64,000 nucleotides of DNA from an uncultured Paracoccaceae bacterium (GTDB lineage Bacteria > Pseudomonadota > Alphaproteobacteria > Rhodobacterales > Rhodobacteraceae), in assembly GCA_913062865.1 (NCBI GenBank), contig CAJXWO010000002.1, positions 1 through 64,000 on the forward strand, in the 5' to 3' direction. This document shows positions 1 to 64,000 of the stretch, in pieces (positions within the stretch are counted from its first letter, which is position 1; the number at the start of each line of letters is the position of its first letter). A model generated the notes under the pieces. It searched no databases and was not told the DNA's origin. It saw only the letters and a list, made by a program, of their open reading frames with translations. The position numbers and the translations under genes were made by a program.

Positions 1-340
<340 letters not shown>

Positions 341-580
341 AAACAGACCATAAGGCCTGTCCTTGACAGTCGAACCTCTGCACATCTCATCAGGTCGGCT
401 AAGACCCGATGAAGTCTCTGTCTGATGTACATCGTCCCACAAAGTGAACGAAGCACCACCAAACAGTGAAGCTGACACCTTCATAATCGCCCCGGAAAAC
501 CCAGAACTAAAAGGCGCGATACACAGAGCGCGATCCATCGCATGAACCAAACCGCCCGCATATCCCTTCAGATACCAAAT

Positions 581-592
581 TGTCAAAAAGCG
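581..592 (-). promoter_or_regulatory. boxA-like antitermination element in the rRNA leader
   Basis: The minus strand reads CGCTTTTTGACA, close to the boxA consensus TGCTCTTTAACA (three differences), and lies about 240 bases before the 16S start. In other bacteria boxA recruits NusB/S10 to rRNA transcripts. The assignment rests on position and partial match only. Confidence 0.45.
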
Positions 593-724
593 AGAAACAA
601 AGCTAGACCAGTGCGCCGTAACTCTTCGGCGCGCCCGCCCAGATGCCTCTGATTGTTGTCCGCCTGCAGAACCGTGATCCCTTCGGCGCCCCGATCCGGC
701 GTCGCTGCCGTGTCGGTGAGCGGG

Positions 725-753
725 TATTTACGGTTCGTGACCGAGGTCCGCAA
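725..753 (-). promoter_or_regulatory. Probable rRNA operon promoter
   Basis: On the minus strand TTGCGG is separated by exactly 17 bases from TAAATA, and an A-rich tract (AAAAAACCA) lies just upstream like an UP element. It sits about 385 bases before mature 16S, a usual distance for a bacterial rRNA leader. The match to the housekeeping sigma consensus is good but not perfect. Confidence 0.6.
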
Positions 754-970
754 GTGGTTTTTTCAGGCTTCGTCATGTTTTTTTCATGTTGGCCGAAAAA
801 CATTGAAAAACAGGCGCTTATCGACACCCTCATGCGCGCCCCGCCGCTTGACCCTGCGGCATCCAACAACGCATTTACAGCCCGAAAGTGCATGAATTAA
901 CCAAGATCCCGGTTATCCCCCGAGATATCCCCAGACTCGTTGCTTTTCGCGGTGGAATCGCGCCCTGCGA

Positions 971-1582
971 TCAGGCTGTTGCCCGTGGTTTCACGCACGC
1001 CTGAGGCAACCGGAGCGCAAGAAGGGCAGCAACCACCCCCAGATACACCAGCGGTTCGAGCTGAAATCCCTTGGCCAGCATCAGAAAGTGAATCGCTCCC
1101 AGCAAAACCGCAACGTAGGTCAGGCGATGGAGTTTGCGCCAAGTCGGCCCCAGCCGGCGCAGCGACCAGTCGTTCGATGTCACTGCGAGCGGCACCATAA
1201 GCAAGAAGCCCGCCATGCCGATGGTGATATAGGGGCGCCTGAGAATATCGGCCCAGATCTGGCCAACAATCTGCACATCCAGAAAGAGCCAAACCAGCAG
1301 ATGGAGGAAGATGTAGGAAAAGCCGATCAGCCCCAGCGCCCTGCGGAACTTGAGCAGGTTGACGCCCACAAGGCGCCGCACCGGGCTGATGGCCAGCGTC
1401 ACGATCAGCACCTGCAGGCCCAGCTCACCCATGCGATGTTCGAGAACCTTGATCGGCTCCACTCCGAGCCCCCCGGTCAGCCCGAGCCAAAACAGCCATG
1501 CGGGTGGCCACACCGCCGCAACGTACAGCGTCCAGGCGGGCACCTGGCGCAGCGCGCTGTTGATCGGGTCGGCGACGGACAT
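971..1582 (-). CDS. msrQ: MsrQ, heme-binding membrane subunit of methionine sulfoxide reductase
   Basis: A 203-residue polytopic protein with about six hydrophobic helices (roughly residues 20-38, 52-66, 82-102, 118-135, 153-171 and 177-192) and conserved helix histidines in LEHRMGELG, FLHLLVW, KLHRLTY and AIHFLML. This is the ferric-reductase-like fold of YedZ/MsrQ. It passes electrons from the respiratory chain to periplasmic MsrP, which repairs oxidised methionines. Its start codon overlaps the msrP stop by one base (TGATG), so the two are translationally coupled. Assignment is firm because the partner is adjacent. Confidence 0.95.
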   Translation of the reverse strand: MSVADPINSALRQVPAWTLYVAAVWPPAWLFWLGLTGGLGVEPIKVLEHRMGELGLQVLIVTLAISPVRRLVGVNLLKFRRALGLIGFSYIFLHLLVWLFLDVQIVGQIWADILRRPYITIGMAGFLLMVPLAVTSNDWSLRRLGPTWRKLHRLTYVAVLLGAIHFLMLAKGFQLEPLVYLGVVAALLALRLPQACVKPRATA

Positions 1583-2484
1583 CAGAAGAACTCGGTCAGG
1601 TCCATGCCGTCATACAGCCCCGCCACCTCGTCGGCATATCCGTTGAACATCAGCGTCGGCTGGCGTCGCGCGAACAAGCCACCGCCGATCATACGCTCGG
1701 TGGCCTGGCTCCAGCGCGGATGATCCACTTCGGGGTTCACGTTTGAATAGAACCCATATTCGCGCGGATTGGCGCGATTCCAGCTCGTAGGCGGCTCCTC
1801 GTCAGTCAGCGTGATACGCACCACCGACTTGATCGACTTGAAACCGTATTTCCAAGGCACCACCAGCCGCAGCGGGGCACCATTCTGCTTGGGAATGTCA
1901 CGACCATAGATACCGGTCGCCATGATGGTGAGCGGATGCATCGCCTCGTCGATCCGCAGACCCTCGACATAGGGCCAGTCGAGCACCGGAAAGCGGGTGC
2001 CGGGCATCTCATCCGGGCGCAGGACCGTTTCGAAGGCCACGTAGCGCGCCCTGTCCTGCACGCCGGCCAGAGACAACAAATCGGCCAGCTCGAACCCGTT
2101 CCACGGGACGACCATCGACCAGGCCTCCACACAGCGGAATCGATAGATGCGCTCTTCGATGTCCATCTGGTCCATGATGTCTTCGAAGGCATAGGTGCCG
2201 GGGCGATCGACCATGCCGTCGATCCGCACCGACCAGGGGTCAATCGTCAGCGCATCGGCGTAGCGTGCCGGGTCGTCCTTGCCGGTGCCGAACTCGTAGT
2301 AGTTGTTATAACTGGTGATCTCTTCCCAGGTGTTGGGTTCGAGCCCTTCCTGCGCGCGGGCGGACCCGGGCAACCCGGCCAGCCCCACACCGGCCAGGCC
2401 GCCCAGGACGGCGCGCCGGTTCAGAAAGAGGTGTTCGGGCGTGACATCGTCACGGGTCAGGGTGTTTGTCCAGCGGCGGGCCAT
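1582..2484 (-). CDS. msrP: MsrP, periplasmic molybdopterin methionine sulfoxide reductase
   Basis: The ORF track starts this protein at 2547, but ATG at 2484 is preferred: GGAG lies six bases upstream and the protein then begins MARRWTN, giving 300 residues. A Tat signal ([11 protein letters not shown]) is followed by a cleavage region SARAQ, as expected for export of a folded cofactor-bearing enzyme. The molybdenum-ligating cysteine lies in [13 protein letters not shown], and the C-terminal half ([11 protein letters not shown]) is typical of the sulfite-oxidase-like fold. It reduces methionine sulfoxide in envelope proteins with electrons from MsrQ. Confidence 0.96.
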
Positions 2485-2595
2485 GGCAATCTCCGGTTTG
2501 CTGTCAGCGAAAAGGTAAGAGAGATCGCCCCTCCGACCAACAAACACCGTCTCACGTTGGCGTCACGGCCGTGAAACAAAGGGCGACTGGTGCCG

Positions 2596-4152
2596 TCAGG
2601 ACGCTTCCAGCCTGCGAATGGCATCCTCGAACTGCTTGTAGCCACGCGCGCGAGCAATGCCTTCGAGTCCAAGGTGAACCGACGGATGCAGTTCGTTCAT
2701 CTGCACCGATGTGCCGTCATCCTGCACAACTCGCATGTGCCGCCGGCGCATCAGGCGCGGTTCGGCCACGCCGACCGAATGGGCGATCGTCTCCACCTCG
2801 CTCGCCACAGATCTGGCATAGGCCGCAACGCGCTTGTCCTTTTCCGTGACGACCAGCCCCTTTTGCAGGTGGGGGTCATGGGTGGTGATGCCCGTGGGGC
2901 AGGTGTTCTTGTTGCATTTGAGCGCCTGGATACAGCCGAGGCTGAACATGAAGCCCCGCGCCGAGGTCACGAAATCCGCGCCCAGGCAGATCGCCCAAGC
3001 CACGTCCCCCGGAGCCACCAGCTTGCCGGCGGCAACGATGCGAATGCGGTCGTGCAGCCCCGCCAGGTCGCGCAGGTCGACCATGCGGATCAAGGCTTCG
3101 CGCAAGGGCAGCCCAACCAGGTCGATCAGCGGCATCGGCGCCGCACCCGTGCCGCCCTCGCCGCCATCGACGGTTATGAAGTCGGGGGCGCATTCTTCGC
3201 CGCGCTCCTTGATCCGTTTGAACAGATCGAACCAGGGGTCGGCGGATCCGATACAGGTCTTGAAGCCCACGGGCTTGCCGGTGACCTCGCGGATACGGCC
3301 CATCAGGTCCAGCAGGTCATCGAAATCGTCGACCTCACGATGCCGGTTCGGCGATATCGCGTCCTGCCCAAGCGGTACGCCTCGGATACGCGAGACTTCT
3401 TCGTCGATCTTCGCTGATGGCAGGATGCCGCCCTTGCCGGGTTTCGCGCCCTGGCTCAGCTTGATTTCGAACATCTTGACCTCGGGATGGGCAGCGACCT
3501 CGCGCAGCTTTTCGTCGCTCAGGTTGCCGGCCTCGTCCCGGACACCGAACTTGGCGGTGCCGATCTGAAAGACGATGTCGCACCCACCTTCAAGGTGATA
3601 GGGCGACAGCCCGCCTTCGCCGGTGTTCAGCCAGATCCCGGCCCGTTTCGCACCGCGGCTGAGCGCCTGCACAGCTGGCTTGGAAATCGCGCCGTAGGAC
3701 ATGCCCGAGATGTGAAAGATCGAAGTGGCCGAATAGGGCTCTCGGCAATAGGGCCCGATCATCATCGGTTCGGTCGAGGCGTATTGATCGTCAAGCGGCG
3801 GGAAAACTGCGTTCATGAAGATTGGCGTGCCGGGCACGGTGAGGTTTCGGGTCGATCCGAAGGCGACCGTGTTTCCCTTGCCCTCGGCGGCGCGGTAAAC
3901 CCAGTTGCGCTGCGCCCGATTGAACGGCATCTCTTCGCGGTCCATGGCGAAGAAGTACTGACGGAAGAATTCGCCAAGTTCGGTGAACAGCCCCCTGAAA
4001 CGACCGATGACAGGATAGTTGCGGCGGATCGCGTCGCCCGTCTGCGTGCGGTCCAGCACGAAAAGCACCAGAACCACCAGAAAGCCAACCCCGATGACGA
4101 ACACGAAGGCAAGCGCAAGTGCCTCCAGCGCGGCGGTGGCCCATCCCATCAT
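2596..4152 (-). CDS. Membrane-anchored FMN-binding glutamate synthase family protein
   Basis: The start at 4152 has GGAGGA five bases upstream. The ORF track's longer start adds six residues that encode this ribosome site. An N-terminal transmembrane helix (about residues 8-35) precedes a GltB-like central and FMN domain. Visible motifs are DGGEGGTGAAP for flavin binding and CIQALKCNKNTCPTGI, the three-cysteine 3Fe-4S motif of glutamate synthases. No glutamine amidotransferase domain is present, so it may use free ammonia or have another role. It is a stand-alone gene; the true substrate is unknown. Confidence 0.85.
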   Translation of the reverse strand: MMGWATAALEALALAFVFVIGVGFLVVLVLFVLDRTQTGDAIRRNYPVIGRFRGLFTELGEFFRQYFFAMDREEMPFNRAQRNWVYRAAEGKGNTVAFGSTRNLTVPGTPIFMNAVFPPLDDQYASTEPMMIGPYCREPYSATSIFHISGMSYGAISKPAVQALSRGAKRAGIWLNTGEGGLSPYHLEGGCDIVFQIGTAKFGVRDEAGNLSDEKLREVAAHPEVKMFEIKLSQGAKPGKGGILPSAKIDEEVSRIRGVPLGQDAISPNRHREVDDFDDLLDLMGRIREVTGKPVGFKTCIGSADPWFDLFKRIKERGEECAPDFITVDGGEGGTGAAPMPLIDLVGLPLREALIRMVDLRDLAGLHDRIRIVAAGKLVAPGDVAWAICLGADFVTSARGFMFSLGCIQALKCNKNTCPTGITTHDPHLQKGLVVTEKDKRVAAYARSVASEVETIAHSVGVAEPRLMRRRHMRVVQDDGTSVQMNELHPSVHLGLEGIARARGYKQFEDAIRRLEAS

Positions 4153-4273
4153 GTATTCCTCCGATCTCATATGTTGATTTGCCTCAATGCAGCCGCCGGG
4201 GCCGCATCACTACAGTGACCATGTGACAACGACGCGGCAAGATATTTGCCCGTCCATGTTAAGGGAGGGTTTC

Positions 4274-4714
4274 ATGAAAATTTTTCTTGCGGCGACCGCG
4301 GTCGCCCTGGCCGCCTCGTCCGCTCTGGCGCAGGAGATGGTCACCTACACCACCGATCAAAGCTTCGACGATGTCGTCTTCGGCGTTGAAAACGCGATCC
4401 TCGACGAGGGTCTCGTGGTCGATCATGTCAGTCATGTGGGCGAGATGCTGGAACGGACAAGGGCCGATGTGGGTTCGGATGTCGTTCTATATGATCAGGC
4501 GGATGTGTTCAGCTTCTGCTCGGCCACCGTGTCGCGCAGCGTGATGGAGGCCGATCCGATGAACATCCTCTACTGTCCCTACGACATCTTCGTGATGCAG
4601 ATGGCGGACAGCGAGGAGGTTGTCGTGGGGTTCCGGACCTATCCGGACGGCGCCATGCAAGAGGTTCAGGCCATGCTTGACGGGATCGCGAAATCCGCGC
4701 TGGGACTGGACTGA
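4274..4714 (+). CDS. Secreted DUF302 domain protein
   Basis: A 146-residue protein. The ORF track starts at 4187, but ATG at 4274 follows a strong AGGGAGGG site and is immediately followed by a signal peptide (MKIFLAATAVALAASSALAQ). The mature part, with SFDDVVFGVENAILDEGL and NILYCPYDIFVMQM, matches the DUF302 pattern of a small alpha/beta domain of unknown function. It is probably periplasmic. It stands alone between a divergent flavoprotein gene and the fasciclin gene. Confidence 0.8.
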   Translation: MKIFLAATAVALAASSALAQEMVTYTTDQSFDDVVFGVENAILDEGLVVDHVSHVGEMLERTRADVGSDVVLYDQADVFSFCSATVSRSVMEADPMNILYCPYDIFVMQMADSEEVVVGFRTYPDGAMQEVQAMLDGIAKSALGLD

Positions 4715-4916
4715 AACGGCAACGGACATAACGCGGCGGTGACGCCGGATCACAACTTTCTCACTGGAAACACAACGGTGCCGTGTTTTAGTGTCCGAGC
4801 CGTTAATGTCCAGTCGCCTTGGCGGAAATCCCCCGGTGATCTGAACGGTTTGTCCTCTATATACCCCGACGACGCCACAGGAAACGCGTCGTTGAACAGT
4901 TGAAGGAGGACTATCA

Positions 4917-5393
4917 ATGTTCCGCAGAACTTACCTTGCCCTCACCGCCGCCGCAGCCCTGACCGCAGGCTCGGCCTTTGCCGCTGGCCACTCGAAAGAC
5001 ATCGTCGACACCGCGGTCGACGCCGGCAACTTCACCACCCTTGTCGCCGCAGTCGAAGCCGCGGGCCTGGTCGAAAACCTGAAGGGCGAAGGCCCGTTCA
5101 CTGTCTTCGCGCCCACCGATGAAGCCTTTGCTGCGCTGCCCGACGGCACCGTCGAGGGTCTTCTGGAAGACCCCGAAGCCCTGGCCAACATCCTGACCTA
5201 CCACGTCGTACCGGGCGCTGTGATGTCGTCGGATCTGTCGAACAACATGATGGCGACCACCGTGCAGGGGTCTGACGTCACCATCATGACCGAAGGCGGC
5301 GTGACCGTGAACGGCGCAAACGTCGTCACCGCGGACATTGAAGCCTCGAACGGCGTGATCCACGTCATCGACGCGGTGATCCTGCCCGAGTAA
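4917..5393 (+). CDS. Secreted fasciclin (FAS1) domain protein
   Basis: 158 residues with a signal peptide ending near AGSAFAAG and one FAS1 domain. The H1 motif is [25 protein letters not shown] follows in the middle, and the domain ends with [15 protein letters not shown]1 domains mediate adhesion and surface contacts, but a specific role cannot be assigned. A strong GAAGGAGGA site precedes the ATG, and a clear terminator follows, so the gene is monocistronic. Confidence 0.92.
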
Positions 5394-5418
5394 TCCAACC
5401 CGGAGTGATCCTGATGGC

Positions 5419-5445
5419 GGGCGGACCCTTTGGTCCGCCCGTTTT
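5419..5445 (+). terminator. Rho-independent terminator after the fasciclin gene
   Basis: A perfect nine-base stem GGGCGGACC / GGTCCGCCC with a CTTT loop is followed by GTTTT. It lies 26 bases past the fasciclin stop codon. Confidence 0.8.
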
Positions 5446-5520
5446 CGTGAGCCCTCCGGCCACCGGGCTTGATCAGCCCGGCCGGGCTGCGCATCCTCCG
5501 CCCGACAGGAGGAACCGGAC

Positions 5521-6279
5521 ATGGACACCAAAACCGCAATCGTCACCGGCGCGGCGCGCGGCATCGGTCTTGCCACCGCAAAGCGCTTTCTGTCCATGGG
5601 CTGGCAGGTCGCCATGGTGGATTGGGACAACGAAACGCTTGCGCAGGCATCCCGGGGGCTCGATCCGGTCTGCACCCTGCCCCACGACATATCCCAACCT
5701 GACCAGGCCTCTGCCATTGCCGCCAAAACGCTCGACCGGTTCGGGCGGATCGACGCCTTGGTGAACAATGCGGGCATCGCCGATTTCGGGCCGATCGAAG
5801 ACACGGATTTCGCCCGCTGGCGCGAGGTGATGTCGGTCAACCTCGACGGCACCTTCCTGGTCAGCCAGGCGGCGGTGCCCGCGCTCAAGGCCAGCCGTGG
5901 CGCCATTGTCAACATCGCGTCGATCAGCGGGCTGCGCGCCTCCACCCTGCGGGTGGCCTATGGCACGTCAAAGGCAGCGGTGATGCACCTGACCCTGCAG
6001 CAGGCGGTGGAACTGGGCGAATACGGCATTCGCGCCAATTGCGTCTGCCCCGGACCCGTGCGCACCAAGCTGGCCATGGCAGTCCACTCTCAAGAAATCA
6101 TTGATGCCTATCACGACGCTATCCCGCTCAACCGCTACGGCAGCGAGGACGAGATAGCAGCGCTGATCGCGTTTCTCTGCTCCGAAGACGCATCCTACGT
6201 AACCGGTCAGATCATTGCCGCCGATGGCGGGTTTGACGCAACGGGGATCGGCCTGCCCGCCCTGCGCGGCTCAAAATAA
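5521..6279 (+). CDS. Short-chain dehydrogenase/reductase (SDR) family oxidoreductase
   Basis: 252 residues of the classical SDR type. The nucleotide-binding motif TGAARGIG is near residue 10, NNAG in the middle, the catalytic serine lies in NIASISG, and YGTSK supplies the Tyr/Lys pair. The C-terminal PGPVRTKLA and ITGQ-like VTGQIIAADGG segments are typical. AGGAGG lies upstream of ATG. It stands alone between the fasciclin terminator and convergent clpB; substrate unknown. Confidence 0.9.
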   Translation: MDTKTAIVTGAARGIGLATAKRFLSMGWQVAMVDWDNETLAQASRGLDPVCTLPHDISQPDQASAIAAKTLDRFGRIDALVNNAGIADFGPIEDTDFARWREVMSVNLDGTFLVSQAAVPALKASRGAIVNIASISGLRASTLRVAYGTSKAAVMHLTLQQAVELGEYGIRANCVCPGPVRTKLAMAVHSQEIIDAYHDAIPLNRYGSEDEIAALIAFLCSEDASYVTGQIIAADGGFDATGIGLPALRGSK

Positions 6280-6328
6280 AGGGACCGGGCGCAGGCCCGA
6301 CCCCCTCCGATCGTCATGGATTGGCGCG

Positions 6329-8947
<2,619 letters not shown>

Positions 8948-9029
8948 GGCATTTTTCTCCTTTTTCAAGCGCCCGACTTAATGGAAACGCCTGCTTGGCA
9001 GCACGTCTGGGGTTCGGGCCTCGGAAAGA

Positions 9030-9058
9030 AGATGGAGATCGCCCCGGGCCTGTTCAAG
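9030..9058 (-). promoter_or_regulatory. RpoH (sigma-32) type heat-shock promoter of clpB
   Basis: On the minus strand CTTGAA is followed after 15 bases by CTCCATCT, one mismatch from the sigma-32 pattern CTTGAA-N13..17-CCCCATNT. It ends about 80 bases before the clpB start codon. A heat-shock promoter is expected for clpB, so sequence and context agree. Confidence 0.7.
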
Positions 9059-9191
9059 TCCGCGTGATCGGGTTTCCCGTTTGCCTCAATTCGGCCCCGA
9101 AGAAGTGCGCCCTACGCCGCGGTCCGGCCAATTGGTTAACAAAAGGCTAACTGATGCTCCCTTAAGGCGTATCATGAAAGGTGAACGAGTG

Positions 9192-9455
9192 ATGTTGATT
9201 GAATCCACTGACGTCTCGGACTTCCGCTACGATCCTGACTTGAAAGAGGCACGTGCCGTTGTCGCCCTGACCGCACGGGACCGCGCGATCACCCTGTTCT
9301 GTCACGCAGATGTGACGGACGGGAGCGACGCAATCGACCTGCTGGTTGAGGACGCCCTGCGACAACTGCGCCGGATGCCCGAGTTCCGCCGCGCGCCCGA
9401 TAGCGTCCAACTGGCCACAGCCTACGCACCACCGGCAGATAGCCTGGCCGCTTGA
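9192..9455 (+). CDS. Conserved small protein of unknown function
   Basis: An 87-residue acidic protein (MLIESTDVSDFRYDPDLKEAR...). ATG at 9192 is preferred over 9174 and the track's 9081 because AAAGGTG lies at a workable distance. It has no signal peptide or membrane segment. The visible pattern is a strand-rich first half (RAVVALTARDRAITLFCHADV) and a helical second half (IDLLVEDALRQLRRMPEFRR). It lies 52 bases upstream of pyrF in the same direction and may be co-transcribed with it. I do not recognise the family. Confidence 0.6.
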   Translation: MLIESTDVSDFRYDPDLKEARAVVALTARDRAITLFCHADVTDGSDAIDLLVEDALRQLRRMPEFRRAPDSVQLATAYAPPADSLAA

Positions 9456-9507
9456 CGCGGGGCACACCGGACGCGAGAAGGGCCACGCACCACACGGAGG
9501 CCCGGAC

Positions 9508-10203
9508 ATGCAGGACGACAGACTGATCGTGGCACTGGACGTGCCCCACGCTGCCGCCGGGCTGGAGCTGTCCGCCCGCCTGGGCGACGCGGTGTCGTTC
9601 TACAAGATCGGGCTTGGCATGCTGACGGGCGGCGGGCTTGCCTTGGCAAACGAGCTCAAGCAGGAGCATGGCAAGCGTATCTTTCTGGACATGAAGCTGT
9701 TCGATATCGGTGCCACGGTCGAGGCCGCGGTGCGCGGACTGTGTCAGTTCGATCTCGACTTCCTGACCGTCCACGGCGACCCCCATGTGGTGCGCGCCGC
9801 CAAAGAGGGTGCATCGAAGTCCGACACACAGATTCTGGCGGTCACGATCCTGACCTCGCTTGACCGAGCCGATCTGGACGACAGCCTTATCCAGGCAGGC
9901 GATATCGCCGATCTGGTCTGCACCCGAGCCGCCCGCGCCTTTGCAGCCGGGGCCGACGGCGTCATCGCCTCGCCCAACGAGGCCGCGATGATCCGCGCCC
10001 TGCCAGAGGCGGCGGGCAAGCTGATCGTCACGCCCGGCGTGCGGCCCGCAGGCACGGATAAGGGCGATCAGAAACGCATCGCGACACCGGGCGCGGCTGT
10101 CAACGCGGGTGCCGATCATATCGTGGTGGGCCGCCCGGTCTGGCAGGCGGACGACCCACGCGCCGCCGCACAAGCCATCGTGGCAGAGCTGGCCGCGCTC
10201 TAA
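9508..10203 (+). CDS. pyrF: Orotidine 5'-phosphate decarboxylase
   Basis: 231 residues from ATG at 9508 with CGGAGG upstream; the longer track ORF is an extension. It catalyses the last step of UMP synthesis. The active-site array DMKLFDIGATV provides the conserved Lys and Asp residues, LDV near the N-terminus contributes the first Asp/Lys region, and TPGVRP is the phosphate-binding loop near the C-terminus. Length fits the bacterial type. Its stop overlaps the convergent Nudix gene by four bases. Confidence 0.97.
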   Translation: MQDDRLIVALDVPHAAAGLELSARLGDAVSFYKIGLGMLTGGGLALANELKQEHGKRIFLDMKLFDIGATVEAAVRGLCQFDLDFLTVHGDPHVVRAAKEGASKSDTQILAVTILTSLDRADLDDSLIQAGDIADLVCTRAARAFAAGADGVIASPNEAAMIRALPEAAGKLIVTPGVRPAGTDKGDQKRIATPGAAVNAGADHIVVGRPVWQADDPRAAAQAIVAELAAL

Positions 10204-10604
10204 CCCCGCGCCTTCAGATACTCGGCCACCTGCGTTCGGAAATGCGGGACGGCTTCCCGATGCTTGGTAAAGTCCCAGGGTGCCAGCAGCGCCCAGCCCT
10301 GCCCCTCGTCGCCAAAACGCACATGCGCCGCCGCCTCGCCCCCCAGGTGCGCGGCAAAGAACCAGACCGTGCCATAGGGCCGGGTATAGCTGCGTCCCCA
10401 GACCAGCGCGTCCTTGATCAGGACCAGCCCCACCTCTTCGCGCGTTTCGCGCAGCACGCAGGCCTCGGGCGTCTCGGTCCCCTCGCGCCCGCCGCCGGGC
10501 AGATCCAGATGGTTGGGAAAGGGAATATCGGCGCGGTCGTCGCGGCGGATCACCAACAGCTGATCGCCCAGGAAAAGAGATAGTTTCGCGCCGACGAAGT
10601 CCAT
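10200..10604 (-). CDS. Nudix hydrolase
   Basis: 134 residues when started at 10604 (MDFVGAKLSL), which has GGGAAAG just upstream; the track ORF is 16 residues longer. The Nudix box GGREGTETPEACVLRETREE followed by VGL is complete, including the REXXEE metal-binding glutamates. It presumably cleaves a nucleoside diphosphate derivative, but the substrate cannot be told. It is convergent with pyrF and divergent from dinB. Confidence 0.9.
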   Translation of the reverse strand: MDFVGAKLSLFLGDQLLVIRRDDRADIPFPNHLDLPGGGREGTETPEACVLRETREEVGLVLIKDALVWGRSYTRPYGTVWFFAAHLGGEAAAHVRFGDEGQGWALLAPWDFTKHREAVPHFRTQVAEYLKARG

Positions 10605-10660
10605 GTTCTTTCCCTGCCTCCCGCAGTAGACTGGGACACACATCCCGGACACGCAAACCC

Positions 10661-11914
10661 ATGCCCGCTCTTTGCCGCGATTGCCTCAAGAGTTTTGACA
10701 CCGGCCGCCGCTGCCCTGCCTGCGGCAGCCCGCGCACCGTTGCGCACCCTGAACTCAACGCGCTGTCCATCGCGCATATGGATTGCGATGCCTTCTATGC
10801 CAGTGTCGAGAAACGCGACAACCCGGAGCTTGCCGAAAAGCCCGTGATCATCGGTGGCGGGCGGCGCGGTGTCGTCTCCACCGCCTGCTATGTCGCGCGC
10901 ATCCGCGGCGTGCGCTCGGCGATGCCCATGTTCAAGGCACTGGAACTGTGCCCCGATGCCGTTGTCGTCCGCCCGCGGATGGAGGTATATGCTGAAGTTT
11001 CGCGTGCGATCCGCGCGATGATGGAGGATCTGACCCCTGCCATCGAACCCCTATCACTGGACGAGGCGTTTCTGGACCTCACCGGCACCGAGCGGTTGCA
11101 TGGTGCCCCACCCGCTGTGATGCTGGCGGGGCTGGTGAAACGCATGCGGGACGAGCTTGGGGTGACCGGCTCCATCGGGCTCAGCCATAACAAGTTTCTG
11201 GCCAAGGTCGCCTCGGACCTCGACAAGCCCCACGGCTTTGCCGTGATCGGCCAAGCCGAGACGATGGACTTCCTTGCCGATAAACCGGTGCGCATGATCT
11301 GGGGGGTGGGCCAGGCCGGGCAGGACGCGCTCGACCGGGCGGGCATCCGCACCTTCACCGATCTGCGCCGTTGGGACCGGGAGGATCTGATCGCCCGCTT
11401 CGGGTCCATGGGAGACCGGCTCTGGCACCTGGCGCGTGGCGAGGATCACCGCCGCGTCTCGGCCCATGCGCCGGTCAAGAGCATCTCGAACGAGACCACG
11501 TTTCACGAGGATACCGGCGATCCGAACCTGCTGGACGGTCATATCTGGCGCTTGGCCGAAAAGGTCGCCGACCGGGCCAAGGCCAAGGGGCTCGCGGGCC
11601 GCGTGGTGACGCTCAAGCTCAAACGCGCCAACCACAAGCTGTTGACCCGACGCACCGCGCTGAGCGATCCCACGCAACTGGCCGACCGGATCTACCGCAC
11701 TGCCCGCACCCTGTTCGAGCACCGCAACGACCCGGGCCCCTACCGCCTGTTGGGCGTCGGTATTTCCGACCTGAGCAGCGCCGAGGGGGCGGATCTGTCC
11801 GGCGACCTGCTGGATCCCGATGCCAAGAAACGGGGCGCGGCGGAACGCGCCACCGACCGCATCCGCGCGCGCTTTGGAGACGAGGCAATCCTGAAGGGCC
11901 GCGCCCTGCGCTAG
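10661..11914 (+). CDS. dinB: DNA polymerase IV with N-terminal zinc-finger-like extension
   Basis: A 417-residue Y-family translesion polymerase. Catalytic metal ligands lie in MDCDAFYASVE (about residues 40-50) and SLDEAFLD (about 130). The helix-hairpin-helix region and little-finger domain (KSISNETTFHEDTGD onward) complete the protein. Before the polymerase core there are about 35 extra residues, MPALCRDCLKSF...CPACGS, with two CxxC pairs spaced like a zinc ribbon. The start is consistent with the divergent upstream Nudix gene. E. coli DinB lacks this extension. No LexA box could be recognised upstream. Confidence 0.95.
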   Translation: MPALCRDCLKSFDTGRRCPACGSPRTVAHPELNALSIAHMDCDAFYASVEKRDNPELAEKPVIIGGGRRGVVSTACYVARIRGVRSAMPMFKALELCPDAVVVRPRMEVYAEVSRAIRAMMEDLTPAIEPLSLDEAFLDLTGTERLHGAPPAVMLAGLVKRMRDELGVTGSIGLSHNKFLAKVASDLDKPHGFAVIGQAETMDFLADKPVRMIWGVGQAGQDALDRAGIRTFTDLRRWDREDLIARFGSMGDRLWHLARGEDHRRVSAHAPVKSISNETTFHEDTGDPNLLDGHIWRLAEKVADRAKAKGLAGRVVTLKLKRANHKLLTRRTALSDPTQLADRIYRTARTLFEHRNDPGPYRLLGVGISDLSSAEGADLSGDLLDPDAKKRGAAERATDRIRARFGDEAILKGRALR

Positions 11915-11975
11915 GCGCCTCCCGCCCCGGGCCGGACCCGGGGCCTCCCGGCCAGCCACATCTTTTGCGCCCGCC

Positions 11976-12911
11976 TCAGCGCGGGTTCAAATTGAAATCC
12001 GCAAGCACGGGATAGTGGTCCGTGGGCCAAACCGCGCCCAGCTTCTCCTGATAGACCACCGGCGCGCCCACAGGCTCTGCCTCGGCCGAATGGCCGATAT
12101 GGTCGATCGCGCCAAAGAGGTTCAGGCCCCGGTCCATGTGATAGCTCGCGCCCGACACCGGCACGAAAAGCAGCCCCGCCTCGCCCAACCGGTCATGCAG
12201 GCCCGAGCCAAGCCGCGCATTCAGATCGCCCGCAACGAACACTGTCTCGCCGCCTTCGATCCATGGCCCGATCCGGCGGGCGACCAGATCGGCTGATTTC
12301 CGGCGGTTTTCCCGGCTGGCATAATCGAAATGCACGTTCACCACGCGGAACTCGGCGGCAGTCGCACGATCCGAGAACCGCGCCCAAGATGCAAAGGCGG
12401 GATACGAGCCGTTGAACGTCCGGGAATAGATCACATCGGGCGTCTCCGAGAAAAAGAACCAGCCCTGATCGCGCAGAATAAACCGGTCTGCCCGGTAGAA
12501 GATCGGCTGGGTCGACGGGAACGCGCGCCAGTCCCCCACCGCCGCCGCGCGGTAGCCGGGGTTCTGCGACAAGAGCCAGTCGCGCGCCAGGTTCTCGCTG
12601 TCGTCATTTCGCCCGGCAAAGCTTTCCATCTCCTGAAAGGCGATGATGTCCGCGCCAATGGCCTTGACCGTGGCATCGAGCGGACCCTTGCGCGCCTCCC
12701 ATCCGGACAGGCCCCAGCGGCCTTTGGTCTTACGGGTCAGGATGTAATGCACATTATAGGTGGCCAGCCGCAGGCTGTTTTCGGGAGCCGGGGACAATGC
12801 GCGATCCACGCTGTTGCGCTGAGTCTGGCATCCCACGGCCCCCAGGCTCAGGACCAGCAACGCCCCCAGTGCCAGACCGAGGCGGCGCAGGCTGTGGCGG
12901 GTGCGGGTCAC
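11976..12911 (-). CDS. Endonuclease/exonuclease/phosphatase family lipoprotein
   Basis: 311 residues with a lipoprotein signal peptide ending LSLGAVGC (Cys about 28), so it is likely membrane-anchored on the periplasmic side. The EEP fold is shown by TYNVHYI, FQEMES, the DLNAR motif and the terminal DHYPVLADFNLN. It may act on DNA, phospholipid or sugar phosphates; the substrate is not evident. Its ATG overlaps the stop of the upstream amidohydrolase gene by four bases, implying a two-gene operon. Confidence 0.85.
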   Translation of the reverse strand: MTRTRHSLRRLGLALGALLVLSLGAVGCQTQRNSVDRALSPAPENSLRLATYNVHYILTRKTKGRWGLSGWEARKGPLDATVKAIGADIIAFQEMESFAGRNDDSENLARDWLLSQNPGYRAAAVGDWRAFPSTQPIFYRADRFILRDQGWFFFSETPDVIYSRTFNGSYPAFASWARFSDRATAAEFRVVNVHFDYASRENRRKSADLVARRIGPWIEGGETVFVAGDLNARLGSGLHDRLGEAGLLFVPVSGASYHMDRGLNLFGAIDHIGHSAEAEPVGAPVVYQEKLGAVWPTDHYPVLADFNLNPR

Positions 12912-13768
12912 TCTGCTGCCAGTGGCATGTCCTTGACGCCAATGGCCACGATTTCACCGATGACACCGCGCAGAAGCGTGCGGAATGCGTGGAACTCGGG
13001 CTTTGGCAGGATCGTGCGCTCATCCATGTACAGCGCGCGGTCGATCTCGATCTGGATCGCGTGCTGCCCCTTGGACGGCCGTCCGTAATGCTGGGTCACG
13101 TAGGCCCCCGCAAACGGGGAATTGCGCGTTACGGTCAGCCCTGCCGCCACGAAGGCGGCCTCGATCCGGTCGACGATATCGCTGCGCGCGGCGGCGCCGA
13201 ACCGATCACCCAGAACAATCTCTGGACGTCGAGCGCCACCACGAGCCAACCCGTCGACCGCCTCGTGCGGCATGGAATGGCAGTCGATCAGGATCGCTTC
13301 GCCGAACGAGGACAGCGATTGCCGCATCAGACGGTCGAGCGCGGCGTGATAGGGACGCCAGTAAAGGTCCACACGGCGTTGCGCCTCGGCCAGAGGCAGC
13401 TTACCGCGATAGATCGCGCGCCCGTTCGCGACGACGCGCGGCACCACGCCCAGCCCCGAGGCAACGCGTGGGTTGTGTCCGCCCTTGCGCACGCCCTCTA
13501 TCAGGGCCGGATCCAGCTCTTCGGCGCTGCGATTGAGGTCCACAAAGGCACGCGGCGCACCCGCACGCAAAAGCGGCGCGCCGAATTCGGGCGCCGCATC
13601 GAACAGCCGGTCCACATAGGCATCCTCGGAGCTGCGCACCATATGTTCGTCCAGCACGGTCTGTCGCAAGAAGTCCTGAGCATAGTCGCGACCACTATGA
13701 GGCGACGCAAAAACCACGCTGGAAAGGCGCGACGTCGGACGGTCCAGATGATAGGCGACCTTTGGCAT
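12908..13768 (-). CDS. N-formylglutamate amidohydrolase family protein
   Basis: Started at 13768 ([10 protein letters not shown]) because AGGAG lies five bases upstream; the track version adds 48 residues reaching toward the tRNA region. 286 residues. Motifs ASPHSGRDY near the N-terminus and LIDCHSMP in the middle are those of the HutG/FGase family, which hydrolyses N-formylglutamate to formate and glutamate at the end of some histidine degradation routes. No other hut gene is nearby, so the real substrate may differ. Confidence 0.87.
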
Positions 13769-13822
13769 CCACACTCCTGTTTGGTAGGAACATAGACCGA
13801 AGTTCGTCCGTGCCAAAAGCCC

Positions 13823-13851
13823 TTGATCCCCCTGTCGACTCCTTTTATAGG
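13823..13851 (+). promoter_or_regulatory. Probable promoter of tRNA-Val
   Basis: TTGATC and TATAGG are separated by exactly 17 bases, and the -10 element ends about 60 bases before the tRNA. It could also drive the downstream rpmJ. Confidence 0.5.
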
Positions 13852-13912
13852 CATGCGAACCGGCGCGGATTTCCGCGCCCCAGTTTTTTGGGGCAGGCCT
13901 TGCCGGGCTCAC

Positions 13913-13987
<75 letters not shown>

Positions 13988-14061
13988 TGGATCACCCGCG
14001 CATCTCACGGTGCGCACCTGCTAATTGGCGCATGCCCGCGCCGCGACGAAAGGAGAGGACC

Positions 14062-14187
14062 ATGAAGGTCAAAAACTCGCTCCGTTCGCTGAAGCAGCGT
14101 CATCGCGACTGCCGTGTCGTGCGCCGCAAGGGCCGCGTGTACGTCATCAACAAGACGCAGCGCCGGTTCAAGGCACGCCAGGGCTAA
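14062..14187 (+). CDS. rpmJ: 50S ribosomal protein L36
   Basis: 41 residues, [17 protein letters not shown]..., the alphaproteobacterial zinc-independent form: only one cysteine remains where the 37-residue type has a four-ligand zinc site. The start at 14062 has AAGGAGAGG upstream; the track's longer ORF runs back through the tRNA and is wrong. It follows tRNA-Val by 75 bases and ends before a strong terminator. Confidence 0.97.
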
Positions 14188-14220
14188 GCCCCGCGCCTGA
14201 ACAGCGAACCGATTTCAGGA

Positions 14221-14254
14221 AAACCGCGCCCAGCAGGCGCGGTTTTTCTTTTTG
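14221..14254 (+). terminator. Rho-independent terminator after rpmJ
   Basis: AAACCGCGCC and GGCGCGGTTT form a ten-base stem with loop CAGCA, followed by TTCTTTTT. Confidence 0.9.
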
Positions 14255-14399
14255 GCGTACCCATTTTTTGTGCTCGCGGCACACCGGCGCCACGGCAACA
14301 CGCTCCTTTCCGACAAAAATACTCGGAAACCCGTTGAACCGGGAAGTGATTCATGTCACTGACTATTTTTGTAAGAAATATCCACCGACGGAGACATGC

Positions 14400-15419
14400 A
14401 TGACTCGTTTCACGACATCCCTGATTGCCCTGTCCGCAGCGGCCGGGATTGCGGCGCCCGCCCTGGCTGAGGGAGAGCTGAACCTCTACTCCTCGCGCCA
14501 CTACGACACCGATGAGCGGCTCTACTCGGATTTCACCGAAATGACCGGCATCACCATCAACCGTATCGAAGGCAACGCCGACGAGCTGCTCGCCCGGCTC
14601 CAGGCCGAGGGCGACAACAGCCCTGCCGACGTGTTTCTGACCGTCGACACGTCGCGCCTTGAGCGCGCAAAAGCCGCCGGCGTGCTGCAAAGCATCGACA
14701 GCGATGTCCTCGAGGCGCGTATCCCTACCTACCTGCAGGATGCCGACAACCAGTGGTTCGGCTTCTCGCAGCGTGCCCGGATCCTGTTCTACGACAAGGA
14801 TGAGGTCACGAACCCGCCGCAGACATATGCCGACCTCGCCAATCCCGAATACGAAGGGATGGTCTGCATCCGGTCGTCCGGCAACGTCTATTCGCAGACC
14901 ATCCTGGCCGCGATCATCGAACATGAAGGCGAAGAGGCGGCCAAGGAATGGGCCCAGGCCGTGGTGAACAATTTCGCCCGCGACCCGCAGGGCGGCGACA
15001 CCGACCAGTTGCGCGGCATCGTGTCGGGTGAATGCGATATCTCGATGTCGAACACCTACTACTTCGCCCGCGCAATCCGCACTGATGTGGACGGTGTGTC
15101 CGACAGCCTCGACCAGATCGGCTGGGTTTTCCCCGACCAGAACGGCAACGGCGCGCATATGAACCTGTCGGGCGGCGGTGTCACGGCCCATGCACCCAAC
15201 CGCGAGAATGCGATCCGGTTCCTGGAATACCTCGCCTCGGACCAGGCGCAGGAATACTTCTCGGCCGGAAACGACGAATACCCGGCGGTACCCGGTGTGG
15301 CCCTGTCGCCGTCCGTCGCCGCGCTCGGCTTTTTCAAACCCGATGATGTGGACCTGTCGGCCGTGGCCGAAAACGTGCCCGCCGCCCAACGGGTCTTCAA
15401 CGAGGTCGGCTGGGAGTGA
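14400..15419 (+). CDS. Ferric iron ABC transporter periplasmic binding protein
   Basis: 339 residues from ATG at 14400; the track ORF begins far upstream across the rpmJ terminator. A signal peptide ends APALAEGELN. The mature protein begins LNLYSSRHYDTDERLYSDF, the hallmark of FbpA/FutA-type binding proteins, and NTYYFARAIRTD supplies the paired tyrosines that bind Fe3+ in this family. A convergent permease lies after the shared terminator, and there is no ATPase gene next to it. Iron-responsive regulation is likely, but I could not identify a convincing operator. Confidence 0.92.
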   Translation: MTRFTTSLIALSAAAGIAAPALAEGELNLYSSRHYDTDERLYSDFTEMTGITINRIEGNADELLARLQAEGDNSPADVFLTVDTSRLERAKAAGVLQSIDSDVLEARIPTYLQDADNQWFGFSQRARILFYDKDEVTNPPQTYADLANPEYEGMVCIRSSGNVYSQTILAAIIEHEGEEAAKEWAQAVVNNFARDPQGGDTDQLRGIVSGECDISMSNTYYFARAIRTDVDGVSDSLDQIGWVFPDQNGNGAHMNLSGGGVTAHAPNRENAIRFLEYLASDQAQEYFSAGNDEYPAVPGVALSPSVAALGFFKPDDVDLSAVAENVPAAQRVFNEVGWE

Positions 15420-15459
15420 TCCCGGCGCGATAACCGAACCCGGGAAGTTAGGGTTGTTG

Positions 15460-15487
15460 CCCCCGCAGTGCCGCTGCGGGGGTTTTT
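15460..15487. terminator. Terminator between convergent iron transporter genes
   Basis: CCCCCGCAG and CTGCGGGGG pair across the loop TGCCG, followed by TTTTT on the plus strand. It ends the binding-protein gene and abuts the permease stop. Confidence 0.88.
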
Positions 15488-15492
15488 CGTTG

Positions 15493-17154
15493 TCAGCGGT
15501 GCCGTCCGACCTGTCGACAGATCAGGATCACCGGCAGCAGCCCAACGGCGACGATCACGAGGCTCGGCACCGCCGCCCCGTCCAGCCGTTCGTCCGAGGC
15601 AAGACGGTGCGCCTGCACCGCGAGCGTGTCGAAGTTGAAGGGCCGCATGATCAGCGTCGCGGGCAATTCTTTCATGACGTCGACGAACACGATCAAAAGC
15701 GCGGTCAACAAGCTTGGTGTCAGGATCGGGATATGCACACGGCGTAAGGTGCCGATCGGTGTCTGACCCAGGGACCGGGCGGCGGCATCCATGTTGGCAT
15801 GGACCGTGCTTTGCCCCCCTTCATATGCCCCGAGCGCGGCAGCGAGAAACCGGACCATGTAGGCCACGATCAGAAGCCAGATAGACCCGGTCACCAGAAG
15901 CCCTGTCGAGATGCCGAACCGGGCCTCCATGAACGCATCGAGCGCGTTGTCGAACGCTGCGAACGGCACCAGGAGACCCACGGCGATCACCCCGCCCGGC
16001 ACCGCGTAGCCCAAACGCGCAAGGTAGGCCGCGCCCTGTGCACGCCGTCCGGGGTGAAGGCGCAGGTTGTAGCCCACGGCGATGGCGGCCAGCACCGTCA
16101 GCACCGCCGCGATCCCGGCAAGCGTCACCGAGTTCTGAAGAAACCCGAGGTAGCGCGGGCTGAACAGCGATTGCGTCGATCCCGCTCCCATTTCCAAAAG
16201 GATGACCGCCGGCAGAAGCGCCCCCAGGATCACCGGCACCGCGCAGATCAGAACCGCCAGCCAAGCCACGGGGCCCGAAAGCGGTATTGGCGGCATCCGG
16301 TGCTGACGGCGAGACGGGTCGTGATAGCGTGCCTCGCCCCTCTGTGCCCGCTCCAGAAGCGCAAGGAGCAGGGCAAAGGCCAGAAGGCACAGGGCAAGCT
16401 GCGCCGCTGCCGCACGGTCGGCCATGGAAAACCAGCTGGTATAGATGCCCGTGGCAAAGGTCTGGACGCCGAAATAGGACACGGTTCCGAAATCCGCGAT
16501 CGTCTCCATCACGGCCAGAAGCACGCCCCCGGCGATGGCGGGTCGCGCCATTGGCAGGCTGACACGGACGAATGCCGCCCATGGTCCGTGCCCCAGGGCA
16601 CGCGCGGCAAGAAAGGTCGCGCCGCCCTGCTGAAGGAACGCCGCACGTGTCAGCAGATAGACGTAGGGATAAAGGACAAGGATCAGCATCGCCGCCGCCC
16701 CACCCAATGACCGGATCTCCGGGAACCAGTAATCGCGCGGCCCCCATCCGGTCACGGCGCGCAAGGTGGTTTGCACGATGCCGGGATGGTCCAGCACATG
16801 TGTATAGGCATAGGCCAGGACATAGGCCGGATAGGCCAGGGGCAGCACCAGCGCGATCTCGAGGATGCGTACGCCGGGAAACCGCGTCATCGTGACAAGC
16901 CAGGCCGTACCGACGCCCAGCGCGAACGTGCCCAGGGCCACCAGCCCCACGAGCAGCACGGTGTTCGCGGTATAGCGCCCCAGAACAGTGTCGATGAGAT
17001 GCGCGACCGTTTCGGTGCCGCCGGTCGCTGCCGCGATGGCCACAGCCACCATCGGCAAAAGACAAATCCCCGCAGCGATATAGGCGGCGGCCACCAGCGG
17101 CCCGGCCCGGTCGCGCAGTTTGCGTGTCTGTGCGGTGGTGAGAACCTGCTCCAT
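15493..17154 (-). CDS. Ferric iron ABC transporter permease (fused two-domain type)
   Basis: Started at 17154 (MEQVLTTAQTRK); the track ORF adds 34 hydrophilic residues. The 553-residue protein holds two tandem permease domains with about twelve helices. The first EAA-like loop is ARALGHGPWAAFVRVSLPMARPAIAGG, the second AARSLGQTPIGTLRRVHIPILTP. This FbpB/SfuB architecture imports ferric iron with a periplasmic binding protein, here the convergent gene. The matching ATPase is not encoded upstream or downstream. Confidence 0.92.
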   Translation of the reverse strand: MEQVLTTAQTRKLRDRAGPLVAAAYIAAGICLLPMVAVAIAAATGGTETVAHLIDTVLGRYTANTVLLVGLVALGTFALGVGTAWLVTMTRFPGVRILEIALVLPLAYPAYVLAYAYTHVLDHPGIVQTTLRAVTGWGPRDYWFPEIRSLGGAAAMLILVLYPYVYLLTRAAFLQQGGATFLAARALGHGPWAAFVRVSLPMARPAIAGGVLLAVMETIADFGTVSYFGVQTFATGIYTSWFSMADRAAAAQLALCLLAFALLLALLERAQRGEARYHDPSRRQHRMPPIPLSGPVAWLAVLICAVPVILGALLPAVILLEMGAGSTQSLFSPRYLGFLQNSVTLAGIAAVLTVLAAIAVGYNLRLHPGRRAQGAAYLARLGYAVPGGVIAVGLLVPFAAFDNALDAFMEARFGISTGLLVTGSIWLLIVAYMVRFLAAALGAYEGGQSTVHANMDAAARSLGQTPIGTLRRVHIPILTPSLLTALLIVFVDVMKELPATLIMRPFNFDTLAVQAHRLASDERLDGAAVPSLVIVAVGLLPVILICRQVGRHR

Positions 17155-17252
17155 ACGCGGCCCTTTGCCGTTTTTGCGACTGACCCGTGTATGTCTAGCA
17201 TTTCTGTCGGAATTACCAGCCCTTGCGCCATTGCGTCGCCCGGGCCCGTGGC

Positions 17253-18470
17253 TCACCCGTAGCTGCGCTGGTCGTCGATCACCTTGCCATCATTGGGCAG
17301 CCCACCCGGCGCCACGACCTCGACCCTGCCTTTGAGCTTCAGGACCTCTGCAACACTCGCCTCGTAGGCCGCCGGTTCGGTGCCGCCCTCGATCTGCACG
17401 GTCATCACATCCATTTCGCCCTCGCGCGAGGCGATGACCCGGGCGCGGGCGACCTCTGGGTGCTTGGCCACGAGCTGGGCCACCTGTTCGGGCCGCACGA
17501 ACATGCCCTTGATCTTGGTGGTCTGGTCGGCCCGGCCCATCCAGCCCTTGATGCGGGTGTTGGTCCGGCCGCACGGGCTTTCACCCTCCATGATCGCCGA
17601 CAGGTCGCCTGTGGCGAACCGGATCAGCGGGTAATCCGGGTTGAGTGTGGTCACAACGACTTCACCCACCTCGCCGGGTGCGACCGGATCGCCGGTGCCC
17701 GGGCGCACGATTTCGACGATCACGCCCTCGTCGACGATCATGCCCTCCATCGCCTCGGATTCGTAGGCGATGTTGCCCAGATCGGCGGTGGCATAGCATT
17801 GCAGGCAGGCGATGCCTCGATCGGCATATTCCTGGCGCAGGGAGGGGAAGAGCGCGCCGCCCCCTACCGCCGCCTTGGTGATCCGCAGCGCCAGCCCCAT
17901 CTCGTCGGCCTTGTCGAGGATCACCTTCAGGTAGTCCGGCGTGCCCGCATAGGCCGTCACGCCGATGTCATGGGCGGCGCGGGCCTGAAGCTCGGTCTGG
18001 CCCGTGCCCGCGGGAAGAACGGCCGCGCCCACGGTGCGCGCGCCGTTCTCAAAGATCATGCCGGCGGGTGTGAGGTGATAGCCGAAACAGTTCTGGACGA
18101 TATCGCCCGACCCGATCCCGCAGGCATGCAGGAACCGGCCCATCCGCCACCAGTCATGATCCGTCCCGCCGGGTTCGTAGATCGGGCCGGGGGACTGGAA
18201 GACATGAGCAAAGCCGTGCGCCGGTTTGGTGGTGAAGCCACCCAGCGGTGCGGCCCCGGCCTGTGCCGCCCCCAGCTCGGATTTGCGCAGGACGGGCAGC
18301 GCCGCCAAGGCCGCGGCATCGGTCATCATCGCCGGGTCCACATCCGCAAGAGCAGTCGCATAACCCGGGAGCCCCTTGGCACGCGAGATCTGGGCAGGCA
18401 GCGCCTGGGCCAGGTCGGCGGCGCGGGCATCGCGGCTGCGGGTTTCAAGAGCGTCGAAATGGCGGGTCAT
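17253..18470 (-). CDS. Phenylacetate-CoA ligase-like AMP-binding enzyme
   Basis: 405 residues from ATG at 18470 (MTRHFDALETRSRD); the track start is 47 residues earlier. The architecture is that of PaaK-type adenylate-forming ligases: LPVLRKSEL near the N-terminus, a tyrosine motif CYATADLGNIAYES replacing the usual YG-TE, VVVTTLNPDYPLIRFATGDLS, and a C-terminal GRADQTTKIKGMFVRPEQV segment. It activates an aromatic or other carboxylate to a CoA thioester. It lies at the edge of a Liv-type transporter cluster that also encodes a second CoA ligase, so the imported acid may be its substrate. Confidence 0.85.
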   Translation of the reverse strand: MTRHFDALETRSRDARAADLAQALPAQISRAKGLPGYATALADVDPAMMTDAAALAALPVLRKSELGAAQAGAAPLGGFTTKPAHGFAHVFQSPGPIYEPGGTDHDWWRMGRFLHACGIGSGDIVQNCFGYHLTPAGMIFENGARTVGAAVLPAGTGQTELQARAAHDIGVTAYAGTPDYLKVILDKADEMGLALRITKAAVGGGALFPSLRQEYADRGIACLQCYATADLGNIAYESEAMEGMIVDEGVIVEIVRPGTGDPVAPGEVGEVVVTTLNPDYPLIRFATGDLSAIMEGESPCGRTNTRIKGWMGRADQTTKIKGMFVRPEQVAQLVAKHPEVARARVIASREGEMDVMTVQIEGGTEPAAYEASVAEVLKLKGRVEVVAPGGLPNDGKVIDDQRSYG

Positions 18471-18598
18471 CGATCGGGTCCCCCGGATGGTCGCGCGGCC
18501 CAGCCGCACGGAATTGACATGAAACAAGGCGAAGCGACGCCGGTGACGGTATTCTGGACCAAGGCGGCAGACCGCGGCGCAGTGCGAGGGAGGGCAAC

Positions 18599-19447
18599 GT
18601 GACCGACACACAGACCATCATGACCGACAACGCGGTCTTCGACGACCGGATCCGGTTCCATGGCGATATCCAAGTGATGGAGGCCGATTTCTCTGGCTTC
18701 CATTTCGCCGACAGCCGCATGGTCAACGCCTTTTACGACCGCATCGAAGAGCGGATCGAACAGACGGGCGAGCCCTTGTGGTTCTTCCTCGTGAATTACT
18801 CGGGCAGCCGGATCGACCCGGCGGCCTGGGTGGCCTTCTCGCGCCGGGGCCGGGCGCTGAACATGGCGCACTCCATGGGCTCCGTCCGCTTTGACGCATC
18901 CGACGAAACCCGCGCCCAGATCGAGCGTGACGCCAATACAGAGGCCTTCAATCCCAACCTCTTTGCCGACCGTGAGGCCGCGCTCGCCCGACTGGCCGGG
19001 ATGCCCTCCAAACGGCGCAAGCGTGTCCTGCACGATCCCAACTATGCCGAAAGCGACTTTGCCCGTCGGATTAGGTTCGACCGGGACCGGGTGATCATGG
19101 AGGTCGATTTCTCGCATTTCACCTTCCATCACAGCCGGGATGTCGACGATTTTTACGACCATATAGAGACACGGATCAAAGACACCGACCGCAAGTGGTT
19201 CTTTCTGATCGACTACAACGGCTGCCAGATCATGCCCGCGGCCTGGGTCCGCTTTGCCCATCGCGGCAAGCTTCTGAACATCGCCGCCTCGCTCGGGTCG
19301 GTCCGCTATGCCGCCGGGTCCGAGACCGAGACAGATATCAAGCTGCGCGCCGAGTCGCAGGACTTCCGGCCCAATATCCGGAACACCCGCGGCGAAGCGC
19401 TCGACCGGATCGAGGAAATGCGGGCGGAGCTGATGGCACATGGCTAG
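18599..19447 (+). CDS. Two-repeat protein of unknown function
   Basis: 282 residues from GTG at 18599, with GGGAGGG close upstream. It is built from two tandem copies of about 130 residues. Repeat 1 contains RIRFHGDIQVMEADFSGFHF, WFFLVNYSGSRIDPAAWVAF and GRALNMAHSMGSVRF. Repeat 2 contains RIRFDRDRVIMEVDFSHFTF, WFFLIDYNGCQIMPAAWVRF and GKLLNIAASLGSVRY. There is no signal peptide or membrane segment. The alternating strand-helix pattern with a central FFL-(N/D)Y strand resembles STAS/SpoIIAA-like folds, but this is only a guess. It is divergent from the PaaK-like gene and convergent with livF. Confidence 0.75.
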   Translation: MTDTQTIMTDNAVFDDRIRFHGDIQVMEADFSGFHFADSRMVNAFYDRIEERIEQTGEPLWFFLVNYSGSRIDPAAWVAFSRRGRALNMAHSMGSVRFDASDETRAQIERDANTEAFNPNLFADREAALARLAGMPSKRRKRVLHDPNYAESDFARRIRFDRDRVIMEVDFSHFTFHHSRDVDDFYDHIETRIKDTDRKWFFLIDYNGCQIMPAAWVRFAHRGKLLNIAASLGSVRYAAGSETETDIKLRAESQDFRPNIRNTRGEALDRIEEMRAELMAHG

Positions 19448-19450
19448 GCC

Positions 19451-20275
19451 TCAGCTGAGCCAGCGCTTGCGGCGGCGGTAGGAGCGTACATCGCGAAAGC
19501 TTTTCCGGCCCTCGTCGGACATGCCGAGGTAGAATTCCTTGACGTCCGGGTTCTCGCGCAATTCGGCAGCGGGGCCGTCCATCACGACGCGGCCCGATTC
19601 CAGGATGTAGCCGTAATGGGCAAAGCGCAGCGCCACGTTGGTGTTCTGTTCGGCCAGAAGGAAGGTCACGCCCTCGTTCTCATTTACCGATTTCACGATG
19701 CCGAAGATCTGTTCGACCAGCTGCGGGGCGAGGCCCATCGACGGCTCGTCCAGAAGGATCGTCTCGGGCCGGCTCATCAGCGCGCGGCCAATCGCCGTCA
19801 TCTGCTGTTCACCACCCGATGTATAGCCCGCCTGGCTTTTGCGGCGCTCCTTCAGGCGCGGAAAATAACTATAGACCATCTCAAGATCGGCATCGATGTC
19901 ACCCTTGCCCGCGTTCCGCGTATAAGCTCCGGTCAGCAGGTTCTCTTCGACGGTCAGGTGTTCGAAGCAATGGCGCCCTTCCATGACCTGGATGACGCCG
20001 CGTTTCACCAGCGCGGCGGGGTCCAGATCCTGCACGCGTTCGCCGCGATAGAGGATCGAGCCCTTGGTCACTTCGCCCCGTTCGGAATGCAGAAGGTTCG
20101 ACACGGCCTTGAGCGTCGTGGTCTTGCCCGCGCCGTTGCCGCCCAACAGCGCGGTGATCCCGCCCTTGGGCACCTTGAGGCTCACGCCTTTCAGAACGAG
20201 GATCACATGGTTGTAGATCACCTCGATATTGCTGACCTCCAACAGGGTCTCTTGGGTCCGACCGGCGTCCAGCAT
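19451..20275 (-). CDS. HAAT-family ABC transporter ATP-binding protein (LivF type)
   Basis: Started at 20275 (MLDAGRTQETLL) with GAGGAA nine bases upstream, giving 274 residues. Walker A GGNGAGKT, signature YTSGGEQQM, Walker B ILLDEPSMGLAP and the switch histidine region are intact. The C-terminus is extended by a basic tail (RSYRRRKRWLS). It is the last gene of the minus-strand transporter operon and would drive import together with the LivG homologue at 24122. In this family the cargo ranges from branched-chain amino acids to urea and aromatic acids. Confidence 0.93.
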   Translation of the reverse strand: MLDAGRTQETLLEVSNIEVIYNHVILVLKGVSLKVPKGGITALLGGNGAGKTTTLKAVSNLLHSERGEVTKGSILYRGERVQDLDPAALVKRGVIQVMEGRHCFEHLTVEENLLTGAYTRNAGKGDIDADLEMVYSYFPRLKERRKSQAGYTSGGEQQMTAIGRALMSRPETILLDEPSMGLAPQLVEQIFGIVKSVNENEGVTFLLAEQNTNVALRFAHYGYILESGRVVMDGPAAELRENPDVKEFYLGMSDEGRKSFRDVRSYRRRKRWLS

Positions 20276-20369
20276 CCTGATCCGTTCCTCGCATCTCCGG
20301 GCCTTTGCCCGATCCATCCTTTGGGTGTGGGCGCGGCGACCCAGCCGCCGCGCCCGGAGTTTGGCAGGC

Positions 20370-21653
20370 TTACTTGCAGCCCGGGGTGATGCCCGCTTCC
20401 TGTGCGTAGGCCGCCGAGTCTTCGGCCACGAGCGGCAGGATCACGTCCTGGTCCGACTGCATATAGTCGGTGATCAGGGTGAACTCGCCGGCATCCGCGT
20501 CCCACTGCGCCACGGCCGCGTAGCCGTCACCGCCGTGGTTCTGGCAGGAGACCGAGAATTCCGGCCCGAAGTTCGGAAGACCCAGCGCGGCCATCTTCTC
20601 TTCGGTCATCACCAGGTTTTCCATGCCGTCGCGCATCTGTTCGGCGGTGATCGCGCTCACGCCGTGGATCTCTTGCGCGGTGCGGGCAGCTTCGGCCGCC
20701 AGCATCGCCGCATAGAGCCCGCGGTTATAAAGCACGGTGCCGATCTGGTCGCCTGCACCGGCGGCAAGCCCCTTGTCCACCACATGGGTCTGGATATCGT
20801 CGAAGAGCGGATAGTCAGAGCCCAGGTTGTGGAAGGTCAGCGCCTTGTAGCCATCGGCACCGTCGCCCGCGGGCAGCACGTCGTTCTCAGAGCCCGACCA
20901 CCAGATGCCGATGAAGTTCTCCATCGGGAAGCGGATGTTCACGGCTTCCTGGATGGCGACCTGGTTCATCACGCCCCAGCCCCACATGATCACGTGGTCC
21001 GGACGGTCGCGGCGGATTTGCAGCCACTGCGACTTTTGCTCCTGACCCGGGTGATCGACCGGCAGCAGTGTCAGTTCGTAGCCGTGCTTTTCGGCCAGAA
21101 CCTCGAGCGTGCGGATCGGCTCCTTGCCATAGGCCGAGTTGTGGTAGACCAGCGCGATCTTCTTGCCGCTCAGGTCACCGCCGTTCACGTCCAGAAGATG
21201 CTTGATCGCGACCGACGCACCATCCCAGTAGTTGGCGGGGTAGTTGAAGATGTACTGGAACACCTCGCCGTTCTTGGCCGAGGTGCGGCCATAGCCCATC
21301 GAGTGCACCGGGATGCCGTCCGCCGTGGCCTTGGGGATCAGCTGATAGGTGATGCCCGTCGACAGCGGCTGGTAGACCAACGCGCCTTCGCCCTTGGTCG
21401 ACTCGTAGCATTCCACACCTTTTTCGGTGTTGTAGCCGGTTTCGCATTCCACGAGCCGGATCGGCTCGCCGCCGATGCCGCCGTCACGCTCGTTCAGAAG
21501 CGTGAAGTAATCCTCGTAGCCATCCGCGAACGGGATGCCGTTCGCAGCATAGGGACCGGTGCGATAGCTGAGCGCGGTAAAGGTCAGCTCGGCCATCGCG
21601 GGGGCCGCGGCCACCATGGCAGCCAGCGTCGCCATTGCCAGTTTCGTTTTCAT
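20370..21653 (-). CDS. HAAT-family ABC transporter substrate-binding protein
   Basis: 427 residues with a signal peptide ending APAMAEL. The fold is the periplasmic type I Leu/Ile/Val-binding protein: FADGYEDYFTLLNERDGGIGG, VYHNSAYGKEPI and IGIWWSGSENDVLP are recognisable. It is longer than LivK (about 370) and has three extra cysteines, including one in the C-terminal PGCK. It lies between livF and livM, as in an uptake operon for a carboxylate or amino acid. Substrate is not determinable from sequence. Confidence 0.9.
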   Translation of the reverse strand: MKTKLAMATLAAMVAAAPAMAELTFTALSYRTGPYAANGIPFADGYEDYFTLLNERDGGIGGEPIRLVECETGYNTEKGVECYESTKGEGALVYQPLSTGITYQLIPKATADGIPVHSMGYGRTSAKNGEVFQYIFNYPANYWDGASVAIKHLLDVNGGDLSGKKIALVYHNSAYGKEPIRTLEVLAEKHGYELTLLPVDHPGQEQKSQWLQIRRDRPDHVIMWGWGVMNQVAIQEAVNIRFPMENFIGIWWSGSENDVLPAGDGADGYKALTFHNLGSDYPLFDDIQTHVVDKGLAAGAGDQIGTVLYNRGLYAAMLAAEAARTAQEIHGVSAITAEQMRDGMENLVMTEEKMAALGLPNFGPEFSVSCQNHGGDGYAAVAQWDADAGEFTLITDYMQSDQDVILPLVAEDSAAYAQEAGITPGCK

Positions 21654-21724
21654 CGGTGTCTACTCCCTAGTTTATCCGATGTCGGTATTGTGCGGCGAGG
21701 GCATTACCCCCCGCCGCACGAGGG

Positions 21725-22801
21725 TCAGTGCGGGAACGGCCAAAGCCGCAGTTTTTCCTTTGTCACCCGCCACAGCTGCGCCAGCCCGTGGGGCTCGGCG
21801 ATCAGGAACAGAACGATCAGTCCGCCCACGATCATGAATTCGAAATGCGCGGCGAGATCCGTGGCCCAGCCCATCTGTCCGACAAGCACGTTTTTGAGCA
21901 GAACCGGCAGCAACACGAGGAAGGCCGCGCCCGCGAAGGAGCCAAAGATCGAACCAAGCCCGCCGATGATCACCATGAAGAGCACGAGGAACGACTTCTG
22001 GATGCCGAACACCTCGCCCACCTCGACCGCGCCGAGATAGACCGCAAAGAACAGCGCGCCTGCGATGCCCACAAAGAACGAGCTGACGGCAAAGGCCGAC
22101 AGTTTCGCGGTCAGCGGGTTCACCCCGATGATCTCGGCGGCGATGTCCATGTCGCGGATCGCCATCCATTTGCGCCCCATCGCGCCGCGCGTCAGGTTGC
22201 GCGCAATGATCGCCGACGCGGTCACGAACACGAGGCAGAATAGATAGGCCGCCCAGGCCGGGGCCTCTGGGCCGGTGATGGCCACGCCCGCCACGGTCCG
22301 TTCCGGCGCGCTGATCTGGCCCGAGGCCGAGTAGTTGTAGAACCACGACACGCGGTTGAAAAGCCAGACCAGGAAAAACTGCGCCGCCAGCGTCGCCACG
22401 GCGAGGTAGAACCCCTTGATCCTGAGGCTCGGCAGGCCGAAAAGCACGCCCACCGCAGCCGTGATCCCGCCCGCGAGGATGACATGGATGAACATGCTCA
22501 CATCCGGGAACGCCGTCATCAGCTTGTAGCAGGCGTAGGCCCCCACGGCCATGAAACCACCTGTGCCCAGGCTGACCTGTCCACAATAGCCCACCAGGAT
22601 GTTCAGCCCGATCGCCGCGATGGCATAGATCAGGAAGGGCAGGAACACTGCATTCGCCCAATAGTCGTTGATCAGGAACGGGATGATCCCGAACGCCACC
22701 GCCAGAACGATGTAATAGCGGAAGCGGTCGAACTTGATCGGGAAGGTCTGCCCGTCATCGACATAGGTTGTTTTGAAATCACCAGCCTCGCGGTAGAACA
22801 T
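21725..22801 (-). CDS. HAAT-family ABC transporter permease (LivM type)
   Basis: 358 residues with about nine hydrophobic segments. LNILVGYCGQVSLGTGGFMAVGAY is the typical LivM motif region and GRKWMAIRDMDIAAEIIGVNP is the cytoplasmic loop that contacts the ATPases. Its ATG overlaps the stop of the 85-residue membrane protein by four bases. With the LivH homologue it would form the membrane channel. Confidence 0.94.
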   Translation of the reverse strand: MFYREAGDFKTTYVDDGQTFPIKFDRFRYYIVLAVAFGIIPFLINDYWANAVFLPFLIYAIAAIGLNILVGYCGQVSLGTGGFMAVGAYACYKLMTAFPDVSMFIHVILAGGITAAVGVLFGLPSLRIKGFYLAVATLAAQFFLVWLFNRVSWFYNYSASGQISAPERTVAGVAITGPEAPAWAAYLFCLVFVTASAIIARNLTRGAMGRKWMAIRDMDIAAEIIGVNPLTAKLSAFAVSSFFVGIAGALFFAVYLGAVEVGEVFGIQKSFLVLFMVIIGGLGSIFGSFAGAAFLVLLPVLLKNVLVGQMGWATDLAAHFEFMIVGGLIVLFLIAEPHGLAQLWRVTKEKLRLWPFPH

Positions 22802-23058
22802 CAGGCGATCTCCCCTGGGTCGTCAGTATCGAGATGGGACCGGTCGGCCCGGTTCGGCGGTTTGGCGTAGCCCGTCGCCTCGGTGTAGCGGATCAGCTTG
22901 AAATACGCCCAAAGCCCGACGGCGGCACCCAGCGCGGCCATAACCGCAGCAGGCAGCAGTTGGCCGGTCTGGTCCACGCCCGCGCTGAGCGCGAGATAGC
23001 CGAAGGCCCAAAAGCCGGCCCAGGCGATGACGTTCACGATGGCAATTAGCTTGTGCAT
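22801..23058 (-). CDS. Small two-helix membrane protein inside the transporter operon
   Basis: 85 residues, MHKLIAIVNVIAWAGFWAFG..., starting at 23058; the track hides it inside a longer out-of-context ORF (22801..23637). Two transmembrane helices lie at about residues 5-26 and 35-58, followed by a charged tail (PPNRADRSHLDTDDPGEIA). It sits between livH (2 bases away) and livM (ATGA overlap), so it is translated with them. I do not recognise the family. It may be an accessory subunit or a regulator of the importer. Confidence 0.75.
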   Translation of the reverse strand: MHKLIAIVNVIAWAGFWAFGYLALSAGVDQTGQLLPAAVMAALGAAVGLWAYFKLIRYTEATGYAKPPNRADRSHLDTDDPGEIA

Positions 23059-23060
23059 CG

Positions 23061-24047
23061 TCAGACCCTTTCGATGATCTTTTCGCCGAACAGACCCTGG
23101 GGCCGGAAGACGAGGAAGATGAGCGCCAGCACATAGGCGAACCAGTTCTCGGTGGCGCCGCCGATCAGCGGACCGACCAGGAACTCGAATAGCTTCTCGC
23201 CCACACCGATGATCAGCCCGCCGACGATCGCACCGGGGATCGAGGTGAAGCCGCCCAGCATCAGCACCGGCAATGCCTTGAGCGCGATGAGAGAGAGCGA
23301 GAACTGCACGCCCGACTTGGTGCCCCACATGATGCCCGCGACCAACGCCACGAAGCCAGCCACCGACCAGACCATGATCCAGATGAAGTTGAGCGACACA
23401 CCCACCGACAGCGCCGCCTGGTGATCGTCGGCCACCGCGCGCATGGCACGGCCCTGCTTGGTGTACTGGCTGAACATCACCAGAACGACCACGAGAAGCG
23501 CGGCAATCACCGTTGCGACGATGTCCAAGTTGTCGATGAAGAAGCCGTAGCCGAACCAGCCATAGGTCACCTCGTCGATGGCCGTGTTGATGCCCTGCGG
23601 CAGGCCCACGTCCAGCTTCTTGATGTCGGCACCCCACATGATGTCACCGAGCCCTTCGAGGAAATAGGCAAGCCCGATGGTGGCCATGAACAGGATAATG
23701 GGCTCCTGGTTCACCAGGTGGCGGAAGATGAGGCGCTGCACCGCCCAGGCCAGGAACACCATCACGCCCATGGTCAGAAGGATCGCGAGGAAGGCCGGGA
23801 TGTGCCAGCCGAAGTGGTGCACCTCCGTCCCGAGGATCGCGTTGATCAGATGCGCGAAGGGGACTTGGCCTTCCATGATGCCCACCAGCGTCATCGCCGC
23901 GAAAAGCGCCATGACACCTTGGGCATAGTTGAAGATGCCCGAGGCCTTGTAGATCAGGACGAAACCCAGCGCCACAAGCGCATAGAGAACCCCGGCCATC
24001 AGACCGTTCAGGAACACCTCCATCCCGAAAATCAGCGTGTCAGGCAT
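23061..24047 (-). CDS. HAAT-family ABC transporter permease (LivH type)
   Basis: 328 residues from ATG at 24047, with GGAGGGG three bases upstream; the track start is eight residues longer. The N-terminal [33 protein letters not shown] is the diagnostic LivH segment, and [23 protein letters not shown] is the ATPase-coupling loop. About eight membrane helices. Forms the pore with the LivM homologue. Confidence 0.94.
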
Positions 24048-24060
24048 GGTCCCCTCCCCC

Positions 24061-24109
24061 AAATTTCTCACAAGAAATTTGCCAAGAGTTTTGCGTCAAA
24101 ACTCTTGGC
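24061..24109. repeat. Pair of adjacent intergenic palindromes
   Basis: AAATTTCT-CACA-AGAAATTT is followed directly by a 12-base stem (GCCAAGAGTTTT and its complement) around a five-base loop. Both are perfect. They sit between the LivG and LivH genes on the same strand. A similar pair lies between recF and dnaN. They could attenuate or stabilise the operon mRNA. Confidence 0.8.
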
Positions 24110-24121
24110 CCGCGCAGACGG

Positions 24122-24940
24122 TCAGTCATGGGACACCCCCAGATAGGCGTCGATCACATCCTGGTTGCTACGCACCTCGTCGGGCGTGCCGTCCCCGATC
24201 TTCTTGCCGTAATCCATCACCACGACCCGGTCGGACAGATCCATGACCACGCCCATGTCGTGTTCGATCAGCGCGATGGTGGTACCGAATTCGTCGTTCA
24301 CATCTAGGATGAAGCGGCTCATATCCTCCTTCTCCTCGACATTCATGCCTGCCATGGGCTCGTCGAGCAGCAGAAGCTTCGGCTCCGCAACCAACGCGCG
24401 CGCCAGTTCGACCCGCTTTTTCAGACCGTAGGGCAGGCGCGCCACGGGCGTCTTCCGGATGCTCTGAATCTCGAGAAAGTCGATGATCCGTTCGGCCTTT
24501 TCCCGGTTTTCGACCTCTTCGGCCTCGGCGCGGCCTTTCCAGATCGCCTGGGTGAACAGCCCGGTGGTCATATGGGTCAGCCGCCCCGTCATAACGTTGT
24601 CGAGAACGGTCATCCCCTCGAACAGGGCAATATTCTGAAAGGTACGCGCTATACCTTGGCGCGCCACCTGGAAAGGCTTCATCGGCGGGCGCTTCTCACC
24701 GCGGAACCACACCTCGCCCTCCTGAGGCACGTAGAAGCCCGAGATCACGTTCAGCATCGACGATTTTCCCGCGCCGTTCGGCCCGATGATCGCGCGGATC
24801 TCGCCCTCGCGGATGTCGAAACTGATATCCTTGATCGCCACCACGCCGCCGAAGCGCAGCGTGATGTTCTTCATCTCCATCACCACGCCGCCGATCTTAC
24901 GGCCGTCTTCGGTGATGTAACCCTCTTCCATGTCCTTCAT
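24122..24940 (-). CDS. HAAT-family ABC transporter ATP-binding protein (LivG type)
   Basis: Started at 24940 ([12 protein letters not shown]) with GGAGGG upstream; the track extends 71 residues into the upstream intergenic DNA and ligase gene. 272 residues. Walker A GPNGAGKS, signature region [15 protein letters not shown] and Walker [13 protein letters not shown] are intact, as is the LivG-specific [15 protein letters not shown]. Transcribed after the CoA ligase gene and before livH. Confidence 0.93.
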
Positions 24941-24995
24941 GGGGTTCCCTCCGTCGCGGGGGCAGACTGCCGATTGTTGATCCAACGCGCGGCGC

Positions 24996-26969
24996 TCATT
25001 CCGCCGCCACCTTCTGGGTCGTGACCGGCACCGTCCTGGCATCGCGGATTTCCAGCGTCGCCTTGATCTTGCCCTTTCGGCCGTCCTCGTAGGTGACTTC
25101 CGTTTCGGTGTAGACCGAGGGCGCGCCATCATAGAGCGCGGTGACAAGGTCATCGAATTTCTCGCCGATGATCTTGCGGCGCACCTTGCGGGTCCGGGTC
25201 AGTTCGCCATCGTCCGCGTCCAGTTCCTTGTGCAGCACAAGGAAGCGGTGGATCTGGCAGCCCGACAGCATCTCGTCCTCGGCCACGCTGGCATTGGTCT
25301 CTTCGACATGGGCCTGGATCATGTCGAGCACCTTCTGGTGGCCCGCCAGCTCCTGGTAGGACGAGTAGGAGATGTTGTTGCGTTCGGCCCAGTTGCCCAC
25401 CGCCGCCAGGTCAATGTTGATGAAGGCACAGCAGCGGTCGCGGCCCGCGCCGAACACCACGGCTTCCAGGATATTGGGATAGAACTTGAGCTTGTTCTCG
25501 ACGTATTTCGGCGCGAAGAGGCTGCCATCGGCCATCTTGGCCACGTCCTTGGCCCGGTCGATGATGCGCAGATGCCCGGTGTCGGGCTCGAAAAAGCCCG
25601 CATCGCCCGTGGCCACCCAACCTTCGGGGTCCTTGGTGTCGGCGGTAGAGTCCGCGTTCTTGTAATACTCCACAAAGACGCCCGGACCGCGATAATAGAC
25701 CTCGCCATTCTCGCCGATCCGCACCTCGACACCCGGGCTGGGCACGCCCACCGTGTCCGAGCGGACCTCACCATCGGGTTGCTGGGTGATAAAGACCGAT
25801 GCCTCGGTCTGGCCGTAAAGCTGCTTCAGGTTGATGCCGAGCGAGCGGTAGAAATCGAAGATCTCGGGCCCGATCGCCTCACCGGCGGTGTAGCCGATGC
25901 GCACCCGGCTGAAGCCCAGCGTGTTCTTGAGCGGCCCGTAGACCAACAAATCGCCCAGCCGATACTTGAACCGATCCAGCGCACCCACCGGCTTGCCGTC
26001 AAGGATGTCGGGACCGACCTTGCGGGCGTGCTGCATGAAGTAGTGGAAAAGCCACCGCTTGAACCGGCCGGCATCTTCCATACGGATCATCACGTTGGTC
26101 AGCTGCGTCTCGAAGATGCGAGGCGGCGCGAAGTAATAAGTCGGTCCGATCTCGCGCAGGTCGATCATCATCGTGTCGGGACTTTCCGGACAGTTCACGC
26201 AGAACCCGGTCCAGTAGGCCTGGCCGATGGAAAAGATGAAATCGCCCACCCAGGCCATCGGCAGATAGGCCAGCACCTCTTCGCCCGGGCCCAGATGGTC
26301 GAACTCGGACGAATGGCGCGCGGTTTCGATGATGTTGCGGTTGGACAGCACCACGCCCTTTGGCTTGCCGGTGGTGCCCGAAGTGTAAAGCATCACGCAT
26401 ATGTCGTCATAGGTGATCTTCGACCGACGCCGCTCGAGTTCCGGAAAGAGCTCGTCATATGCGGCACGGCCCTGGTCCTGCACATGGCTGTACTGGTGCA
26501 GATGCGAATGGTCGTATTTCCGCATGCCCCGCGGGTCGAGATAGATCAGATGCTCGAACTGGTGCAGGTGCTCCTGGATCTCGATGACCTTGTCGACCTG
26601 CTCCTGGTCGCTGACGATGACAAACCGCGCGCCGCAATGGCTGAGCACGTATTCCATCTCTTCGGCACCCGAATCCTGGTAAAGCGGCACGGGCACGGCG
26701 CCAACCGATTGGGCAGCGACCATGGACCAATAGAGATAGGGCCGGTTGTGGCCGATGATGGCGACGAAGTCGCCTGCGTTGACGCCCAGGTTCAACAGCC
26801 CCAGCGCCAGCGCCTCGATCTCCTTTTCGGTCTCTGCCCAGGTCCAGGCCTGCCAGATGCCGAATTCTTTTTCCCGATAAGCGGGCTTGTCCGCGAATGT
26901 GGTCGCGTTGCGAAGCAGCAGCGCCGGGATGGACACAAGCCCACCCGCGCCTTCCGGCGTCTCAACCAA
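24996..26969 (-). CDS. Long-chain acyl-CoA synthetase-like AMP-binding protein
   Basis: 657 residues, full length for the FadD15/long-chain ligase group. The P-loop is YTSGTTGKPKG near residue 200, LKQLYGQTEAS the A5 motif, and WVATGDAGFF and IIDRAKDVAKMADG the later AMP-binding motifs. It activates a carboxylate as acyl-AMP and then acyl-CoA. It is the first gene of the operon that continues with livG, livH, the small membrane protein, livM, the binding protein and livF, which argues that the imported compound is an acid activated on entry. Confidence 0.9.
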   Translation of the reverse strand: MVETPEGAGGLVSIPALLLRNATTFADKPAYREKEFGIWQAWTWAETEKEIEALALGLLNLGVNAGDFVAIIGHNRPYLYWSMVAAQSVGAVPVPLYQDSGAEEMEYVLSHCGARFVIVSDQEQVDKVIEIQEHLHQFEHLIYLDPRGMRKYDHSHLHQYSHVQDQGRAAYDELFPELERRRSKITYDDICVMLYTSGTTGKPKGVVLSNRNIIETARHSSEFDHLGPGEEVLAYLPMAWVGDFIFSIGQAYWTGFCVNCPESPDTMMIDLREIGPTYYFAPPRIFETQLTNVMIRMEDAGRFKRWLFHYFMQHARKVGPDILDGKPVGALDRFKYRLGDLLVYGPLKNTLGFSRVRIGYTAGEAIGPEIFDFYRSLGINLKQLYGQTEASVFITQQPDGEVRSDTVGVPSPGVEVRIGENGEVYYRGPGVFVEYYKNADSTADTKDPEGWVATGDAGFFEPDTGHLRIIDRAKDVAKMADGSLFAPKYVENKLKFYPNILEAVVFGAGRDRCCAFINIDLAAVGNWAERNNISYSSYQELAGHQKVLDMIQAHVEETNASVAEDEMLSGCQIHRFLVLHKELDADDGELTRTRKVRRKIIGEKFDDLVTALYDGAPSVYTETEVTYEDGRKGKIKATLEIRDARTVPVTTQKVAAE

Positions 26970-27162
26970 CGATGTCTCCTCCCGTTTGCCCCTGTTTGAC
27001 GGGGCGGGCCGCGTTTTCTGCGACTCTCGTACCCTAAGGTGCCGGTAAATTTCTGACGGTCGACTTTTTCCTGATCATTTCGAGAATCTTGCGAATTGTA
27101 ACAGGCATGCAAAGCGCTTGGCGAAGCGCGCGGGCCGGTGCTAGCGAAGAGCCGGAGGGGGG

Positions 27163-29073
27163 ATGATGGCCGACACCGATCACCTGACCATGGCGGGGTT
27201 GAACCTGATCCAGCAGGCGCTGTCGATCTATGACAGCGATTTGCGGCTCGCGGTGTGCAACAGGCGCTTCAAGGAGATGTTCGATCTGCCCGATCATCTC
27301 TGCACCCCCGGTGCCAGCTTCGAGGACACGATCCGCCACTTGGTGGCCCGTGGCGAATATGGCCCGGTCGAGGATGTGGAGGCCTCTGTGCAGGACCGGG
27401 TCGAGACCGCCCGCGCCTTTGCGCCACACTACATGGAACGTACCCGCGCGAACGGGTGCACCATCAGTGTCGAGGGCTCGCCCCTGCCCCAGGGCGGCTG
27501 GGTCACGGTCTATACCGACATCACCCATACCCGCGAACACGAAGGCATGCTGCGGGCGCGCTCGGCCGAGCTGTCCGAGCAGCTTTTGGCCCGGGCCGAG
27601 GAACTGTCGGCCACCAACCGCCAGCTCGAGGCGACGATCACCGCCCTCGAAGAGACCAAGCGCCAGCTGACCGAGATGGAGGCACGCACGCGCCTCACGA
27701 CCGAGATGATGCCGGCGCATATCGCCCATGTGGGCCGGGACCGCCGTTACACCTTTTCCAACCGCCAGCTGTCGGCGGTGATGCCTGGCAGTCCCTCGCA
27801 GATCCTGGGCATGCGCATCGAGGACGCCCTGGGCGATTCCTACCCCCGGATCGCGCCGTATCTTGCCGCCGCTTTCGAGGGCGAGCCCAGCGTCTTCGAA
27901 TTCACCGACGAGCCCAGCTCGCGCCGCATCCGCGCGGCCTTTACCCCCGATCTGCGCGAGGGCACGATCGAAGGTGTGTATATCCTGTCCATGGACATCA
28001 CCCGGGAAAGCCAGGCGCGCGCCGCGCTTCAGCAGACACGCAAACGGGAACTTGCCGCGCAGCTGACCAGTGGGCTTGCGCATGATTTCTCGAACCTTCT
28101 GACGATCATCCTGGGCTCTCAGGCCCAGTTGCAGCGGCTCGACACCTTGCCAGATGCAGCACAGGGCCTTGTGGCGGCGACCCTGTCCGCCGCACGGCGA
28201 GGCGGCACGCTTCTGAACCGGATCGCCGATATTTCCGGGCACCGTGAACTGCACCCGCGCGCCACCGATCTGCGCGCGTTCCTTGCCGATCTGGCGACGC
28301 TTGCGGCACCGACCCTGCCGCGCGACATAAGGCTCGAGATCGACAGCCGCCTGCCCGATGGCGAGGTGATGCTCGACCCCGGGCCGCTACAGGACTCTCT
28401 TCTGAACCTGATCCTGAACGCGCGCGATGCCTGCGGGCCCCGGGGCACGATCCGCCTGATCGTGCAGATCGTCCGCGACACCTGGCTGGAATTCCGCGTC
28501 TCGGACACCGGCCCCGGCTTTTCGGCCCAGGCGCTGGAGCATGCGCTCGATCCCTTCTTTACCACCAAGGGCGGCGAGGGCACAGGGCTGGGTCTGTCGA
28601 TGGTCTACGATTCCACCAAGCTGGCTGGCGGCAGCGTGCGGCTCTCCAACACCACCACCGGCGGCGAGGTACGGTTGCGCCTGCCGCTGGTGACCGCCCC
28701 CGATCATGCCGCGCCGGGCCTGGCCCTTTTGGTCGAGGACAGCCCGGATCTGCGCGCCACGATCCGCGACATGCTGCGGGGCCTTGGCCATTCGGTTATC
28801 GAGGCGGGCAGCGTGGACGAGGCGCTCACGCTGATCGACAACCTGCCCGAGATCGGCACCGTGCTGTCGGATATCTCGCTCGAGGGCGGCGCGACCGGGA
28901 TCGACCTGATGGACCGTTTGCCGCCCGACAGCCCTCGCACACGGGTGCTGATGACCTCACTGCCCGCCGGTCACCCCCTGCACCTCGCGGCCAGCCGCCG
29001 CGCGCCGGTCCTGGCCAAACCCTTTGCCGCGCCGGACCTTGCGGCGCTGATCGGAGGCCGTGCCGATGTCTGA
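27163..29073 (+). CDS. Hybrid PAS sensor histidine kinase with C-terminal receiver
   Basis: 636 residues and no transmembrane helix, so a cytoplasmic sensor. Domains in order: a PAS_7-like domain (about 10-120, QALSIYDSDLRLAVCNRRF), a coiled coil (about 125-180), a second PAS (about 185-290), a phosphoacceptor helix with LAHDFSNLLTIILGSQ (about 305-325), an ATPase domain with NLILNARDAC, SDTGPGF and GTGLGLSMV, and a receiver domain (about 525-630) with VEDSPDLR and phospho-Asp in VLSDISLEGG. GGAGGGG precedes two consecutive ATGs at 27163 and 27166. Divergent from the CoA ligase-transporter operon, which it probably regulates. Confidence 0.9.
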   Translation: MMADTDHLTMAGLNLIQQALSIYDSDLRLAVCNRRFKEMFDLPDHLCTPGASFEDTIRHLVARGEYGPVEDVEASVQDRVETARAFAPHYMERTRANGCTISVEGSPLPQGGWVTVYTDITHTREHEGMLRARSAELSEQLLARAEELSATNRQLEATITALEETKRQLTEMEARTRLTTEMMPAHIAHVGRDRRYTFSNRQLSAVMPGSPSQILGMRIEDALGDSYPRIAPYLAAAFEGEPSVFEFTDEPSSRRIRAAFTPDLREGTIEGVYILSMDITRESQARAALQQTRKRELAAQLTSGLAHDFSNLLTIILGSQAQLQRLDTLPDAAQGLVAATLSAARRGGTLLNRIADISGHRELHPRATDLRAFLADLATLAAPTLPRDIRLEIDSRLPDGEVMLDPGPLQDSLLNLILNARDACGPRGTIRLIVQIVRDTWLEFRVSDTGPGFSAQALEHALDPFFTTKGGEGTGLGLSMVYDSTKLAGGSVRLSNTTTGGEVRLRLPLVTAPDHAAPGLALLVEDSPDLRATIRDMLRGLGHSVIEAGSVDEALTLIDNLPEIGTVLSDISLEGGATGIDLMDRLPPDSPRTRVLMTSLPAGHPLHLAASRRAPVLAKPFAAPDLAALIGGRADV

Positions 29074-29767
29074 GCCGCTGGTCACGATCCTGGATGACGA
29101 GCCCGAGATCCGCGCGATGTTGTCGGATGCCCTGCAAGAGGCCGGCTTTCGCACCATGGGCTTCGGCCGCGCAACGGAGTTCGAGGCCGCGTTGCAAACG
29201 ACGACGCCCGATGTCTGCCTGGTCGACCTTGGCCTTCCAGACCGCGACGGACTGAGCCTGGTCCACCGGCTGGCGCTGGAAAAGGGTGCCATAGTGATCA
29301 TCGTATCGGGCCGCGCGCAGGTCCAGGACCGGGTGACGGGGCTGGAGCTGGGGGCCGACGACTACATCATCAAACCTTTCGAGCCGGTCGAGGTCGTGGC
29401 CCGGATTCGCGCGCGCCTGCGCAAACAGGCGCAGGACACCCCCCGCGGTACCACCGCGCGCTTCAACGGCTGGACCGCCCATTTCGACCGCTACACGCTG
29501 ACCGATGCGGGCGGGCAAGAGATCCCCTTCAGCCATGCCGAGGGCGAGATACTCCGGCTTTTCCTCGACAGCCCCAAGCGGCTGATCACCCGCGCCTTCA
29601 TGCAGGACCGCCTGGGCGGCGCGGCAGGAGACAGTTTCGACCGGGCGATGGATGTGCGCATCTCGCGCCTGCGCACGAAGCTGCGCGAGGATCCAAAGAA
29701 CCCACAGCTGATCAAGACGATCTACGGCGCGGGCTACATCTTTCTGGGCGATGTAGAATGGGCGTGA
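29066..29767 (+). CDS. OmpR-family response regulator
   Basis: 233 residues from ATG at 29066; GGAGG lies eight bases upstream, and the alternative GTG at 29060 is too close to it. The receiver has acidic DDEPEIR, phosphoacceptor in CLVDLGLPDRDGL and the conserved lysine in DDYIIKPFEP. The C-terminal winged-helix (FDRAMDVRISRLRTKL...IKTIYGAGYIF) binds DNA. It overlaps the sensor kinase gene by eight bases, so it is its cognate regulator. The likely target is the divergent transporter operon. Confidence 0.93.
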   Translation: MSEPLVTILDDEPEIRAMLSDALQEAGFRTMGFGRATEFEAALQTTTPDVCLVDLGLPDRDGLSLVHRLALEKGAIVIIVSGRAQVQDRVTGLELGADDYIIKPFEPVEVVARIRARLRKQAQDTPRGTTARFNGWTAHFDRYTLTDAGGQEIPFSHAEGEILRLFLDSPKRLITRAFMQDRLGGAAGDSFDRAMDVRISRLRTKLREDPKNPQLIKTIYGAGYIFLGDVEWA

Positions 29768-29781
29768 CCCGGGGGGGGGCG

Positions 29782-29825
29782 CCCGCTGGGTCGACCCAGC
29801 GGGACACGCCGCGTCGACGCGGCGT
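29782..29825. repeat. Twin GTCGAC-centred palindromes between convergent genes
   Basis: Two perfect palindromes lie in a 44-base stretch: a 22-base one (arms CCCGCTGGG) at 29782-29803 and a 20-base one (arms ACGCCGC) at 29806-29825. Both have GTCGAC at the centre. They separate the response regulator from the convergent amidase. No T tract follows on either strand, so if they terminate transcription it is not by the standard rule. Confidence 0.75.
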
Positions 29826-31022
29826 TCACCCTACATCGACCCCCGCCGCACGGGCCAGAACGCGCAAACCAGTTACCAGGTCGGCCTCGTCCGTGTCCTC
29901 ATCAAAAGTATGGCTGACCCCGCCGATCGACGGGACGAACAGCATCGCCACCGGCATCAGCCGCGCCACGTTCGTGGCATCGTGCAGCGCGCCCGACGGC
30001 ATGTGCCGCCAGTTGCCGGGTGCCTCGGCCTCGGCCGCCTCTGCCAGCCGGGCGCGCAAGCCCTTGTCCATCGGCACCGGTTCGAGCCCCAGCATCGGCC
30101 CGAAGCCAATCTCGAACCCGCCACCGTCGGCCACCTCCTGCGCGGTCTCGCGGATGATGCCCTCCATCCGGCGCAGGCGCTCTGCATCGCCATCGCGCCA
30201 CTGCATCGAGAATGTCACCTTGCCCGGCACGACCGAAGAGGCGTTGGGATGCAGGCTCACATGCCCGATGGTCCAGACAGTCTGGGGCGTGACCACGTTG
30301 CGGAACCGATCGTTCAGCACGGCGTTGAACCTAGACAGCGCCTGGAACGCATCGCGGCGCAGGGCCATGGGCGTGGTGCCCGCGTGGTTCTGCTGACCTG
30401 CAAATGTGATCCGCATGTCGCGGATGCCCACGATGCTGTCCACCACGCCGATCTTTTCGCCGCTCTGATCGAGGCTCGGCCCCTGTTCGATATGCATCTC
30501 GACATAGCCGCTGAACAGCGCAGGAGACACGTCCGCACCCGCCAGATGCGCCATCTTTGCCCGCGCATCGACAAAGCTGACGCCGTCCCGGTCGGTGAGC
30601 GGATCCGCATCGGCCAGCACTGTGTTCCCGCCCCAGATGGCGCTGCCGGTAGTGACGCCGAACCGGCCTTCTTCGTCCTGGAACGACACGACAGAAATGG
30701 GCGGTCCGCCCGCCTCTTTCGACGCGCGCGCGATTTCCAACGCAGCGATGACGCCCAGCGCCCCGTCAAGCCAGCCGCCTTCGGGCTGGGTGTCGGTGTG
30801 CGAGCCCAGGAGCAGGCTTTGCTCGCCCGCGATGCCGAAGAGGTTGCCTACAGGGTCGAAACGCGGCTCCAGCCCGGCCTCTTTCATCCGCGCGGCCAGC
30901 CACTCCCGCGCGGCGATGTCCGGGTCGCTGAAAGCGGGGCGCACGACGCCCTTGCCCACGCCCGCCGCGCCGAAGCTGCGCAGGTGGTGAAGATCGCTCA
31001 GGAATCGCTTGGGGTTCAGCAT
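29826..31022 (-). CDS. Zn-dependent amidase of the hydantoinase/carbamoylase family
   Basis: 398 residues from ATG at 31022 with AAGGAG seven bases upstream; the track start is 47 residues earlier and lies in the agmatinase gene. M20-type metal motifs are [26 protein letters not shown] and EMHIEQGP; the dimerisation insertion ([14 protein letters not shown]) is also present. Members hydrolyse N-carbamoyl amino acids, allantoate or ureidoglycolate. It is the last gene of a nitrogen-salvage-like operon. Exact substrate is open. Confidence 0.88.
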
Positions 31023-31038
31023 CTGGGGTCTCCTTCTA

Positions 31039-32010
31039 TCACACACGTCCGTCGGCCCGGGCGCGGGCCATGACGCATAACAGCTCGAACAGGATCGACA
31101 CACCCAGATAGGCGGTGTTGCCCGACGGATCGAAGGGCGGCGAGACCTCGACCAGGTCGGCACCGACCATGTTCACGCCCTCCAACAAACGCACCACCTG
31201 CAGCGCCTGGAAGGAATTGGGCCCGCCCACCTCGGGCGTGCCGGTGCCGGGGGCAAAGGCCGGATCGACGAAATCGATATCGTAGGACACATAGGTCGGC
31301 GCGGACCCGGCGATGCCCCGCGCCTCTTCCATCACATCGTCGGGGCCACGGGCGTGGAACTCTTCGATCGGGATCACCCGGATGCCCACACTTTCGGCGA
31401 AATCGCGATCTTCGGTGTCGTAGGCGGTGCCGCGAATGCCGATCATGCATACGCGTTTGGGGTCCAAAAGCCCCTCTTCCACAGCCCGGCGGAACGGCGT
31501 GCCATGGGTGTACATCTGGCCGCCGAAATAGCTGTGGAATAGGTCGGTGTGGCTGTCGAAATGGATCATGCCCAGCGGCGCATCCTTGGCCAGGGACCGC
31601 AGGATCGGCAGCGTGCTCAGGTGATCGCCCCCGGCGGTCAGGGGCAGGATGCCCGCCCCGCGCACCTGGTCGTAGAAGGCGGTGATGCGGGCCATGCTGT
31701 CGGAGATATCGGCGGGGTTTGGGGCCACATCGCCCAGATCGGCACAGTTCACCGCCTCGAAGGGGCGGAACCCGGTCACGCCATGGCCCGCACGGATCAT
31801 GGTCGACAGGTCGCGCAGCTGCCGGGGGCCATGGCGCGGACCGGGGCGGTTCGTGGTGCCGCTGTCCCATGGCACGCCGATCAGGCCGATCTGCAGATCG
31901 CCAAGACGGTCGTGGTCGAGCGGCACATGGGGCAGCCGCATGAAACTGGGCACACCGGCAAAACGGGGCAGGTCAAAGCCGGAGATGGGCTGAAAGAACG
32001 GGTCGGTCAT
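31039..32010 (-). CDS. Agmatinase-family ureohydrolase
   Basis: 323 residues of the arginase/agmatinase fold. Manganese-binding motifs are [16 protein letters not shown] and [19 protein letters not shown]. The hydrolysis releases urea from agmatine or another guanidino compound (guanidinobutyrate, guanidinopropionate). The DSHTD variant, where DAHTD/DAHCD is commoner, leaves the substrate open. Its ATG overlaps the stop of the NlpC/P60 gene by four bases. Confidence 0.88.
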
Positions 32011-32768
32011 GGGTGGGCCTCAACGGATAGGGACAGGCGAGCGCGGCGCGTGACGGAGCCGTCGCCCTGGGCCGCGATGCGGTCGATGGCGGTCTGCATC
32101 GGCTCATACGCGACGGCCATGTGATAGGCGTTGGCATGCAGGATCGTGTCCGGGCCCGCTACCCAGGCCACATGCCCCTTCCAAAAGATCAGATCGCCCC
32201 GGCGCATCGGGGTGTCGGCATCCAGCGTTTCGCCCAACGCGGTCTCTTGCGGGCCGCTGTCACCCGGACAAGCGATGCCGCAGGCCGTACAGGCCAGTTG
32301 CACGAGCCCGGAACAGTCGATGCCCCAGCGCGAATTGCCGCCCCAGAGGTAGGGTGTGCCCAACAGGCGCTCGGCCACGGCCACGGGATCAGGTTCGGAC
32401 GTGAGGTCGCGCAGATGCGGATGTGGGACAAAGCCCAGCGGGGTCTCCCAAAAGCGGCCGGTGTCGCCGATCACCTGAAGCCGAGCGCCGAGGCTGAGCG
32501 CCATACGCTCGGGCGATTTGAAATCGGGGGCGCTGTAGACATGGGTCGCGGGAGCCGACACGCAGTGGGTTGGGGTGATGACAGGGCCAAGCGTTTCGGC
32601 GGCGACCCAGCCCTCGTATCCATCCAGATCGGCCCGCACCCGCGCCCAGATACCGTCACGGTCCAGCACAGCGACCGGCGCCCCCAGAAGCAATTGCCGC
32701 GCGCGGGGGCCATCCGGCTCCTCGCGCAGATCGACCAGCGGCGCCGCGATGCAGGCCGCGTCGGTCAC
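32007..32768 (-). CDS. NlpC/P60 family C40 peptidase
   Basis: 253 residues with no clear signal peptide. Two SH3-like segments (about 5-60 and 65-120, WVAAETLG and FVPHPHL) precede a papain-like NlpC/P60 domain. The catalytic cysteine lies in RWGIDCSGLVQLAC and the histidine in WKGHVAWV. The family cleaves gamma-D-Glu-diamino-acid bonds in murein peptides, such as those produced in wall recycling. Overlaps both flanking genes by four bases. Confidence 0.92.
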   Translation of the reverse strand: MTDAACIAAPLVDLREEPDGPRARQLLLGAPVAVLDRDGIWARVRADLDGYEGWVAAETLGPVITPTHCVSAPATHVYSAPDFKSPERMALSLGARLQVIGDTGRFWETPLGFVPHPHLRDLTSEPDPVAVAERLLGTPYLWGGNSRWGIDCSGLVQLACTACGIACPGDSGPQETALGETLDADTPMRRGDLIFWKGHVAWVAGPDTILHANAYHMAVAYEPMQTAIDRIAAQGDGSVTRRARLSLSVEAHP

Positions 32769-34150
32769 AGATCAAGCGCCACAGGCAGGGTGGCCAGCAA
32801 GGCGCGCGCCCCTTGCATGACGCCACCCTTGGTGCGGGCGGGCGCGGGCTGGGGCTGCCAGCCGTAGATGTCGAAATGGGTATAGCTGGGCGTGTCGGTC
32901 ACGAACCGGCGCAGGAACAGTGCTGCGGTGATCGCGCCGCCGAACCCGCCCTTTGGCGCATTGTCGAGATCCGCGATACCCGGTTCGATCAGGGGCTCAT
33001 AGGCCTCGTGGAAAGGCAGCCGCCAGCACGGATCTGCCGTTGTCTCACCCGCCGCCGCCAACGCGCCCGCCACGGTTTCGTCCGTTGTGAAGAACGGCGC
33101 GATATCCGGACCAACAGCCACGCGCGCGGCACCGGTCAGCGTGGCCATGGACACGATCATGTCGGGCGTGTCCTCGTCCGCCAGCGCCAAAGCATCGGCC
33201 AGCACCAGCCGCCCCTCGGCATCGGTGTTGTTGATCTCGACCGTCAGCCCCTTGCGCGACTGCAGGATATCCTGCGGGCGGAAGGCAGCACCGGACACGC
33301 TGTTCTCCACCGCAGGCACCAGCACGCGCAATCGAATAGGCAGGTTCAGCGCCATGATGATCTGCGCGAGGCCCAGGACTGTGGCGGCCCCGCCCATGTC
33401 CTTTTTCATCAACCCCATGGAGGCGCCGGGTTTGAGGTTGAGCCCCCCGGTGTCGAAACAGACCCCCTTGCCCACCAGCGTCAGGCGTGGGCCGGTGCTG
33501 CCCCAGCGCATGTCGATGAGCCGCGGCGCGCGGTCGGCGGCGCGACCCACGGTGTGGATCATCGGAAGGTTCTTATCCAAAAGGTCATCCCCGGTCGTGA
33601 CCTCAATCTCGGCCCCATGCGCTTCGGCCAGAAGCCGCGCGGCCTCTTCGAGATTGTCGGGCCCCATGTCGCTGGCGGGCGTGTTGATGAGATCGCGGGT
33701 CAGCGCCTCGCCTTCGGCCAGGATCTCGATCTTGGCCGCGTCGACACCCTCTGGCGCGACAAGCCGCGCGGCCGGTGCCGTCTGGTCACGGTAGCGGTCA
33801 AAGACATACCCCGTCAAAAGCCAGCCCAGCGTTTCCTGCTCGGCCATTTCCGGCGGCAGCCCGGAGGCGATCTGGTAGGTGCCCGCCGGAAGGGACGCCG
33901 CCCCCGCCGCAAGCACAAAACGCGTCCGGGATCGCTGTGCCGCCGTGCCGTAGCCCACGGCCGCCGCCAAGGGTTGGCCATCGGACCCGGGCAACACCAC
34001 GCGTTCGCCGATGGCGCCGGAAAAGCCCTGTGCGCCCACCCAGGTCCGGGCCGCGTCGTCCAGTGTTTCGCACCAGGCATCAAGCTCGCTCATCTCGACA
34101 AGGTGCAGCGGCAACGCCGCCTCGGACTTGTCTGCAAAGCGCAACTGCAT
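32765..34150 (-). CDS. M17-family leucyl aminopeptidase
   Basis: 461 residues. Metal and catalytic motifs are VGKGVCFDTGGLNLKPGASM, MKKDMGGAA and NTDAEGRLVLADAL, which define the M17 catalytic domain. The N-terminal domain is shorter than in PepA and the protein is nearer PepB size. It liberates N-terminal residues from peptides in the cytoplasm. First gene of the four-gene minus-strand operon; it would act with the NlpC/P60 enzyme on murein or other peptides. Confidence 0.92.
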   Translation of the reverse strand: MQLRFADKSEAALPLHLVEMSELDAWCETLDDAARTWVGAQGFSGAIGERVVLPGSDGQPLAAAVGYGTAAQRSRTRFVLAAGAASLPAGTYQIASGLPPEMAEQETLGWLLTGYVFDRYRDQTAPAARLVAPEGVDAAKIEILAEGEALTRDLINTPASDMGPDNLEEAARLLAEAHGAEIEVTTGDDLLDKNLPMIHTVGRAADRAPRLIDMRWGSTGPRLTLVGKGVCFDTGGLNLKPGASMGLMKKDMGGAATVLGLAQIIMALNLPIRLRVLVPAVENSVSGAAFRPQDILQSRKGLTVEINNTDAEGRLVLADALALADEDTPDMIVSMATLTGAARVAVGPDIAPFFTTDETVAGALAAAGETTADPCWRLPFHEAYEPLIEPGIADLDNAPKGGFGGAITAALFLRRFVTDTPSYTHFDIYGWQPQPAPARTKGGVMQGARALLATLPVALDL

Positions 34151-34248
34151 CGGATACTCCCCTATGTCCGAAACCGGAACAGGTCCGGTCGTTCGGGTCA
34201 GAGCCTATCGCGCAGGGGCCCGGCTGCAAGCGCTGTGGGATCGAAAAG

Positions 34249-34644
34249 TCAGAGCGAGAGGTCGTCGAGATCCCAGATCGCCATCAACGACCCTTCTCCT
34301 ACACGGACAAGGCGGGCCATGGTGGCCGCCAGCGCGGTCTCGTCTCCCGCGCCTAGGCAATAGCCCACATCGTCGGCGACGCGGGCCAGCGCGGGCAGGC
34401 CGATCTGGCCGGCCTGGCCCGCAATTGCGCGCACCGAACCCGCAAGCTTGGCCCGCTGGGCGGTTCGGTGTTCCCGTTCGGCCCGCGAGAGCCGCACGGC
34501 AATTTCCTCCAGTGCGCGGCACAGCACCTCTTCGGCGGTCGGCGCCCCCAACCTGCGCTGCAGGCGGGCCATCTGCTCCGGATCGATCTGCGGCCGTTCG
34601 GACCGCAGGCTAAGTCTTTGACACATCGGTTGTTGTCCCTGCAT
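34249..34644 (-). CDS. Small helical protein resembling an Hpt domain without the histidine
   Basis: 131 residues, alanine-rich and predicted helical. Start at 34644 has AAAGAG nearby; MCQRLSLR at 34626 is an alternative. The segment AKLAGSVRAIAGQAGQIGLP followed by ALARVADDV...LGAGDETALAATMARL follows the spacing of Hpt domains (A-H-x-L-K-G-S-A...GD...L...), but the position of the phosphorylatable histidine is an alanine. If the resemblance is real it would be an inactive phosphotransfer-like binding protein. It is alone between pepA-like and carbonic anhydrase genes. Family not recognised with certainty. Confidence 0.55.
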   Translation of the reverse strand: MQGQQPMCQRLSLRSERPQIDPEQMARLQRRLGAPTAEEVLCRALEEIAVRLSRAEREHRTAQRAKLAGSVRAIAGQAGQIGLPALARVADDVGYCLGAGDETALAATMARLVRVGEGSLMAIWDLDDLSL

Positions 34645-34800
34645 TCTCTTTCAAACCCACCGAAGGGACCATGGCCCGGCCCGGTTCCGAAATCCTTTCG
34701 CAAACGCGGCAGAAATCTGGCCTTTTCTCTCGAATTCAATCCGGTTTCGGCGTATCCGGAACGACAAAACCGGCGTCATGCCATCGATACGAGGGACATC

Positions 34801-35451
34801 ATGGACCACGCGCGCCCGCTGCCAAGCTATCTGGTTACACGGTATCACGGCTGGAAAGCCACGACATATGCCGACAACCAGATGTGGTATCGCAAGCTTG
34901 CAACCGAAGGCCAGCATCCGCGCGCGATGGTCATCTCCTGCTGCGACTCGCGGGTGCATGTCACCTCGATCTTCGGAGCCGATCAGGGCGAATTCTTCCT
35001 GCATCGCAACATCGCGAACCTTGTCCCGCCCTACCTGCCCAATGGGCAGAAACGGGGCACTTCGGCCGCGCTGGAATACGCGGTGCGGATCCTGAAAGTG
35101 GCCCATGTCATCGTCATGGGGCATTCGAATTGCGGCGGTGTGCAGGGCTGCCTCGACATGTGCCGTGGCGATGCACCTGAACTGGACGAGCCCGAAAGCT
35201 TCATCGGGCGGTGGCTCGACATCCTGCGCCGCGGCTACGAGCGTGTGGCCGACGAGCCCGACCGCGACCGGCAGATGCGCGCGCTCGAGCAACAGGCGGT
35301 GATCGTGTCGCTTGAGAACCTGATGACCTTTCCCTTCGTGGCCGACGGTGTCGCGGCCGGCACGCTCAGCCTGCACGGGCTTTGGAAAGACATCGGTGAA
35401 GGCCAGCTTGAGTATTTCAATTCGGCCGACCAGGCCTTCCGCCCGGTCTGA
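34801..35451 (+). CDS. Beta-class carbonic anhydrase
   Basis: 216 residues from ATG at 34801, with GAGGGA upstream; the longer track ORF is an extension. Zinc ligands are the Cys of ISCCDSRV, and the His and Cys of MGHSNCGG; the Asp-Arg dyad of the first motif is intact. It interconverts CO2 and bicarbonate in the cytoplasm. The next two genes in the same direction encode a putative bicarbonate transporter and its PII-type regulator, which places the enzyme in inorganic carbon supply. Confidence 0.95.
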   Translation: MDHARPLPSYLVTRYHGWKATTYADNQMWYRKLATEGQHPRAMVISCCDSRVHVTSIFGADQGEFFLHRNIANLVPPYLPNGQKRGTSAALEYAVRILKVAHVIVMGHSNCGGVQGCLDMCRGDAPELDEPESFIGRWLDILRRGYERVADEPDRDRQMRALEQQAVIVSLENLMTFPFVADGVAAGTLSLHGLWKDIGEGQLEYFNSADQAFRPV

Positions 35452-35487
35452 GGACCATTCCGTTGCCCGTCTTCCCGGAGAGACCCC

Positions 35488-36453
35488 ATGCTTGATCTGG
35501 CCCTCGCAAATTTGCTGTCGCCCATCGTTCTGTCCTTTGCGTTGGGGCTGTTTGCAGCGCTGGTCCGGTCCGACCTGACAGTGCCCGAGGCCGCGGCAAA
35601 GGCCTTGTCGATCTACCTGCTTTTCGCGATCGGTTTCAAAGGCGGGGTCAGCGTGTCCGATCACGGGATCGACGGACTCCTCGCGCTGTCGTTGCTGACC
35701 GGTGTTATCCTGTCGGCACTGCTGCCGCTGATCGCCTTTGCCTTGATCCGCGTGATGAGCGGGCTGTCAACGCTGGATGCGGCGGCCGTGGCAGGGCATT
35801 ATGGGTCGATCTCGATCGTGACCTTCGTGGCCGCGACCTCGGTTCTGCAAGGGGCCGGGATCACCTCCGAAGGGTTCATGGTGGCCGTGGCCGCCGCGAT
35901 GGAGGCACCGGCGATCCTGTCCGCGCTCTGGCTCGTGTCGCGGGGCGAGAAATCGGGGCGGATGGACGCGGATCTCTGGCGTGAAATCCTGTTCAACGGC
36001 TCGATCGTGCTGCTTCTGGGCAGCTTCGCCATCGGCTGGATCACCGGAGACGAGGGGCTGGACAAGATCAGCGCTTTCATCGTGGCCCCGTTCCAGGGCG
36101 TTCTTTGCCTGTTCCTGCTGGACATGGGCCTGATCGCCGGGCGCGGCCTGCGCAGCGGGGCCGGTCTGTCGGCGGGTCTTTTCGGCTTTGGCGTTCTCAT
36201 GCCGGTGATCGGGAGCATGATCGGGCTGGGTGCGGGCGTCTTGATCGGGCTGAGCACGGGGGGCGTGCTGTTGCTGATGGTGCTGTCGGCCTCGGCCTCT
36301 TACATTGCGGTGCCAGCTGCAATGCGGGTGGCACTGCCCGAGGCGAACCCGTCGATCTACCTGACATTGTCGCTGGGCGTGACATTCCCGTTCAACCTGA
36401 CACTTGGCATCCCGCTCTATCTGTGGGCGGCGCAACTCGTGACCGGAGGCTGA
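35488..36453 (+). CDS. sbtA: SbtA-family sodium-dependent bicarbonate transporter
   Basis: 321 residues and about ten membrane helices, the normal architecture of the SbtA/DUF897 family. Recognisable segments are the two inverted repeats beginning SIYLLFAIGFKGGV and GVLCLFLLDMGLIAG, and the conserved AAAVAGHYGSISIVTF and SASASYIAVPAAMR near the substrate site. The family imports bicarbonate with Na+ in cyanobacteria. It lies 36 bases after a carbonic anhydrase gene and 4 bases before a PII-like gene. Function by homology and context is strong; the ion has not been shown here. Confidence 0.9.
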   Translation: MLDLALANLLSPIVLSFALGLFAALVRSDLTVPEAAAKALSIYLLFAIGFKGGVSVSDHGIDGLLALSLLTGVILSALLPLIAFALIRVMSGLSTLDAAAVAGHYGSISIVTFVAATSVLQGAGITSEGFMVAVAAAMEAPAILSALWLVSRGEKSGRMDADLWREILFNGSIVLLLGSFAIGWITGDEGLDKISAFIVAPFQGVLCLFLLDMGLIAGRGLRSGAGLSAGLFGFGVLMPVIGSMIGLGAGVLIGLSTGGVLLLMVLSASASYIAVPAAMRVALPEANPSIYLTLSLGVTFPFNLTLGIPLYLWAAQLVTGG

Positions 36454-36457
36454 AAAG

Positions 36458-36769
36458 ATGGACACACACAAGGCCAAGCGCGTGGAAATCATCATCGAGG
36501 CGGTGATGGCCAGCCGTCTGACCAACGCACTCGAAAAGGCGGGGGTCAGAGGCTACAGCATGCTGCCTGTGCTGGGCGGCACCGGGCGCTCGGGGACATG
36601 GAGCCGCGCCGGCCAGGTCGGCCGTGGCGAAGGCATGGTGCAGGTGGTTTGCCTGATCCGGCCCGAACGTTTGGACGGGTTGCTGGATGCGGCGTTTTCG
36701 GTGGTCGAAAAGCATATCGGCGTGGTGTCGATCACCGATTGCGAAGTGCTGCGTGCCGAGCGGTTTTAA
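36458..36769 (+). CDS. SbtB-like PII family regulator
   Basis: 103 residues of the ferredoxin-like PII fold (RVEIIIEAVMASRLTNALEKAGVRGYSMLPVLGG...). The T-loop region GTGRSGTWSRAGQVGRGEGM is of the SbtB/carboxysomal PII type, not that of GlnB, which carries a uridylylated tyrosine. It follows sbtA by four bases. In cyanobacteria SbtB binds adenine nucleotides and gates SbtA, and the same role is expected here. Confidence 0.88.
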   Translation: MDTHKAKRVEIIIEAVMASRLTNALEKAGVRGYSMLPVLGGTGRSGTWSRAGQVGRGEGMVQVVCLIRPERLDGLLDAAFSVVEKHIGVVSITDCEVLRAERF

Positions 36770-36803
36770 CCGTGGTCTAACCGGGATCGGCCCAGCCCGA
36801 AGG

Positions 36804-37232
36804 ATGGCCGAGCCAGTGACCCCGCCCCTTTATCGGCAATTGAGTGCCCATGCCTTGGCCCGGGCGTGCGAGATCTCGATCCAGCAGCTTCTGAAAGATG
36901 CGCTTCGGTCCGAGATCGTGCGCGCGCAGACCACTGCAAAGACGCCCAACAGGGCGGATGCGCGGCTCGTCGCGTGCGTTCAGCGGCTGCTCGCCCCAGA
37001 CATGACCGCCATATAGAGATGGGCGGACCTGCACGCGCGCCTGGCCCGACACGGTGTCGAACTGCGCCTAGCAAGCGGCGGCCTCACCCTGCACCGCCAA
37101 ACGGGCGGGCAACGCTTGTGCGAAGCCTCAGAGCTGAGCTTTGCCTATACCCAACTTGTTCGGCGCTTCGGGGCGCCGATGCCGGATCATCCGCACCGGA
37201 TGGACCAGTTGCGACCGACCAAAAACGCCTAA
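36804..37232 (+). pseudogene. Relaxase/mobilisation-type gene interrupted by an in-frame TAG
   Basis: One frame from ATG at 36804 to TAA at 37230-37232 is broken only by TAG at 37014-37016. The first part (70 codons) ends LLAPDMTAI. After the stop the same frame reads RWADLHARLARHGVELRLASGGLTLHR...LCEASELSFAYTQLVRRFGAPMPDHP. The second part has the W-LxxrLxxhG / GGGL / CKASELG...RFGAPFP pattern that I associate with short alphaproteobacterial proteins and relaxase-like C-termini. It has no good ribosome site. Probably a decayed gene from a mobile element. Confidence 0.55.
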
Positions 37233-37295
37233 CCCCCGCCGCCACAGGACGACGGGGATTTCGAAGTGATCGCGCGGGTCTATACAGCGAGAGCC

Positions 37296-38318
37296 TCAGC
37301 CCTTTTTGAGCACCCGTGTGCCCAGCGTCTCGGCGATCTGAACGGCATTCAGCGCGGCACCCTTGCGCAGGTTGTCCGACACGACCCAGATGTTCAGACC
37401 GTTCTCGATCGTGCCGTCCTGGCGGATCCGGCTGATGAAGGTCGCATAGTCGCCCACGCATTCCACCGGCGTGACGTAGCCGCCGTCTTCGCGCTTGTCG
37501 ATCACCATGCAGCCGGGTGCCTCGCGCAGGATGTCGCGCGCCTCGTCCTCGTCCAGGAAATCCTCGAACTCGATATTGATCGCCTCGGAATGGCCCACGA
37601 AGACCGGCACGCGCACACAGGTCGCGGTGACCTTAATGGCCGTATCGACGATCTTTTTCGTCTCGGCGACCATCTTCCATTCTTCCTTGGTCGAGCCGTC
37701 TTCCATGAAGACGTCGATATGCGGGATCACGTTGAACGCAATCTGCTTCTGGAACTTCTTGGCCGGCACATCGTCGGTCGGGTTATAGACCGACTTGGTC
37801 TGGTCCCAGAGCTCGTCGATCCCCTCTTTGCCAGCACCCGACACGGATTGGTAGGTCGACACGACGACGCGCTTGATGCGCGCCCGGTCATGGAGCGGTT
37901 TGAGCGCCACCACCATCTGCGCGGTCGAGCAGTTGGGGTTGGCGATGATGTTCTTCTTGGCGTAGCCCTCGACCGCCTCGGGATTGACCTCGGGCACCAC
38001 GAGCGGCACGTCAGCGTCGTACCGATACAGCGATGAATTGTCGATCACCACGCAGCCTGCCGCGGCGGCCTTGGGCGCGTAGACCTTGGTTGCGTCCGAC
38101 CCGATGGCGAACAACGCCATGTCCCAGCCTGTAAAGTCGAACGTGTCGAGATCCTGGGTGGTGAGTGTCTTGTCGCCAAAGCTCACCTCGGTTCCCAGCG
38201 ACCGGCGCGAGGCAAGCGCCGCGATCTCGTCGACGGGGAACTGGCGCTCGGCCAGGATGTTCAGCATTTCGCGGCCCACGTTGCCCGTGGCGCCGACAAC
38301 GGCGACTTTGTAGCCCAT
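37296..38318 (-). CDS. asd: Aspartate-semialdehyde dehydrogenase
   Basis: 340 residues from ATG at 38318, with GAAGGAGAGCC upstream; the track ORF is a long extension. It reduces aspartyl phosphate to aspartate semialdehyde for lysine, diaminopimelate, threonine and methionine. NADP-binding GATGNVG at the N-terminus, active-site cysteine in NPNCSTAQ (about 131), and the acyl-binding YQSVSGAGKEG and GHSEAINIEF regions are intact. Single gene, convergent with the interrupted frame upstream in coordinates. Confidence 0.97.
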   Translation of the reverse strand: MGYKVAVVGATGNVGREMLNILAERQFPVDEIAALASRRSLGTEVSFGDKTLTTQDLDTFDFTGWDMALFAIGSDATKVYAPKAAAAGCVVIDNSSLYRYDADVPLVVPEVNPEAVEGYAKKNIIANPNCSTAQMVVALKPLHDRARIKRVVVSTYQSVSGAGKEGIDELWDQTKSVYNPTDDVPAKKFQKQIAFNVIPHIDVFMEDGSTKEEWKMVAETKKIVDTAIKVTATCVRVPVFVGHSEAINIEFEDFLDEDEARDILREAPGCMVIDKREDGGYVTPVECVGDYATFISRIRQDGTIENGLNIWVVSDNLRKGAALNAVQIAETLGTRVLKKG

Positions 38319-38486
38319 TTGGCTCTCCTTCGTTGCGTCGACCGGGCCGGGGCCCTCCCCCGGTGCGGTCGCGGCGTGATACATGAGCGCGCGGGCGGGC
38401 GAAAGGGGGCTCCCCCGCTTGCCTTGACGCGCGCGGCTTAACCCGTACGTTGCGCCGCAGGTCGAAAAAACAAGGGGGCGTCTCCA

Positions 38487-38600
38487 ATGATCCGACGCAG
38501 GGCACCGGTTGCCCCGGTCGCAGCGGACACGGGTCTGGCACTGGCGAGATCCGCCCCAACGGCAGCGCCCCGTCCGGCTGTCGCGCGGACCGGCAGCTGA
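38487..38600 (+). CDS. Candidate short ORF upstream of waaA
   Basis: A 37-codon frame starts at 38487 (MIRRRAPVAPVAADTG...) with AAGGGGG at a proper distance, and its TGA is six bases before the waaA start. The peptide is rich in Ala, Pro and Arg and resembles no family. It could be a leader peptide that couples translation to waaA or a chance frame in GC-rich DNA. Confidence 0.3.
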   Translation: MIRRRAPVAPVAADTGLALARSAPTAAPRPAVARTGS

Positions 38601-38606
38601 GGCACC

Positions 38607-39824
38607 ATGCGACCGTCGCTCGGCATGCGCGCCTACCTGGCCCTTGGCCGCCACCGCCTGGAGCTGGGGACGGCGGAACGACCGTTGCGCCCGATGGGCG
38701 AGCTGGTCTGGGCCCACGCCCCGGTACCCGAGGCGGTCATGCCACTCCTACGACTGGCCGAACGGCTGATCGCGCAGCGCGTACGCCTTTCCGTCCTGAT
38801 CTCCGCGCCCTTGGCGATACCGCGTCCGGCAGAGCTGCCGCCGGGGGTGCTCTGGGACGGGTTGGGCCCCGATTCGCTGCCGCTCGCCGAGGCATTTCTT
38901 GACCATTGGACACCGGATCTCTGCCTCTGGAGCGAGGGCTATCTCGAACCCGCGCTGGTCGCCTGCGCCGCCCGGCGGGACGTGCCACTCTACCTGATCG
39001 ACGCCACGGGCGCGGTGCTGGCCCCGGATGCCCCGGTCTGGCTTCCCGGACTGGCCCAAGCCGTTCTCGCACCGTTCGCCGCCGTCATGGCCCGGACTGC
39101 CAATGCCGCGCAGGTCCTGCGACGCGCAGGCGTGGCGCTATCGGATATCTCGGTTACCGGACCGATGCAGCACGGCGCATCGGCCCTGCCCTGCAACGAG
39201 ACCGAGCACGCCAACCTGACCACGGCGCTGGCTGGACGGCATTTGTGGCTGGCCGCTTTTGCCGAGCCCGATGAAATCGGCATCATCACCCGCGCACAGC
39301 GCTTGGCCAGCCGCACCGCGCACCGCCTGTTGCTTGTGCTGATCCCTGCCCAACAGGCACAGGGCCCAGACCTCGCCCGCCGCCTTGATCACGAGGGCTG
39401 GCGCGTCTGCCACTGGTCCGAAGGCGCCTTTCCGGACGAGACCACGCAGATCCTCTTGGCGGACAGCCATGACGAAATGGGGCTCTGGTACCGCCTGTCG
39501 CCCATCGCGTTGATGGCAAGCTCGCTGGGCGCCGACCATGCCGGTTGCGACCCGTACCCGGCGGCGGCCTTGGGATCGGCCATCCTGTCAGGCCCCCATG
39601 TCGCGGCGCATCGGGACAGCTACGACCGGCTGAGCGCGGCGGGCGGCGCACGGACTGTCCAGGATGCCGACGGTCTCGCTGCAGCGGTCATCCGTCTGAT
39701 CGCACCGGATCAGGCCGCCCATATGGCCCACGCAGCATGGGAGGTCGTGTCCCACGGGGCAGAGGTGACGGACCGCGTGATCGACCTGGTGCTCGACACG
39801 CTGGACCTGGGGGCCGTGGGCTGA
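38607..39824 (+). CDS. waaA: 3-deoxy-D-manno-octulosonic-acid (Kdo) transferase-like glycosyltransferase
   Basis: 405 residues. Segments align with KdtA/WaaA motifs: [10 protein letters not shown] (compare the family's LHAASVGE), [14 protein letters not shown] (compare E-T-E-I-WPNL), [18 protein letters not shown] (compare ELG-YALADVAFVGGSL) and [13 protein letters not shown] (compare AALGKPVLFGPH). The N-terminal membrane anchor of E. coli WaaA is weak or missing. Its TGA overlaps the lpxK ATG, so it belongs to lipid A assembly. It is more divergent than a canonical WaaA and could be a paralog. Confidence 0.8.
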
Positions 39825-40822
39825 TGCGGGCGCCGCGCTTCTGGGATACCCCGCCTGACCGTCCGGACTGGCGAGCCCGGCTTCTGGCCCCGATGGGCTG
39901 GCTGACCGCGCGTGCCACGGCCCGGCGCGTGGCGCGGCCACCGGAGGTGCGGCTGGACATCCCGGTGGTCTGCGTGGGCAACCTGAATGCCGGCGGCACC
40001 GGCAAGACGCCCGTGGTCATGGACCTGGTTCAGCGCCTGGCGGCCCGGGGCGAACGGCCCCATGTCGTGTCGCGCGGGTATGGCGGGCGGTTGACTGGGC
40101 CGGTCCAAGTCGACCCGCGCGCTCACACCACCGACGAGGTTGGGGACGAGCCGTTGCTGCTGTCGGCCTTTGCGCCGGTCTGGGTTGCAAAGGACCGCGC
40201 GGCGGGCGGACGCGCCGCCAGCGCCGCCGGCGCCAGCGTCATCGTGATGGATGACGGGTTTCAGAACCCCGCGTTGCAAAAGGATCTGTCGATCATCGTG
40301 GTCGATGCGACCGCCGGTTTCGGCAATGGGCGGTGCCTGCCCGCAGGACCGTTGCGCGAACCCGTAGTCACCGGCCTGGCCCGCGCCGATCTGCTGATCT
40401 CGGTCGGAGCTAGCGCGGCACAGGCGCGCTTTAACGCGATCTGGGGCGGCGCGGTCGGGCTCCCGCACCTGCGCGCCGCGCTCGAACCCCTGCAAACAGG
40501 CATGGACTGGCAGGACACGCCGGTTCTGGCCTTTGCCGGGATCGGTCATCCGGAGAAATTCTTTGCAACCCTCCAAGGACTGGGTGCGCGCATTCTGCGC
40601 GGAGAAGCGCTCGAGGATCACCAGCCGCTGACCACCGCTCTCATGGGGCGGCTTGAAACCGAAGCGAAGGCGCTTGGCGCGCAGCTTGTGACCACAGAGA
40701 AGGACGCCGTGCGCCTGCCCTCGGGATTTCGGCAAAAGGTGCTGACGCTGCCCGTGCGCCTGCAAATCACCGATCCCGGGCCGCTCGACGCGGCACTGGA
40801 GAAGCTTCTGAAACCAGCCTGA
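39824..40822 (+). CDS. lpxK: Tetraacyldisaccharide 4'-kinase
   Basis: 332 residues from ATG at 39824, overlapping the waaA-like stop by one base (TGATG). The P-loop is [12 protein letters not shown] (about residue 48), RGYGG follows, then [17 protein letters not shown] containing the DGFQ catalytic motif, and the C-terminal [11 protein letters not shown] typical for LpxK. It phosphorylates the lipid A disaccharide on the inner face of the inner membrane. Confidence 0.97.
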
Positions 40823-40837
40823 GCGCCAACCGGCGCG

Positions 40838-41222
40838 TCAGCTGCGAGGCTGCACTTCGGCACCCTGTGCCTCCGGTTCCTCATCGACCTTATCGGCCGG
40901 GAAGCCGGGGGCGGTCACGTCGAGTCCGGTCGCCTCTTCCAGCCGCTTGATGATTTTGGGCGACAGTTCGCGTGGGCCAAAGCGGGCGATCCCGTCCTGA
41001 AAGAGCGCGATCAGCAGCGGGTTGAGGTCCAGCGGTTCGCCGGCCCGGTCCGCCACCGCCTGGGACAGACCGATATCCTTCGCCACGAGACCCGTACCGC
41101 GCGACAAAGCCCACCACACGCGCCGGATCCAGATCATGGACCTGCAGATCGACCCCGTTGCGCAAAAAACTGTCGGCGAGCTTGGCCCCGACATTTCCCA
41201 ATCCAATGAAACCGGCCATCAT
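40838..41222 (-). pseudogene. Decayed 3-hydroxyisobutyrate dehydrogenase family gene
   Basis: The start (MMAGFIGLGNVGAKLADSF, ATG at 41222) is the Rossmann motif of this NAD-dependent family. After about 40 residues the homology stops near 41100. In a different frame a family C-terminus appears: GTGLVAKDIGLSQAVADRAGEPLDLNPL onward to 40838. Roughly 180 central residues are missing and the junction is frameshifted, so the product cannot be an active enzyme of about 290 residues. It lies between convergent lpxK and pncB. Confidence 0.75.
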
Positions 41223-41312
41223 GACCGTCCCCCCCCGTTTTTCAAGATCTGTCTGGGCGGCGCCGAACCTGTCCATAGCGCAGTTTGCGACGTTTTTTTG
41301 ATGGGAATGGCC

Positions 41313-42605
41313 TTAAACCACCACTTCAAGCGCCTCTTGCCGACCCACATCGAAGACACGCTTGTAACGCGCGATCTCGTCATCGGGGCCCATCGCCTTG
41401 TTGGGGTTGTCGGACAGCTTGACCGTGGGGCGGCCATTGGCACTGACCGCCTTGCAGACAAGCGAGAACGCGTCGAGCCTCCCATCGGGCACCAGTTCGC
41501 GGAAATCGTTGGTCAGGTTCGTGCCCCACCCAAAGCTCACCCGCACCCGGCCAGAAAACTGCCGGTGCAGCGCCTCGATGCTCTCTACATCCAGCCCGTC
41601 GGAAAATATCACGAGCTTTTGCGTCGGATCCTCGCCACGCTCTTTCCACCAGCGGATGGCCGTCTCGGCTCCTGTCGCAGGGTCGCCGCTGTCGATGCGG
41701 ATGCCGGTCCAACCCGCCAGCCATTCGGGCGCATGCTTCAGGAAGCCTTCGGTCCCGAAGGTGTCGGGCAGGATGATACGCAGGTTGCCGTCATGCTCTT
41801 CATGCCAGTCTGCGAGAACCTGGTAGGGCGCGCGGGCCAGGTCTTCGTCCGTGTCCGCAAGCGCGGCATAGACCATGGGCAGTTCGTGGGCATTGGTGCC
41901 GATCGCCTCGAGATCGCGGTTCTTGGCGATCAGGCAGTTGGAGGTGCCGGTGAACTTGGGCCCCAGCCCCTCGGTCATGGCCTGCACGCACCAATCCTGC
42001 CACAGGAAGGAATGCCGTCGGCGCGTGCCGAAATCGGCGATGCGCAGCCCATCGACCCCGCGCAGGCGTTCGACCTTTTGCCAAAGCTTGGTCATGGCGC
42101 GGGCATAAAGCACCTGCAGCTCGAAGCGGCCCATCTGGTTCAGAACGGCCCGCCCGCGCAGCTCCATCAGGACGGCCAGGGCGGGGATTTCCCACAGCAT
42201 GACCTCGGGCCATTTGCCCTCGAAAGTCAGCTCGTACTGACCGTCTCGTTTTTCCAGGTGATAGGGCGGCAGTTGCAGCCCTTCGAACCATTCCATGAAG
42301 TCCGGGCGGAACATCTGACGCTTGCCGTAGAAGGTGTTGCCGCGCAGCCAGGTGCTTTCGCCCCGGGTCAGTCTGAGCGATCGGATATGGTCCAGCTGCT
42401 CGCGCAGCTCGCCCTCGTCGATCAGATCGGCCAACCGCACGGATTTGGTGCGGTTGATCAGGCTGAAGGTGACGTTCGTCTCACGCTTGTTGCGGAACAC
42501 CGACTGGCACATCAACAGCTTGTAGAAATCCGTGTCGATCAGGGACCGGACGATCGGGTCGATCTTCCATTTGTGGTTCCAGACCCGGGTTGCGATGTCG
42601 ACCAT
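41313..42605 (-). CDS. pncB: Nicotinate phosphoribosyltransferase
   Basis: 430 residues from ATG at 42605 ([17 protein letters not shown]), with AAAGGGAG upstream. It makes nicotinate mononucleotide in NAD salvage. [13 protein letters not shown] at the N-terminus, [15 protein letters not shown] around the family's regulatory histidine, [11 protein letters not shown] and [13 protein letters not shown] are typical. The partner pncA lies 2 kb upstream on the same strand. Confidence 0.96.
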
Positions 42606-42690
42606 GGTGTCTCCCTTTCGCGGGTAGTTTTGCGGCTTTTCAAGCGCGGGAGCAAGCACCGGGCACCGGTCGGGGACGGCCCAACCAGGG

Positions 42691-43830
42691 TTAGCGAATA
42701 CCGAATTCGACCCCAGGTTGCCGTGATATCTGGCCTACGCGGTCCTTTAGCCAGCAGTCTTCTTTCTCGGTAACATAAGCGAAGGCTCGGCAACGTGCAT
42801 CTGAAGCACATTCAAGAAAGCAGCCAAGGAAACTGGAACCAGCAACACGTGCATAGTCTCCGCCAACGGAGTCCACGTTCGACTGCACCATGAAGCCACT
42901 CATTATCACGGAGTTCACCAAACCGGCCTCGATCCCCCCCAACGCGTCATCATTCGAAATAGAGATCGCGACATCGTCCTTGAGAAAGCAGACCCCGTGA
43001 CGTCGATTGTAGGTGAAAGCCTTGCAGATGCTGGAACCTTGACACGCCGTTTGACACGTTCTGGCTGAAACGTTGCGCAATATCTCGTAGTCGAAACCCA
43101 CGAAATCGACACCTTGGAACAACACTATTTCAGAATTTGGGGCCAACGGATCACGCTGGTTTTGAGACGCCTGAGCGCCAAAACATTCGATCTTCACAAC
43201 GGATGACGCGACTTCTTCGACGGTTGTGACTTCGTCCGACGGCGCGCGGATCGTGAAGTCATAGTCCAACCTAGACAGGTACCGGATTGCCACTTCCGAT
43301 TTGATGGCGAAATTCACGTTCTGGGCCCTGTCATAGACTGCCTCGGCCAAGGTTGCGTTGGAGATACCGACGACGGCGCCACTTTCGTCAATCACGGGTC
43401 CGCCTGAGTTCCCCGGCTGGATGGGAGCCGACATCTGAAACGTGGTATCATCACCCTTTATCCCCGATGTGGAATTAACGTTTCCAGTCGTCACCTTCAC
43501 GCTTTCTGACAGTACGTCCGCCAGTGGAAAGCCGATCGCCAGAACTGTCTCGGCGAGTCTTGGCTGACCGGGTCTCAGTGCCAGGGGCTTGACGTCCTGT
43601 GCCCGGCCTATGGTGGCCACCGCGAGGTCCAGAATGGGATCGGATGCCAAGACTGTTGCAGGCCCGTACTGGTCCACGATCAATGACACGCATCCTTGGA
43701 CGACATGGGCATTCGTCAGTACACGCCCGCCGCGATCAAAGAAAAAACCCGTTCCGGTCGAGTCCTGCGCGATCGCGCCATTTCCAAGGAGCCCGAACAG
43801 CATTCCCAAAGCAGCTGCAATACTTCGCAT
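42691..43830 (-). CDS. Trypsin-like serine protease with two C-terminal PAN-like modules
   Basis: 379 residues from ATG at 43830, with GAGGA upstream and a signal peptide ending NGAIAQ. The catalytic triad is intact: His in LTNAHVVQG, Asp in PILDLAVA and Ser in QPGNSGGPV, as in DegP-type trypsin domains but without PDZ domains. Two cysteine-rich modules follow, [17 protein letters not shown]...CFLKD and [17 protein letters not shown]...CWLKD, which resemble PAN/apple domains. The gene has visibly lower GC than its neighbours and lies between pncA/ykgJ and pncB, so it may be acquired. Confidence 0.85.
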
Positions 43831-43917
43831 TCGATCCTCAAATCTTCGAGCCGCGGTCACTAGTTCCTCTGTTTGTATCTGTAATTCTGATATCAGACAC
43901 TCGCCGCTATCGGCTTT

Positions 43918-44616
43918 TCAGGTTTTCATTCGCCCCAGGTCTCGCTTGCTGCGGCGCAGTTCCGCATCCAGCTCGCCGGGTTTGTGGCGTGCGGCATTAA
44001 GGGCCGTGTCGATGTCGTCGCCCGAAACGGCAGCGGCGGCGAGGCGGGACAGCGCGTAGGTGGCAACGCGGCGCGTGCCCTTGAGCGCGGCGCGGCTGAG
44101 GCCAAGCGCGGCAAGATAGGTGTGATAGGGCCCCAGGGTGCCGGGGCCGGTCACCGCCGTGCCCTCGGCCACCTGCGCACAGGCATCCGCATCGGTCGAC
44201 ACGTAAGTGCGGCAAATCATGGGCCGCGCCTCGTAGGCCCGGCACATGCGCGTTTCGGGGTCGAGCGCAGGGCAAGCCTTTGGGTGCCAGGCGCGACCGT
44301 CGGACTGCCCCGCAAGTGGCGCAAGCGCCGCGTGCAGGCGGCGTGCCTCGGCTTCGGTCATGGTGCCGCCATCCGCGCCAGACAGGATGCAGCAGAAGGC
44401 GCAGCCCTGGGCGCAGGCCAGACCAGGCGGGGTTGGCGCCCCCGACAGGGCCGCCTCTGCGATATCGGTGGCCGCCGTACCATCGGCCAGGTCCGCGACC
44501 GCATCGCCCGACGTGGTGTCGAGATACGCCAAGAGCGCCATACGCGCCCGCGCGGCCACCGAAGGCACGGTCGACACGCGGGCCTTGCCAATCCGGTCAC
44601 GCAGCGCCGTCTTCAT
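43918..44616 (-). CDS. YkgJ family cysteine-cluster protein
   Basis: 232 residues from ATG at 44616, overlapping the pncA stop by four bases. Two cysteine clusters, CAQGCAFCC and CPALDPETRMCRAYEARPMICRTY, fit the YkgJ/Fe-S or zinc cluster family of unknown function. No membrane segment is present. The overlap with pncA implies coupled translation but not a proven link to NAD salvage. Confidence 0.85.
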   Translation of the reverse strand: MKTALRDRIGKARVSTVPSVAARARMALLAYLDTTSGDAVADLADGTAATDIAEAALSGAPTPPGLACAQGCAFCCILSGADGGTMTEAEARRLHAALAPLAGQSDGRAWHPKACPALDPETRMCRAYEARPMICRTYVSTDADACAQVAEGTAVTGPGTLGPYHTYLAALGLSRAALKGTRRVATYALSRLAAAAVSGDDIDTALNAARHKPGELDAELRRSKRDLGRMKT

Positions 44617-45218
44617 GCCAGCGTCACGCCCGCGTCTCTCATGCCCTGTTGCGCCGCGGCGAGCGACCCGTCGAGGTCGATCCCCCGGCACAGGTCCTGC
44701 CGCACGGTGACCTCAAAGCCCAGCCGGGCCGCATCCACCGCCGAGAAGTTCACGCAGAAATCCGTGGCGAGGCCCACCATGGTCAACCGCTCGATCCCGC
44801 GCGTGCGCAGGTAGCCTTCTAGACCCGTTGGCGTTTCGTGATCGTTCTCGAAGAACGCCGAATAACTGTCGATGGCGCGGCGAAACCCCTTGCGGATCAC
44901 CATATCGGCCCGGTCGGTGTTCAGATCCCGGTGAAAGGCCGCCCCCTGCGAGCCCTGCACGCAGTGGTCGGGCCAAAGCACCTGGGGACCGTAGGGCATC
45001 TGCGTCATCTCCATCGGGCTTTTTCCCGGATGCTGCGAGGCAAAAGAGGAATGCCCGTCCGGATGCCAGTCCTGCGTTAGGACCACCGCTTCGAACTCAT
45101 CCATCAGCGCGTTGATGCCAGGCACGATCTGGTCGCCCTCGGTCACCGCCAGCGCGCCGCCGGGGCAGAAATCGTTCTGGACGTCGATCACGATCAGGGC
45201 GTGTCGGGTATCGGCCAT
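44613..45218 (-). CDS. pncA: Nicotinamidase
   Basis: 201 residues from ATG at 45218, with AAAGGAG seven bases upstream. It deamidates nicotinamide to nicotinate, feeding PncB. The catalytic Asp is in IDVQNDFCPGGAL, metal ligands in QDWHPDGHSSF, the conserved lysine region is VIRKGF, and the nucleophilic cysteine is in GLATDFCVNFSAVDA. Size and motifs are those of PncA and not of generic isochorismatases. Confidence 0.96.
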   Translation of the reverse strand: MADTRHALIVIDVQNDFCPGGALAVTEGDQIVPGINALMDEFEAVVLTQDWHPDGHSSFASQHPGKSPMEMTQMPYGPQVLWPDHCVQGSQGAAFHRDLNTDRADMVIRKGFRRAIDSYSAFFENDHETPTGLEGYLRTRGIERLTMVGLATDFCVNFSAVDAARLGFEVTVRQDLCRGIDLDGSLAAAQQGMRDAGVTLA

Positions 45219-45331
45219 GGCGGGTCTCCTTTGTCCTGCCGCATAGGTGACCCGCCCATGGGCCTGCGTCAATGGCACTGCGGCGGCTGTGCCCCTTGCA
45301 GCAGGGCGGGCACGGGCGTATCTGGCCGCCC

Positions 45332-46264
45332 ATGTACACGATCGCGGCCCTGTATCACTTCACCCGGTTCGCGGACCCTGCCGCCGTGCAGGGCCCGCTC
45401 AAGGCGCTGTGCGACGCCCACGACATCCGCGGCAGCCTTCTGATCGCGCGCGAGGGGATCAATGGCACGGTCGCTGGGCCGCGGGCGGGGATCGACGCGC
45501 TCATCGCCCATATCCGCGCCCTGCCCGGCTGCGCCGATCTGGAGTGGAAGGAAAGCACCTCCGACCATCCGCCGTTTGGCAAGATGAAGGTCCGGCTGAA
45601 ACGCGAGATCGTCACGATGGGTCAGCCCGATGTGGACCCGCTGGCCGCCACCGGCCACTACGTTGCGCCAGAGGACTGGAACGAGCTGATCCGCAGCCCG
45701 GACGTGGCGGTCATCGACACGCGCAACGATTACGAGGTGGCCATCGGCACTTTCGAGGGTGCCATCGACCCGGGCACGCGCAGCTTTCGCGATTTTCCCG
45801 CCTGGTGGGAGGCCAACAAGGAGCGGTTCCACAACAAGCGCATCGCGATGTTCTGCACCGGTGGCATCCGCTGCGAGAAATCCACGAATTTCCTGCTGGG
45901 GCAGGGCGTACCCGAGGTCTTTCACCTCAAGGGCGGTATCCTGAAATACCTCGAAGAGGTGCCCGAAGACCAAAGCACCTGGCACGGCGATTGCTTTGTC
46001 TTCGACGGGCGCGTGTCCGTTGGCCACGGCTTGCGCGAGGGGCCACATCTGCTTTGCCACGCCTGCCGACGTCCGATCCTGCCCGCCGACCGCGCGCGCC
46101 CGGAATACGAACAGGGCGTGTCCTGTCATCATTGCGTGGATGAGACGAGCGACGCGGACAAGGTCCGCTTTCGCGAGCGGCAAAAGCAGATCGAACTGGC
46201 CCGCCAGCGCGGCGAGGTTCATTTCACCCCGCATCTGAACGCGCCAAACCCCGACGAGGGATGA
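45332..46264 (+). CDS. trhO: tRNA uridine(34) hydroxylase, rhodanese family
   Basis: 310 residues from ATG at 45332 (MYTIAALYHF); the track extends 20 residues upstream. An N-terminal acylphosphatase-like domain (ESTSDHPPFGKMKVRLKREIVT) precedes a rhodanese domain with VIDTRNDYEVAIGTFEGA and active-site MFCTGGIRCEKST. The C-terminal cysteines CHACRRP and CHHCVDE are also family features. TrhO makes 5-hydroxyuridine at the tRNA wobble position. Divergent from pncA. Confidence 0.95.
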   Translation: MYTIAALYHFTRFADPAAVQGPLKALCDAHDIRGSLLIAREGINGTVAGPRAGIDALIAHIRALPGCADLEWKESTSDHPPFGKMKVRLKREIVTMGQPDVDPLAATGHYVAPEDWNELIRSPDVAVIDTRNDYEVAIGTFEGAIDPGTRSFRDFPAWWEANKERFHNKRIAMFCTGGIRCEKSTNFLLGQGVPEVFHLKGGILKYLEEVPEDQSTWHGDCFVFDGRVSVGHGLREGPHLLCHACRRPILPADRARPEYEQGVSCHHCVDETSDADKVRFRERQKQIELARQRGEVHFTPHLNAPNPDEG

Positions 46265-46395
46265 AGGCAAGAGCGGCGGCCCGGCCTGGTCCTGTGAGGC
46301 AACCGGGCCGAACCGCCACCGCCCAACGGGATGCGGGCGATCACCGGTTTACCCCGCAAGGATTGAGATCCCGTTTCGGTCTTTGATCGAATTCT

Positions 46396-47880
46396 TCAGA
46401 ATGCCCGCGCGGCCGTCACGGCACGCGTCCAGCGGGCGTATTTCGCCTCGCGCGTATCCGCATCCATGACCGGCGCAAAATTCCGCTCGAGTGCCCAGGT
46501 CGCGGCAAAGCGGTCCTGATCGGGGTAAAGCCCCGCGCGCTGCCCGGCGAGCCAAGCTGCCCCCATCGCCGTCGTCTCGAGGATTTCGGGCCGGTCCACG
46601 GGCGCATCGAGGATATCGGACAGGAACTGCATCGCCCAGTCCGACGCGCTCATCCCCCCATCGACGCGCAGCGCCGTGCCGCCGCCGCCCGACCAATCGG
46701 CCTGCATCGCCTCGAGCAGATCGCGGGTCTGGTAGCCCACGCTTTCAAGCGCCGCGCGGGTCAACTCGGCCGGGCCGGAATTGCGCGTCAGGCCGAAAAC
46801 CGCACCACGACACTCGGCATCCCAATAGGGTGCGCCAAGGCCGGTGAAGGCCGGCACCATGACAACATCCTGCGTGGGGTCTGCGGTCTCGGCCAGTGAT
46901 CCGCTGTCGGACGCGCTGGCGATCATCCGCATTTCGTCGCGCAGCCATTGCACCACCGCCCCAGCGATGAAAATCGAGCCCTCGAGCGCGTAGGTCGGCC
47001 GCCCGTCCTGTTGGTAGGCGATGGTGGTGAGCAGCCGGTTCTGCGAAGTGACAGGCTCGGACCCGGTGTTCAAAAGCGCAAAGCAACCTGTGCCATAGGT
47101 TGATTTCATCATACCGGGCTGGAAGCAGGCCTGCCCGATGGTGGCCGCCTGCTGGTCTCCTGCCACGCCCAGGATCGGGATCGCGGCGCCAAAGATCGCC
47201 GGATCGGTCTGGCCGAAATCGGCGGCGCAATCCTGGACCTCGGGCAGGAGGGCACGGGGCACGCCCAGCATCTGGCACATCTCGTCCGACCAATCGCCCT
47301 GCCGGATATCGTAAAGCATGGTGCGCGCGGCGTTGGTGGCGTCGGTCACATGGACCGCGCCGCCGGTGAGCTGCCAGATCAGCCAGGAGTCGACCGTGCC
47401 AAAGGCCAGCTCGCCCGCCTCGGCCCGCGCGCGGGCACCGTCGACATTGTCCAGTAGCCAGGCCACCTTGGTCCCCGAGAAATACGGGTCCAGCAGAAGG
47501 CCCGTGGCCCGGGTCACCGCCGCCTCGTGGCCGTCCGCCTTGAGCCGCTGGCACATCTCGGACGTGCGCCGGTCCTGCCAGACGATGGCATTATGGATGG
47601 GCTGGCCCGTAGCCCTGTCCCAGATCAGGGTGGTTTCACGCTGGTTCGTGATGCCGATGGCGGTCACGTCGCCAGCCGCCAGCCCCGCCTGACCCAGAAC
47701 CGCGCGGCAGGTGTCGCGCACCGTGTGCCACAAATCGGCCGGATCATGTTCGACCCAGCCGCTGGCAGGATAGTGCTGCTTGAACTCTTCCTGCGCGACT
47801 CCGGTGATCTTCAGATCCGCGTCGAACAGGATCGCGCGGCTCGATGTGGTGCCTTGGTCGATGGCCAGAATATGCCCCAT
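46396..47880 (-). CDS. glpK: Glycerol kinase
   Basis: 494 residues, normal family length. It phosphorylates glycerol to glycerol 3-phosphate. ATP-binding [10 protein letters not shown] at the N-terminus, [10 protein letters not shown] and [13 protein letters not shown] for the glycerol site, [13 protein letters not shown] and [16 protein letters not shown] at the end are the FGGY/GlpK signatures. No other glp gene (facilitator or dehydrogenase) lies in this window. The preceding intergenic region of 130 bases to trhO has no clear T-tailed terminator. Confidence 0.97.
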
Positions 47881-47958
47881 CTTCCCCCTCCCATGTCAGC
47901 GTTTCACGCCACTCTAACGGGACAAAGGACGAGCGCCAGCCCCCAGCGGGGCCAGCGA

Positions 47959-50376
<2,418 letters not shown>

Positions 50377-50404
50377 TCATGCCCATCCTTCGTATTTTTC
50401 TGAT

Positions 50405-50433
50405 TTTATACGAGGTCTGGGGGTGAATGTCAC
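50405..50433 (-). promoter_or_regulatory. Probable gyrB promoter
   Basis: On the minus strand GTGACA (one off TTGACA) and TATAAA are 17 bases apart. The -10 element lies about 30 bases before the gyrB ATG, and GAAGGAT provides the ribosome site. The short leader fits a housekeeping promoter independent of recF. Confidence 0.6.
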
Positions 50434-50477
50434 GCAACCCATCTAGATTTTGCGGTTTTACGGCGGATCCCCCGACG

Positions 50478-50789
50478 TCAGAACGCCATGGGAACCGCGG
50501 GCAGCCAGACAAGCGCCAGAATAATCGTATGGGCCCGGGAAATCCGGTCCATTCGCGCGGTGAATTTGCGCTTGGACGTTTTGTGCTTGTAGACCCTTTG
50601 GGCAAACTTTGCGCCGGGCAAGCCGCCCACCGCGGCCCAGAACAGAAGCCTGCGCTCTGGCACGCGCCACGCCCCATCGATTGCGCGCTTCTTGTCGAGC
50701 GCAAACAGCGTGAACGTCAGCAGATTGATACAAATCACGTAGATCGTGACGCTCACGCAGAACGCGAGCCAGTAGAGACTTGCCGTCAC
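50478..50789 (-). CDS. DUF1294 small membrane protein
   Basis: About 103 residues from GTG at 50789, where the DUF1294 domain starts; the track ORF from 50891 adds 34 residues unlike the family. Two to three membrane helices (YWLAFCVSVTIYVICINLLTFTLF near the start and TIILALVWLPAVPM at the end) flank the family motif DKKRAIDGAWRVPERRLLFWAAVGGLPGAKFAQR. Function of DUF1294 is unknown. It sits between recF and gyrB, transcribed in the same direction. Confidence 0.85.
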   Translation of the reverse strand: MTASLYWLAFCVSVTIYVICINLLTFTLFALDKKRAIDGAWRVPERRLLFWAAVGGLPGAKFAQRVYKHKTSKRKFTARMDRISRAHTIILALVWLPAVPMAF

Positions 50790-50950
50790 CGGGTACACCT
50801 TTCCTTTGTTGTTTCCACCATAGCCAAACCTCTGGGCAAAATTTGGGCACGCCCGCCTGAAATCTCTGCAAAACGCAGGGCGCACAGACATTTTTTATTC
50901 AGCGTTTTCAGGGACTCGCGAAGTCTTGCCTGTTTTGTCACAAAGGAATG

Positions 50951-52054
50951 CTACCCGCACGTTACGTCAGACACATTTTCAGCTTCCGTAACTGCCAGGT
51001 ACTGCGCCCGGGACCCCAGGGAATCGAACAGCTCGGGGCCTGTACCGGTCATCCAGGCCTGAGCACCCAGCGCGCAGATCTCGTCGTACAGTGCCGCGCG
51101 GCGGTGCGCGTCGAGATGCGCCGCCACCTCGTCGAGCAACAAGAGCGGCGGCGCGCCGAATTCGGCCGCCAGCGCCCGGGCGTTTGCCAGGATGAGCGAC
51201 ACCAGCAGCGCCTTCTGTTCGCCCGTCGAACAGTCCCGCGCAGGCACTCCCTTGGCGGTGTAGACGCCCTCGAGATCGCAGCGATGCGGCCCGATGAGCG
51301 TGCGCCCGGCCGCCATATCGCGGGGGCGGGACGCCGCAAGCGCCTCTTGCAATGCCGCCACACCGTCGGGCAGGTCCATGTCCGGGTGGGTGAGGCGCAG
51401 CGACGCCGCCGGAAAGGCCGTCTCCGCCTCGGCTTGCGCTTCTGCCAGGGCCGCGATGGCCAGCCGCCGGTTGCAGTCGATCTTGGCACCTGCCTCGGCC
51501 ATTTGACGCTCGAGTGCCACATACCAACCCGCGTCGCGCACCTGGTCCTTGAGCAGCCGGTTGCGGTCGCGCATCGCCTTTTCGTAGGCCAGCGACAGAT
51601 CCGCATGGCCCGGTTCGAAACTGAGCGTCATGCGGTCCAGAAACCGCCGCCGCCCGTCCGCGCCCTCAATCCAGAGCCGGTCCATGGAAGGCACCAGCCA
51701 CAGCACGCGCGCAATCCGCCCCAACGCGACCTGCGCGGCCGTCTTTCCGTCGATCCGGACCTGCCGCGCTGCGCCGCCTTCGGACCAGATCTCGATCTCG
51801 TGCACCTGATCGAGACTGTCGAGGTGGCCGGTGATCTTCCATCCCAACGCCTCGGGTCGCCGGGTCATGTCTTCGGCGCTCGCTCTGCGCAGGCCACGCC
51901 CCGGTGAGAACAACGAGACCGCCTCAAGGATGTTGGTCTTGCCCGCGCCGTTCGTTCCGTGGATCGCCACCGGCCGCGGGTCGACCTCGATCACGGCGCG
52001 CTTGTGCGACCGGAAATGCGAGAGGGTCAGGCGGGTCAGCGCGAGCCGGGTCAT
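50951..52054 (-). CDS. recF: DNA replication and repair protein RecF
   Basis: 367 residues, an SMC-like ATPase that loads RecA at gaps. Walker A GTNGAGKTN near residue 32, the signature STGEQKALLVSLILANA and Walker B LLLLDEVAAHLD are intact, as is FLDRMTLSFEPGHA in the middle. It follows dnaN with a 58-base gap holding two hairpins. Confidence 0.97.
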   Translation of the reverse strand: MTRLALTRLTLSHFRSHKRAVIEVDPRPVAIHGTNGAGKTNILEAVSLFSPGRGLRRASAEDMTRRPEALGWKITGHLDSLDQVHEIEIWSEGGAARQVRIDGKTAAQVALGRIARVLWLVPSMDRLWIEGADGRRRFLDRMTLSFEPGHADLSLAYEKAMRDRNRLLKDQVRDAGWYVALERQMAEAGAKIDCNRRLAIAALAEAQAEAETAFPAASLRLTHPDMDLPDGVAALQEALAASRPRDMAAGRTLIGPHRCDLEGVYTAKGVPARDCSTGEQKALLVSLILANARALAAEFGAPPLLLLDEVAAHLDAHRRAALYDEICALGAQAWMTGTGPELFDSLGSRAQYLAVTEAENVSDVTCG

Positions 52055-52061
52055 CTGGGTG

Positions 52062-52106
52062 CCGTTTTCTTGAAAGAAAACGGACCGGACTTTTGAAAAA
52101 GTCCGG
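52062..52106. repeat. Pair of adjacent palindromes between recF and dnaN
   Basis: CCGTTTTCT-TGAA-AGAAAACGG (52062-52083) is followed one base later by CCGGACTT-TTGAAA-AAGTCCGG (52085-52106). Both stems are perfect. The arrangement resembles the pair at 24061-24109. They fill the gap between two genes that are probably one transcript. Confidence 0.8.
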
Positions 52107-52112
52107 CGCCCG

Positions 52113-53231
52113 TCACACGCGCATCGGCATCACGACATAGACGGCGCTGGTGTCGTTGCCTTCGCGCATCAAGGTCGGATCGCCCGAGGAGTTGAACAGG
52201 AAGACCGCGTTCTCACGATCCACCTGGCTGGCAATCTCCAGAAGGTACTTGGCGTTGAACCCGATCTCGAGCTTGTCGTCGTCATAGGCCACGCCCAGCT
52301 CTTCCTCGGCGGCACCGCTGTCGGGCGCATTGACCGACAGGACAAGCCGGTCCTGATCGAGCTGCATCTTGACCGCGCGTGACCGCTCACTGCTGACGGT
52401 CGCCACACGGTCCACCGCGCGGGCAAACTCGGACGCGTCGACTTCGAGCCTACGGGTGTTGCCCGCCGGAATCACGCGGGTGTAGTCGGGGAAGGTCCCG
52501 TCGATCACCTTGGATGTCAGAGTGATCTCTGGTGTGGCAAACCGCACCTTGGTCTCGGACACCGACACCGCGATGTCCATGTCATCATCGTCCAGAAGCT
52601 TGCGCAACTCGCCTACCGTCTTACGCGGCACGATCACGCCGGGCATGTCCTCGGCGCCCGCAGGCAAGGGCGCGTCGATACGGGCCAGGCGGTGACCGTC
52701 GGTTGCCACACAGCGCAGCGACTTGCCGTCCTCGCCATCGGCCACATGCATGTAGACGCCGTTCAGGTAATAACGGGTCTCTTCGGTCGAGATTGCGAAT
52801 TTCGACTTGTCGAACAACCGCCGCAGCACCGCGGCCTTGGCCGAGAAATTGGCGGTATACTCTGACGACGCCATGACCGGAAAATCTTCCTTCGGCAGGG
52901 TCGCCAGCGAAAAGTTGGATCGCCCCGCCTCGACCGTGAGCCGTCCGGCGCCACCATCCTCGGTCAGCGTGACAAGCGCGCCATCGGGCAGCTTGCGCAC
53001 GATCTCGTGCAGCGTGGTGGCCGACACGGTCGTCGCGCCTGCGCGCTCCACCTGTGCAGGGGCCCGGTCCACGACCTCGACGTCAAGATCGGTAGCACGG
53101 AACTGAACGCCGTCGCCCTCGGCCTCGATCAGGACATTGGCCAAGATAGGGATGGTGTTGCGCCGTTCGACAACCGACTGCGCTTGTGACACGGCCTTGA
53201 GCAGCGTGCCGCGTTCGATGCTGAATTTCAT
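52113..53231 (-). CDS. dnaN: DNA polymerase III sliding clamp (beta subunit)
   Basis: 372 residues from ATG at 53231 (MKFSIERGTLLKAVSQAQSVVERRNTIPILANVLIEA), with GGAGG upstream. Three repeated clamp domains are visible; FPVMASSEYTANFSAKAAVLRRL belongs to the second, and the C-terminal FLFNSSGDPTLMREG...YVVMPMRV is standard. It encircles DNA to tether polymerase III and repair proteins. In operon with dnaA upstream and recF downstream. Confidence 0.98.
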   Translation of the reverse strand: MKFSIERGTLLKAVSQAQSVVERRNTIPILANVLIEAEGDGVQFRATDLDVEVVDRAPAQVERAGATTVSATTLHEIVRKLPDGALVTLTEDGGAGRLTVEAGRSNFSLATLPKEDFPVMASSEYTANFSAKAAVLRRLFDKSKFAISTEETRYYLNGVYMHVADGEDGKSLRCVATDGHRLARIDAPLPAGAEDMPGVIVPRKTVGELRKLLDDDDMDIAVSVSETKVRFATPEITLTSKVIDGTFPDYTRVIPAGNTRRLEVDASEFARAVDRVATVSSERSRAVKMQLDQDRLVLSVNAPDSGAAEEELGVAYDDDKLEIGFNAKYLLEIASQVDRENAVFLFNSSGDPTLMREGNDTSAVYVVMPMRV

Positions 53232-53377
53232 CCCTCGATCCTCCGCCATGCCGGGGTGCCGACAGTACTGCCTTTGCCGGATGGCTCAAGCCTTTTCAGG
53301 GTTTTGTCGGCTGTAATGGCAAGGGCGTCAAGGGGCGGGGGCCACCATTGCAGCAGCCCCGGGCCCAGGGGTCACGG

Positions 53378-54760
53378 TCAGGCTTCGAGCGCCCGGCGCA
53401 GCATCTCCATATCCTCGGCGATTTGCCCGTCCTGAAGGCACAGCTCTTCGATTCGGCGCACACCGTGCATGACCGTGGTATGGTCCCGCCCACCGAAGCG
53501 GCGCCCGATCTCGGGCAGCGACCGCGAGGTGAGTTTCTTGCACAGATACATCGCCATCTGCCGCGGGCGCGCCAGGCTGCGCACGCGCTTGGGGCCCACC
53601 ATGTCCGAGATCCGGATGTTGTAATGCTCGGCCACCTTCCGCTGGATCTCCTCGATCGTGATCTTGCGTTCGGACGCGCGCAGCACATCCGCCAGGCAAT
53701 CCTGCGTCAGCTCCATGTCGATGTCCCGCCCGACCAGCGAGGCAAAAGCGAAAAGACGGGTCAAGGCGCCCTCGAGCACGCGAACATTTGTGCTGATCCG
53801 ATGCGCAAGGAACTCGAGTACGCCGTCGGCCACGACCAGGTCAGGGTTCTGGGCGCGGTGGCCTTCGACCTTGGACTGCAGGATCCCAAGCCGCAGCTCG
53901 TAATCCGTGGGATGCAGGTCAACCACGAGGCCGCATTGCAGGCGGCTCTTGATCCGGTCCTCGAGGTTTGCGATCTCGCCCGGCGCGCGGTCGGCCGAGA
54001 TGATGATCTGCTTGTTCTGGTCCACCAGCGCGTTGAAGGTGTGAAAGAACTCTTCCTGGGTGCTGTCCTTGCCGGCGATGAACTGCACGTCATCGACCAT
54101 CAGCACATCGACCGAGCGGAAGAGCTCCTTGAAATCCATCATCCGGCGGTCGCGCAACGCCATGACAAAGCGGTACATGAACTGCTCGGCCGAGAGGTAA
54201 AGCACGTTCAGATGCGGGCAGCGCTCCTGCAGCTCCCAGGCGATAGCGTGCATCAGATGCGTCTTACCCAGACCAACACCACCGTAGAGGAACAAGGGGT
54301 TGAACGTCACCGGGCCGCCCTCGGCCACGCGGCGCGCGGCAGCATGGGCCAGCTCGTTGGGCTTGCCTACGATGAACGTGTCGAAGGTGAACCGCTTGTC
54401 GAGCGGCGCGCCGCTGATCAGGTCGCTCTTGTTCGGAGGCTGAGTCGGAACGGGCCCCGGCACAACTGCCTGCGGTTCCGCCGGGGCGCTTTCGGCCTGC
54501 GGCGCGGCGGACGTCCCGCGCGCTGCGATCTCGAAACCGATACGCCGCACCTGGGCGCCCAGGGCGTTCAGGTGATGCAGGATCAGCTCTTCGAAATTTT
54601 GGCTGACATAGTTGCCGATGAATTGGTTCGACACCGTGAACCGGGCCGTATCCTCGACAATGCCCATGAAGCCCATCGGCTTGATCCAGCTATTGTACTG
54701 GTGTTCCCCGATCGTGTCCCGGATCTTTTCCGCAGCCTGCCCCCAAATGCCTTCTGTCAT
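53378..54760 (-). CDS. dnaA: Chromosomal replication initiator DnaA
   Basis: 460 residues from ATG at 54760 ([18 protein letters not shown]), AGGGG being upstream; ATGs at 54781 and 54796 in the track are less likely. Domain I about 1-85, a short linker rich in Pro/Ala, AAA+ with [10 protein letters not shown] and [12 protein letters not shown], and domain IV with [20 protein letters not shown] that reads DnaA boxes. The following gene is dnaN. The rpsT-dnaA neighbourhood is common in alphaproteobacteria. Confidence 0.98.
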
Positions 54761-55276
54761 TGTCCCCTGTTCCACATCCATTCTGTCTGTCCCCACCGTT
54801 CCGGACCACGCCCGGGCACGTTATGTTGTTGCGGCCAACCCAAGACCGCGACCACACGCTGCCAGACGCGTGGCAAGACGGCCGCAAGCGACCGGGATGC
54901 ACAAAGCAACAGCTCATAGTCACGCGCAAACAGGCCGTTGCGCGGCAGACGGAACGTCACTTCAAACACCACTCTGTGGACAGGCCGAGACGGATGTCTC
55001 GCAAGACCGGATCACGCGGCAACTGCGCATCCGGATCAACAGCAGGAACCCTCTTGTTAGCTCGTAACGCTGGCTATCGGGTTCGTCTGCGCCGGTCCCC
55101 CCAAGGCGATAAGACTCGCCCGAGTTGGATAGCAATTTGCTCAGCGGAGCGGCAACAGAACATATGCCTTGACACGAACCTTCTTGAACAGAATCTCTGG
55201 CGGGCCGCCCACGAAAAAGGCACCCCGAAGGGTGCCTTTTGCGGCTAAGTCAGCCGAGCATAAAGCGCTTTTGCGA
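54761..55276. other. Intergenic region between dnaA and rpsT
   Basis: 516 bases. It contains the rpsT terminator and the presumed dnaA control region. One DnaA-box-like site (CTGTCCACA on the minus strand near 54975-54983, two mismatches from TTATCCACA) is present, but I see no cluster of boxes or an AT-rich unwinding segment. A 71-codon frame (54757..54972, minus, GTG start) overlaps the dnaA start by four bases; it is discussed as a finding. No other gene is supported. Confidence 0.6.
55213..55241 (-). terminator. Rho-independent terminator of rpsT
   Basis: An 11-base stem AAAAGGCACCC / GGGTGCCTTTT with a four-base loop, running into TTTTTCG on the minus strand. It ends about 35 bases after the rpsT stop. 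Confidence 0.9.
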
Positions 55277-55540
55277 TCAGCCCAGAGCTTTGACCCGTGC
55301 GGACAGGCGTGACATTTTTCTCGCAGCCGTGTTCTTGTGGAAAACGCCTTTGGTGACACCGCGCATCAGTTCGGGCTGGGCGGCACGCAGGGCTGCGGTT
55401 GCGGCGTCCTTATCGCCGGAGGCGATAGCTTCCTCGACTTTGCGAAGATAGGTGCGGATGCGCGAGCGGCGTGCCTTGTTGACGGCAAAGCGCTTTTCGT
55501 TCTGGCGGGCGCGCTTCTTGGACTGCGGCGTGTTGGCCAT
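55277..55540 (-). CDS. rpsT: 30S ribosomal protein S20
   Basis: 87 residues, [34 protein letters not shown], the standard basic S20 helix bundle, ending [15 protein letters not shown]. It binds 16S rRNA in small subunit assembly. AAAGGGAACAGAACC precedes the ATG. Transcribed toward dnaA but separated from it by a terminator. Confidence 0.98.
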
Positions 55541-55653
55541 GGTTCTGTTCCCTTTCCCGGGTCGGTTGAATATCTGTCGCGCAACGGACCCTGGACCGGG
55601 TAGGACCGGTCGATTCTCCTGCCAGAGCGGGCACCACGCGCATGTGAGCGTGC

Positions 55654-55682
55654 CGCATACGTCAGAACGGCACGCTTGTAAA
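55654..55682 (-). promoter_or_regulatory. Possible rpsT promoter
   Basis: TTTACA (one off consensus) and TATGCG are 17 bases apart on the minus strand, about 115 bases before the rpsT ATG. The -10 match is modest, so this is tentative. Confidence 0.35.
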
Positions 55683-55699
55683 CAGGCAACCGGCGGTGC

Positions 55700-56476
55700 C
55701 TACTTGTCGCGGAACTGCGCCTCGCGCTTTTCCTGGAAGGCCCCCATGCCTTCTTTCTGATCCTCGGTCGAGAAGAGCGAGTGGAACAGGCGGCGTTCGA
55801 ACAGTACGCCTTCGGCCAGCGTGGTCTCGTAGCTGCGGTTGACCGCCTCTTTCACGGCCATGGTGCTGAGCATGGATTTCTGCGCGATCTTCTGGGCTGC
55901 GCCCAACGCCTCTTCGCGCAGTTGCTTGGCGGGTACGACGCGGCTGACCAGCCCCGAGCGCTCGGCTTCTTCGGCATCCATAAAGCGACCCGTCAGATGC
56001 ATGTCCATAGACTTGGACTTGCCCACGAAACGGGTCAGGCGCTGCGTGCCGCCGATCCCGGCGATGACGCCCAGGTTGATCTCGGGCTGGCCGAACTTGG
56101 CGGTGTCGGCGGCAATGATGAAATCGCACATCATGGCCAGCTCGCACCCTCCGCCGAGGGCATAGCCTGCCACGGCGGCAATGATCGGCTTGCGGGTCGC
56201 CAGGAAATCCCGGGTCTCGCGCCCGAAGAAGTCCGACAGGTACATCTCGACGAAGGACTTGTCGCCCATCTCCTTGATGTCGGCCCCGGCCGCAAAGGCC
56301 TTGTCAGAGCCGGTCAGGACGATGCAGCGCACCTTGTCATTCCTGTCCGCGTCCGCCAGCGCCTGGCCCAGCTCTGTCAGAAGCTGGCTGTTGAGCGCAT
56401 TCAGCGCATCGGGCCGGTTCAGTTTGATAAGGGCGACGTGGTCTTCAATTTCGACGATGATCGTCTCAAAGGCCAT
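55700..56476 (-). CDS. Enoyl-CoA hydratase
   Basis: 258 residues of the crotonase family. The oxyanion-hole segments [11 protein letters not shown] and [16 protein letters not shown] are complete, and the catalytic glutamates lie in CELAMM and in [13 protein letters not shown]. It hydrates trans-2-enoyl-CoA, most likely a short-chain one, in beta-oxidation or a related route. It follows mutM by 64 bases on the same strand. Confidence 0.93.
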
Positions 56477-56540
56477 GGAAACCTGCCTTGGTTGCTCCGG
56501 TCAGGTCCGAGTCCTTATCATTGATCGTGCCCCTTGCAAG

Positions 56541-57392
56541 TTATCTTTGGCATTGCGCGCAGTAGAAGGACGACCGCCCCGACTGAACGATGCGCCGCAC
56601 GGTCCCGTCGCATCCCGCGCGGCGGCAGGGTTGGCCCTCGCGTCCGTAGACATCGAAACTGTGCTGGAAATAGCCCAACTCGCCATCCGCCTGCCGGTAG
56701 TCGCGCAACGAAGAGCCGCCTGCGGCGATTGCATCGGACAACACGTCGCGGATCACCGGCACCAATGCCTCGGCCCGGGCGCGCGCGATGCGGCCCGCCT
56801 TGCGCCGAGGCGCGATGCCGGCCCGGTAAAGCGCCTCGCACACATAGATATTTCCCAGCCCCGCAACGATGCGCTGATCCAGAAGCGCGGCCTTGATCGG
56901 CGTGTTCCGGCCCTTGAGACGCTGGGCCAGGTAAGGCCCGTCAAACGCGTTGCCCAATGGCTCGGGCCCCAGATTGGCCAGAAGCGGATGCGCATCGGCC
57001 GTGGCCGTCGGCATCAGGTCCATCGCGCCGAAACGGCGCGGGTCGTTGAACGTGATCCGCGCCCCATCCGCCATATGCAGCACCACATGGTCGTGCTTCT
57101 GCGCAGCCGGATGGTCATGGACGAATTGCCCCAGCGGGTCGCCAGAAATCAGCATGCGGCCCGACATGCCAAGGTGAATCAGCAGCGTCTCGCCGCGGTC
57201 GAGATCGGCGAGGATGTATTTCGACCGCCGCCTCAGACGCTCCACCCGCACACCCGTCAGCCGTGCCGCCATGTCGGGCGGGAAAGGCCAGCGCAGGTCG
57301 GGGCGGTTCACATCCGCCCGCGCGATCACCTGCCCCTCCATCACCGGGGTCAGCCCGCGGCGAACCGTCTCGACTTCGGGCAATTCGGGCAT
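56541..57392 (-). CDS. mutM: Formamidopyrimidine-DNA glycosylase
   Basis: 283 residues from ATG at 57392, with GGAGGAG upstream; the track ORF of 557 residues is an extension on the strand opposite ubiE. Mature N-terminus PELPEVETV supplies catalytic Pro1 and Glu2, and the C-terminal zinc finger is [12 protein letters not shown]...FYCAQCQR with four cysteines. It removes 8-oxoguanine and opened purines. Divergent from ubiE. Confidence 0.97.
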
Positions 57393-57479
57393 CGCTCTCC
57401 TCCTTGGCGGGGCGGCCGCATTGTATCGCCGCCCCGGCGCTCTATAAGGAAGGCGACACGATAGGATGGGCAAGACGTG

Positions 57480-58232
57480 ATGAGCGACGAGACCGGCAAA
57501 ACCACACATTTCGGCTTCGAGACCGTGCCGGAGGCCGACAAGGCCGGGCGCGTGCGGGGCGTCTTCAGCTCGGTCGCGTCGCGCTACGACATCATGAACG
57601 ACGTGATGTCCGGCGGCATCCATCGCCTTTGGAAGGACGCGATGATGGACTGGCTCGCGCCGCGGCGCGGGCAACGGCTGTTGGATGTGGCCGGCGGTAC
57701 CGGCGATATCGCCTTTCGCTTTCTCAAGCGCGCCAAACAAGGCCACGCCACCGTTCTGGACCTGACCGAGCCGATGCTGGTCGAGGGCCGCAAACGGGCC
57801 GAGGCCGAACACATGGCCGACAGCCTCGACTGGGTGGTGGGCGATGCGATGGCGCTGCCCTTTCCCGAAAACAGCTTCGATGTCTACACGATCTCCTTCG
57901 GCATCCGGAACGTGACCCGCCCCGCCGATGCGCTGGCCGAGGCCTACCGCGTGCTGCGCCCCGGCGGGCGGCTGATGGTGCTCGAATTCAGCCAGATCCC
58001 CAACGACATGATGCAAAAGGTCTATGACCTTTATTCCTTCAACATCATTCCGCGCATGGGTCAGGTCATCGCCAATGATCGCGACAGCTACCAGTACCTG
58101 GTCGAATCGATCCGAAAGTTCCCCGACCAGGAAACCTTCCTGAGCATGATCCGCGAGGCAGGCTTCGGAAACGCCAAGTATCGCAACCTGTCCATGGGCA
58201 TCGCCGCGCTGCATTCCGGCTGGAAGCTCTGA
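57480..58232 (+). CDS. ubiE: Ubiquinone biosynthesis C-methyltransferase
   Basis: 250 residues from ATG at 57480 (the adjacent GTG at 57477 is an alternative). SAM-binding motif [30 protein letters not shown] and the UbiE signature ISFGIRNV and [15 protein letters not shown] are present. It methylates the benzoquinol ring. UbiB follows two bases after the stop. Confidence 0.97.
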
Positions 58233-58233
58233 A

Positions 58234-59772
58234 ATGCGCGGACCTCACAACATATGGCGCCTGATCCGCACGGGCGCCACGCTGGAACGTACCGGGGCAA
58301 TGGGCGTGGTGCTGGACGCGTTCAAGGCACCGCCCAGCTTGCGCATCGTGGCGCGTGCCCTAGGCTGGCCGTTCAAATGGTTGGGCTACAAGGGCGATCC
58401 CACGATGCCGCCCGCCACCCGCGCGCTGACCGCCTTGGGCCCTGCCTACATCAAGTTCGGCCAGATCCTGTCGACCCGCCCCGACGTGGTCGGCGACGAG
58501 CTGGCCCAGCAGCTGCGCGTTCTGCAGGACAAGCTGCCGCCCTTTTCCGTGGCCGAAGCGAAAAAGGCCATCGAACGCGAACTGGAAATCCCGGTCGATA
58601 CGCTGTTTTCCGAGTTTTCCGAACCCGTTGCCGCGGCGTCTATCGCCCAGGTGCACCAGGCGCGGCTGGCAGACACCAACGAAAAGGTCGCGGTCAAGGT
58701 GCTGCGCCCCGGCATCGAACGCGCCTTTCGCAAGGATGTGGACGCCTTCTACCTCGCCGCGCGCATGATCGAGCTCTTGTCGCCGGCCTCGCGCCGGTTG
58801 CGGCCCATGGACGTGATCGAGCATTTCGAAGGCGTGGTGACGGGCGAGTTGGACCTGAGGCTCGAATCCTCGGCCGCGTCGGAATTTGCGGCGAACACGA
58901 AGAACGACGAAGGCTTCCAACTGCCGGACGTCAAATGGATGCTCTCTGGCCGCCGCGTGATGACGCTGAGCTGGGCCGAGGGCGTGCCCATGGGCGACAA
59001 CGCCGCGATCGACGCGGCGGGGCATGACCGCAAGGTCCTGGCCGCGCGGGTGCTGTCGCTGTTCCTCAACCACGCGCTGCGCGACGGCTACTTCCACGCC
59101 GACATGCACCAGGGCAACCTCAAGGTCGCGCCCGACGGCGATATCATCGCACTCGATTTCGGGATCATGGGCCATATCGACGAGTACACCCGCCGGGTCT
59201 ATGCCGAGATACTCTTCGGCTTCATCCGCAAGGATTACAAGCGCGTGGCCGAGGTGCATTTCGAAGCGGGCTATGTGCCCGCCGACCGTGACGTGGACGA
59301 GTTCGCCCGCGCCCTGCGTGCCGTGGGCGAGCCCATCTTCGGAATGGACGCCACCCGCATCTCGATGGGGCGGTTGCTGAACTACCTGTTCGAGGTGACC
59401 GAACGCTTCGGCATGGAAACCCGGACCGAGCTGATCCTGTTGCAGCGCACGATGGTGGTTGTCGAAGGCGTGGCCCGCTCGCTCGACCCGCACATGAACA
59501 TCTGGGAGGTCGCCCGCCCGGTGGTCGAGGCCTATATCCGCAAATCCATCGGCCCACAGGCCGTGGCGCGTGATCTGGCCCAGACCGCACGGGTGCTGAC
59601 CCGCTTCGGCCCGCGCCTGCCCGGCCTGGTGGAAAGCGCGTTGATTGCCCAGGCCGACGCCCGCAACCAAAAGCCCGAACCAAAGAGCCGCGCGTGGATC
59701 TGGGCGCTTTTGGGCGGGATCGCGATCGGTGCCGTCGTCGCGGGCGGACTTGAATACTGGTTGCTGTTCTAG
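58234..59772 (+). CDS. ubiB: Ubiquinone biosynthesis accessory kinase-like protein
   Basis: 512 residues, an ABC1/ADCK-like atypical kinase. [11 protein letters not shown] is the KxGQ motif, [12 protein letters not shown] the alanine-rich loop, and [11 protein letters not shown] and LDFGIMG the catalytic segments. A C-terminal membrane helix ([22 protein letters not shown]) anchors it. Forms an operon with ubiE. Confidence 0.96.
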
Positions 59773-59813
59773 GTACGACCGTGCGCTGCGTCGACGCGCT
59801 TTTTGCGCCCGGT

Positions 59814-60929
59814 TTAGTCGTCCGCGCCCAGTTTCGGACTGGGGCGATGCAGGGCCAGCTCGGCATCCGAGAAGCGGAAGGGCGCACGCAGGCCCGGGAT
59901 GCCGTCAAGCTCAACCTGCATGCCACGACGGATCACCTGCGGGTCTGCCAGCACCTCTGACAGGTCGTTGATCGGCCCGGCGGGAACACCATGGGCCTCG
60001 CATGCAGCCAGCAGATCGGCCTTTGCCATGGTGCGCGTGCCTTCGGTCAGCTTGGCCGTCAGTTCGGCCCGGTGCGCGATCCGGTCAGCGTTGCTGGCAT
60101 AGCGCGGATCATCGGCGAGCGCCTCCAGCCCCAACAAGCGACACAGCCGCTGGTACTGTGCATCGTTGCCCGTGGCGATGATGATATGCCCATCGGCGGC
60201 TTCGAACACCTGGTAGGGCATCAGGTTCGGATGGTAGTTCCCGGTCCGCCCCGGCGGAGTACCCGTGGCCAGGTAGTTCATCGCCTGGTTCGCGGTGATC
60301 GACACCGCCGTGTCCAGAAGCGCCATGTCGATATGCTGGCCCTGCCCGGTCTCGTCGCGCTGGCGCAGCGCGGCCAGGATCGCGGTGCAGGCATAGACGC
60401 CGGTGAAGATATCGGTAATCGCCACGCCCGCGCGCTGTGGCTGGCCATCGGGATCGCCGGTGATCGACATGAGGCCCGACATGCCCTGGATGATATAGTC
60501 GTACCCCGCTCTATGGGCATAGGGTCCGTTCTGTCCAAACCCGGTGATCGAGCAATAGATCAGGCGCGGATTCAGCGCCTTTACGCTCTCATAGTCCAGA
60601 CCGTATTTGGCCAGCCCACCTACCTTGAAATTCTCGATCAGCACGTCCGCCTCGGCCAGAAGCGCGCGCAGTTTTTCCTGTCCGGGCGCCGTAGTGAAAT
60701 CCACCGTGACCGACCGCTTGCCGCGATTGCAGGAATGGAAATAGGCCGCCGATCGGTCGCCTTCGCGCTCGATGAAGGGCGGCCCCCACTGGCGGGTATC
60801 GTCGCCCCGGGGCGCCTCGACCTTGGTCACCTCGGCGCCCAGATCGGCCAGCGTCTGACCGGCCCAAGGGCCGGCCAGAATGCGCGCCAGTTCGACGACC
60901 TTGAGACCGGCGAGCGGCGGCTGGCTCAT
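59814..60929 (-). CDS. CaiB/BaiF family CoA-transferase
   Basis: 371 residues of family III CoA-transferases. The N-terminal LAGLKVVELARILAGPWAGQTLADLGAEVTKVE, the catalytic Asp in QHIDMALLDT and the C-terminal VRVPRRGMQVELDG-like region support the call. It moves CoA between two carboxylic acids, not identified here. Overlaps the dsbA-like stop by four bases. Confidence 0.93.
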   Translation of the reverse strand: MSQPPLAGLKVVELARILAGPWAGQTLADLGAEVTKVEAPRGDDTRQWGPPFIEREGDRSAAYFHSCNRGKRSVTVDFTTAPGQEKLRALLAEADVLIENFKVGGLAKYGLDYESVKALNPRLIYCSITGFGQNGPYAHRAGYDYIIQGMSGLMSITGDPDGQPQRAGVAITDIFTGVYACTAILAALRQRDETGQGQHIDMALLDTAVSITANQAMNYLATGTPPGRTGNYHPNLMPYQVFEAADGHIIIATGNDAQYQRLCRLLGLEALADDPRYASNADRIAHRAELTAKLTEGTRTMAKADLLAACEAHGVPAGPINDLSEVLADPQVIRRGMQVELDGIPGLRAPFRFSDAELALHRPSPKLGADD

Positions 60930-61597
60930 TCAGCCAGCTTCTCTTCGATGATCCGCGCCAGATCGCTGTAGCGCATGTTGCCGTATTTCTCGCCGTTGAT
61001 GACCAGCGACGGTGTTGAATCGATCCCGTCGGCCTCGGCGTTTTCCTGGTACCAGGCCACCAGCGTTTGCGCCTTTTCAGCGTCCTGCAGGCAGGCGTCG
61101 AGCTGCTCTTCACCCAGGCCCGCGAGGCGCCCGATCTTCCGCAGTTCGGCCACGATCTGGTTCGGACCACCGGCGCGCACCCATTCGCTCTGACTCTTCA
61201 TGATGAGGTCGGTCATGCCAAAGAACCGCTCTTCGCCACCGCACCGCGCGATCATCGACGCCCAAAGCCCGTAGCGGTCGAAATAGGTTTCGCGAAAGAC
61301 AAAGCGGACCTTGCCGGTGTCGATATACTCGGCCTTGAGCTGCTTGTACTGGTCGGCATGAAAATCGGCGCAGTGGGGGCAGGTGAACGATGCGTATTCG
61401 ATCACGGTCACCGGCGCATCCTCGGCACCCTGGGCCATCTCAATAACGCTCGACGTATCGACCTCGGCCTCTTGGGCATTTGCGGCACCGACCAGCGGCA
61501 TTTCGGGCAATGCGGTCCGTGTGGTGTTCCACCAGGTGCCAACGCCCAGGGCGAGCGCAAGCGTTATGGCAGCGGCAACGATGCTGTTGCGGGTCAT
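60926..61597 (-). CDS. DsbA-family thiol-disulfide oxidoreductase
   Basis: 223 residues from ATG at 61597. An N-terminal anchor or signal (VAAAITLALALGVGTWW) precedes a thioredoxin fold with CPHC in EYASFTCPHCADFH. The helical insertion and STPSLVINGEKYG cis-proline region follow. It oxidises cysteines in periplasmic proteins. It is translated between dciA and the CoA-transferase. Confidence 0.93.
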   Translation of the reverse strand: MTRNSIVAAAITLALALGVGTWWNTTRTALPEMPLVGAANAQEAEVDTSSVIEMAQGAEDAPVTVIEYASFTCPHCADFHADQYKQLKAEYIDTGKVRFVFRETYFDRYGLWASMIARCGGEERFFGMTDLIMKSQSEWVRAGGPNQIVAELRKIGRLAGLGEEQLDACLQDAEKAQTLVAWYQENAEADGIDSTPSLVINGEKYGNMRYSDLARIIEEKLAE

Positions 61598-61607
61598 GGC
61601 ATGTCCT

Positions 61608-62117
61608 TCAGTTGGATTTGGTCTTGGATAGAACGTTCCGGCCCAGGGCTTCAAGCGCAGCGCGCAAGGTATCGTCCTGAACCGGTCCGGCCATACGCGC
61701 GGCCGTCTCGGTCACGGCCGGATCAGGCGCCGTGGCCAGGGGCTTGGAGGCGGGTGCGAACTGAACCTGCCCCTCGGCAAAGCCCGTGGGGGCGGTCTGG
61801 GTGATGCGCACCCGCGCGATGGCGTTGTAGCCGTAGACGGCGTTCACCTTTTCGCGCAGCCGTTCCTTTTGCATCTCGAGCATCGGCGCCTGCGCCGCGG
61901 TGGTCAGCACCGTCAACGTGGCGCCAAACCCGTGGCGGGCATAGCTGATGTCCACGGGGCGCGCGATGCCTGCGATCTCGGGGCCTGCCACCTCGTGCCA
62001 ATGGGTCAGCACGCGGCTGACGGCGAAACCGCGCGTCTCGCCCGCCTTGCGGATGGGTGCCTTGAGCAGCGTTCCGGTCCGCGCAAAGCCCCGTGTCGTG
62101 CTGTCACGCCGTGTCAT
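61608..62117 (-). CDS. DUF721/DciA family protein
   Basis: 169 residues from ATG at 62117 (MTRRDSTTRGFARTGTLL), with AAAGG nine bases upstream. The DUF721 domain covers about 15-110 (LTHWHEVAGPEIAGIARPVDIS, GFGATLTVLTTAAQAPML). In other bacteria DciA helps load the replicative helicase; here that is by homology. Divergent from mutY and the first gene of a three-gene operon. Confidence 0.85.
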   Translation of the reverse strand: MTRRDSTTRGFARTGTLLKAPIRKAGETRGFAVSRVLTHWHEVAGPEIAGIARPVDISYARHGFGATLTVLTTAAQAPMLEMQKERLREKVNAVYGYNAIARVRITQTAPTGFAEGQVQFAPASKPLATAPDPAVTETAARMAGPVQDDTLRAALEALGRNVLSKTKSN

Positions 62118-62198
62118 GGGTTGCATCCTTTCGTCAGCGCCTATCTTAGGGAGCGCGGGCCACGGGGCCAGCGAAACCGCGCGTGAAAGGGGACAAAC

Positions 62199-63260
62199 TT
62201 GCGTGACTTGGCCGCGCCAGAGCAGCTTTTGGAATGGTACGATCGTCACGCGCGGGAGATGCCGTGGCGCGTGGGTCCGGCCGAGCGCAAGGCGGGCGAA
62301 TGCCCCGACCCCTACCGCGTTTGGTTGAGCGAGATCATGCTGCAGCAGACGACCGTGGCCGCCGTACGCGACTATTTCCACCGCTTTACGGCGCGATGGC
62401 CCACGGTCACCGATCTGGCCGCAGCGCCCGACGCCGATGTGATGGGGGAATGGGCGGGCCTTGGGTATTACGCCCGCGCGCGAAACCTTCTGAAATGCGC
62501 CCGCGCGGTGGTTCAGGACCATGGCGGGCAATTTCCCGACACCTACGACACCCTTCTGACCCTGCCCGGCGTCGGCCCCTATACCGCCGCCGCGATTTCG
62601 GCCATCGCCTTTGACCGGCCCGCGACCGTGGTGGACGGCAACGTGGAGCGGGTCATGGCGCGGCTGCATGACATCCACACGCCTCTGCCCGCCGCCAAGC
62701 CCGCGCTGACAGAACGAGCCGCCGCGCTGACGCCCGACACCCGCCCCGGCGACTATGCCCAGGCGGTGATGGACTTGGGCGCCACGATCTGCACGCCCCG
62801 CAACCCCGCCTGCGGCATCTGCCCCTGGCGTGATCCTTGCATGGCGCGCCGCGAAGGCACCGCCGCGGACCTGCCCAAGAAGACCCCGAAAAAGCCCAAG
62901 CCCATCCGCCAGGGCATCGCCTATATCGTGCAGCGGGTCGACGGCGCCTATCTGCTCGAGCGTCGCCCGGACAAGGGCCTGTTGGGCGGCATGCTGGGCT
63001 GGCCCGGCACCGACTGGACCGAAGACCCCCAGAACGACGATCCGCCAATCCGCGCCGAATGGCAGACCCTGCCCACTGACGCGCGCCACACCTTCACCCA
63101 TTTTCACCTGCGCCTGACAGTGCGCACGGCACTTGTACCCATGGACCGTCCCGCCCGCCGCGGAGATTTCATGGACCCGTCCGATTTTCGCCCTTCCGAT
63201 CTGCCAACAGTCATGCGCAAGGCGTTCGATCTGGCAACAGGTCGCAGCCAGGGCCGGTAG
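62199..63260 (+). CDS. mutY: A/G-specific adenine glycosylase
   Basis: 353 residues from TTG at 62199, an unusual start, with GAAAGGGGAC four bases upstream. EIMLQQTTVAAV holds the catalytic glutamate, LPGVGPYTAAAISAIAFD the helix-hairpin-helix, CTPRNPACGICPWRDPC the iron-sulfur cysteines, and the C-terminal MutT-like domain recognises 8-oxoG. It removes adenine mispaired with 8-oxoguanine. Confidence 0.96.
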   Translation: MRDLAAPEQLLEWYDRHAREMPWRVGPAERKAGECPDPYRVWLSEIMLQQTTVAAVRDYFHRFTARWPTVTDLAAAPDADVMGEWAGLGYYARARNLLKCARAVVQDHGGQFPDTYDTLLTLPGVGPYTAAAISAIAFDRPATVVDGNVERVMARLHDIHTPLPAAKPALTERAAALTPDTRPGDYAQAVMDLGATICTPRNPACGICPWRDPCMARREGTAADLPKKTPKKPKPIRQGIAYIVQRVDGAYLLERRPDKGLLGGMLGWPGTDWTEDPQNDDPPIRAEWQTLPTDARHTFTHFHLRLTVRTALVPMDRPARRGDFMDPSDFRPSDLPTVMRKAFDLATGRSQGR

Positions 63261-63322
63261 CAGGCCCCGTTCAGAGGCGTATACTCAGGCTCAAAAAGGC
63301 GGACTTCGGTGGAGAACTTGGG

Positions 63323-64000
63323 ATGATCCCCGCTCAACAAGTGCAAAGACTGCAAAACGCGCTGCCGTTCTGGCTGTCGATCACCCTGATCCCCGTGATC
63401 TGGATCGGCGCCATAAATGGCGGCTGGACAGTGATCCTGACCCCGCTGGTCGCGTGGTACATGTTCACCATCATCGACGCGTTCACCGGCCTGAACCTCG
63501 AAGATGCCGATCTGGACACGACCGAGGACCAGCTGTTCTGGTACCGCTTCATCACGCTGATCTGGGCACCGGTGCAGGCGATCACACTGTTTGCGCTGAT
63601 CTGGTACGTTCCGCGCGCCGAGCACCTCTCGACACTCGAGGCGCTGGTGCTGTTCTTTGGCATGGGCGTGATCTCGGGCACGGTGGGGATCAACTATTCC
63701 CACGAGCTCATGCATCAGAAAAACAAGTGGGAACGCTGGCTGGGCGACATCCTGCTCTCGATGGTGCTTTATTCCCATTTCCGCTCCGAACACCTGCGGG
63801 TGCATCACCTGTATGTCGGCACACCGCGCGACCCGGTGACCGCGCGCTACAACGAAGGGTTCCACCGTTTCTTCCCGCGCGTGCTGCGCGAAAGCCTCGT
63901 GTCGTCGTTCCAGGCGGAAAAGGCCATGCTGGCCCGAAAGAAGCTGCACTGGACGCATCCCTCGAACCCGTTCTGGCGCTACTGGGCGCTTCAGGCGCTC
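63323..64000 (+). CDS. alkB: Alkane 1-monooxygenase (AlkB type), 5' portion
   Basis: About 226 residues before the window edge, from ATG at 63323, with GGAGA upstream. Membrane helices alternate with histidine motifs NYSHELMHQKN (HExxH) and SEHLRVHHLYVGTPRDP (HxxxHH), as in AlkB-type di-iron hydroxylases. It would oxidise medium-length n-alkanes to alcohols. Rubredoxin and the remaining histidine motif are outside the window. Confidence 0.9.
   Translation, partial: MIPAQQVQRLQNALPFWLSITLIPVIWIGAINGGWTVILTPLVAWYMFTIIDAFTGLNLEDADLDTTEDQLFWYRFITLIWAPVQAITLFALIWYVPRAEHLSTLEALVLFFGMGVISGTVGINYSHELMHQKNKWERWLGDILLSMVLYSHFRSEHLRVHHLYVGTPRDPVTARYNEGFHRFFPRVLRESLVSSFQAEKAMLARKKLHWTHPSNPFWRYWALQAL

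Follow-up and report, generated by a model that had tools for sequence, protein, structure and literature searches.

The window analyzed here, a stretch of 64,000 nucleotides from the draft genome of an uncultured Paracoccaceae bacterium, carries on one strand a β-carbonic anhydrase gene, a gene for an SbtA-family transporter and a gene for a PII-like protein, separated by measured gaps of 36 and 4 bases, respectively (Table 1). The sequence-only reading had described a unidirectional trio of β-carbonic anhydrase, SbtA-like transporter and SbtB-like regulator with this spacing, and both the coordinates and the Pfam matches bear that description out. The gene identities likewise stand at the level of the protein family, but the specific labels SbtA and SbtB apply only in part, because two of the residues that contact bicarbonate and the C-terminal Cys motif of SbtB are missing, and because the PII-like protein is closer to CPII of Thiomonas than to SbtB. 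A promoter scan returned a single weak site, on the opposite strand, and was uninformative. Between the cassette and the neighboring asd gene, the plus strand of the window at 36800-37240 holds a frame broken by a stop that resembles a gene remnant, and the ORF at 36687-37013 gave no Pfam or NCBIfam match.

Table 1. Genes of the cassette and its two flanking markers, in window coordinates.
Feature	Position	Strand	Supporting match
β-carbonic anhydrase, 216 aa	34801..35451	+	Pfam Pro_CA 5.9e-44 (34801-35448)
Sbt_1 (SbtA-family) transporter, 321 aa, SASASYIAVPAAM subfamily	35488..36453	+	Pfam Sbt_1 2e-114 (35488-36450)
PII-like protein, 103 aa, presumed transporter regulator	36458..36769	+	Pfam P-II 3.2e-13 (36458-36766)
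M17 leucyl aminopeptidase, flanking synteny marker, outside cassette	32765..34150	-	Pfam Peptidase_M17
Aspartate-semialdehyde dehydrogenase (asd), flanking synteny marker, outside cassette	37296..38318	-	Pfam Semialdhyde_dh/dhC

The carbonic anhydrase has both active-site motifs of the β class, Cys-x-Asp-Ser-Arg and His-x-x-Cys, intact (CCDSRV from residue 47 and GHSNCGG from residue 107), and its closest solved structures are the plant/algal-type enzymes 1ddz and 1ekj. Alignments with its orthologues begin at residue 1 and thereby support the start at 34801; the longer frame from 34468 that a mechanical call provides finds no support in these alignments and is unneeded. As no signal sequence is evident in the N-terminus when read by eye, the enzyme is most likely cytosolic. 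It is the one Pro_CA match in its own assembly (86% complete), and an orthologue is present in about 130 of the 150 genomes, one per genus, that make up our sample of the family, which argues that this is the housekeeping β-carbonic anhydrase of the family and that the SbtA-PII pair is its optional partner. Neither half strictly requires the other. The SbtA-PII pair persists in G149, where the carbonic anhydrase is reduced to a stump of 26 residues (L046:4641-4718), in G063, where the gene is broken (L049:2595-2991), and in G140, where none lies beside SbtA, and none of these three genomes yielded another Pro_CA gene; conversely, the SbtA genes of G021 and G087 are broken and the carbonic anhydrase is intact. 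The first three genomes raised the idea that SbtA might replace a lost carbonic anhydrase. Across the 150 genomes SbtA is not enriched where β-carbonic anhydrase is absent (3 of 17 without the enzyme against 33 of 133 with it, p=0.76), and such replacement is thus no general rule.

The transporter, of the SbtA family TC 2.A.83, spans the Sbt_1 domain at full length (308 of 308 positions) and matches the structure of Slr1512 SbtA (7cye) at 5.1e-21. In a docking model of Slr1512, Ser114, Tyr140, Ser324 and Ser327 contact bicarbonate, and alanine mutants at each of these positions retain 10-40% of transport (PMC8352866). By alignment in Slr1512 numbering, the subfamily to which the window protein belongs keeps Ser114, Ser322 and Ser324, but every member has Ala in place of Tyr140 and Ser327, these being Ala135 and Ala274 of the window protein, and Tyr in place of Asp325, such that two of the four contact residues are altered. 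By its sequence, the protein is therefore a transporter of a known kind within a distinct SbtA subfamily, and given the two alanines bicarbonate is best regarded as its presumed substrate. In Microcystis, an SbtA-like protein with weak similarity, perhaps of a different subfamily, reportedly does not compensate for SbtA (PMC11890772). Many proteins annotated as SbtA bicarbonate transporters belong to the window subfamily, with an anion pocket unlike that of the experimentally tested SbtA, and some caution is in order when these annotations are used.

The third protein has a PII fold, as judged by its Pfam match and its predicted structure (pLDDT 84.8), and like SbtB it is encoded next to the transporter gene. 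Its best profile match is CPII of Thiomonas (1.6e-12), followed by SbtB, and the predicted fold ranks the two in the same order; the CPII structure in question was solved with ADP, AMP and bicarbonate. The CGPxGC redox motif that some SbtB proteins carry at the C-terminus is absent, the cassette PII proteins ending in LRAERF instead. A putative T-loop, GGSGRSGxWSREGQ, is highly conserved within the family, as would be expected for a part that binds a partner.

Gene order was surveyed in 80 loci of named relatives, the best of at least 590, and the fractions that follow apply to close relatives only. PII directly follows SbtA in all 80, which argues that the arrangement is not a product of chance. 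A carbonic anhydrase of the cassette type lies upstream within 300 bases in 29 of the 80, a further 3 have it some 620-760 bases away, and in another 10 the PII gene is followed by a different carbonic anhydrase (about 40% identity), mainly in Roseibium/Labrenzia and Thalassospira but also in Hyphomicrobiales and others. About half of these best 80 loci hence have a carbonic anhydrase directly on one side or the other, and the use of two different enzymes indicates that carbonic anhydrase has been coupled to SbtA-PII on two separate occasions. The M17 aminopeptidase recurs as a neighbor in about 30 of the same 80 loci and asd in 28, which marks the cassette as an old resident of its locus. In the family sample, 19 of the 36 genomes that carry the cassette-type SbtA have a carbonic anhydrase directly upstream, on the same strand and within about 140 bases.

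The sequence-only reading placed this cassette in a probable heterotroph, having seen no RuBisCO or carboxysome gene. The absence is real within the window and does not extend to the genome, where the search for RuBisCO which that reading had proposed found form I cbbL and cbbS on another contig, C1, with the only RuBisCO large subunit of the assembly. The 33 kb read there (C1:62000-95000) hold a complete α-carboxysome/Calvin operon comprising these two genes, csoS2, csoSCA, csoS4A, csoS4B and csoS1, an acRAF-like pterin dehydratase, a NUDIX protein, a second Sbt_1 transporter and a second PII-like protein. Beyond the cso genes lie a LysR regulator, FBPase, phosphoribulokinase, transketolase, GAPDH, PGK and aldolase, and on the opposite flank another LysR gene, FdhD and a formate-dehydrogenase-like FdhA. 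The same 135-kb contig carries gyrA at a distance of 40 kb, mostly 76-86% identical to that of family genomes, and its GC content and tetranucleotide usage agree with those of the window (r 0.79-0.88). With the operon complete and both gyrA and composition in accord, the host is a genetically competent Calvin-cycle organism with α-carboxysomes, and its description as a plain heterotroph is ruled out; a complete carbon fixation pathway was what the sequence-only reading itself had named as grounds for refutation. A third Sbt_1 gene, of the cyanobacterial type, is located on C49 (L007:1017-2102), divergent from a LysR gene and with no PII gene adjoining; this copy retains all four bicarbonate-contact residues, and the copy in the carboxysome operon has Met and Val at the Tyr140 and Ser327 positions. 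A literature search for carboxysomes in Rhodobacteraceae or Rhodobacterales, and for SbtA in Roseobacter, yielded nothing useful.

If the cassette were part of a carbon-concentrating mechanism (CCM), a link to RuBisCO or carboxysomes would be anticipated, and none was found. Orthologues of the cassette-type SbtA (56-79% identity) occur in 36 of the 150 family genomes and form I RuBisCO, taken as a PF00016 match below 1e-110, in 26, and only 4 genomes have both (4 of 36 against 22 of 114, Fisher p=0.32). Nor does an association appear when all PF00016 matches are counted (12 of 36 against 42 of 114, p=0.84), the weaker of which, left unsorted, comprise other forms as well as RuBisCO-like proteins. 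CsoS2 was found in 1 of the 150 genomes, and in 2 of a wider set of 397. The sole other carboxysome genome among the 397, G178, is clean and 99% complete and has the same operon, its cbbL being 95% identical to that of the host; no Sbt_1 gene was found in its whole genome. With carboxysomes present here where Sbt_1 is missing, and the cassette present in genomes that lack cso genes, the two evidently occur independently. In G178 the place of the SbtA-PII pair in the operon (L137:2262-8137) is occupied by a DabB-like protein, an unidentified ORF, DabA and a PII-like gene. This is an apparent exchange of transporter modules at a single position, and it suggests that different inorganic-carbon transporters can occupy the slot interchangeably, each accompanied by a PII protein.

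Given that the carboxysome operon possesses an SbtA-PII pair of its own, and that the cassette is mostly found in relatives without form I RuBisCO, we lean towards a reading in which the window cassette is a general bicarbonate module of the family that does not supply RuBisCO, the operon on C1 being a separate CCM. The cassette would be an old, vertically retained feature of Rhodobacteraceae and their relatives. Its SbtA-family protein may import bicarbonate together with sodium, and the cytosolic β-carbonic anhydrase would equilibrate CO2 and bicarbonate and so let metabolic CO2 join the same pool, from which acetyl-CoA carboxylase, carbamoyl-phosphate synthetase and the anaplerotic carboxylases, as ordinary bicarbonate-using enzymes, could be fed. 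The PII-like trimer might sense the adenylate state, perhaps also bicarbonate, and plug the transporter when there is no demand for it. The α-carboxysome operon with its own pair would serve RuBisCO, a division of labor among the SbtA copies that we propose from their genomic setting. The earlier suggestion of anaplerotic supply or pH control survives to the extent that a role outside the CCM is the best reading; its ground is a different one, as the genome does contain RuBisCO. Several points tell against this reading. The two altered contact positions, Tyr140 and Ser327, matter for transport in Slr1512; the Microcystis protein reportedly does not stand in for SbtA; SbtA is not enriched in genomes without β-carbonic anhydrase; and a cytosolic carbonic anhydrase beside a transporter that imports bicarbonate tends to run down the pool so built up, a combination that reviewers have called "curious" (PMC10880623).

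It is conceivable, though we think it unlikely, that the cassette works outward, with the carbonic anhydrase hydrating metabolic CO2 and the PII-gated transporter exporting bicarbonate or a formate-like anion in the service of pH or of the balance between CO2 and formate. Such a direction would account for the coupling of a cytosolic carbonic anhydrase to the transporter, and the fixation of all three pocket changes throughout the subfamily is consistent with it. Shewanella SO_3758, the best studied relative with the SASYIA motif and by motif the nearest experimentally handled relative of the window protein, affects formate tolerance: an A269T mutant confers tolerance, the wild type suffices in Zymomonas, and the authors find that modeling fits efflux better (PMC12093963). 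The FdhA/FdhD cluster adjoining the cso operon of the host also points towards formate. However, the transport direction of SO_3758 was inferred and not measured, no formate gene adjoins the window cassette, and the motif is shared by the SbtA of this very host's carboxysome operon, where inward transport of bicarbonate is expected. The broader proposition, that the widespread CA-SbtA-PII subfamily as a whole consists of PII-gated exporters of bicarbonate or a formate-like anion, fed by the coupled carbonic anhydrase, and not of importers, is more doubtful still. Were it true, a CCM part would have been reversed for CO2, pH or formate balance alongside true carboxysomes with a separate SbtA-PII pair.

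A further alternative is that the cassette forms a second arm of the CCM and delivers bicarbonate to the host carboxysomes, since complete α-carboxysomes and three Sbt_1 genes reside in one cell and all three transporters could raise a single cytosolic bicarbonate pool. We regard this as improbable. A cytosolic β-carbonic anhydrase short-circuits a CCM, and the one encoded here would do so; moreover, the cso operon brings its own pair, G178 has carboxysomes with no Sbt_1 gene, and orthologues of the cassette are common in genomes that lack RuBisCO and carboxysomes. Finally, it is very improbable that the cso operon derives from a contaminating contig, which would make the host a heterotroph: the assembly is a fragmented draft (2.79 Mb, 104 contigs) and family genomes very seldom carry CsoS2, but estimated contamination is 0.47%, and gyrA, composition and the same operon in a clean second genome largely refute C1 as a contaminant.

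The reading of the cassette as a general bicarbonate module would separate two things that are often lumped together, namely SbtA-PII as a part of the CCM and SbtA-PII with carbonic anhydrase as a general bicarbonate module in bacteria that lack a Calvin cycle. This host holds both kinds, and each pair could consequently be removed singly in one cell.

Among known systems, the cyanobacterial pair Slr1512-Slr1513 likewise has a PII-like gene directly after Sbt_1 and shares Ser114, Ser322 and Ser324 with the window transporter. It differs in the three pocket positions described above and in that the window PII lacks CGPxGC, the pair is joined to a β-carbonic anhydrase and no tie to RuBisCO is seen. 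CPII of Thiomonas intermedia, a carboxysome-associated PII-like protein, is the best match of the window PII in both sequence and fold, yet identity is about 28% and the window gene lies outside a carboxysome operon. The pair in the host's own carboxysome operon also combines Sbt_1 with a PII-like gene and has the SASASYI motif of the window SbtA; in contrast, it is linked to csoS genes and has no β-carbonic anhydrase, its SbtA is 39% identical to that of the window, and its PII has hardly any BLAST similarity to the window protein. Sbt-family transporters are also on record in heterotrophs that lack a Calvin cycle, namely SAR11 IIIa/LD12, Ca. Phycosocius, marine Flavobacteriia and Shewanella (SO_3758), and such genes have usually been read as anaplerotic (PMC10008586, PMC10030771). 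An anaplerotic reading of Sbt genes in heterotrophs is accordingly not new; the available portions of those accounts do not describe the CA-SbtA-PII trio, and the host examined here differs from these organisms in having carboxysomes as well.
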